Shown: piece after piece, positions 1 to 32,081 of the stretch | Numbering within the stretch: the stretch's first letter is position 1 | Layout of the letters: each line of letters begins with the position of its first letter | Assembly: GCA_030041455.1 (NCBI GenBank) | Contig: JASHNV010000190.1 | Location: 1 to 32,081, forward strand | DNA from: Spirochaetia bacterium | GTDB lineage: Bacteria; Spirochaetota; Spirochaetia; DAHUYW01 | Length of the DNA stretch: 32,081 bases | Reading direction: 5' to 3' | The notes under the pieces: model-generated | The model's database searches: none | What the model was told of the DNA's origin: nothing | What the model saw: the letters and a program-made list of their open reading frames with translations, nothing else | Translations under genes and position numbers: made by a program

Positions 1-174
1 AAGTACTTCCTCGGAGCCATCACCCAGGATCCGTACCAGATCGGCTTCGACGCGGTCCAGCTCGCGGTCGAGGCGGTGAAGGGACAGCCGGTCGCCGACG
101 TTGACACCGGCGCCCACTGGTGGGATTCCACCAACATGGACGATCCGAAGATCGCCCCGCTTCTCTACGATTGA
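1..174 (+). CDS. Sugar ABC transporter substrate-binding protein, C-terminal fragment
   Basis: The frame is open from base 1 and stops with TGA at 172-174, giving the last 57 residues of a protein that begins before the window. The segment reads like the C-terminal end of a periplasmic ribose/galactose-type binding protein (Peripla_BP_4/LacI fold): an alternating QDPYQIGFDAV helix, a VKGQPV turn, a VDTG strand and a closing NMDDPKIAPLLYD. Such proteins bind a sugar in the periplasm and deliver it to an RbsC-type permease. A strong terminator follows at 221-249, so this is probably the last gene of its unit; its partner genes would lie to the left, outside the window. The sugar cannot be told from this piece. 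Confidence 0.75.
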   Translation, partial: KYFLGAITQDPYQIGFDAVQLAVEAVKGQPVADVDTGAHWWDSTNMDDPKIAPLLYD

Positions 175-220
175 TCTCGGTGTTTCGCGCGCGAGGCAAT
201 GCCCCGGCGCGCGGGAACCC

Positions 221-249
221 AAAGGCCCGCCCTCCAGGCGGGCCTTTTT
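221..249 (+). terminator. Intrinsic terminator after the binding-protein gene
   Basis: A perfect 11-bp stem (221-231 with 237-247, AAAGGCCCGCC / GGCGGGCCTTT) with a 5-nt loop CTCCA is followed by a T-run ending at 249. The stem's A and T ends also give a U-tract on the opposite strand, so it could work both ways. It lies between the binding-protein stop and the chemotaxis receptor start. It therefore rules out the earlier in-frame ATG at 199 as the receptor start. Confidence 0.9.
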
Positions 250-261
250 AAAGGGGCCGTT

Positions 262-2178
262 ATGCGCATCCGTCCGAAGCTCTTCTCGTTGATCCTGCTT
301 CTTGTCTTTACGTTTGCGGCCTCGCTTGCCGTGTACTTCATCGTCCTCGCCCCGGTGGCCGCGATCGAAGCGGAGCGCGAGGACCTGAACAATCTGCAGA
401 TCGACTTCGCCGCCGAGCAGATCGCCATGAACCGCCTTGCGCGCGAGCCTTTTCAGAAGCAACTGGCCGCCCTGAGCGCCGCGGACGCCAACACCCAGAA
501 GGCCTTCCAGGAAGTTCAACATTTTCGGGTGCTTCCCTCGATCAGCGCTTCGGTTCGGAAGGCGATCGGCGTCATCGAGAACCTCCAGCAGCAGATCACG
601 GCGAACAGCCCGGTTTTGGCGACCTCCGCCACGGCGGTGCTCGCCGACGCCAAGCGGATCTTCTTTTTCACGAGCGATTTCGACCTGCTTTCGCTGCTGA
701 CTTCGCCCCAAGTCCTCGCGGAAGGGGCCGACTCGCCGGTGATCGCACATGTCCAAGCCTTCTACACGCAGATGGCCGTTCTCGACGAGACGATCACCAC
801 GTCAAGCGGCGTCGTCGCGGATCAGTTCACGGTGATCGACCAGGAGGTGGCGAAGATCCAGGCGCGCAGCCGGATCCTCTCGATCTCGATCATCGTGGTG
901 ATCGTCGCGCTCACCTTCGGCATCTTCTTCCGGATCACCGGCCGCATCGCCGGGTCGATCCGCCGCGTCGAGGGCGGGATCGCCGCCATGAAGGCAGGCG
1001 ACATCACGACGCGCTTCACCCCCGAGACCCGGGACGAGATCGGCACGCTCGCGACGAACCTGAACGCGTTCAGCGACACCCTTAAAGTAGCGATCTCGCA
1101 CGTGCAGGAAGTCTCGCGAGACAACATCCGCCTCAAGGAGAGCCTCATCGTCACCACCGAGCAGACGAGCACCTCCGCCGCGGAGATCAGCGCGAACGTC
1201 CAGTCGATCGACCGGGAGGTGGCCGGGCTCGACGAGCGCTTCGTGGAGGCGGTCCGGCAGGTCGACGGGATCGCCACGCGCATCTCCTCGCTCAATGTCC
1301 AGATCCAGGGGCAGATGGCGATGGTCGAGGAGGCGACCGCCTCCGTCACCGAGATGATCGCCTCCCTCGAGAACGTCGCCGCGGTGGCCGACAAGCGCCG
1401 CGCGGCCGCCGAGCGGCTCAATCAGACCATGGACTCAGGCGGCAGGAAGGCCGCCGCCACCTACGAGGTCGTACAGAAGATCAACAACAACGTCGACAAT
1501 ATCCGCAACATCACCGAGCTGATCAGCGGGATATCGTCGCAAACCAACCTCCTCGCGATGAACGCCGCGATCGAAGCGGCGCACGCGGGGGAAGCGGGGC
1601 GAGGGTTTTCGGTGGTCGCCGACGAGATCCGCAACCTCTCGGAGGCGTCGGCGGAGCAGTCGAAGGAAATCGACAGGATTCTCAGGCTCATGGTCGAGCT
1701 GATATCCGAGGCAAGCTCCTCGGGCTCGGAGTTGAACGACGCGTTCGGGTCCATCGAGCGGGAGGTCCGCGAGTTCTCCTCGTCGCTTACCGAGATCGCC
1801 TCGACGATGACGGAGATCCGTACGGGAGGAACCCAGGTGCTGCAGGCGATGGTCGCCTTGCAGAACGCCTCCGACCAGGTGAAGCGCGATTCGTCCGCGA
1901 TCAACGACACGACCTCCTCCATTCACGACACCATGCTCGCCGTCCAGCGGGTGTCCGCCGAGGTGCGCGGGGGCGTGAAAGAGATCGCCTCCGGCATCCA
2001 TGATATCTCAAGCGCGGTGGCCAACCTTCTCGGCTCCGCGGCGCGGATCGGGGAGCTCGGCGAAACGCTCAATCGATCGCTGCTGTCGTTCAAGACGACG
2101 AACGACGACGACGCTCCTCCCTCGGGCCCCAAGGCGGACGAGCGCATTCCGACCGGGAGCGTTGCGACCAGCGCCTGA
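262..2178 (+). CDS. Methyl-accepting chemotaxis protein
   Basis: A 638-residue transmembrane chemoreceptor. The N-terminus has a short basic stretch and a first membrane helix (about residues 8-30). A periplasmic sensor region of about 170 residues follows, with no domain I recognise. A second membrane helix (about 205-223) leads into a HAMP linker (about 224-280). The cytoplasmic MCP signalling coiled coil contains the highly conserved hairpin tip ([20 protein letters not shown], around residues 424-443) that contacts CheA and CheW, then [14 protein letters not shown]. The C-terminus ends in VATSA, with no CheR/CheB-binding pentapeptide of the NWETF kind. The start at 262 is chosen because the earlier in-frame ATG lies inside the terminator stem; AAAGGGG about 5 bases upstream serves as ribosome site. 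The gene stands alone, so its ligand is unknown, though the sugar-binding gene beside it may hint at a sugar. Confidence 0.93.
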
Positions 2179-2324
2179 CGCACGCGTCGCAGGCGGCGAG
2201 CGCCGAGAGGCTCTCGAGCGTGTGCCGTCCTCAGGACTCTCCGCCGGGGCATCGACAAGGGGAACGACCCAATCCGTTCGGCGCGCTGGCGGTGAGTCTG
2301 AAAGGCAAGAGGCCATCGGTCCCA

Positions 2325-4757
2325 ATGGACAACAAACAGCCTGTCGATGACGAACTCGCGGCGGCGCGTCGTGAAATCGAACGGTTGCGCTTGGAGAATG
2401 CTGCGCTTCGAAAGGCACTAACGTTGTCGGGCAAGCAGGCCACGGCCGCCGACCGCCGCGGTTCTTCGTCAATTTTCTCTCAGCCAGACGCTCTCGGGTC
2501 GGAGCAGAAGATTACGCTCTTTCGTTCGTTATTTCGCGGGCGCGACGACGTGTATGCGGTCCGCTGGGAATCGAGAGGAGGTGCCTCCGGGTATTCTCCG
2601 GCGCATTTCCATGACGACGACCCGGCGCTGTGCCGACGGTCTCGCGCGGAATGCCAAGCGCGAGGCGAGCGACGGTATTCTCCACTGACCGACGAAGTGC
2701 TCCACGCGCACCTGACGGGACGATCTGTGGTCGGGATCTACCCTCTCCTTCCCTCCGACGATTGTTGCATCCTTGCCGTCGACTTCGATCGACAGCACTG
2801 GGAACAAGACGTCGCCGAATATCTGAGGATGTGTCGAGAGTACGGGATACCTGTTTATCCCGAACGTTCTCGGTCTGGATCCGGCGGACACGTATGGATG
2901 TTTTTCGAACATCCGGTACCGGCCCGCATGGCGAGGCGTATTGGGACCCTGCTCATTGCCGGCGCGTCTACCCGCCGCGTTGAGATCGGACTGGAGTCAT
3001 TCGACCGGATGTTTCCAAACCAGGACCTGATGCCGAAAGGTGGTTTCGGGAATCTTATCGCGCTCCCGCTCCAGAAAAGGGCAAGGGAAGGGAACAATTC
3101 GATATTTCTCGACGAGTCACTTCAGCCGGCCACCGACCGGTGGGATTACCTAAGGAAAGTTCGCAGAGTCTCCAAGTCCGATCTCGGGCGGTATATTGAC
3201 CTGCTGCTCGAGCGCATCGTGGACCCAACCGAGGTCCAAGACGCGGAAGGTGCTGAAGCACCCGACGAAGCTGACAACGCGTCCTTTATCAAAACGGCGG
3301 CGGTAGCGTCAGCTGTAGCTCATCGGACGGCTGCCGAACGTTCCGTCAGTGCCGAGATAAGCGCCATGCTGGTCTTCGATCGGAGCAGCCTGTCGGCGGA
3401 GGAAAGCCGTGGGCTTGTGACCTGTGCTTCGTTCGGCAATCCTGAATACTACCACGCGCAGCGGTTGCGTCTGTTCGTGTTCGGGAAGCCGCGGGTAATC
3501 AACTGTGCGGACGTCTCGGAGCGGCAAATCGCGCTACCCCGAGGGTGTCTATGGCAGGCAGAGGCACGACTTCGCGAAAACGGCGTACGGCTTGAACTGC
3601 ATGACCGACGATTTTCCGGAACGTCGATCGACGTCTCTTTCCTCGGTGAGCTCCGAGAGTACCAAGAACGGGTGTTTCAGGCGATTCGAGCTCATGACAT
3701 CGGAGTTCTGTGCGCACCAACCGCCTTCGGCAAAACTATTGTGGCGTTGAGGATGATTGCCGATCGGAAGGTGAACACGCTCATCCTCGTTCACCGGAAG
3801 GAAATCGCCGATCTCTGGCGCGAAAAGGTGCTTGCCTTCCTTTCGCTTGATTCAAGTCAGGTTGGCATCTGGACTGGCGCCAAAAAGAAACCTACCGGTT
3901 TGGTCGATATCGCTACCCTCCAAAGTCTCGTCCGTGGGGGTACGGTCCAGGGCTTCGTGGAGCGGTATGGCCACGTGGTGGTCGACGAGTGCCATCACGT
4001 GCCGGCATTTAGCTTTGAGCAGGTGATGAAAAAGATAAAGGCACGCTATGTGCTCGGCCTGACCGCGACCCCTATCCGCAGAGATGGCCATCATCCAATT
4101 ATTTTCATGCAGTGCGGCCCGATCCGGTTCAAAAGCTCCGAGAAAAAGGAAGCGCAGCATCGCAAGTTTGACCATCTTGTGGTGCCCCGGTCGTCGGATT
4201 TTCGCTTAGCAGAGGGCACCCTCCCGATCCAGACCATCTACGGGCGCCTGGCAAAGGACGATGCAAGGAACCGTCTGATCGTTGGTGATGCATGCCGCGC
4301 TAACGCTATCGGACGGTGTGTTCTCGTGCTGACGGAGCGCAAAGATCATCTCATGCTCCTACGGGATGCGTTGCTGAACGAAGGGATTCAGCCATACGTC
4401 CTCCATGGAACGCTCAAGCGCGATCAGATCCGCGCCGCACTTGACGCCGTGCGACTTTTGCCCAACGGGACGCCCTTTATTATCCTTGCGACCGGCCGGT
4501 TCATTGGCGAAGGGTTCGACGAGCCGCGGCTCGACACCCTCCTTCTGACGCTGCCGATCTCGTGGAAAGGCACCCTACAGCAATACGCCGGAAGGTTGCA
4601 CCGTAGGAACGACGGGAAGAATGCGGTAATGGTCTACGATTATCTCGATCCCAACGTGCCAGTCTTGCAAAGAATGTATCAGAAACGACTGATCGGTTAC
4701 CGGAGCATCGGTTACCGCATCGGAGAACAGTCGGCACCAGAACCGCCCAAGGGGTGA
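2325..4757 (+). CDS. TOTE-type primase-helicase (AEP primase plus SF2 helicase)
   Basis: An 810-residue two-enzyme protein. Residues about 8-35 form a short coiled coil (AAARREIERLRLENAALRKA). From about residue 60 comes an archaeo-eukaryotic primase domain of the type Pfam calls the TOTE conflict system primase, opening with LFRSLFRGRDDVYAVRWE. Catalytic signatures are visible: the metal-binding D153-F-D155, the SGSGGH motif with H189, and GNLIALPLQ. The C-terminal half is a superfamily 2 helicase with Walker A APTAFGKT (K470), DECH at 554-557, LTATP, and motif VI QQYAGRLHR (752-760). All key residues are present, so both enzymes look intact. Families with this pairing are considered anti-mobile-element systems; the substrate is not known to me. 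The start is the ATG at 2325 before the coiled coil; upstream in-frame starts give arginine/proline-rich sequence of no domain character. The ribosome site is weak. MNT/HEPN toxin genes follow. Confidence 0.85.
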   Translation: MDNKQPVDDELAAARREIERLRLENAALRKALTLSGKQATAADRRGSSSIFSQPDALGSEQKITLFRSLFRGRDDVYAVRWESRGGASGYSPAHFHDDDPALCRRSRAECQARGERRYSPLTDEVLHAHLTGRSVVGIYPLLPSDDCCILAVDFDRQHWEQDVAEYLRMCREYGIPVYPERSRSGSGGHVWMFFEHPVPARMARRIGTLLIAGASTRRVEIGLESFDRMFPNQDLMPKGGFGNLIALPLQKRAREGNNSIFLDESLQPATDRWDYLRKVRRVSKSDLGRYIDLLLERIVDPTEVQDAEGAEAPDEADNASFIKTAAVASAVAHRTAAERSVSAEISAMLVFDRSSLSAEESRGLVTCASFGNPEYYHAQRLRLFVFGKPRVINCADVSERQIALPRGCLWQAEARLRENGVRLELHDRRFSGTSIDVSFLGELREYQERVFQAIRAHDIGVLCAPTAFGKTIVALRMIADRKVNTLILVHRKEIADLWREKVLAFLSLDSSQVGIWTGAKKKPTGLVDIATLQSLVRGGTVQGFVERYGHVVVDECHHVPAFSFEQVMKKIKARYVLGLTATPIRRDGHHPIIFMQCGPIRFKSSEKKEAQHRKFDHLVVPRSSDFRLAEGTLPIQTIYGRLAKDDARNRLIVGDACRANAIGRCVLVLTERKDHLMLLRDALLNEGIQPYVLHGTLKRDQIRAALDAVRLLPNGTPFIILATGRFIGEGFDEPRLDTLLLTLPISWKGTLQQYAGRLHRRNDGKNAVMVYDYLDPNVPVLQRMYQKRLIGYRSIGYRIGEQSAPEPPKG

Positions 4758-4835
4758 GCGCACGACGGGGCGGCAGTGAGGGGTCCTTCTGGTAGGGTTC
4801 TTTCCGTCCACAACGGCAGGCCGTCGTAGCCTTCC

Positions 4836-4997
4836 TTGCAGTCCTCCCACGAGGGTGGCCCGAGAAAGTTCCCCGACACACGTCGGAATGACAATTATTT
4901 CGGCGACGTGCCGGCAACTCTGGAACTCGTTCAGGAAGCTGGAGCCGTTGGCCATGACCGGATAAACGGCTATACTTGGCGGTGGAAGAAAAAATGA
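4836..4997 (+). other. Short open frame of unknown status before the MNT gene
   Basis: The 236 bases between the helicase stop and the MNT start hold no recognised gene. One frame is open from after a TAG at 4827 to TGA at 4995-4997, whose last bases overlap the MNT ATG (ATGA). It has only TTG (4836) or GTG (about 4908) as possible starts. Its 53 residues have a protein-like tail (RRNDNYFGDVPATLELVQEA, then NGYTWRWKKK). It may be the C-terminal remnant of a decayed gene, a small leader gene coupled to the MNT gene, or chance. A small inverted repeat CCGAC-ACA-CGTCGG-like element lies inside it. I do not recognise a family. Confidence 0.25.
4948..4976 (+). promoter_or_regulatory. Candidate sigma-70 promoter of the MNT/HEPN operon
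   Basis: TTGGCC at 4948-4953 and TATACT at 4971-4976 are separated by exactly 17 bases. Transcription would begin near 4983, leaving about 11 bases before the ATG at 4994, which still includes a purine-rich GGTGGAAG ribosome site. The operon could thus be transcribed independently of the helicase. Confidence 0.5.
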
Positions 4998-5299
4998 ACG
5001 TGGCTCTTCACATCGACCCCAAAGCGGTGGACCTTTTCTGCACACGCCACGATATTCGCAGGCTCTCGCTGTTCGGCTCCCAGCGTTCGGATGCAGCAGG
5101 ACCGCACAGCGACGTTGATTTTCTCGTTGAGTTTGAACCTGGTCTTGAGCCCGGACTGCTGGGTCTTGCAGCAATGGAGGTCGAACTCCCTGATTTGATA
5201 GGCGGTCGCCGCGTTGACCTGCGCACGCCCCAGGAACTGAGCCGCTATTTTCGACAGGAAGTCCTCCGTACTGCCGAGGTGCAGTTTGCACGATCGTGA
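4994..5299 (+). CDS. MNT-type nucleotidyltransferase (antitoxin-like), first copy
   Basis: A 101-residue minimal nucleotidyltransferase. The diagnostic GS-x10-DxD motif is complete: G28-S29 in LFGSQRSD and D40-V-D42 in SDVDFLVEF, with the third acidic residue probably D75 in RRVDLRTP. Family members transfer nucleotides, and in type VII toxin-antitoxin pairs the MNT protein AMPylates a tyrosine of a HEPN toxin to silence it. This subtype (SDVDFLVEFEPG, then GGRRVDLRTPQELSRYFR) usually sits beside a DUF86-type HEPN protein, which is absent here. The ATG at 4994 has a ribosome site GGTGGAAG; a TTG at 4976 is a weaker alternative. The next gene begins at or just after its stop, so the three small genes form one operon. 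Confidence 0.85.
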   Translation: MNVALHIDPKAVDLFCTRHDIRRLSLFGSQRSDAAGPHSDVDFLVEFEPGLEPGLLGLAAMEVELPDLIGGRRVDLRTPQELSRYFRQEVLRTAEVQFARS

Positions 5300-5331
5300 G
5301 ACCAGACTCAGCCAAACGGGGGAGCCGATTC

Positions 5332-5652
5332 GTGAATAAAAGAATCGAGGACCTGACGGCGAAACTGAAGGTAGAGCTTGTGCAGCTCTATGGAGAGCGC
5401 TTGAAGGGGCTCTATCTCTTTGGATCCTACGCTCGAAATGAGGCGGACGAAGAGTCTGACGTTGATATCTTGATCGTCCTCGATCAGGTAGGTAGCTACT
5501 CTAGGGAAATTGAGCTGACTGGCGAAGTAGTTTCGCGGCTGTCGCTTTGGTTCGGCACAACCATTAGTCGAGCTTTTACGACCGAGCGCCAGTGGTCGGA
5601 AGAACAGACACTGTTTCTTCAGAATGTTCGAGAAGAGGCTGTCCTCGTATGA
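5332..5652 (+). CDS. MNT-type nucleotidyltransferase (antitoxin-like), second copy
   Basis: A 106-residue nucleotidyltransferase of a different subtype from its upstream neighbour. The GS-x10-DxD motif is intact: G31-S32 in YLFGSYARNEA and D43-V-D45 in SDVDILIV. The rest of the fold runs through SYSREIELTGEVVSRLSLWFG. The GTG at 5332 is preferred as start because GGGGGAG (5318-5324) lies 7 bases upstream and the protein then begins VNKRIEDLTAKL, the usual opening for this family; an in-frame GTG at 5296 overlapping the previous stop is possible. Its stop overlaps the HEPN start as ATGA (5649-5652), so the two are translationally coupled. This makes it the natural partner that modifies and neutralises the HEPN protein. 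Confidence 0.85.
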   Translation: MNKRIEDLTAKLKVELVQLYGERLKGLYLFGSYARNEADEESDVDILIVLDQVGSYSREIELTGEVVSRLSLWFGTTISRAFTTERQWSEEQTLFLQNVREEAVLV

Positions 5653-6047
5653 AAGAGGAGGCCAGAAAGTTCCTGGAGAAAGCAGATCGGGCTCTTCATG
5701 CTGCAGAAATACTTCTGGCAGATGGTAGTTATGATTTTGCTGCCGGACGGGCGTATTACGCTATGCTTCATACCGCGCAGGCACTCCTTTGTGAAGATGA
5801 TCTGCGCTATCGAAAGCACGCTGGGGTTCATGCGGCATTTGGCGAGCACTACTCCAAGACGGGCCGAATCGACGCGAAGTATCATCGTTGGTTGTTGGAC
5901 GCCTTTGACGAACGGCTGAGAGCCGACTACGATATCGATGAGTCTTTCGGTGAACCCGATGCCGCACATCGGATCGTGCAAGCCCGCGAATTCCTTTCCG
6001 TTGTTAAGAAATACCTGGAAACACACGCGGGGACAACAGGCCCCTGA
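5649..6047 (+). CDS. HEPN-domain protein (toxin-like partner of the MNT proteins)
   Basis: A 132-residue all-helical HEPN protein. The N-terminal helix (EEARKFLEKADRALHAAEIL) leads to the family hallmark GRAYYAMLHTAQALL; R34 and H41 here match an Rx4-6H ribonuclease motif. A second hallmark follows, KHAGVHAAFGEHYSKTGRI, and the protein ends with a helix REFLSVVKKYLE. HEPN proteins paired with MNT partners are usually RNases or tRNA-targeting toxins held off by nucleotidylation; others of this subfamily may be structural. The start at 5649 overlaps the previous stop by four bases (ATGA). An upstream in-frame start at 5592 would lie inside the MNT gene and adds cysteine/arginine-rich sequence, so it was not used. 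Confidence 0.83.
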   Translation: MKEEARKFLEKADRALHAAEILLADGSYDFAAGRAYYAMLHTAQALLCEDDLRYRKHAGVHAAFGEHYSKTGRIDAKYHRWLLDAFDERLRADYDIDESFGEPDAAHRIVQAREFLSVVKKYLETHAGTTGP

Positions 6048-6333
6048 GCAACATGCTGCCCTCATCCCCGGACCATGATACTACGACGAGACGGTGCACG
6101 GTGAGTACCACGACATCGCCTCGGAGGCAGCGGGGATCTCGAACGAAAAAAGGACGGCCAGTGAAAAAAGCGCTTGATTTAACTAAAACCATCTCAAAGC
6201 ATTGTAGGGGGTGTCGGCGCCATACTTATGGTGTGCCCAGGGTGTCCGGTCCTTCCTCAGAATGGACTTGCGACGTCGCCACTACATAAGCGGCGCCACA
6301 ACATTTCGCATCTTACGTTGTATACAGCATACG
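6048..6333 (+). other. Gene-free stretch between the HEPN gene and the intron-like relic
   Basis: About 290 bases with no gene I can support. It has short open frames only; one from ATG 6053 is rich in arginine, threonine and serine and has no domain character. Another 30-codon piece (reading ...GEYHDIASEAAG...) resembles decayed coding sequence but has an upstream stop. Base composition shifts toward A/T near 6150-6200. This fits an insertion/deletion scar between two accessory modules. Confidence 0.4.
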
Positions 6334-6420
6334 ATGCGGGAAATACGCAAGTCCGGTTTGATGAGGGGTCTCGGGGCGGATGGACTGCCGTACCGGCCTC
6401 CCGAACTTACGGGGTCTACT
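6334..6420 (+). mobile_element. Possible 3' end of a decayed group II intron (partial domain V and VI)
   Basis: The bases ATGCGGGAAATACGCAAG (6334-6351) followed by TCCGGTTTG match the distal part of a bacterial group II intron domain V hairpin in size and order: GCG stem, GAAA-like loop, CGC, then the AAG bulge region and TCCGG. A helix-forming stretch follows (TCTCGGGGCGG with CCGGCCTCCCGA, roughly 6369-6404) and then CTACTCT, like domain VI and its branch-point region. The 5' strand of domain V that should pair with TCCGGTTTG is not present, and no maturase gene precedes it. If real it is a truncated, inactive relic. This call rests on memory of intron ends. Confidence 0.35.
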
Positions 6421-6459
6421 CTCCTGGTCAAGGTCGCCGGATCGGACGGCCAAAGCGCG

Positions 6460-7626
6460 CTACGAGGTCACCAGGCGGTCGATCCTATCGACATCGAAGA
6501 CCCGGTCGGCCACGAGCAGGGCGAGGCCCACAACCCCGGCCGTAAGGCCGAGCCGGCTGGGCAGAATCTGGAGCTGCCGCGTGGCGAGCGGGAGCGAGCG
6601 CTTGTAGACCATCTCCCGCATGCCCGCGAGAAGAAGCTCCTCGGCCCGGGCGAGTTGTCCGCCCACCACGACAAGCCGGGGATTGAGAAGGCTTACGGCG
6701 TCCGAGAGGGCGACGCCGAGGATTCGGCTCGCGCGTCGGCAGAGCCTGACGGCGTCCGGATCCCCGCCTCTTACCAGGTCAACTGCCTCGTCGACTCTAG
6801 AGATGTCGTGCCCTTGGGCGCGGAGGTCTCGGACCAGTGCCCACCCTCCCGCGTATGCCTCGACGCAACCTACATTTCCGCATCTGCACACCGGGCATTC
6901 CTCGCCGTCTTCCACCGTTATCTGAATGTGCCCTATATCGCCCGCGGCCCCGTCGGCTCCACGGTAGGAGCGCTCGTTGGCGATAACGCCGGAGCCGACT
7001 CCCGTGCCGACCTTAAGAAAGATCATGTTCGGCACCTCGGGATAGACCGACCGACTCTCTCCGAAGGCCATCGCGTTGACGTCCTTCTCCACGACGACGG
7101 GGCAGGAGTAAAGCGAGGCGAACCAACCCGGGATATCGTAGCGGTCCCAGCCGGTCATGATCGGTGGACTAATGACCCGGCCGCTTTCGAACTCCACCGG
7201 TCCCGGCACGTCGATGCCGACGCCTTGAACCGCCTGAGGCTGATGGCCGGAGGCTTGTAGCATCTGGTCGAACAGTCCCTGAACCTCGGCCAATACGACC
7301 TCGGGGCCGAGGGCGACGTCCGAAGCCATCGACCGCTCTTGGATGATCTTGCCGGATAGATCGCAAAGCGCGGTACGTATGGCGGAGGCGCCGATGTCGG
7401 CCACCAAGAGACTCCCTCGGGTACGGTTGAATGCGAAGTGGCGGGCAGGTCTCCCTTGGCTTGAAGCGGCTTGATCGGTCCCTATCAAAAGCCCGGCGTT
7501 CAAGAGGGCGTCAATCCGTTGGTTGACGGTGGCTCGAGAGAGGCCGGTCAATCGGCCCAGATCCGCCCTCGTGAGGGGTCCTTGGCGGCGAAAGAGAGTA
7601 ACGATATCTCCTGCTCCTATCGCCAT
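6460..7626 (-). CDS. ROK-family transcriptional repressor (FrcR/XylR/NagC-like)
   Basis: A 388-residue sugar-responsive repressor. The N-terminus is a winged helix-turn-helix (LTRADLGRLTGLSRATVNQRI, about residues 18-38). The rest is a ROK sugar-kinase-like fold starting LLVADIGASAIRTALCDL. The zinc site of the ROK signature is intact: H233, then C247, C249 and C254 in CPVCRCGNVGCVEAYAGG. The protein is expected to bind operator DNA and release it on binding a sugar or sugar phosphate. It is transcribed away from the sugar transport operon with about 150 bases between them, where a palindrome overlaps the likely promoters. The ATG at 7626 has GGGAGGAA upstream. In rhizobial frc loci a ROK repressor occupies the same divergent position. 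Confidence 0.92.
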   Translation of the reverse strand: MAIGAGDIVTLFRRQGPLTRADLGRLTGLSRATVNQRIDALLNAGLLIGTDQAASSQGRPARHFAFNRTRGSLLVADIGASAIRTALCDLSGKIIQERSMASDVALGPEVVLAEVQGLFDQMLQASGHQPQAVQGVGIDVPGPVEFESGRVISPPIMTGWDRYDIPGWFASLYSCPVVVEKDVNAMAFGESRSVYPEVPNMIFLKVGTGVGSGVIANERSYRGADGAAGDIGHIQITVEDGEECPVCRCGNVGCVEAYAGGWALVRDLRAQGHDISRVDEAVDLVRGGDPDAVRLCRRASRILGVALSDAVSLLNPRLVVVGGQLARAEELLLAGMREMVYKRSLPLATRQLQILPSRLGLTAGVVGLALLVADRVFDVDRIDRLVTS

Positions 7627-7692
7627 CGAGTTCTTCCTCCCTATATCCGTTGCATCTTACCACATTTAACAACAAGGACGAATAATTATGAT

Positions 7693-7709
7693 AACTATAC
7701 TACATAGTT
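7693..7709. promoter_or_regulatory. Candidate operator for the ROK repressor
   Basis: A perfect inverted repeat AACTAT-ACTAC-ATAGTT (6-bp arms, 5-base centre) lies between the divergent ROK gene and sugar operon. It ends five bases before the -35 box of the operon promoter. XylR/ROK operators are similar A/T-rich palindromes containing AGTTT/AAACT-like arms. No second copy was seen. Confidence 0.45.
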
Positions 7710-7713
7710 TTGC

Positions 7714-7742
7714 TTGACAATATACAAAATTAGGCTTTACAG
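7714..7742 (+). promoter_or_regulatory. Candidate promoter of the sugar transport operon
   Basis: A perfect -35 box TTGACA (7714-7719) is followed 16-17 bases later by TTTACA/TTACAG (7736-7742) as a modest -10. Transcription would start near 7749, giving a leader of about 28 bases that carries the strong ribosome site GGGGGAGG (7766-7773 region) before ATG 7777. Confidence 0.5.
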
Positions 7743-7776
7743 TGGGCATATGATCCAAGAGATTAGGGGGAGGTTT

Positions 7777-8814
7777 ATGAAACGATTCGTACCGAGTTTC
7801 GTTGCGCTTTTTTTCCTGATTGGCGGTACGCTGGCGTTCGCCGGCGGGCAACACGAGAAGGCCGGTGCGGCACCGGCCGCAGCATCGCCGAGCCCGGTGA
7901 AGATCGCGGCAATCATTAAAGGGCTTGACAACCCTTACTTCCAGGCCATGGAACAGGGGCTCGAGGCACAGGCCAAGGCTGACAACGTGTCGCTGACCGT
8001 TCAGGCGGCCACTTCGATTACCGATACCGCGGGCCAGGCGGACAAGCTGAACGCGCTCGCCGGCCAGGACTATTCGTGCTACATCGTTAACCCGATCTCG
8101 GGCACCAACTTGATTCAGGGCATCGCCCAGATAACCGCGGAGAACAAGCCGATCATCAACATCGACAATCCGGTCGATGCGACCGCCGCGCAAGCCGCTA
8201 ACGCGAAGATCGCCACCTACATCGGAACCGACAACGTGCAAGCGGGGCGGATCGCAGGAAAGCACATGAGCGAGTTGCTTCCCAATGGGGGTGATGTTGC
8301 GGTGATCGGCGGCATCGCCGGGGATGTGACCAGCGCGGCGCGCATCAAGGGCTTCGAAGAGGGAATCGCTTCGAACGTCAACGTTGTGCAGACCGTCGCT
8401 GCCAACTGGAACCGCCAGCAGGCCTTCACTCAAGCCGACACCGTCCTTCGCGCCCGTCCCAGTCTAGCTGGCTTCTTCGTGGCCAACGATGATATGGGAC
8501 TCGGCGTTGCCCGCGCCGTTGCCGACCATGGCCTAACGGGAAAGGTGAAGATCATTAGTGTCGACGGAATCAAGGACGCCCTCCTCGCCGTCAAGGCGGG
8601 ACAGGTGAGCGCCGTCGTCGCTCAGTATCCCTATGCAATGGGCAGCATGGCGGTTCAGGCGTGCGAAGCATCCGCCGCGGGCAAGACGCTGCCGTCGAAT
8701 GTCACCTCGCCGGTCGAGCTGATCACCCAGGACAATGCCGACCAGGCCCTTGCCGTGACCCCAAAGCCGTTCACATCATATTCCAATCCCTTTACGGCGC
8801 TGCTCAACCAGTAG
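7777..8814 (+). CDS. Sugar ABC transporter substrate-binding protein (FrcB/RbsB-like)
   Basis: A 345-residue periplasmic sugar-binding protein. The first 22 or so residues are a Sec signal peptide (MKRFVPSFVALFFLIGGTLA, cleavage near AFA-GG), followed by an Ala/Pro linker. The mature protein has the Peripla_BP_4 opening VKIAAIIKGLDNPYFQAMEQG, the central NPISG segment, GTDNVQAGRIAGKHM, VIGGIAGDVTSAARIKGFEEG, and the later FFVANDDMGLGVARAV hinge. It captures a sugar for the permease and ATPase downstream. The ATG at 7777 is chosen over an earlier in-frame start because it has the ideal ribosome site GGGGGAGG and leads directly into the signal peptide. A large stem-loop after it probably keeps its level above that of the other operon products. 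Confidence 0.93.
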   Translation: MKRFVPSFVALFFLIGGTLAFAGGQHEKAGAAPAAASPSPVKIAAIIKGLDNPYFQAMEQGLEAQAKADNVSLTVQAATSITDTAGQADKLNALAGQDYSCYIVNPISGTNLIQGIAQITAENKPIINIDNPVDATAAQAANAKIATYIGTDNVQAGRIAGKHMSELLPNGGDVAVIGGIAGDVTSAARIKGFEEGIASNVNVVQTVAANWNRQQAFTQADTVLRARPSLAGFFVANDDMGLGVARAVADHGLTGKVKIISVDGIKDALLAVKAGQVSAVVAQYPYAMGSMAVQACEASAAGKTLPSNVTSPVELITQDNADQALAVTPKPFTSYSNPFTALLNQ

Positions 8815-8824
8815 CGCGATCGGT

Positions 8825-8853
8825 GTCTCGGGGGACGAACAGTCCCCCGAGAC
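8825..8853 (+). promoter_or_regulatory. Perfect intercistronic stem-loop between binding protein and permease
   Basis: GTCTCGGGGGAC (8825-8836) pairs over its full 12 bases with GTCCCCCGAGAC (8842-8853) around the 5-base loop GAACA. There is no T-run after it; the permease ribosome site AAGGAG follows at 8857-8862. Such hairpins in binding-protein operons usually stabilise the upstream message or damp downstream expression, which fits the need for excess binding protein. Confidence 0.85.
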
Positions 8854-8868
8854 TTCAAGGAGTTTTTC

Positions 8869-9843
8869 ATGGAGAACGGCTCCACTGCCTTGCGTGAAAC
8901 GGAGCGCTGGACTCTTTCCTTGCGGGAACCTGGCTTCTGGGCGGACCAGGCGGCGCTTGTTGGGCTGATAACCCTGGCGATCGTATTTGAGCTCATCAAT
9001 CCGACCTTTCTCAGCGCGGGCAATATCCGGGCGATTCTGGACGCCTCGGCCATCCTGATCATCCTGTCGGTCGGGCAGACCTTCGTGATAGCGACGGGGG
9101 GCATCGACCTGTCGGTCGCCTCCGCTATGACCTTCGGCACGGTGATCCTCGGCGAGATTTTTCGCTTCGGTTGGGGGCTAGTGCCCGCCTGTATTCTCTC
9201 CATCGTAGCGGGGGCCTTCGTGGGCGCGATCAACGGAGCACTGATCGGGCGCGGCAAGATCACTGACTTCATCGTGACCCTTGGCACCCTTAGCGCCGCC
9301 TCCGGCGGAGCGTTGATCCTGTCGAGCGGCGAGCCCATCACCATCATCAGTGCCAATCTGCTTCGCTTTGCGACCAGCAGCCTATGGGTCTTCCGCACCT
9401 CGTTCATCATTGCGCTTGTCGTGGCCGTCCTTGCGCACGTAGTTCTATTCCGAGCCCGTCTGGGGACTCATGTTCTGGCAACCGGCGGCTCGCCGGAAGC
9501 AGCCAACGCCATGGGCATCAGCGTCGCCTCGACAAAGTTCGCGGCCTACTTCATCTCCGGGCTCCTTGCAGGGCTCGGCGGTATTCTTTTCGTTGCGCGA
9601 ATCGGAGCTGCCGAGCCGGCAGTCGATACCTCGTTTATTCTGAACTCGGTGGCGGCGGTGGTGCTGGGAGGGGTGAGCCTCTTCGGAGGGCGCGCCACCA
9701 TCCTCGGCCCCTTTGTCGGAGCGATTCTCCTGGCGGCCTTGGTGAACGGGCTTACGTTGGTGGGCGTCTCGCAGTTCTACCAGCCGCTCTCCGTCGGAAT
9801 CGTCGTTGTTCTAGCCGCCTTCCTAGGGAGGCTCAGAAAATGA
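8869..9843 (+). CDS. Sugar ABC transporter permease (FrcC/RbsC-like)
   Basis: A 324-residue inner-membrane permease of the BPD_transp_2 family. It is hydrophobic throughout, with about eight to ten membrane helices. Family landmarks are visible: NIRAILDASAILIILSVGQTFVIATGGIDLSV, then IGRGKITDFIVTLGTLS, the cytoplasmic EAANAMGISVASTKFAAYFISGLLAGLGGIL loop that contacts the ATPase, and AVVLGGVSLFGGRATILGP. It forms the channel for the sugar delivered by the binding protein. The ATG at 8869 has AAGGAG 6 bases upstream. Its stop overlaps the ATPase start (ATGA, 9840-9843), so the two are translated together. Confidence 0.93.
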   Translation: MENGSTALRETERWTLSLREPGFWADQAALVGLITLAIVFELINPTFLSAGNIRAILDASAILIILSVGQTFVIATGGIDLSVASAMTFGTVILGEIFRFGWGLVPACILSIVAGAFVGAINGALIGRGKITDFIVTLGTLSAASGGALILSSGEPITIISANLLRFATSSLWVFRTSFIIALVVAVLAHVVLFRARLGTHVLATGGSPEAANAMGISVASTKFAAYFISGLLAGLGGILFVARIGAAEPAVDTSFILNSVAAVVLGGVSLFGGRATILGPFVGAILLAALVNGLTLVGVSQFYQPLSVGIVVVLAAFLGRLRK

Positions 9844-10619
9844 TCGGCCCCAACGGATTGGCTCCTGGCGCCTCGGCAAATGTCCTGCTTGAGGTACACC
9901 AGCTCTCGTACGCCTACGGGAGGATACAGGCGCTGAAAGAGGTCTCCATGACGCTGCACCGCGGCGAGATCACCGCCCTCGTGGGCGACAACGGCGCCGG
10001 AAAGTCGACGCTTATCCGCTGCGTCTGCGGGATTCTCCGGCCTCAGGGCGGTCAGATGCTTTTTGAAGGCCACGGGCTGGACCTCCGCTCGGCGGAGGAT
10101 GCCCGGGAAGCAGGGATCGAGACGGTCCATCAGAACCTAGCGTTGGTTGAAGATCTCACGGTTTGGCAGAACCTCTTTCTCAATCGGGAGCTCGTGACGA
10201 GAATCGGGCCGTTCGCCTTTCTTGCTCGCGGAGCGATGCGGCGTCGAGCGAGTGAGATGCTCTCGGCGCTCACCATCAACATCCCATCGGTCCAGGCGCC
10301 CGTGCGCAGGCTCTCCGGGGGACAGCGTCAGGCCGTCGCAATCTGCCGAGCTACCGGATTTAGCTCGAAGCTCATCATCATGGACGAGCCGACCGCTGCA
10401 CTCGGGGTGCAGGAGACCGCCCTTGTGGAGGAGCTCATCCTCAAGCTTCGCTCGGAAGGGCACTCCGTCCTCCTGGTAAGTCATAACTTCGACCAGGTGA
10501 TGCGCCTGACAGATCAGGTCTGGGTGATGCGCGCGGGACGTTGCGTCGGGGGGCGGCGCACAGTCCAGACCGACGGCCAGGAGATCGTCGGGATGATAAC
10601 CGGAGTCGTTTCGGCGTGA
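9840..10619 (+). CDS. Sugar ABC transporter ATP-binding protein, single domain (FrcA-like)
   Basis: A 259-residue ATPase with one complete nucleotide-binding domain: Walker A GDNGAGKST (49-57), signature LSGGQ (158-162), Walker B LIIMDEP with catalytic E183, and the H-loop histidine H215. Most RbsA/MglA-type importers carry two such domains in one protein of about 500 residues; a single domain of about 260 residues is typical of the FrcA fructose importer group, which must dimerise. The start overlaps the permease stop as ATGA. Upstream in-frame sequence from 9384 is only the permease gene read in another frame. Confidence 0.93.
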   Translation: MIGPNGLAPGASANVLLEVHQLSYAYGRIQALKEVSMTLHRGEITALVGDNGAGKSTLIRCVCGILRPQGGQMLFEGHGLDLRSAEDAREAGIETVHQNLALVEDLTVWQNLFLNRELVTRIGPFAFLARGAMRRRASEMLSALTINIPSVQAPVRRLSGGQRQAVAICRATGFSSKLIIMDEPTAALGVQETALVEELILKLRSEGHSVLLVSHNFDQVMRLTDQVWVMRAGRCVGGRRTVQTDGQEIVGMITGVVSA

Positions 10620-10673
10620 GGGATCGAAGCGATCGCGCAGTCCTCGTTCGTAGCAAGGAGAAAACAAACTACT

Positions 10674-11555
10674 ATGTCCGCCACAGCGCAGTCCAATCAA
10701 CTCGGAGTTCATGCGCTCGTCTGGGTAGGCGACGCAACTCCCGGCTCCGTCGCCTTCGCGGTCAAACAGACGAAGCGCGCGGGGTTTGACCTTCTCGAGC
10801 TTTCGTTGCACGATCTGGTTAACATGGACCTTGCATCCGCACGCAAGGAGCTGCAGTCCGCCGGCATCGGTGTGGCGTGCTCCCGCGGTCTGGCGTTCGA
10901 TGCGGACGTCTCGAGCGACGACCCTACGGTGGTCGCCCGCGGCGAGGCTCTGCTCAGAGAATCGCTTGAGGCGACCGCGCTTCTCGGCGGAAGCTGCATG
11001 ACCGGGGCGCTCTACAGCGCCCTCGGAAAGTACGGTTCGCAGGTGAAGCCTGCGGGACGACGAAATCTGGTGACGGTCCTCAAGAACCTTGCCGCGGAAG
11101 CGCGAGGCAAGGGAATCACACTCGGGATTGAGGTGTGTAACCGCTACGAGACAAACGTGATCAACACCGCAAGCGATGCGCTCCGGCTCTGCGATGAGAT
11201 CGGCGAGGACAATGTGAGGGTCCACCTCGACACGTACCATATGAACATCGAAGAGGATGACTTCGTCCGCCCGGTTCACGAGGCCGGCGATCGGCTCGGC
11301 TACGTCCATATCGGGGAAAATCACCGGGGCTATCTCGGCTCGGGTCACATCGATTTCACCTCCTTTTTCCATGCCCTTTCCGACATCCGGTATCGCGGAC
11401 CAATCACCTTTGAATCCTTTTCCTCCTCGGTTGTCGCGCGCGATCTGTCCGACAGCCTTGCGATCTGGCGGAACCTGTGGGAGAACGGTATGGATTTGGC
11501 GATGCACGCTCGCGCCTTTATGATTAATCATCTGAACGCGAGCCGGAGCGGATGA
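10674..11555 (+). CDS. Ketose 3-epimerase (D-psicose/D-tagatose 3-epimerase-like)
   Basis: A 293-residue TIM-barrel sugar epimerase of the AP-endonuclease-2 fold. The four metal-binding positions of psicose/tagatose 3-epimerases can be placed: the Glu in TLGIEVCNRYETN, the Asp in VRVHLDTYHMNIEE, the His in YVHIGENHRG, and the Glu in ITFESFSS. The HMNIEE and GENHRG segments are typical of ketose epimerases and less so of xylose isomerases or myo-inosose enzymes. It would invert carbon 3 of a ketose in the cytoplasm after import. AAGGAG lies 13 bases before the ATG. Its stop overlaps the kinase start (ATGA), tying epimerisation to phosphorylation. The exact sugar cannot be read from sequence. 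Confidence 0.85.
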   Translation: MSATAQSNQLGVHALVWVGDATPGSVAFAVKQTKRAGFDLLELSLHDLVNMDLASARKELQSAGIGVACSRGLAFDADVSSDDPTVVARGEALLRESLEATALLGGSCMTGALYSALGKYGSQVKPAGRRNLVTVLKNLAAEARGKGITLGIEVCNRYETNVINTASDALRLCDEIGEDNVRVHLDTYHMNIEEDDFVRPVHEAGDRLGYVHIGENHRGYLGSGHIDFTSFFHALSDIRYRGPITFESFSSSVVARDLSDSLAIWRNLWENGMDLAMHARAFMINHLNASRSG

Positions 11556-12229
11556 TCGGCCTCTCGGATTTGGCCGAACGCGCCCGCGGGCTCTGCGAAA
11601 AGGCCGCCCCGGGGCGGGCTCTCATCGGGATCGCTGGACCTCCGGGAGCCGGCAAGAGCACCCTCGCGGAGGGACTCTACGAGATCCTACGCGAGTCGCC
11701 ACCGCCCGGCCTGCCGCAGCTCGAGTGGGTCGCCTATCTGCCGATGGATGGCTATCATCTGGCCGACGTACAGCTCGTGCGCCTCGGCAGGCGCAACCGC
11801 AAGGGGGCGCCGGACTCCTTTGATGCCGGCGGCTACCTCGCTACCTTACGGAGAGTCAGGGAGGAGCTGGACGATCCTATCTATGTGCCGGGCTTCGAGC
11901 GGACCATCGAGCAGCCGATCGCTGCGAGCATCGCGGTGGAGCCGCCGGTCCGCCTGGTGCTGACCGAGGGCAACTACCTACTGCTACCCGACGGGAAATG
12001 GCCGGAGGTCCGCGAAGCCTTCGACGAGGTCTGGTACGTCGATCTCGACGACGACGTGCGACTCGCCCGGCTGACCGCGCGGCACGTCAAGTTCGGAAAA
12101 AGCCCCGAGGTCGCCGCCGCTTGGGTCAGGGAAGTGGACGAGCCCAACGCTCGTGTCATCAAGGCCAGCCGGGCACGGGCCGAACTCATCGTTCCGGCCT
12201 CCGTCCTCGATGAGCTGCTGCGGCGTTGA
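11552..12229 (+). CDS. FrcK-like sugar/nucleoside kinase (P-loop)
   Basis: A 225-residue P-loop kinase related to uridine kinase and pantothenate kinase, and to FrcK found in fructose ABC loci. Walker A is GPPGAGKST (29-37). The substrate-side motif LPMDGYHL and the stretch RKGAPDSFDAGGY are characteristic of the FrcK group, followed by YVPGFERTIEQP and a lid region LTARHVKFGK. It probably phosphorylates the imported or epimerised sugar with ATP. It is the last gene of the operon and overlaps the epimerase by four bases. No clear terminator follows it within 60 bases. Confidence 0.82.
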   Translation: MIGLSDLAERARGLCEKAAPGRALIGIAGPPGAGKSTLAEGLYEILRESPPPGLPQLEWVAYLPMDGYHLADVQLVRLGRRNRKGAPDSFDAGGYLATLRRVREELDDPIYVPGFERTIEQPIAASIAVEPPVRLVLTEGNYLLLPDGKWPEVREAFDEVWYVDLDDDVRLARLTARHVKFGKSPEVAAAWVREVDEPNARVIKASRARAELIVPASVLDELLRR

Positions 12230-12490
12230 AGGCTCTGCTCTCATCCGGACGGTTGAGCGCCCGAGAGCCCCGCCACACGGCGCGAGACGTTCGGAAAGCC
12301 CATTGCCGCTCAGCGAAGCGCCGTCAGGATGTTGGGCACCTCATCCGGGGACCTGCGAGCAAAGACAACTCGTTGTTCGCCTGCGATCGAAGCCCGCCCG
12401 CTCGGGTGATCTCATTCGTCTCATTTTAGCCCCCTTGAGCGAAGTATCAATCACCGGCATCAGGAGCGGTAGGTGGGGGAGAAATGACGG
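12230..12490. other. Gene-free stretch after the sugar operon
   Basis: About 260 bases. I see no convincing gene, hairpin terminator or repeat. Short open frames on the plus strand start right after the kinase stop but are Arg/Ser-rich and carry no motif. It separates the sugar operon from the truncated gene next to the tRNA and is likely part of a recombination scar. Confidence 0.4.
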
Positions 12491-12714
12491 TCACTCATGA
12501 TCGCCGATCAGCGGGCGGATCTCCGTTTCATAGGCTATCAGCGCTTGAAACGCCGGGGCTGGCTTCGCATTCTTCGGCAGAATCCCGCCCGGAGCCAGCC
12601 GTAGGTCCTCCAGTGTCGGTTCCTCGCCGAGCGACAGAGACTCAAATGCTTGTATGTACGTGCTGAGCGGTTTGCGATCGACGCCGAACGCGTCGATGTA
12701 GGCTGGAAAAATCT
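12491..12714 (-). pseudogene. C-terminal gene fragment abutting the tRNA-Leu 3' end
   Basis: Reading leftward from the tRNA's 3' end, one frame stays open for 74 codons to a TGA at 12491-12493. It looks like true coding sequence (AYIDAFGVDRKPLSTYIQAF, later LAPGGILPKNAKPAPAFQAL). There is no start codon or ribosome site; extending the frame upstream only reads through the tRNA. The piece is therefore probably the 3' end of a gene whose front was removed when DNA recombined at the tRNA. I do not recognise the family. It is a poor match to an integrase, since no catalytic Arg-His-x-x-Arg or Tyr motif is visible. Confidence 0.5.
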
Positions 12715-12798
12715 TGCGGCGAAGAGGACTTGAACCTCCACGGGGGAACCCCCACCAGCCCCTCAAGCTGGCGTGTCTACCAATTTCACCACCGCCGC
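12715..12798 (-). tRNA. tRNA-Leu (anticodon GAG)
   Basis: An 84-nt class II tRNA. The acceptor arm GCGGCGG pairs with TCGCCGC (one G-U), and the discriminator is A. The anticodon stem CCAGC/GCTGG holds the loop TTGAGGG with anticodon GAG, reading CUU/CUC leucine codons. A long variable arm (TGGGGG-TT-CCCCCG) is typical of leucine tRNAs. The T arm is GGAGG-TTCAAGT-CCTCT. CCA is not encoded. It lies 102 bases downstream of pepF on the same strand. Confidence 0.95.
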
Positions 12799-12900
12799 GT
12801 TGCGACTCCAGATCCTAACTTCTCGGGATTTCTCTGTCAAGACAAGTCGCCGGCTCTGATTCGAGGTCGTTCGCGTCTTCTGCGGCGAGAGACCCCCGTC

Positions 12901-14703
12901 TTACAGGAGATCCTCCAACGCGTGCACCTTTTCCCTGAAGGTGTCGAGCGCCGCCTGGATCGGAGCGGGGCTGCTCATGTCGACCCCGGCGAGAGCGAGG
13001 GACTCCAGGGGATAGCGAGACCCGCCGGAACGCAGGAACGCGAGGTAGTCGTTCCGCTCGCGCTCTCCCCCCGAGAGTACGCGCCGCGAGAGCGCGATGG
13101 CAGCCGACATTCCGGTCGCGTATTTGTAGACGTAGAAAGCGTGGTAGAAGTGCGGGATGCGCAGGCCTTCAAGATCGCTTACCTCCTCGATCGCGACCTC
13201 GGGTCCGAAGTATTTGCGAAGGAGTTTCCCGTATTCCGTCCGGATCGATTCCACGGTCAGCGTACCCCCCGACTCGACCATCCTGTGGGCGACGTGCTCG
13301 AACTCGGCAAACATCGTCTGGCGGTAAATGGTTGCGATGATGTCGTCGACCTCCTTGCCGACGAGGTAGGCGCGCATCGCCCTCGATTCGGCTCGCTCGA
13401 GGAGGAAATGGGCGAGGAGCTCCTCGTTGAAGGTGGAGGCGACCTCGGCCTCGAAGATCGTGTAGTTATAGTGCTGGAAGGGGTTGGACGCGACGCTATA
13501 CCAGGAGTGCATCGAATGGCCCCCCTCGTGCGCGAGGGTGAACACGTCCCGCAGAACGTCTTCCTTGTAGTTCAGGAGGATGTAGGGATCGCCGGCAAAA
13601 GAGCCCGCCGAGAACGCTCCGGAGCGTTTCCCTTTGTTCTCGAACCGGTCAACCCAGCCGCCGAGGAGTCCCGCCCGGAGCTGCTCTCCGTACTCGTCTC
13701 CGAGCGGCTTGAGTGCGGGGATCACGACGTCTACCGCCTGCTCGTAGCCATGGGTGACCTTGATGTCCTTCACGAGGGGAACGTACACGTCGTAGAGGCG
13801 GAGCTTGTCGACGCCGAGGACCCGGCGCCTGAGCTCGTAGTACCGGTGCAGGGTGTCGAGGTTGTTCCCGACCGTCGCGACGAGGTTGTCGTAGACCGTT
13901 TCCGGCACCTTGTCGGGAAAGAGGGCCGCCGCCCGCGCCGAGGGGAAATTGCGGACGCGCGCCCGGTAGAGGTCGAGATGAACGCTCCCGGCGTACAGCG
14001 AGGCAAGGGTGTTCTTGTGGCGGTCGAAGCCTTCGTAGAAGCGGAAGTAGGCGGTCTTCCGAATCTCCCGGTCGGAATTGATCATGAAGGAGCTGTAGCT
14101 CGACTGGCTGAGCGGCTTGAGTCCCTCCGGCGTCTCGATCGCGCCGAACTCGAGATCCACGTCGGTAAGCGCGCCGAAGGTCTTCGAGGCGGTCTGGCTC
14201 GCCTCCGCCTGCATCGCGAGGAGGCGCTCCTCGGAGGCCGAAAGAACGTGGGGCTTGAAGCGAAGGATTTTCCGAAGGGAGATGACGAAATCACGGAGGA
14301 GGTCGTCCGAGAGGTACGACGCCATGGTTTCGTCGGGAATTGCCTGGATCTCGGGGGTTTGGTAGCTCGCAAGCGCCTCGGCGCGGCTCGCCACGGCCAT
14401 GAAGCGGGCGAACCGATCCTGATTTCGGCTGTCGCCGGCGTCCTCGCTCAAGCGAAGCTGGGCATAGTGGCCGAGGCGCTCCTCGAGGAGACCGACCGTG
14501 TTCATGAAATCGAACCCCTCGCGGAGGGTTGCCGCCGATTCTCCGAGCCGCCCCTTGAAGCGCTCGATTCCGGGAAGAAGTCCCTCGAAGGCTCGAAGGC
14601 CCTCCTCCCATCCGGCCTCGTCGGCGAAGAGCTTCGAGAGGTTCCATGTGTAGCGCTTGTCGATCTCCGATCGGGCGGGTATCGTCTCACGTTGCTTTTC
14701 CAT
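12901..14703 (-). CDS. pepF: Oligoendopeptidase F (M3 family metallopeptidase)
   Basis: A 600-residue cytoplasmic zinc peptidase that trims short peptides. The zinc motif is HEGGH (H392, E393, H396), embedded in FTLAHEGGHSMHSWYS, and the third ligand is probably E420 in FEAEVAST. The N-terminal half has the helical PepF_N pattern (YTWNLSKLFADEAGWE, then RLSEDAGDSRNQDRF). The length matches PepF (about 600). The ATG at 14703 follows GAGGAG; an in-frame extension upstream is Arg/Ser-rich and has no family match. A TTGACA promoter lies about 60-85 bases upstream. It probably recycles peptides, alongside the M24 peptidase and Clp/Lon proteases encoded nearby. Confidence 0.95.
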   Translation of the reverse strand: MEKQRETIPARSEIDKRYTWNLSKLFADEAGWEEGLRAFEGLLPGIERFKGRLGESAATLREGFDFMNTVGLLEERLGHYAQLRLSEDAGDSRNQDRFARFMAVASRAEALASYQTPEIQAIPDETMASYLSDDLLRDFVISLRKILRFKPHVLSASEERLLAMQAEASQTASKTFGALTDVDLEFGAIETPEGLKPLSQSSYSSFMINSDREIRKTAYFRFYEGFDRHKNTLASLYAGSVHLDLYRARVRNFPSARAAALFPDKVPETVYDNLVATVGNNLDTLHRYYELRRRVLGVDKLRLYDVYVPLVKDIKVTHGYEQAVDVVIPALKPLGDEYGEQLRAGLLGGWVDRFENKGKRSGAFSAGSFAGDPYILLNYKEDVLRDVFTLAHEGGHSMHSWYSVASNPFQHYNYTIFEAEVASTFNEELLAHFLLERAESRAMRAYLVGKEVDDIIATIYRQTMFAEFEHVAHRMVESGGTLTVESIRTEYGKLLRKYFGPEVAIEEVSDLEGLRIPHFYHAFYVYKYATGMSAAIALSRRVLSGGERERNDYLAFLRSGGSRYPLESLALAGVDMSSPAPIQAALDTFREKVHALEDLL

Positions 14704-14760
14704 TGGTGCTCCTCGCGCGGAGATTCTCCGATCTCGGCCCTCTCCACATCGGCTGGGATC

Positions 14761-14789
14761 ACGGTAAGAACGATCGCTCGCATTGTCAA
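14761..14789 (-). promoter_or_regulatory. Candidate pepF promoter
   Basis: On the minus strand a perfect TTGACA (14789-14784) is followed after 17 bases by TACCGT (14766-14761), a weak -10 box. Transcription would begin near 14754, giving a leader of about 50 bases that includes the GAGGAG ribosome site. Confidence 0.4.
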
Positions 14790-15231
14790 GGCGAGAAGAG
14801 GTCTCGAAGGAAAGGAGACTCCCGCGCCGCGGAGTGAGGCGAGGCTCTTCGAATAAACGCGTGGGGCGTCCCGACGCAGCTTCGCAACCCCACGAGCGTC
14901 GCGGGGAAAAGCCGATCTCCCGATTGGACCGCAAAGGGAGCGTCCGGTCTCCTCCCGAGATGCTCGATTGCCTGCAGGCGACCGATCTGCGGAAGCCGCC
15001 ATTCGCACACTTCCGCTACGCTTCCGCGTCTGTCCGGCAGCTCGTTCGGACGTCCGCAGGCGTCCGCTCTCCGGGCTCGTACGCTTCTTCCGCTTCTCGA
15101 TGACCGGAAGGTCGCCGACCGGCCTCCCCGCTTGGTCGGCCGGAGAAGCCTCATGACAGCCAGAGAAGCGCGCAATGGAGTCTTCTCGAGCGATCTCACG
15201 ACACAGGCGGGGACTCGAGCGTGCACCTCGC
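14790..15231. other. Gene-free stretch between rdgB and pepF
   Basis: About 440 bases without a supportable gene. Open frames on both strands are very arginine-rich, as expected for non-coding GC-rich DNA, and carry no domain motif or good ribosome site. I see no clear terminator for rdgB. It may hold decayed sequence or an untranslated region. Confidence 0.4.
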
Positions 15232-15843
15232 TCAGTCTCGGAGCTCGCCAGACTCGACGAGCGCGCGGAGGGTCTCGGCTATGCGTCTCCCGGCGCGTCC
15301 GCGATGGGAGATGCGGTTTTTCTCCTCGGCCGGAATCTGCGCCACGGTCGCGCCCCGCCCAGGGAGCACGAAGATCGGGTCGTAGCCGAAGCCCCCGCTT
15401 CCGATCGGTTCGGTGCCGATCTCTCCGTGCAGGGTCTCCTGCGCGACGAAGAAGCGATACTCCTCGAGGACGAGCACCATGCAGCACACATAGAACGCCC
15501 TGCGGTCCGCGACGCCGCGCATGTTCTTGAGCAGAAGCTCGTAGCGCTCGACGTCGTCGAGGCGGCGCTTTCCGCCCTCCGACCCGTATCGCGCCGAATA
15601 CACCCCGGGCTCTCCGCCGAGAGCCGGAACCGAGATCCCGGAGTCGTCGGCGATCACGGCTTTGCGGGTCTGACGGTGGAGCGCCATCCCCTTGCCGATC
15701 GCGTTCGCGAGGTAGGTGGTGCCGGTCTCCTCGTATGCAAAATCGAGCCCGAGGTCTCCGGGCGTGAGGATCCGGTGGGCGTCGAGAATCTGGGAGATCT
15801 CCCGCTTCTTGTGGAGATTCCCGGTCGCGAGCAGGATATCCAT
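15232..15843 (-). CDS. rdgB: XTP/dITP pyrophosphatase (RdgB/HAM1)
   Basis: A 203-residue house-cleaning enzyme that hydrolyses dITP, XTP and other non-canonical purine triphosphates to the monophosphate. The family opening MDILLATGNLHKKREI carries the substrate-binding TGN. The catalytic acid pair is in ADDSGI (D66, D67), followed by VPALGGEPGVYSARYG, and then GFGYDPIFVLPG and SHRGRA near the end. Its length is normal for RdgB (about 200). The ATG at 15843 shares a base with the stop of the sigma-like gene (TAATG), so the two are coupled. Confidence 0.95.
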   Translation of the reverse strand: MDILLATGNLHKKREISQILDAHRILTPGDLGLDFAYEETGTTYLANAIGKGMALHRQTRKAVIADDSGISVPALGGEPGVYSARYGSEGGKRRLDDVERYELLLKNMRGVADRRAFYVCCMVLVLEEYRFFVAQETLHGEIGTEPIGSGGFGYDPIFVLPGRGATVAQIPAEEKNRISHRGRAGRRIAETLRALVESGELRD

Positions 15844-16808
15844 TACGGTGGAGCATATCGAGAATTCCCCTCCATTTGAAGCTTCGCGGAGGCCTTCTTC
15901 AGGTAAAAGAGCCCCGAGCCGACCGAGCCCTTGGGGACTCCGAGGACCTCGGCGATGTCGCGGTTGATCGGCTGCCGCGGGACGGTCGCGATATCGCTGA
16001 TGACCTTCGCAAGCAGCGCCCGCTCGCGAGCGAGCCGCATGCCGAGCCTTTCGACGGTCAATCGATCTTCGGGAATCGAAAGCTGCGCCTCGATGCACAC
16101 GATCCGAGAAAAGTGGGCATTTCGCCTCTCGCGCATCCTGTGGAGCCTCGTGAGCCGCGAATCGGAACGCTCCCGCAGCCGCCTCAAGCTCGCGTACAGC
16201 CACCTCGGGTCGCTGCCGGTGAGGAGCGACACGCTCTCGACGACGCCCGGCGAGACGTCGAACGCCGCCTTCATGAGGAGGTAGAGAACGCGCCTTCGGT
16301 CGCTCTCGCGGGCGAGCTTCCCCGCCGCATCGAAGCGGAGGAGGCGGCGACCCTCCTCCGACAGGAGCTCGGAAGGCCCTCCGCGGGGTGCTCCGTACGA
16401 AACGAAGGGCTCTCCGGTCTCCAGTCCCGCCTCGCTCGGGTTGTCCGCCACGGTCCAGCCCGGAGGGCTCTCCTGCAATTCGGTGTCCGAGCTCCGATAG
16501 CTTGCCTCCTCGATGAGTCGAGCTTTTCTCGCGGCGAGGCTCTTCTTTTTCCCGTACGATTTCGTCTGCCATCGAAGCGCGGTCGTAAGGAGGGCCTCGA
16601 AAGGCCGTCCGCGGTAGCGAAAGTTCCGGACCATGTTCCTCAAGCGCGGGTAGAAGTAGACGAGGAAATCGCCGCAATCGTCCTCGTCCCAGCCGAGCGC
16701 GTGGCGAGGATATCGATACACGAGGAGCGCGACCCGACCGACGACCTCCTCGATCCCCTCCTCCGACCCCTCGAGCGCGAGGATTGCTTTGGTGAGCGAC
16801 TGCTGCAT
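15843..16808 (-). CDS. Sigma-70-like hypothetical protein
   Basis: A 321-residue protein I cannot place in a named family. Residues about 45-90 (CGDFLVYFYPRLRNMVRNF, later ALLTTALRWQTKSYGKKKS) resemble sigma-70 region 2. The C-terminus (about 281-305: INRDIAEVLGVPKGSVGSGL) is a helix-turn-helix like sigma region 4. Between them lie charged helices of about 190 residues instead of the short linker of ECF sigma factors. It could be a divergent sigma factor or a DNA-binding regulator derived from one. AGGGGGG provides the ribosome site for ATG 16808. Its stop overlaps rdgB (TAATG), so they share a message. A GTTTACA direct repeat lies about 80 bases upstream. Confidence 0.6.
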   Translation of the reverse strand: MQQSLTKAILALEGSEEGIEEVVGRVALLVYRYPRHALGWDEDDCGDFLVYFYPRLRNMVRNFRYRGRPFEALLTTALRWQTKSYGKKKSLAARKARLIEEASYRSSDTELQESPPGWTVADNPSEAGLETGEPFVSYGAPRGGPSELLSEEGRRLLRFDAAGKLARESDRRRVLYLLMKAAFDVSPGVVESVSLLTGSDPRWLYASLRRLRERSDSRLTRLHRMRERRNAHFSRIVCIEAQLSIPEDRLTVERLGMRLARERALLAKVISDIATVPRQPINRDIAEVLGVPKGSVGSGLFYLKKASAKLQMEGNSRYAPP

Positions 16809-16889
16809 GATGACCCCCCTGGAATCGGTTTTCCTTCGGTGGGCTCCATGCAGGGAGCATGCCGGAACGGGATCCAGGGGAGCGTCGGT

Positions 16890-16906
16890 GTTTACATTCG
16901 TTTACA
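16890..16906. repeat. GTTTACA tandem direct repeat upstream of the sigma-like gene
   Basis: GTTTACA occurs at 16890-16896 and again at 16900-16906, one DNA turn apart (10-base period). On the minus strand this reads TGTAAAC-GAA-TGTAAAC. It lies about 80 bases before ATG 16808 in an otherwise GC-rich gap, so it may be an operator or part of an alternative promoter. TTGTAA within it could serve as a -35 box, but no convincing -10 follows. Confidence 0.45.
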
Positions 16907-16949
16907 ATTTGACGCTTTTGCCGGCTTCACGAAGGCGCGGGGGAGGGGC

Positions 16950-17927
16950 TTACGGCGCGCGAAAGAGCGCGGAAAGCTCGCGCAGAAGGAGCTCCTTGAT
17001 GGCTTCGCGGCTTCCGGTCCATTCGAAGCCGGCGGCCTTCTTATGGCCGCCGCCTCCGAATGCGCCCGCGATCGCGCCGACGTCGATTCCTCCGTTCGCG
17101 CGCAGCCCCACCGAGCACGTGCGTTCGTCTTCCTCCCGGATGAGGATCACCGCCTCGCAGCCGCCGGTCGCCTGGAGAAGCTGGTAGAGCGAGTCGGAGT
17201 CGCGGCTCTCCGCGCCGAAGGTCCTCATGTCCTCGATCGTCTCGTAGGTGGAGAGGACCCGGCCGTCGAAGAGGGCTTCGGTGCGCGAGAGCGCGCGTCC
17301 GAGGAGAATCCGCGACGCGAGGGGCTTTCCGGAGTAGATCATCTCGTAAATCTGCTTCGGCGTCGCCCCGGCCCCGTTCAGGCGCGCCATCGCCTCGTAG
17401 ACGTCGGGATCGCGCGCGTCGAGATGCCGGAAGAAACCGGTATCGGTCCCGAGCCCGAAGAAGAGCATGCGCGCCTCCGTCTCGTCGGGCGTCCCGCCCA
17501 TGGACGAGATCACCCGCTCCACGAGGAGCGTCACCGAGGGGCTCGTCGGGTCGATGTAGGTGAGGTCGCCGAAGCCGCGCCCCGAGCTGTGATGGTCGAT
17601 CACGATCGTGGTGAGCCCGCCGATCGAGGCCGCGAAGTCCCCGATGCGCTCGAGCGCCGAGCAGTCGACCACGACGACGAGCGGACGCCGTTCGCGAAGG
17701 GCCGGCTCCATCGCGAGCTCGAAGCGAGAGGCGAAGGGGACGATCTCGGGCCGCTGGAAAGGACCCGGCGAGAGGAGATGAACCTCCCCCCCGAGCCTCG
17801 AGAGGAAGTGGCCGAGGGCGACCTGAGAGCCTACGCAGTCGCCGTCGGGCTCCGCGTGGCCGAGGATGCAGAAGAGCTTGCCGCTCACGAGGGCTTCGAC
17901 GAGCTCGCGCGGGACCTTTCTGTTCAC
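16950..17927 (-). CDS. DHH/DHHA1 phosphoesterase (NrnA-like)
   Basis: A 325-residue enzyme of the DHH superfamily, like NrnA, which degrades nanoRNAs and/or dephosphorylates pAp. Metal-binding motifs are present in order: GHAEPDGDCVGS (about residues 27-38), VVVDCS, the name-giving D111-H112-H113, and GTDTGFFR. The C-terminal DHHA1 domain has GGGGHKKAAGFE, which binds substrate. The length fits NrnA (310-330). Start: GTG at 17927, 5 bases after GGAGGG; a further GTG at 17939 is possible but would overlap that ribosome site. It lies 23 bases after the M24 peptidase gene, presumably in the same transcript. Confidence 0.9.
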   Translation of the reverse strand: MNRKVPRELVEALVSGKLFCILGHAEPDGDCVGSQVALGHFLSRLGGEVHLLSPGPFQRPEIVPFASRFELAMEPALRERRPLVVVVDCSALERIGDFAASIGGLTTIVIDHHSSGRGFGDLTYIDPTSPSVTLLVERVISSMGGTPDETEARMLFFGLGTDTGFFRHLDARDPDVYEAMARLNGAGATPKQIYEMIYSGKPLASRILLGRALSRTEALFDGRVLSTYETIEDMRTFGAESRDSDSLYQLLQATGGCEAVILIREEDERTCSVGLRANGGIDVGAIAGAFGGGGHKKAAGFEWTGSREAIKELLLRELSALFRAP

Positions 17928-17950
17928 ATGGCCCTCCACCGGTCCGAAAC

Positions 17951-19117
17951 TTAGCGCAAGAGGAGAACGGCGCTCTGCGGCGGGCCGCCTGAGACATGGA
18001 CCTCGCGGTTGCGGACGTAGAGGTCGATCTCGGTGCGAAGACCGAAGTCGCCGAGGTAGAGCCCGGGCTCGACGGAGAAGCAGGAGCCTTCGAGGATCGG
18101 CCGTCGATCGGGGAACTCGACCGAGTCGAGATTGACGCCCGAGCCGTGCAGCTCCCCGTCGATCGCGTGCCCGGTCCGATGCCGTAGGCCCCGCGAGTAG
18201 CCCGAGGCGGCGAGCGCCGCGCGGACCTCCGCGTCCACCTCGAAGCCGCTTACCGCCCGGCCGGAGGCGAGGCGTTCCTTGACGAGCGCGACGGCGCCGT
18301 CCCGCGCCTCGCGGAGGGCCCCGAAAGCCGCCTCTACCGACGTGCTCGCCCGCTCGGCGAGCACGCCGACCCACGAGATGTCGGCGTAGATGCCCTCTTC
18401 GCGCTCTTCCTTCGCCCAGAGGTCGAGCTGGACGACTTGGCCTCGATCGAGGACGCTTCCGCCCGAGGCCGCAGGCTCGTAGTGGGGGTCCGAGGAATGG
18501 GCGCCCGCACCCACGATCGGAGGGTGGTCGCAGACCAAGCCCCTGCCCGCGAGCTCCGAGAGGATCCATGCCTGGACGTGGCCCTCGGTGAGCCGTGTTC
18601 CGGCGCGAAACGCCTCTTCGATTCTCGCCCAGACGAGACGAACGATATCGTAGAGATGGCGGGCGGCCCGCTCGTGGGACTCGAGCCCGGCGCCGCTCGC
18701 GACGCCGATCATCCGCTGGATCAGCCCGGCCGACGAGACGAGGGAGAAGCCGGCCTCCTCGAGCATCCCGGCCGTGCCATGATCGAGAAACGACACGATG
18801 GGGAGCTCCGTCGAGTATTGGGCGGCGAGGCTCCCCTTGGGGAGCTCGGCGAAAATCGCGAGGAGCTCATCGCGGGTGGCGTAGGCGCGAAGTCTCCCCG
18901 GAAGCGCGTCGAGCGCGCCGCGCTCGATCGCGTGAACGATCCGCACGGGCTCGCCTGAGGCCGGAACGATATAGTACCAAGGCCGGGTGTTCAGGGAATC
19001 GGCGGGGAGCTTGAGGAGCCGCTCGGAGAGGGGATCGCGATGGTGGAAGCCCGCGAAGAGCCAGGCATCGACGCCCTCGGCCAGGATCGCGTTCTGAAAC
19101 GGCGAAACCTCGATCAT
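17951..19117 (-). CDS. M24-family metallopeptidase (Xaa-Pro aminopeptidase-like)
   Basis: A 388-residue peptidase with a creatinase-type N-terminal domain followed by a pita-bread catalytic domain. All five metal ligands can be recognised: Asp in QLDLWAK, Asp in YADISW, His in HRTGHAIDGE, Glu in SVEPGLY and Glu in RTEIDLY. Such enzymes remove N-terminal residues preceding proline. The ATG at 19117 overlaps the stop of the upstream secreted-protein gene (ATGA); GTG at 19123 is an alternative two codons earlier. The ribosome site is weak, as expected with coupled translation. It is followed 23 bases later by the NrnA-like gene. Confidence 0.9.
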   Translation of the reverse strand: MIEVSPFQNAILAEGVDAWLFAGFHHRDPLSERLLKLPADSLNTRPWYYIVPASGEPVRIVHAIERGALDALPGRLRAYATRDELLAIFAELPKGSLAAQYSTELPIVSFLDHGTAGMLEEAGFSLVSSAGLIQRMIGVASGAGLESHERAARHLYDIVRLVWARIEEAFRAGTRLTEGHVQAWILSELAGRGLVCDHPPIVGAGAHSSDPHYEPAASGGSVLDRGQVVQLDLWAKEEREEGIYADISWVGVLAERASTSVEAAFGALREARDGAVALVKERLASGRAVSGFEVDAEVRAALAASGYSRGLRHRTGHAIDGELHGSGVNLDSVEFPDRRPILEGSCFSVEPGLYLGDFGLRTEIDLYVRNREVHVSGGPPQSAVLLLR

Positions 19118-19509
19118 TGCCACTTCAAGTCAAGCGTCGTGATATTGAACTTGCCTTGAAGGTCGAAGTCTCCGGGGAGCGTTCCCCAGGAGGGGTCGTT
19201 CGGATCTACCCTGACGTAGAGGCGCACGAAGTCGAATTTTCCGTCCTGCCAGAATATCGAGAAGTAGGGATAGCTGGGATCGGGGCCGACGACGAGCTCC
19301 GCCTTGCCGACCGAAGGGTCAAACCACGACATCGGCACGTAGAAGTCGGAGAACAGGCCGTCGTCCATCCGGTAGACAACCCGGTAGCCGTCTCTCGTCG
19401 GATAAATCTTCGCGATATGGAGGGTGCGAACGTACATATCGGATTGATCCGCGAACACCACCGCCGACGCGAAGATCAGCAGCACGAGGGATAGAACGAT
19501 CTTTTTCAA
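19114..19509 (-). CDS. Small secreted protein of unknown function
   Basis: A 131-residue protein with a clear Sec signal peptide (KKIVLSLVLLIFASAVVFA, cleavage after VFA). The mature part is rich in aromatic residues and beta-strand patterns (DGYRVVYRMDDGLFSDFYVP, YPYFSIFWQDGKFDFVRLYV) and ends in LDLKWQ. It has no cysteines, so it is not a lipoprotein. I do not recognise the family. The likely start is TTG at 19509: AGGAGG sits 6 bases before it, and the next residues form the signal peptide; no ATG is available. Its stop overlaps the M24 peptidase start. A periplasmic beta-barrel or beta-sandwich role is possible. Confidence 0.72.
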   Translation of the reverse strand: MKKIVLSLVLLIFASAVVFADQSDMYVRTLHIAKIYPTRDGYRVVYRMDDGLFSDFYVPMSWFDPSVGKAELVVGPDPSYPYFSIFWQDGKFDFVRLYVRVDPNDPSWGTLPGDFDLQGKFNITTLDLKWQ

Positions 19510-19613
19510 AATCTTCCTCCTGAAAAGCGCGGCTCCCCGCGGCAAAGCGTCACCGCGCGCGGGGTTCGTCGGGCTCGCCTCGCCGGGGCCGGTCCCGCCC
19601 CTTTGTGCTTCCC

Positions 19614-20567
19614 TCAAGCGCCCGGGCCGAGGAGCGTCGAGAGCATGAGCGCTTTGATCGTGTGCTTGCGGTTCTCCGCCTCGTCCCACACGACCGACTG
19701 CGGGCCCTCGATCACGTCCCCCGTGACCTCGTTTCCCTTCACCGCCGGCAGGCAGTGCATGAACACCGTCCGCGGCTTGCCGGTCGAGGCCATCGCCGCC
19801 CGGTTTACCTGATACGGCCTGAGGAGCCGCTCGCGTCGCTCGCTCTCGGCCTCCTCTCCCATGGAAGCCCACACGTCGGTGTAGATAGCATCGGCATTTC
19901 GAACCCCAAACTCAAGGTCTTCCGTGACGCGGACCTCGGCGCCGCTCGCCCGGGCGAGCTCGCGCGCCTCCGCGAGGGCGGCCTGATCGGGATGAAGCTC
20001 CCGGGGGCTCACGATCGTGACGTTGATTCCCATTTTCGGGCAGCCGACGAGGAGGGTGCGCGCGACGTTGTTTCGCCCGTCGCCGCAGAAGGCGAGCGAC
20101 AATCCCTCGATGGAGCCGAAACGCTCTTCGAGGGTCATGAGATCCGCGAGGACCTGGGTGGGGTGGTAGTCGTCGGTGAGCCCGTTGTACACCGGCACGC
20201 CCGCGAGCGCGGCAAGGACCTCGACGGTCGTCTGGCGAAAGCCTCGGAACTGGATGCAGTCGAACATCCGCCCGAGCACGCGCGCGGTGTCCTCGACGCT
20301 CTCCTTGGTGCCGAGCTGGATGTCGTCGCGGGCGAGGAACACCGGATGGCCGCCCTCCTCGCCGAAGGCGGTTTCGAAGGCGCAGCGGGTCCGCGTGGAA
20401 GGCTTCTCGAAAATGAGCGCGAGGGTCCGGCCGGCGAAGCGCTGGCGAAGCTCGCCTTGACGCCGCTCGCGCTTCACGAGCATGGAGAGTTCGATGAGGT
20501 AGCGGATCTCCTCGCTCGAAAGCTCCTTCAAGGTGAGAAGGGACCTTCCCTTCAGCGTGACGCTCAT
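19614..20567 (-). CDS. argF: Ornithine carbamoyltransferase
   Basis: A 317-residue transcarbamoylase that joins carbamoyl phosphate and ornithine to form citrulline, in arginine synthesis or, run in reverse, in arginine catabolism. The carbamoyl-phosphate site STRTR (57-61), HPTQ (135-138) and the ornithine-site HCLP (271-274) are all intact. SMGEE (in DVWASMGEE) supports ornithine over aspartate as the second substrate. The ATG at 20567 follows AAGGAG. No other arginine genes are in the window, so the direction of flux cannot be judged from context. A candidate promoter is 33-62 bases upstream. Confidence 0.95.
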   Translation of the reverse strand: MSVTLKGRSLLTLKELSSEEIRYLIELSMLVKRERRQGELRQRFAGRTLALIFEKPSTRTRCAFETAFGEEGGHPVFLARDDIQLGTKESVEDTARVLGRMFDCIQFRGFRQTTVEVLAALAGVPVYNGLTDDYHPTQVLADLMTLEERFGSIEGLSLAFCGDGRNNVARTLLVGCPKMGINVTIVSPRELHPDQAALAEARELARASGAEVRVTEDLEFGVRNADAIYTDVWASMGEEAESERRERLLRPYQVNRAAMASTGKPRTVFMHCLPAVKGNEVTGDVIEGPQSVVWDEAENRKHTIKALMLSTLLGPGA

Positions 20568-20599
20568 GATGGGCGCTCCTTCCGCGCGTCTGCGCCCTG

Positions 20600-20629
20600 A
20601 TGATCGCACGGCCTGACGCGCTTGTTCAA
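20600..20629 (-). promoter_or_regulatory. Candidate argF promoter
   Basis: On the minus strand TTGAAC (20629-20624) and GATCAT (20605-20600) are 18 bases apart. Transcription would start near 20593, leaving about 26 bases before the argF ATG. It lies after the lon stop codon, so argF need not depend on read-through from lon. Confidence 0.35.
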
Positions 20630-20668
20630 GAACCAGGAGCCTCTCGATCCGGTCGCTTGCCGTGCCGA

Positions 20669-23248
20669 CTACGGGAACAGGAGGAGAAGCGCGTCGAGGG
20701 CATTGTCCGCGAAGGAGAAGGTGATCGCCGACTGGACCTCGCGCGGGATCTCCTCGATGTCCTTGCGGTTTCCTTCCGGCATGAGGACGGTGGTCATGTG
20801 GTTGCGGTAGGCGGCGAGGACCTTCTCTTTCACCCCTCCGATCGGGAGAATCCGTCCGGTCAGGGTGATCTCGCCGGTCATCGCGACGCCCGCCTTGATG
20901 GGCTCCCCGGTGAACGCCGAGAGGATCGCCGCGGCGAGCGTGATGCCCGCCGAAGGGCCGTCCTTCGGAATGGCGCCCTCGGGAACGTGGACGTGGATGT
21001 CCTTGTCCTTCTGGAAGTCGGAGGCGAGGCCGAGCCGCCGGTAGTGAACGCGGATGAAGGAGAGCGCGGTGCGGGCGCTCTCCTTCATGATGTCGCCGAG
21101 GCTCCCGGTGAGGATGAGCTCGCCTGAGCCGTCGAGAATCGCGACCTCGACCGGAAGGAGCGTCCCGCCGATCTCGGTCCACGCGAGCCCGTGCGCGAGG
21201 CCCGGGCGCTGGTCCTTGTAGACGATGTCGCCCTGGAACTTGGGGTTGCCGAGATACTTCACGACCGACGCCGCCGTCACCACCGTCGTGAAGGGAAGGC
21301 GGCCCGAGCGCGGCGCTTCGACCTCCTGCCGCCCGCCCCCGACGCTCGCGAGCTCCGCCTCGCCTTCGGCGGCCGGCTCTTTCCCTTCCCGAGCCTCCTC
21401 GGGCTCCTTCGCGCGCTCCGTCGACTCGGCGACCGCCGTTCCCGGGCGAGAGGCCTGCTCCGCCTCGACGGCCTCGGCCGTCGCGAGGGCGACCGGCTCG
21501 GCCACGGGCTCCGCGGCGGCGGGTTCGACCGATCGCGGGGCGGTGTAGCCCTTTCGAATCGCCTCGCGCGCGATCTTGCGGATGATGCCCGCGATCTCGC
21601 GCTCGAGGTTTCGCACTCCCGACTCCATCGTGTAGCCCGTAATGATCTTGAGGATCGCCTCGTTTCGGAACTTGATCGACGCCCACTCCAAGCCGTTTTC
21701 CGAGAGCTGCTTGGGAACGATGAAATCGGTCGCTATCCTGAGCTTCTCGAAGTCGGTGTAGCCGGGGATCTCGATGATCTCCATGCGGTCGCGCAGGGGA
21801 TGGGGGATATTGTACATCGAGTTCGCGGTCGTGATGAACATCACGCCCGAAAGATCGTAGGGGACCTCCAGGTAGTGGTCCATGAACGCGTGATTCTGCT
21901 CGGGGTCGAGGACCTCGAGGAGCGCGGAGGCGGGGTCGCCCCGGAAGTCCGAGCTTATCTTGTCCACTTCGTCGAGGAGAAACACGGGGTTCGTCGTCCC
22001 CGCCTTCTTCATCGACTGGATGATCTTGCCGGGCAGCGCTCCGACGTAGGTCTTGCGATGGCCGCGGATCTCCGCCTCGTCGCGCACCCCTCCGAGGGAC
22101 ACCCGCACGAACTGCCGGCCGAGCGAGCGCGCCACCGACTTGCCGAGCGACGTCTTGCCCGTGCCCGGGGGACCCACGAAGCAGAGGATCGGCCCCTTCA
22201 TCTTTTCCTTGAGCTGGCGGACCGCGATGAAGTCGAGAATGCGCTCCTTCGGCTTCTTCATGTTGTAGTGGTCCTCGTCGAGGATCTTCGCCGCTCGATC
22301 GATGTCCTTGTGGTCGACGGTCGTCTCCCGCCACGGGAGGTCCGCGATCCACTCGAGGTAGGTCCGAAGCACCCCGGACTCAGGCGACATCGGCTGAAGC
22401 TTCGACAGCCGCCGCGTCTCCTTCATCGCCTTATCGAGGATCTCCTGGGGGGGGCTTTTCTCGCGGATGCGCTTCTCGAGCTCCACCGCGCCGGTGGCGT
22501 CCCCCTCGTCTCTGCCGAGCTCTCGATTGATCTCCTTCAGCTGCTCGGTGAGGAAGTAGTCCTTCTGGCTTTTCTCTATTCGCTTGCGCACCTTGAGGTT
22601 GATCTTGCTCTGGAGCGCCTGCACCTCGTTCTCGGCTTCGAGGGCGAGCGCGAGCGTCTCCAGGCGCCGCGCGCCGTCTGAGAGCTCGAGCATCTCGATC
22701 TTTTTCGGAATTTTGAACGGGATGTTCGCGCAGACGAGGTCGACGAGCCGGTCGGGGAGCTCGGCTTTCTCGATCGCCGAGATCGCCTCGGGCGGGATTT
22801 TCTTCTGGAACTTCGCGTAGCGCTTGAAACCGTCGTGGATCGAGCCCATGAGCGCCACGACCGCCGGGGTGGCGTCCCGGCTGTCCTCGATCGGCACGAT
22901 CTGCACGTCGATCGACTCCTTCGAGGAACGCACGAACTTCTGGATGATTCCGCGCTGCTGGCCTTCGGCGAGGACCCGGACCGTTCCGTCCGGCAGTCTG
23001 AGCATTTGCAGGATCCGCGCGAGCACGCCGGCCCGATAGATGTCGGCGTCCTCGGGATCGTCCGCCGAGCTTTTCTGGCAGGCGAGGAAGACGATCCGAT
23101 CTCCGTTCATCGCCTTCTCGACCGCGCGGATCGACCCCTGCCGCCCGACAAAGAAGGGAACCACCATCTGCGGGAATATAACGAGCTCCCTCAGAGGAAC
23201 CAGAGGGAGCTCTTGCTTGGCAGCCTTCCGGTTTTGATTCATCTTCAT
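20669..23248 (-). CDS. lon: ATP-dependent protease Lon with an acidic linker insert
   Basis: An 859-residue Lon protease. The N-terminal substrate-binding domain begins [23 protein letters not shown]. The AAA+ module has Walker A GPPGTGKT (K365), LLDEVDKI and the sensor [14 protein letters not shown]. The peptidase has S766 in KDGPSAGI and K809 in GGVKEK, spaced 43 as in E. coli. Between the AAA+ and peptidase parts, about residues 570-648 form a low-complexity Ala/Glu/Pro-rich insert not found in ordinary Lon; this accounts for much of the extra length over the usual 780-800. The start overlaps the clpX stop (ATGA), with no strong ribosome site, so translation is coupled. In MKMNQNR, either the first or the second Met could be the start. 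Confidence 0.96.
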
Positions 23249-24489
23249 GCGGACTTTTTGACTGAGATTATCTCCGGCTTTTCCGAGTTGACGACCACGT
23301 CCCTCGTGACCACCACCCGCTTCGGCCCCTCGATCGACGGAATGTCGTACATCGCCTCGAGCATGATCGCCTCGACGATCGCGCGAAGCCCTCGAGCTCC
23401 GGTTTTCTTGTCGAGCGCCATCTGCGCTATGGCGTCGACCGCCTCCTCTTCGAACACGAGGTCCACCTTGTCCAGCTTGAGCGAAGCGCGATACTGCCTG
23501 ATGATCGAGTTTCGCGGCTCCGTGATGATCCTCTTCAGGTCCTCTTTCGAGAGGTTGGCGAGGGCCGCGGTGATCGGCAGCCTCCCGATGAACTCCGGAA
23601 TCATGCCGAACTTGATCAAGTCGTCGGGATGGAGGTGAGAATAGATCTCCACGAGGTCGCGGTCGCGGTCCGACTTCACGTCGGCGCCGAATCCGAGCGG
23701 ATGCTGCGAGACCCTCGCCTCGATGAACTTCTCAAGGCCTACAAACGCGCCTCCGCAGATGAAGAGGATGTTCGTCGTGTCGATCTTGAGCATCTCCTGG
23801 TTCGGATGCTTGCGCCCTCCCTGGGGCGGAACCGAAGCGACGGTGCCCTCGATGATCTTCAGAAGCGCCTGTTGCACCCCTTCGCCGGACACGTCGCGGG
23901 TGATCGAGATGTTCTCGCCCTTCTTCGCGATCTTGTCGATCTCGTCGATGTAGACGATTCCCCGCTCGGCGAGAGCGATATTGTTGCCGGCGTTCTGGAT
24001 AAGCTTCAACAGGATGTTCTCGACATCCTCCCCGACGTAGCCCGCCTCGGTGAGGGTCGTCGCGTCGGCGATCGCGAAGGGCACCTTCAGTCTCTTCGCG
24101 AGCGTCTTCGCGAGGAGCGTCTTTCCCGTTCCGGTCGGACCGATGAGAAGCACGTTCGACTTCTCGATCTCGACGTCGTCGTCGACGCGCCCGCCGTGGG
24201 AGATCCGCTTGTAGTGGTTGTACACCGCGACGGAGAGGACCTTCTTCACCGGCTCCTGACCGATGATGTATTGGTCGAGGTACTCCTTCAGCTCCTTCGG
24301 GGTCGGGACATCCCCGGTGAACTCCGCGGTCACCTCGTCGTCTTCCTCGTCGATGATCTTCTTGCAGACGTTTACGCACTCGTCGCAGATGAACACCCCG
24401 GGGCCGGCGATCAGCCTCCTCGCCATTTCGGCGCTCTTCCCGCAGAAGGAGCAGACCTTTGCGGACTCACTTTTGTTCGGTTTTGCCAT
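23245..24489 (-). CDS. clpX: ClpX, ATP-dependent unfoldase of the ClpXP protease
   Basis: A 414-residue AAA+ unfoldase. The N-terminal zinc-binding domain has four cysteines: C13, C16, C35, C38. Walker A is GPTGTGKT (K123), Walker B and sensor regions follow ([10 protein letters not shown]), and the ClpP-docking loop is of the LGF type (HPLGFGADV). The C-terminal small domain includes [11 protein letters not shown]. ClpX recognises tagged proteins and threads them into ClpP. The ATG at 24489 lies inside the end of clpP (23-base overlap) after GGCGGAA; a GTG at 24504 is an alternative. Its stop overlaps lon. Confidence 0.97.
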
Positions 24490-25087
24490 TTCCGCCTCGC
24501 ACAAGGACCTTGTCGACCAAGCCGTAGCTGACCGCCTCCTCGGCGGACATGAAATAGTCGCGCTCGGTGTCCCGGGCGATGTCCTCTTCGGACTTGCCGG
24601 TGTGATGGGAGAAATACCGGATGATCAGCTGTTTCAGCCTGATCATCTCCTTCGCCTGGATTCCGATGTCGGTCGCCTGTCCCTGCACACCGCCCCATGG
24701 CTGGTGGACAAGGATTCGCGAAGAGGGGAGCGCGAAGCGCTTCCCCGGGCTTCCGCACGCGAGGAGAAGCGCACCCATCGAGGCGGCCTGACCCATGCAG
24801 ATCGTCTGCACCTGCGGCTTCACGTGTTGGATCGTGTCGTAGATGGCGAGGCCCGCGGTCACCGAGCCGCCGGGCGAGTGGATGTAGATGCTGATGTCCT
24901 TTTCGGGGTCCTGCGACTCGAGGAACAGCAGCTGGGCGACGACCAGATCCGCGGTGACGTCGACGATTTCCCCGTCGATGAAGATGATCCTGTCCTTGAG
25001 CAGCCTCGAGTAGATGTCGTACGATCGCTCGCCGATGCCGGTCTGCTCGATCACTATCGGTACAAGAGTGTTCAACTGTGGTTTCAT
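24467..25087 (-). CDS. clpP: ClpP, peptidase subunit of ClpXP
   Basis: A 206-residue serine peptidase that forms the 14-subunit chamber of ClpXP. The triad is S103 (GQAASMGA), H128 (LVHQPWGG) and D177 (DTERDYFM), with the same spacing as E. coli ClpP (25 and 49). Other family marks are [10 protein letters not shown] and [12 protein letters not shown]. The N-terminus [21 protein letters not shown] fits a short propeptide. AAGGGG precedes the ATG. It follows tig by 18 bases and overlaps clpX by 23. Confidence 0.97.
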
Positions 25088-25105
25088 GTTTTGACCCCTT
25101 GTAAT

Positions 25106-26461
25106 CTACTTCCTTTTCCGTTCCAAGTCCAGAAAGTTGATTTTCTCGCCCTTCGTGATCACCGCGTTCGCGATGAGAAGGTCGAGGACCTTTCTGTCGG
25201 AGATCCGGTGCTCGATGTAATGGGAGAGGTTGATTTTCTTCAGCTGCTCGCGGAACGCCTCGACGCCCACGCCCGCACGCTCGGCCTCGATCGCGTACTC
25301 CCTCTCGAGGTCCTCGGGGGAGACCTCGATCTTTTCCAGCTCGACGATCTTGTCGATGATCAGGTGAATCTTGATGCTTCGCAGGATCCCCGGAGTCCAT
25401 TCTTCGAAGAGCTTCTCGCGGCTCGTGCCCTGGTCGTCGAGGATCCGCCTCATGTGGGCGTCGTTCGTGCGGTTTTGCGCCACGAGGCTTTCCCAGTCGT
25501 CCTTGAGCCTGTCTTCCACCATGGAGGCGGGCAGGTCGATCTCCGTCTTCGCGACGAGGATGTCCATCATCGAGGCCACCGCGCCGTCGCGGAGAAGAGA
25601 GGCAAGCCGCTCCCCGAGCTTCGTCCGGATGTCGGCCCTCAAGTCGTCAAGCGTCTTGAACTTGTCGTTCACGTCCTGGGCGAACTCGTCGTCGAGCTTC
25701 GGGAGCTCCTTCGCCTTTATCGCGGTGACCTTCACCTTGACCGTAACGTTCCTGCCCGCGACTTCGGGGAACTCGAAGTCCGCGGGAAAGCTCTTGACGA
25801 CGGTTCGCTCCTCGTTCTTCTTCATCCCGACCACGTCGTCGTCGAACTTGAACAGGTTGTAGCCCGAGCCGACGGCGAACACGAAGTCCTGGCGCCGCGT
25901 CCCGCTCTTCTCGCGGCCTTCTTCGTCCAACTCGACGTAGTCCACGGTGATGACGTCGCCCTTCTCGACGGAGCCGCCCTCTTTCTTCTCCACGACGATC
26001 GCGTTCCGATCCCTGACGGCATCCAGCTCGCGTTGCTCGTCCTCCTCGCCGATCTTCACGTCCGGCTCGGAGATCTCGAGCCCCTTGTAGCCGTCGACCG
26101 TGAACTCGGGAAAGGTGTCGTAGGTGACCGTGAAGGTGAAATCCTTCCCGAGCTCGATCTTGGGCTCCTCCTTCAGCTTGGGAACCGCGTAGGCGAGGGG
26201 CGGTTTCTCCACGGTTTCGAACGCCTCTTCGAGGCTAAGCTCGAGGAGCTTGGCCGAAGCCTCCTCGATAAGGCTTTCGCCGAATTTCTGAATGAGGATC
26301 GTCGCGGGCACCTTGCCTCGCCTGAAGCCGGGCACGGTCAGGGTGCGGGTGTACTTGTTGACGAGCTCGTCGTACTCCCTGCGCGCCGAGTCCTTCCCCA
26401 CGGTAACGGTCAGCTCAACGGCAGAGTGCTCAAGCGACCTGACTTCTTTGCTCGCAATCAT
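25106..26461 (-). CDS. tig: Trigger factor, ribosome-associated chaperone
   Basis: A 451-residue chaperone that greets nascent chains at the ribosome exit. The ribosome-binding signature GFRRGKVP occupies residues 45-52. The central FKBP-like prolyl isomerase domain spans about 155-240 (GDVITVDYVELDEEG, later FVFAVGSGYNLFKFDDDVVG), and a helical C-terminal chaperone domain follows. The ATG at 26461 follows AAGGAAAG. It is the first gene of the tig-clpP-clpX-lon quality-control operon. A terminator and possible leader RNA lie 120 bases upstream, so operon expression may depend on read-through. Confidence 0.95.
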   Translation of the reverse strand: MIASKEVRSLEHSAVELTVTVGKDSARREYDELVNKYTRTLTVPGFRRGKVPATILIQKFGESLIEEASAKLLELSLEEAFETVEKPPLAYAVPKLKEEPKIELGKDFTFTVTYDTFPEFTVDGYKGLEISEPDVKIGEEDEQRELDAVRDRNAIVVEKKEGGSVEKGDVITVDYVELDEEGREKSGTRRQDFVFAVGSGYNLFKFDDDVVGMKKNEERTVVKSFPADFEFPEVAGRNVTVKVKVTAIKAKELPKLDDEFAQDVNDKFKTLDDLRADIRTKLGERLASLLRDGAVASMMDILVAKTEIDLPASMVEDRLKDDWESLVAQNRTNDAHMRRILDDQGTSREKLFEEWTPGILRSIKIHLIIDKIVELEKIEVSPEDLEREYAIEAERAGVGVEAFREQLKKINLSHYIEHRISDRKVLDLLIANAVITKGEKINFLDLERKRK

Positions 26462-26580
26462 CGGTATTCTTTCCTTAGTATGAAGATGTGGCGGTCTCGC
26501 GGCGCGAAGCGCGCGTTCCGTGCCGGTAGCCGCTTTTGGGGCGCGACGCGGAGCCCATGCCGGCGGGGAGGAAGCCCGAT

Positions 26581-26614
26581 AAAAAAAAAGCGACCCGCCA
26601 ACGCTCGGATCGCT
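26581..26614 (-). terminator. Intrinsic terminator in front of tig
   Basis: On the minus strand AGCGATCCG pairs with CGGGTCGCT (9 pairs, one G-U) around an 8-base loop, and a run of 8-9 T follows. It lies 120 bases upstream of the tig start and after no recognisable gene, so it ends a short transcript from the promoter at 26714-26742. Confidence 0.85.
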
Positions 26615-26707
26615 CTCGCTCGAGCGACAGGCAGGATCTTAAGCCCGCGACGTCCGCCCTCTGGAGGATGGGGGATCCTCCGCTTCCGATCGGTCCCCGC
26701 ATCGACG
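26581..26707 (-). ncRNA. Structured leader or small RNA upstream of tig
   Basis: A promoter (26714-26742) and a strong intrinsic terminator (26581-26614) bracket about 125 nt with no convincing gene. The RNA would hold a perfect 7-bp hairpin GGAGGAT-CCCCC-ATCCTCC (arms 26663-26669 and 26675-26681) and then TCGCT (26627-26623), which can pair with AGCGA of the terminator's 5' arm. That is the layout of an attenuator with an alternative antiterminator. It matches no RNA family I know (not SRP RNA, 6S or tmRNA by eye). It could equally be a stand-alone small RNA. Confidence 0.45.
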
Positions 26708-26713
26708 CCCTCC

Positions 26714-26742
26714 AATGTAGCACACCTGGGGGATTAGTTCAA
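26714..26742 (-). promoter_or_regulatory. Candidate promoter of the tig leader RNA
   Basis: On the minus strand TTGAAC (26742-26737) and TACATT (26719-26714) are exactly 17 bases apart. The predicted start is near 26707, about 125 bases before the terminator's T-run and about 245 before the tig ATG. Confidence 0.5.
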
Positions 26743-26819
26743 CACGCGCGTAGCCGCCGATCCCGGCCGGGGCCGGGACGCGCACGCGATTGACGGGCGC
26801 TTTCTCGATGCCGGGAGCT

Positions 26820-27536
26820 CTACGCGAGCCTCCTGATCCGCACCTCGATCCCTGCTATCCCCTTCATGAGCTCGGTCAGCTCGGACACGTCGGTCGAGCC
26901 GAAATGGTAGGGGTAGAGGATCCTCGGCTTGATGCTCTTGGCGGCCGACGCGACCTGCCGGGGCGCCATGGTGTAGGGCAGGTTCATCGGGAGAAAGGCG
27001 ATGTCGACGTTCGAAAGCGCGCGCATCTCGGGCGTCTCTTCGGTATCGCCCGCGACGTAGACCCGCTTGCCGCCGATCGCGATCAGGTAGCCGTTGTGCT
27101 CTCCCTTGGGATGAAAACGGAGCCGATCGGCCGTCGTGTTGTAGGCCGGCACCGCCGTCACGTCGACGCCTTTCACGCGGACGCTGTCGCCGTTTTTCAA
27201 GATTCGCGCGCCGCCGACCTTGCTTCCGACCGCGCCGTTCGCGACGACCTCCGTGCCGGGACTCGTCGCCTGCTCGATCGCCTTCATATCGAAATGATCC
27301 GGATGCTCGTGGGTTATGAGGATGACATCGGCCTTCGGCATCCGGGAATAGTCAGCGTACGCGCCGACCGGGTCGATGTGGACGACGAGACCGGCATGCT
27401 CCATCATGAGCGTCGCGTGGCCGAGAAACGTAATGCGAAGCTCCCCCTTGTCCGCGGCAAACGAGTCCGACTCGTGCGAGCTCTCGCTCCCGCCGGGAAC
27501 GGCCGCGGCGACACTGATCATCGCTCCAATATTCAT
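26820..27536 (-). CDS. Metallo-beta-lactamase-fold metal-dependent hydrolase (UlaG-like)
   Basis: A 238-residue metal hydrolase. The metal-binding motif HEHPDH occupies residues 76-81 (H76, H78, D80, H81), and further ligands are in YVAGDTEETPEM and YPYHFG near the end. The start of the fold is LRITFLGHATLMMEH. This subgroup (UPF0173/UlaG-like) includes lactonases and phosphodiesterases; the substrate cannot be named. The first 25 residues are hydrophobic and small (MNIGAMISVAAAVPGG), perhaps a poor signal peptide. GGAGGG precedes ATG 27536. A divergent VOC gene shares its upstream region. Confidence 0.88.
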   Translation of the reverse strand: MNIGAMISVAAAVPGGSESSHESDSFAADKGELRITFLGHATLMMEHAGLVVHIDPVGAYADYSRMPKADVILITHEHPDHFDMKAIEQATSPGTEVVANGAVGSKVGGARILKNGDSVRVKGVDVTAVPAYNTTADRLRFHPKGEHNGYLIAIGGKRVYVAGDTEETPEMRALSNVDIAFLPMNLPYTMAPRQVASAAKSIKPRILYPYHFGSTDVSELTELMKGIAGIEVRIRRLA

Positions 27537-27584
27537 ATTTTTCCCTCCGGTGCAACGCGCGGGCGCTCGGCCCGGCGCGGCTCC

Positions 27585-27613
27585 ACCATAGCGCGCGCCG
27601 CGCCGTTTGACAA
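27585..27613 (-). promoter_or_regulatory. Candidate promoter of the metal-dependent hydrolase
   Basis: On the minus strand TTGTCA (27613-27608) is followed after 17 bases by TATGGT (27590-27585). The start would be near 27578, giving a leader of about 40 bases containing GGAGGG. Confidence 0.5.
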
Positions 27614-27714
27614 CGAACGGAATCGAGGGGAGAGAGTCGTCGTCGAGCGCGATAGAGCGGCTCGGAGTCGCGGCGAGCCTCGTGAGCGGCAGGAAGGCGC
27701 ACGCCGCGGGCTCG

Positions 27715-27743
27715 TTGACGGGGAATACCGTCCGGTATATCAT
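27715..27743 (+). promoter_or_regulatory. Candidate promoter of the VOC-family gene
   Basis: TTGACG (27715-27720) is followed 17 bases later by TATCAT (27738-27743), or 15 bases later by TATATC (27736-27741). Transcription would start about 8-10 bases before the ATG at 27759, so the message would be nearly leaderless. Confidence 0.5.
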
Positions 27744-27758
27744 GCGAGGCACGCCGCG

Positions 27759-28145
27759 ATGAAGGTTGACCGCCTCGACCATCTCGTACTGACCGTTTCG
27801 GATCTCGATGCCACCTGCGAGTTTTACACCCGAGCGCTCGGTTTCGAGTCCGTGACCTTCGGAAACGGTCGTATCGCCCTCGCCTTCGGATCGCAGAAAA
27901 TCAACCTCCACGCGCATGGCCGGGAGATCGAGCCGAAAGCCCACGCGCCGACTCCGGGCTCCGCCGATCTCTGCTTTCTCACCTCCGTGCCGCTTCCCGA
28001 CGTCATGAGCCATCTCCTTGCCTGCGGGATCCGGATCGAGGAGGGGCCGGTGCGCCGGACTGGCGCGACAGGGCCGATCCTTTCGCTCTACGTTCGCGAT
28101 CCCGACGGGAACCTCATCGAGGTCTCGAACCCGCTCGCGGAATGA
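27759..28145 (+). CDS. VOC-family (glyoxalase-like) protein
   Basis: A 128-residue vicinal-oxygen-chelate protein made of two beta-alpha-beta-beta-beta repeats. The opening VDRLDHLVLTVSDLDATCEFY holds the first metal ligand (H7); the last strand YVRDPDGNLIEVSNP holds the closing Glu ligand. INLHAHG in the middle supplies another likely ligand His. Families with this length include lactoylglutathione lyase-like enzymes, dioxygenases and antibiotic-modifying proteins, so the reaction is open. The only ribosome site is GAGG about 10 bases upstream, and the promoter is very close. Confidence 0.88.
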   Translation: MKVDRLDHLVLTVSDLDATCEFYTRALGFESVTFGNGRIALAFGSQKINLHAHGREIEPKAHAPTPGSADLCFLTSVPLPDVMSHLLACGIRIEEGPVRRTGATGPILSLYVRDPDGNLIEVSNPLAE

Positions 28146-28247
28146 TCCGGCCCGACCTCTCCCGGGGCCGGAGCGATCGCGGTCGATCATCGCGGGAATG
28201 AGAGGGCCCGACGGGGTTCCGGAAGGCGGGGAGGCGAAGCGCCGCCG

Positions 28248-28568
28248 TCAGAGCTTGCGAGTCTTAACGGCCGTCCCGTAGGCGCAGATCTCGGTCCAGT
28301 TCGGGCCCATCTCCGAGGTGTCGAAGCGCATCGCCACGACCGCGTCGGCGCCCTTCGCCGCCGCGGTCTCGCTCATCCGCTCCATGACCTCGTTCCGGCT
28401 GACGACGAGATTCTTGGTCATTCCCCTGAGCTCGCCGCCCGCGATGGACTTGAACGCGGCGCCGAGCTGGGAGCCGATGTTCCTGCTTCGGACCGTGAGC
28501 CCGAACACTTCACCGAGCACCTCGGTGATTTGGTAGCCCGGAATGTCGTTCATCGTCGAAATGAGCAT
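28248..28568 (-). CDS. YbjQ/UPF0145-family protein
   Basis: A 106-residue protein of the UPF0145 (YbjQ) family, sometimes called a heavy-metal-binding domain. Family features are the opening STMNDIPGYQITEVLGEVFG, the central TVRSRNIGSQLGAAFKSIAGGELRGMTKNLV, and the ending AVVAMRFDTSEMGP with YGTAVKTRKL. Members form a ring-like pentamer; the cellular role is unknown. The ATG at 28568 follows AAGGAGGAG. A stable hairpin sits just before that ribosome site. Confidence 0.9.
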   Translation of the reverse strand: MLISTMNDIPGYQITEVLGEVFGLTVRSRNIGSQLGAAFKSIAGGELRGMTKNLVVSRNEVMERMSETAAAKGADAVVAMRFDTSEMGPNWTEICAYGTAVKTRKL

Positions 28569-28581
28569 CGTGCTCCTCCTT

Positions 28582-28601
28582 GATCCCGGATCCCCGGGAT
28601 C
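28582..28601. promoter_or_regulatory. Hairpin just upstream of the YbjQ-like gene
   Basis: GATCCCGG (28582-28589) pairs perfectly with CCGGGATC (28594-28601) around ATCC. In the minus-strand message it ends immediately before the AAGGAGGAG ribosome site of the YbjQ-like gene, so it could affect translation or mRNA stability. On the plus strand it is followed by GTCTTTTG, only a weak terminator tail. Confidence 0.5.
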
Positions 28602-28777
28602 GTCTTTTGCTTCCTTCGGGCGCGCCTCCGGCGCAACGAGCCGCGACCTACGCCGCGGGCAAGTCCGGCGTGAGACGGGGCACGTTCCGGAGGGACCGCC
28701 TGCAGCCCGAGATCGCGCGCTTCATTCGCCCTTTTCGGGCGCTCGCGTCGCGCTCATCCCGCCCGGGAGCCTCCTCC

Positions 28778-29752
28778 TCACGTCAGGGACCTCCGCGCGG
28801 GAAACCGCGCGTCGAGCCACGTCGAGACGATGCCGAGGAGCTCGGCGTCCAGGGGCTCCCCAGACTGCAGCCGGTAGAGCCTCAGGAGCCCCGCCATGCC
28901 GGCCGGCCCGGTCGTCCGGCGTAGGACGTGGGTCATGTTCGGGAGCACGCGCCATTCGGCGGGCCCCGCCACGGTCTCGGCGATCAGCCGGGCATGCTCG
29001 GGAAGAACTTGCGCGTCTTTGGCGCCGCTGATCGCGAGCGTCGGGCAGCGGACCCCGGGAAGGTCGAGGGCGACATCGTAGGCAAAGTGCTCTCGAAGCC
29101 ATTTTGCGTTCACCTTGAACACCGAGACCCGGATCCAGGGGCGGTCGGAGGCCAGGATCCGAGCGATGACGGCGTCGGACCTCCGCCTCTGGCGCTCGAC
29201 GACCCGCAGCGCCCGAAGCAGGGCGCCCTTGATGCCGGCGAGTCTGCCGAAATCCTCGGCCGCGCGCTTCCGCTGCCGCGTGACCGTGACGGCGAGCGAC
29301 TCGCACGGGCCGGCGAGCAGGATGAGGCCTTCGACGGACCGGCGGGCGTTCACCGCAGGCGCGACGATGCAACCCTCGCTGTGACCGAGAAGGATGACGG
29401 GATTCCGCGAAAAACGTCTCCGAAGGAGCTCGACCGCCGTCTCGGCGTCGTCGACAAGATCCCAGAACCCTGTCGTGAAGCGCTCTCTTCGACTCCGACC
29501 GGTGCCGCGCTTGTCGTAGCGCAGCGTGACGAAACCCTGGACGCCCAGAGCGCGCGCGAGGTCGCGGGAGATGTTCATTCGCAGCAGCGAGGTATTCCCG
29601 TCGCGGTCGAGCGGTCCGCTCCCCGGAAGGATCAGGACGGAGCCGCGCGAGCCCGGCAGGCCGGGAACGGCGAGCGTTCCTTCAAGCGGCCCGGCCGAGC
29701 TTTCGAGGGTGACCGCCTCTTCGTGAATGGATTCCCGTTCCGTCGAGCCCAC
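28778..29752 (-). CDS. Alpha/beta hydrolase
   Basis: A 324-residue serine hydrolase. The nucleophile is S125 in LLGHSEGCIVAP; the oxyanion region is VLILPGSGPLDRDG, and the RYDKRGTGRS segment is typical of this subgroup. The acid is probably the Asp in ISGAKDAQVLP and the base the His in NMTHVLRR. It resembles cytoplasmic esterases and peptidases of the hydrolase_4 type; the substrate is not known. The GTG start at 29752 directly follows the regulator stop (TGAGTG) with AGGAGGG upstream, so it forms a two-gene operon with the regulator, which probably controls it. Confidence 0.88.
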   Translation of the reverse strand: MGSTERESIHEEAVTLESSAGPLEGTLAVPGLPGSRGSVLILPGSGPLDRDGNTSLLRMNISRDLARALGVQGFVTLRYDKRGTGRSRRERFTTGFWDLVDDAETAVELLRRRFSRNPVILLGHSEGCIVAPAVNARRSVEGLILLAGPCESLAVTVTRQRKRAAEDFGRLAGIKGALLRALRVVERQRRRSDAVIARILASDRPWIRVSVFKVNAKWLREHFAYDVALDLPGVRCPTLAISGAKDAQVLPEHARLIAETVAGPAEWRVLPNMTHVLRRTTGPAGMAGLLRLYRLQSGEPLDAELLGIVSTWLDARFPARRSLT

Positions 29753-30328
29753 TCAATCCCTCCTCGCTCTGCCGCTTGCGGATCGCTTCCGGCGGCCGAT
29801 CGAGGACTCCGGAACGACGATGGTGCTGACCGTGAACTGCCGCCTCCCCGGCCCCGGTCGCTGGGCCAGCGCTCTCGTAACCGGGCCGACGAGCGCGGCT
29901 CCGAGCCGTTCGAGCTCCCTGTCGTCCAGGTAGAGAGTCGCCTGTCGGTAGCCCGCTCCGTCTGCCGCGAGATCCAGCCCGCTCTGGTCGAGATACCGTT
30001 CGAAGCCTCCGATCACCGACGCAATGAAGGCCATGAACATGCGCAGGTGGTCGTCGCGGGAAAGCGGGCGGAGATCCTCCCGGGTGATGGCGATGTTCTC
30101 CCGCGCGACGGTGTACACCCGCTCGATCGCGCCGCGCACCCGCTTCTCGTCGACGACGGAGATGATGCCGCCCCGCCACAGCAGGCCCACATGCCGGTAC
30201 AGCGTGGCGGGTGGGACGTCGGCGATCGACTTCGCAACCTCGCGCGTGGTCAGCTTCCGACCGAACAGGATCTGGATGACGCGCATCCGGACCGGATGCA
30301 GGATCAAATCGATCTTTGATGTCATCAT
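29753..30328 (-). CDS. ArsR-like winged-helix transcriptional regulator
   Basis: A 191-residue DNA-binding protein. Residues about 5-75 form a winged helix (IDLILHPVRMRVIQILFGRK, then the recognition helix PATLYRHVGLLWRGGII and wing VRGAIERVYTV). The rest is a helical domain (HLRMFMAFIASVIGGFERYL) of the kind paired with helix-turn-helix domains in ArsR/YtcD-like regulators. No metal-binding cysteines are visible. The first of two adjacent ATGs (30328, 30325) is used; the ribosome site is poor. The alpha/beta hydrolase starts at its stop codon. An inverted repeat overlapping its own promoter suggests autoregulation. Confidence 0.82.
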   Translation of the reverse strand: MMTSKIDLILHPVRMRVIQILFGRKLTTREVAKSIADVPPATLYRHVGLLWRGGIISVVDEKRVRGAIERVYTVARENIAITREDLRPLSRDDHLRMFMAFIASVIGGFERYLDQSGLDLAADGAGYRQATLYLDDRELERLGAALVGPVTRALAQRPGPGRRQFTVSTIVVPESSIGRRKRSASGRARRD

Positions 30329-30342
30329 CTTCGACCATTCGC

Positions 30343-30388
30343 TATCAATATTAAGAATGATAATGATCCCGTTCTTAGTCCTCGTCAA
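30343..30388 (-). promoter_or_regulatory. Candidate promoter and operator of the ArsR-like regulator
   Basis: On the minus strand TTGACG (30388-30383) and CATTAT (30365-30360) are 17 bases apart. A short inverted repeat TATCA...TGATA (30343-30347 and 30358-30362) overlaps the -10 box and the transcription start. This is where a repressor such as the encoded protein would block its own expression. Confidence 0.4.
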
Positions 30389-30801
30389 GGTCGACAAGGA
30401 CGAGCGGCGGACGCGATTCGGCGCCATCGATGGCGGCCCCGCTCGTCGACGGAACGGTCCGGGACGCGGTGGCGACCGTCAGGCTCCCACGGAAGACCGA
30501 TCTCCTCCATCCGAGGAGATCGAGGGAGCCCCGCCGGCCTCGGTGGGGCCGCCGTCGATGGCGGCTCGCCTTTCTCGCCGTATCTCGGATACTTCGCCCG
30601 CCGAAGCGGTCGCTACGGCTCTTCGCCGAGGGGAAGGCTCTTCGGTCATTTCATTCGCGCGGATCGCCCGACGCATGCCGCGAGCGATTCGAGGTTGATT
30701 TTCTTCGAGCGGTGCTTGAAACTTACCGGAGACTGCCATGGCCCGACAGCTGAGCCTGCGGCAGCCACTTAGTCCCTCCGAAGGGAATGGAGGAGCCGAC
30801 G
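30389..30801. other. Gene-free stretch between regulator and decarboxylase-like gene
   Basis: About 410 bases between two divergent genes. I see no gene with a good start or motif; open frames on the plus strand are Arg/Pro-rich shadows. No strong plus-strand promoter for the next gene was found, though TTGATT near 30696 could be a -35 box. Confidence 0.35.
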
Positions 30802-31287
30802 ATGCACGAGCGACCGAATTGGACCGAGATCAATCCGGAGGCGTACAAGGGATTCAGGGCCGCCGCGGCGAGCACGGGAACGCTCGACAAGACGGTCAAG
30901 CACCTCGTCGAGGTGCGGGTATCCGAGATGAACGGATGCGCTTTCTGCCTCGCCATGCACACGCGCGAGGCGCGCGAGAACGGCGAGAGCCAGCGGAGGC
31001 TCGATTGCCTTGCCGGATGGCGGGACTTCCCGTCGTTCACCGACAAGGAGCGCGCAGCGCTCGAGTGGGCGGAGGCGTTGACCCGCATCGCCGAGACCCA
31101 CGCGCCCGACGACGTCTACGCGCGGCTCCAGGCGTGCTTCAGCGAGCGCGAGATTGTCGATCTGACCGTGACGATCACGGTGATAACACCGTTGACTCTT
31201 TGTGGAACTCTACAGTATAGTATACGGCAACAGCGAGAGGTTGTCAAATGCAGAAAATGGGTATCTATCTTCGGGTTTCCACGTTAG
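30802..31287 (+). pseudogene. Carboxymuconolactone decarboxylase/AhpD-like gene, 3' end replaced by a mobile element
   Basis: The frame gives a 161-residue product. Residues 1 to about 127 are a normal member of the carboxymuconolactone decarboxylase/AhpD family: the active-site pattern E42, C46, C49, H53 in SEMNGCAFCLAMH is intact, as are KTVKHLVEVRV and FTDKERAALEWAEALT. These proteins are thiol peroxidase partners or decarboxylases. After DLTVTITVI the family sequence normally continues as an Asn-x-Trp-Asn-Arg segment; here it changes to unrelated residues rich in Gln, Arg and Cys, with AT-richer codons, from about base 31183. A serine recombinase gene begins 65 bases later, so the gene was cut by that element. 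The ATG at 30802 follows GGAGGAG; ATG 30787 is less likely. Confidence 0.75.
31192..31221 (+). promoter_or_regulatory. Candidate promoter of the serine recombinase
   Basis: TTGACT (31192-31197) and TATAGT (31216-31221) are 18 bases apart, within the element's left end. A second A/T box TATACG follows at 31221-31226. Transcription would begin near 31228, about 20 bases before the recombinase ATG with its GAGAGG ribosome site. Confidence 0.5.
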
Positions 31288-32081
31288 GACAGCTCAAAAA
31301 CACGTCATTACCGGACCAACAACGGGAAGGGGAAGCGTTTGCACGTTCTAAGGGCTATATCCCGATTATCTACGCCGATGAAGGGGTATCCGGGGCGAAA
31401 GACCGGGCAGGGTATGACCGACTTCTCAGTGATATAGAGGAAAGTAGGATTGTCGCGGTATGGACCCTTGCGGTAGACCGCACGACACGCGAGATGAGCT
31501 ACATTCTTGAGCTGATTGCCGTCATTCGGAAAAAGAAAATACCGTTCTATTCGGGCGATATCCTCTATAATCTTGACGACGCTGTTCAAAAACTCTCCGT
31601 CCAAATGCAAGCGGCCATTGCCGAGTTTGAACTTGAGAAAATTCGAGAGCGCTTGATTCGCGGTCGCATAAGCCGGGCAAACAATGGTGAGCGAAGGAAC
31701 CACGGACTGTATGGCTACGACTTTGTCCATACGCCGGACGGCAAGTATCTTCCGGTCCTGAACGAGAAGGAAGTAGAGACAATACGTTTAGTATATCAAT
31801 TATATCAAAAAGGTCTAAGTTTCCTGAAAATCGCTCGGTATCTGAATGACCACGGTATTCCGACAAAGCGCGCCCCAAACGGAACATGGCATCCGTCCCA
31901 AATCAGCAACATCTTCGCAACCCCGGAATATGGCGGAAAAGCGTGGAACTGGAATAGGACCGAACTCCTCGATAGCAAATACCACGAAGCAATTATCGAC
32001 TACGAGACGTGGCAAAGTGTCCAAAAGAATGTTTGGCGTATTGCGGCGGAACGGAATCGCGGAGGAATCAAGGCAACCGAG
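31248..32081 (+). CDS. Serine recombinase (resolvase plus Recombinase domain), N-terminal part
   Basis: The first 278 residues of a site-specific recombinase, open to the end of the window. The catalytic resolvase domain shows R9 and the nucleophile S11 in YLRVSTLGQ, D77, R78 and R81 in VDRTTR, and the long helix FELEKIRERLIRGR. The DNA-binding Recombinase domain follows (about 165-260) with HGLYGYDF, LVYQLYQKGLSFLKIARYLNDHGIPT and SQISNIFATPEYGGKAW. Such proteins integrate phages, transposons or SCC/ICE-like elements at specific sites. GAGAGG lies 7 bases before ATG 31248. Codon usage is more A/T-rich than the genes to the left. The rest of the gene and element lie to the right of the window. 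Confidence 0.93.
   Translation, partial: MQKMGIYLRVSTLGQLKNTSLPDQQREGEAFARSKGYIPIIYADEGVSGAKDRAGYDRLLSDIEESRIVAVWTLAVDRTTREMSYILELIAVIRKKKIPFYSGDILYNLDDAVQKLSVQMQAAIAEFELEKIRERLIRGRISRANNGERRNHGLYGYDFVHTPDGKYLPVLNEKEVETIRLVYQLYQKGLSFLKIARYLNDHGIPTKRAPNGTWHPSQISNIFATPEYGGKAWNWNRTELLDSKYHEAIIDYETWQSVQKNVWRIAAERNRGGIKATE

Follow-up and report, generated by a model that had tools for sequence, protein, structure and literature searches.

A probable serine-integrase insertion in the 3' end of an AhpD-like gene, with attL and attR on two contigs of one draft genome

Two described systems, both of which use serine recombinases, come closest to the locus reported here. SCC cassettes, with their Ccr recombinases (CcrA and CcrB), insert at the 3' end of a gene, rlmH, and leave its protein functional. 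Phage large serine integrases (phrog_95; A118/LI, TP901-1, phiC31, and Bxb1 type) combine a catalytic with a recombinase domain, are encoded next to an att site, act on a near-symmetric attP with a two-base overlap, and insert within a protein-coding gene of the host, which excision can restore. An attP half-site of these enzymes spans about 25 bp, and the attP of A118 is pseudo-palindromic (PMC3783163). In the A118/LI model, the zinc-ribbon motif of attB sits about 5 bp inward relative to its position in attP (PMC3783163), and the orientation of Bxb1 integration is attributed solely to the central dinucleotide in the title of Ghosh 2003, as cited in PMC4111918. The present locus shares with the phage integrases the domains, the adjoining integrase gene, the near-symmetric attP with its two-base overlap, and the insertion inside a restorable protein gene. 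It differs in its AhpD-like target, in a predicted overlap, AT, that is self-complementary, in an identity of about 32% to the best phage integrases among the matches listed, and in that the remaining element is unrecognised.

The window analysed comprises the entire contig C58 (32,081 bp), one of 199 contigs in a 3.39-Mb draft genome, and its last position, 32081, lies inside the recombinase frame. The features below are given in window coordinates or, where prefixed L087, in coordinates on contig C177 of the same assembly.

30802 to 31184, plus strand: AhpD-like (CMD family) gene, 5' portion encoding native residues 1 to 127 (from PF02627, TIGR00778, and the intact copy of a relative)
31160 to 31210, no strand: attL, consisting of the host B half-site (to 31184) and the element P' half-site AACACCGTTGACTC... 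(from 31185), from comparison with L003 and attR
31183 to 31184, no strand: predicted overlap dinucleotide AT in attL, equivalent to L087:4558-4559 in attR, from the centre of the attP palindrome and its presence in both attL and attR
31185 to 31287, plus strand: continuation of the AhpD-like frame past the break into element DNA, 34 residues (ITPLTLCG...FGFPR), overlapping the recombinase start
31185 to 32081, no strand: left arm of the element, 49% GC
31192 to 31221, plus strand: sigma-70-like promoter preceding the recombinase within the P' arm, TTGACT-18-TATAGT (consensus match only)
31248 to 32081, plus strand: large serine recombinase (integrase; PF00239, PF07508, and phrog_95), codons 1 to 278, cut by the contig end
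L087:1-4557, no strand: right arm of the element (4,557 bp), 48.5% GC
L087:4558-4614: native last 18 residues of the AhpD-like gene, from the tail search and a reading of the junction

The open reading frame from 30802 matches the Pfam CMD family (PF02627; E 7.6e-22) and scores over the cut-off of TIGR00778 (ahpD_dom, the ahpD core domain). The family match runs to ...DLTVTITV, and the switch occurs at 31183-31184; the preliminary description had placed the replacement of the family sequence near 31183, which is confirmed here and refined to 31183/31184. It was also right that the active site is kept, as C46 and C49 of the CxxC motif, together with H53, are present within NGCAFCLAMH. Its estimate that the last 20 to 25 residues are lost was too high, since 18 native residues are missing and 34 foreign residues follow up to a stop codon at 31285-31287. 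In the single same-genus genome searched, the gene (L003/L083) is uninterrupted, encodes 145 aa, and ends AVMNAWNRTQISMRRSPPHD before its stop codon. Identity to this copy ceases just before the break, where the window reads ...TVITPLTLCGTLQ..., and after TV the AhpD-like frame of the window continues as ITPLTLCGTLQYSIRQQREVVKCRKWVSIFGFPR.

At the position of divergence, an N.[WF]NR motif (in a pattern that also accepts T for N) is found in 74 of 80 relatives. Because the conserved, NAWNR-containing C-terminal segment has been replaced, the function of the interrupted protein is probably lost or reduced, though its CxxC stays. The target is a probable antioxidant gene. Divergent from it on the minus strand lies an HTH regulator (29753-30427; PF12840, with NCBIfam PRK06474 just above cut-off), which may control it.

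The missing tail is present elsewhere in the assembly. A search of all 3.39 Mb with the conserved tail AAYGCNTGGAAYMG gave one match, on contig C177, and the reversed control gave none. The junction there reads ...ATTTTGCTTCGGTGTTATGAACGCGTGGAACCGAATGCAGATTGCGATGCGCCGCGCGCCGGCCGAGCGATAG, that is, foreign DNA followed by the tail MNAWNRMQIAMRRAPAER. When the window up to 31184 is joined to C177 from L087:4560 onward, a single in-frame 145-aa frame results, colinear with the gene of the relative and equal to it in length, with 12 of the 18 tail residues identical to those of that relative. The joined gene aligns over nearly its full length with the AhpD-like CMD proteins Atu0492 (2gmy; E 1.7e-35) and PA0269 (2o4d; E 4.6e-31), from which the gene described here differs in being interrupted, and neither of its halves shows decay. 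GC content falls from 63% to 49% across the break in the window and rises from 48.5% to 64% across the junction on C177, setting both arms (0.49 and 0.485) apart from both host flanks (0.63 to 0.64). We infer that C58 and C177 belong together, as they are separate contigs of a draft assembly and no bridging contig was found when the assembly was queried with both contig ends. The DNA of the same-genus relative gave no match to the host right flank on C177. The same flank holds a cluster of five tRNA genes (L087:15804-16384, minus strand), which was not used as the site of the element.

Comparison of the two junctions gives both attachment sites to the base. attL is ATCACGGTG-AT-AACACCGTTGACTC and attR, on C177, is TTTGCTTCGGTGTT-AT-GAACGCGTGG. 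The implied attB is thus ATCACGGTG-AT-GAACGCGTGG, inside the 3' end of the AhpD-like gene, and the implied attP is GCTTCGGTGTT-AT-AACACCGTTGAC. The core of attP, CGGTGTT-AT-AACACCG, is a perfect 16-bp palindrome centred on the AT that it shares with attB, and the bases flanking AT differ between attB and attP on both sides. A 7+7 inverted repeat around AT arose about 9 times in 100,000 shuffles (p ~9e-5). Farther out, 16 to 26 bp from the centre, attP carries an inverted 8-bp motif, TGGAACTC, whose copies lie at distances from the centre that are unequal by 3 bp; a pair within 5 bp of register was obtained in 0.7% of shuffles (p ~0.007). The arrangement of these repeats agrees with the way in which half-sites of large serine integrases are built. 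The inward displacement in attB expected from the A118/LI model is not clearly visible: TGGAAC is present in a single attB half, displaced by 8 to 11 bp, and the two attP copies already differ in position by 3 bp. The dinucleotide GT at 31180-31181 would also keep the reading frame as a crossover; AT is favoured because it is the centre of attP symmetry. Since AT is self-complementary and the orientation of Bxb1 integration is attributed to the dinucleotide, we predict that the orientation of integration should not be fixed here. No viral contig matched the 20-bp form of attP. The 16-bp palindrome occurs in six viral contigs, none of which has a related recombinase in the stretch examined, and these were rejected as chance matches.

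A misassembly would offer another reading of the window, in which the AhpD-like gene on C58 was misjoined to unrelated low-GC recombinase DNA. The assembly is a metagenome-style draft in 199 contigs, with a contamination estimate of 4.28%, and C58 stops about 900 bases past the break. A chimera is nevertheless largely refuted, because C177 has the reciprocal attR junction with the exact missing tail. Further, the two foreign ends make a palindrome centred on the break, and the integrase starts just downstream of it, as expected for attL; we regard a misjoin as extremely improbable. On the sequence of both junctions, the 145-aa gene restored at the empty site, the N-terminal half of an integrase at attL, and the foreign composition of both arms, we conclude with high confidence that an integrative element entered the 3' end of the AhpD-like gene by serine-integrase recombination between attP and attB.

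Under this insertion model, a prophage or other integrase-carrying element would have inserted through attP x attB recombination, with the AT step as the point of staggered cutting and exchange. Transcription of the integrase would start at the P'-arm promoter, and the AhpD-like gene would be restored exactly upon excision aided by a directionality factor. The proposal of the preliminary description that the decarboxylase-like gene is the attachment site is upheld by the reciprocal junction, attR, and the attP palindrome, and its two suggested checks, a search for the missing 3' end of the gene and a comparison with an uninterrupted copy, led respectively to attR at the sole match on C177 and to the colinear 145-aa gene of the relative. 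A promoter and a recombinase do follow the break at once, as it had stated, at 31192-31221 and from 31248. Two promoter-like sites were found in the region, against 0.2 expected from shuffles. The second, TTGACA-17-TATACT (11/12 positions; 31247-31219, minus strand), is a strong match and divergent: it overlaps the integrase promoter and faces outward from the element, in antisense to the AhpD-like gene.

The visible part of the recombinase comprises the catalytic domain with YLRVS (Resolvase, PF00239; E 5.9e-27, residues 6-148) and most of the recombinase domain (PF07508; E 1.6e-17, residues 173-261), in a frame that is open for 278 codons. It matches the phrog_95 integrases (E 6e-60, 204 bits, model positions 87-354 of 651) and the TP901-1 integrase (3bvp; E 1.6e-9). 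By all the decisive features that can be assessed, namely these two domains, the attL and attR sites, and the inverted half-sites of attP, the system is one of a phage-type large serine integrase; the zinc ribbon and coiled-coil of the C-terminal part would lie beyond codon 278, where the contig ends.

The best NCBIfam matches, CcrB (9.2e-28) and CcrA (8.4e-22), raise the alternative that the element is a cassette of the SCC kind rather than a phage. The locus resembles SCC in this respect, in having a serine recombinase, and in being inserted close to the 3' end of a gene, and no phage gene was recognised. The Ccr scores nevertheless fall far short of the equivalog cut-offs (for CcrB, 97 of 900 bits), the score against the phage integrase family is much higher, and a single recombinase is seen. 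In addition, the host protein is not left intact, 18 residues of a conserved segment being replaced here, whereas SCC insertion preserves RlmH function. By the two features tested, the Ccr cut-off and the effect on the host protein, the element is not SCC, and a cassette of this kind appears quite unlikely.

Within the phylum, relatives of the recombinase reach about 33% identity at best among the good matches. None of the related loci examined adjoins an AhpD-like gene, and a conserved target could therefore not be shown. A literature search returned no paper containing both "serine integrase" and "carboxymuconolactone decarboxylase" (which is weak evidence of novelty), and little was found on this bacterial lineage. 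The type of event is well known and mostly ordinary, and the novelty, which is modest, lies only in the target gene and the self-complementary overlap. It is conceivable, but rather doubtful, that the element represents an undescribed prophage or integrative lineage that targets AhpD-like genes via a self-complementary AT and could integrate in either orientation. The locus provides one serine integrase (its N-terminal half) with paired, base-exact attB and attP. Should its naturally self-complementary overlap be confirmed, the control of integration orientation could be tested on it. The AhpD-like target is a clean, if ordinary, case of a gene that is broken by insertion and would be restored by excision.

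The cargo to the right of the break, which the preliminary description considered unseen and possibly a new element, is out of view in the window because C58 ends at 32081, an assembly limit. About 4.6 kb of right arm has now been recovered on C177; the middle of the element is missing, and the recovered arm belongs to no recognisable family. Its roughly eight small frames, most of them on the minus strand, match nothing in Pfam, PHROG, or PADLOC above background. The right-arm proteins tried gave no match in phage records, and no structural or packaging gene was recognised in the recovered arm. Neither the recombinase nor any of three right-arm proteins had a match among viral contigs, and two right-arm proteins have essentially no relatives in 393 genomes of the phylum (one marginal match at 4e-4). 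The assembly contains no PF03354 terminase. Among about 140 of the 199 contigs, screened over the first 20 kb each (those under 3 kb lay outside the screen), no further one had a comparably low GC. Since the right-arm genes have no known family and the middle is missing, a prophage and another integrative element both remain as readings.

The element might also be real but old and immobile, its integrase or att sites no longer working. The remainder of the recombinase was not found in the assembly beyond C58, nor was the middle of the element in the contigs searched, and one right-arm gene appears frame-shifted: at L087:1233-1695, a C run marks the junction of two plus-strand frames that overlap, a pattern that points to a frameshift, to a slippery gene, or to misassembly. 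Decay nevertheless seems unlikely, as the integrase frame is open throughout its visible codons, the attP palindrome is perfect, the halves of the AhpD-like gene show no decay, and contig breaks account for the missing middle.

The last gene before attR (L087:3916-4521, minus strand of C177) encodes a 201-aa predicted lipoprotein (MNRFLLLIVGAALGVMSLASC...), whose putative signal peptide, by our own reading, ends LASC. Searches of Pfam, PHROG, NCBIfam, and PADLOC gave it no significant match, its GC content is closer to that of the host than is the GC content of the remaining right arm, and it is a candidate for a host-altering cargo gene. Elsewhere in the right arm, at L087:1754-1847, three imperfect 25-nt ACC-rich direct repeats follow one another at a spacing of 34 to 35 bp.
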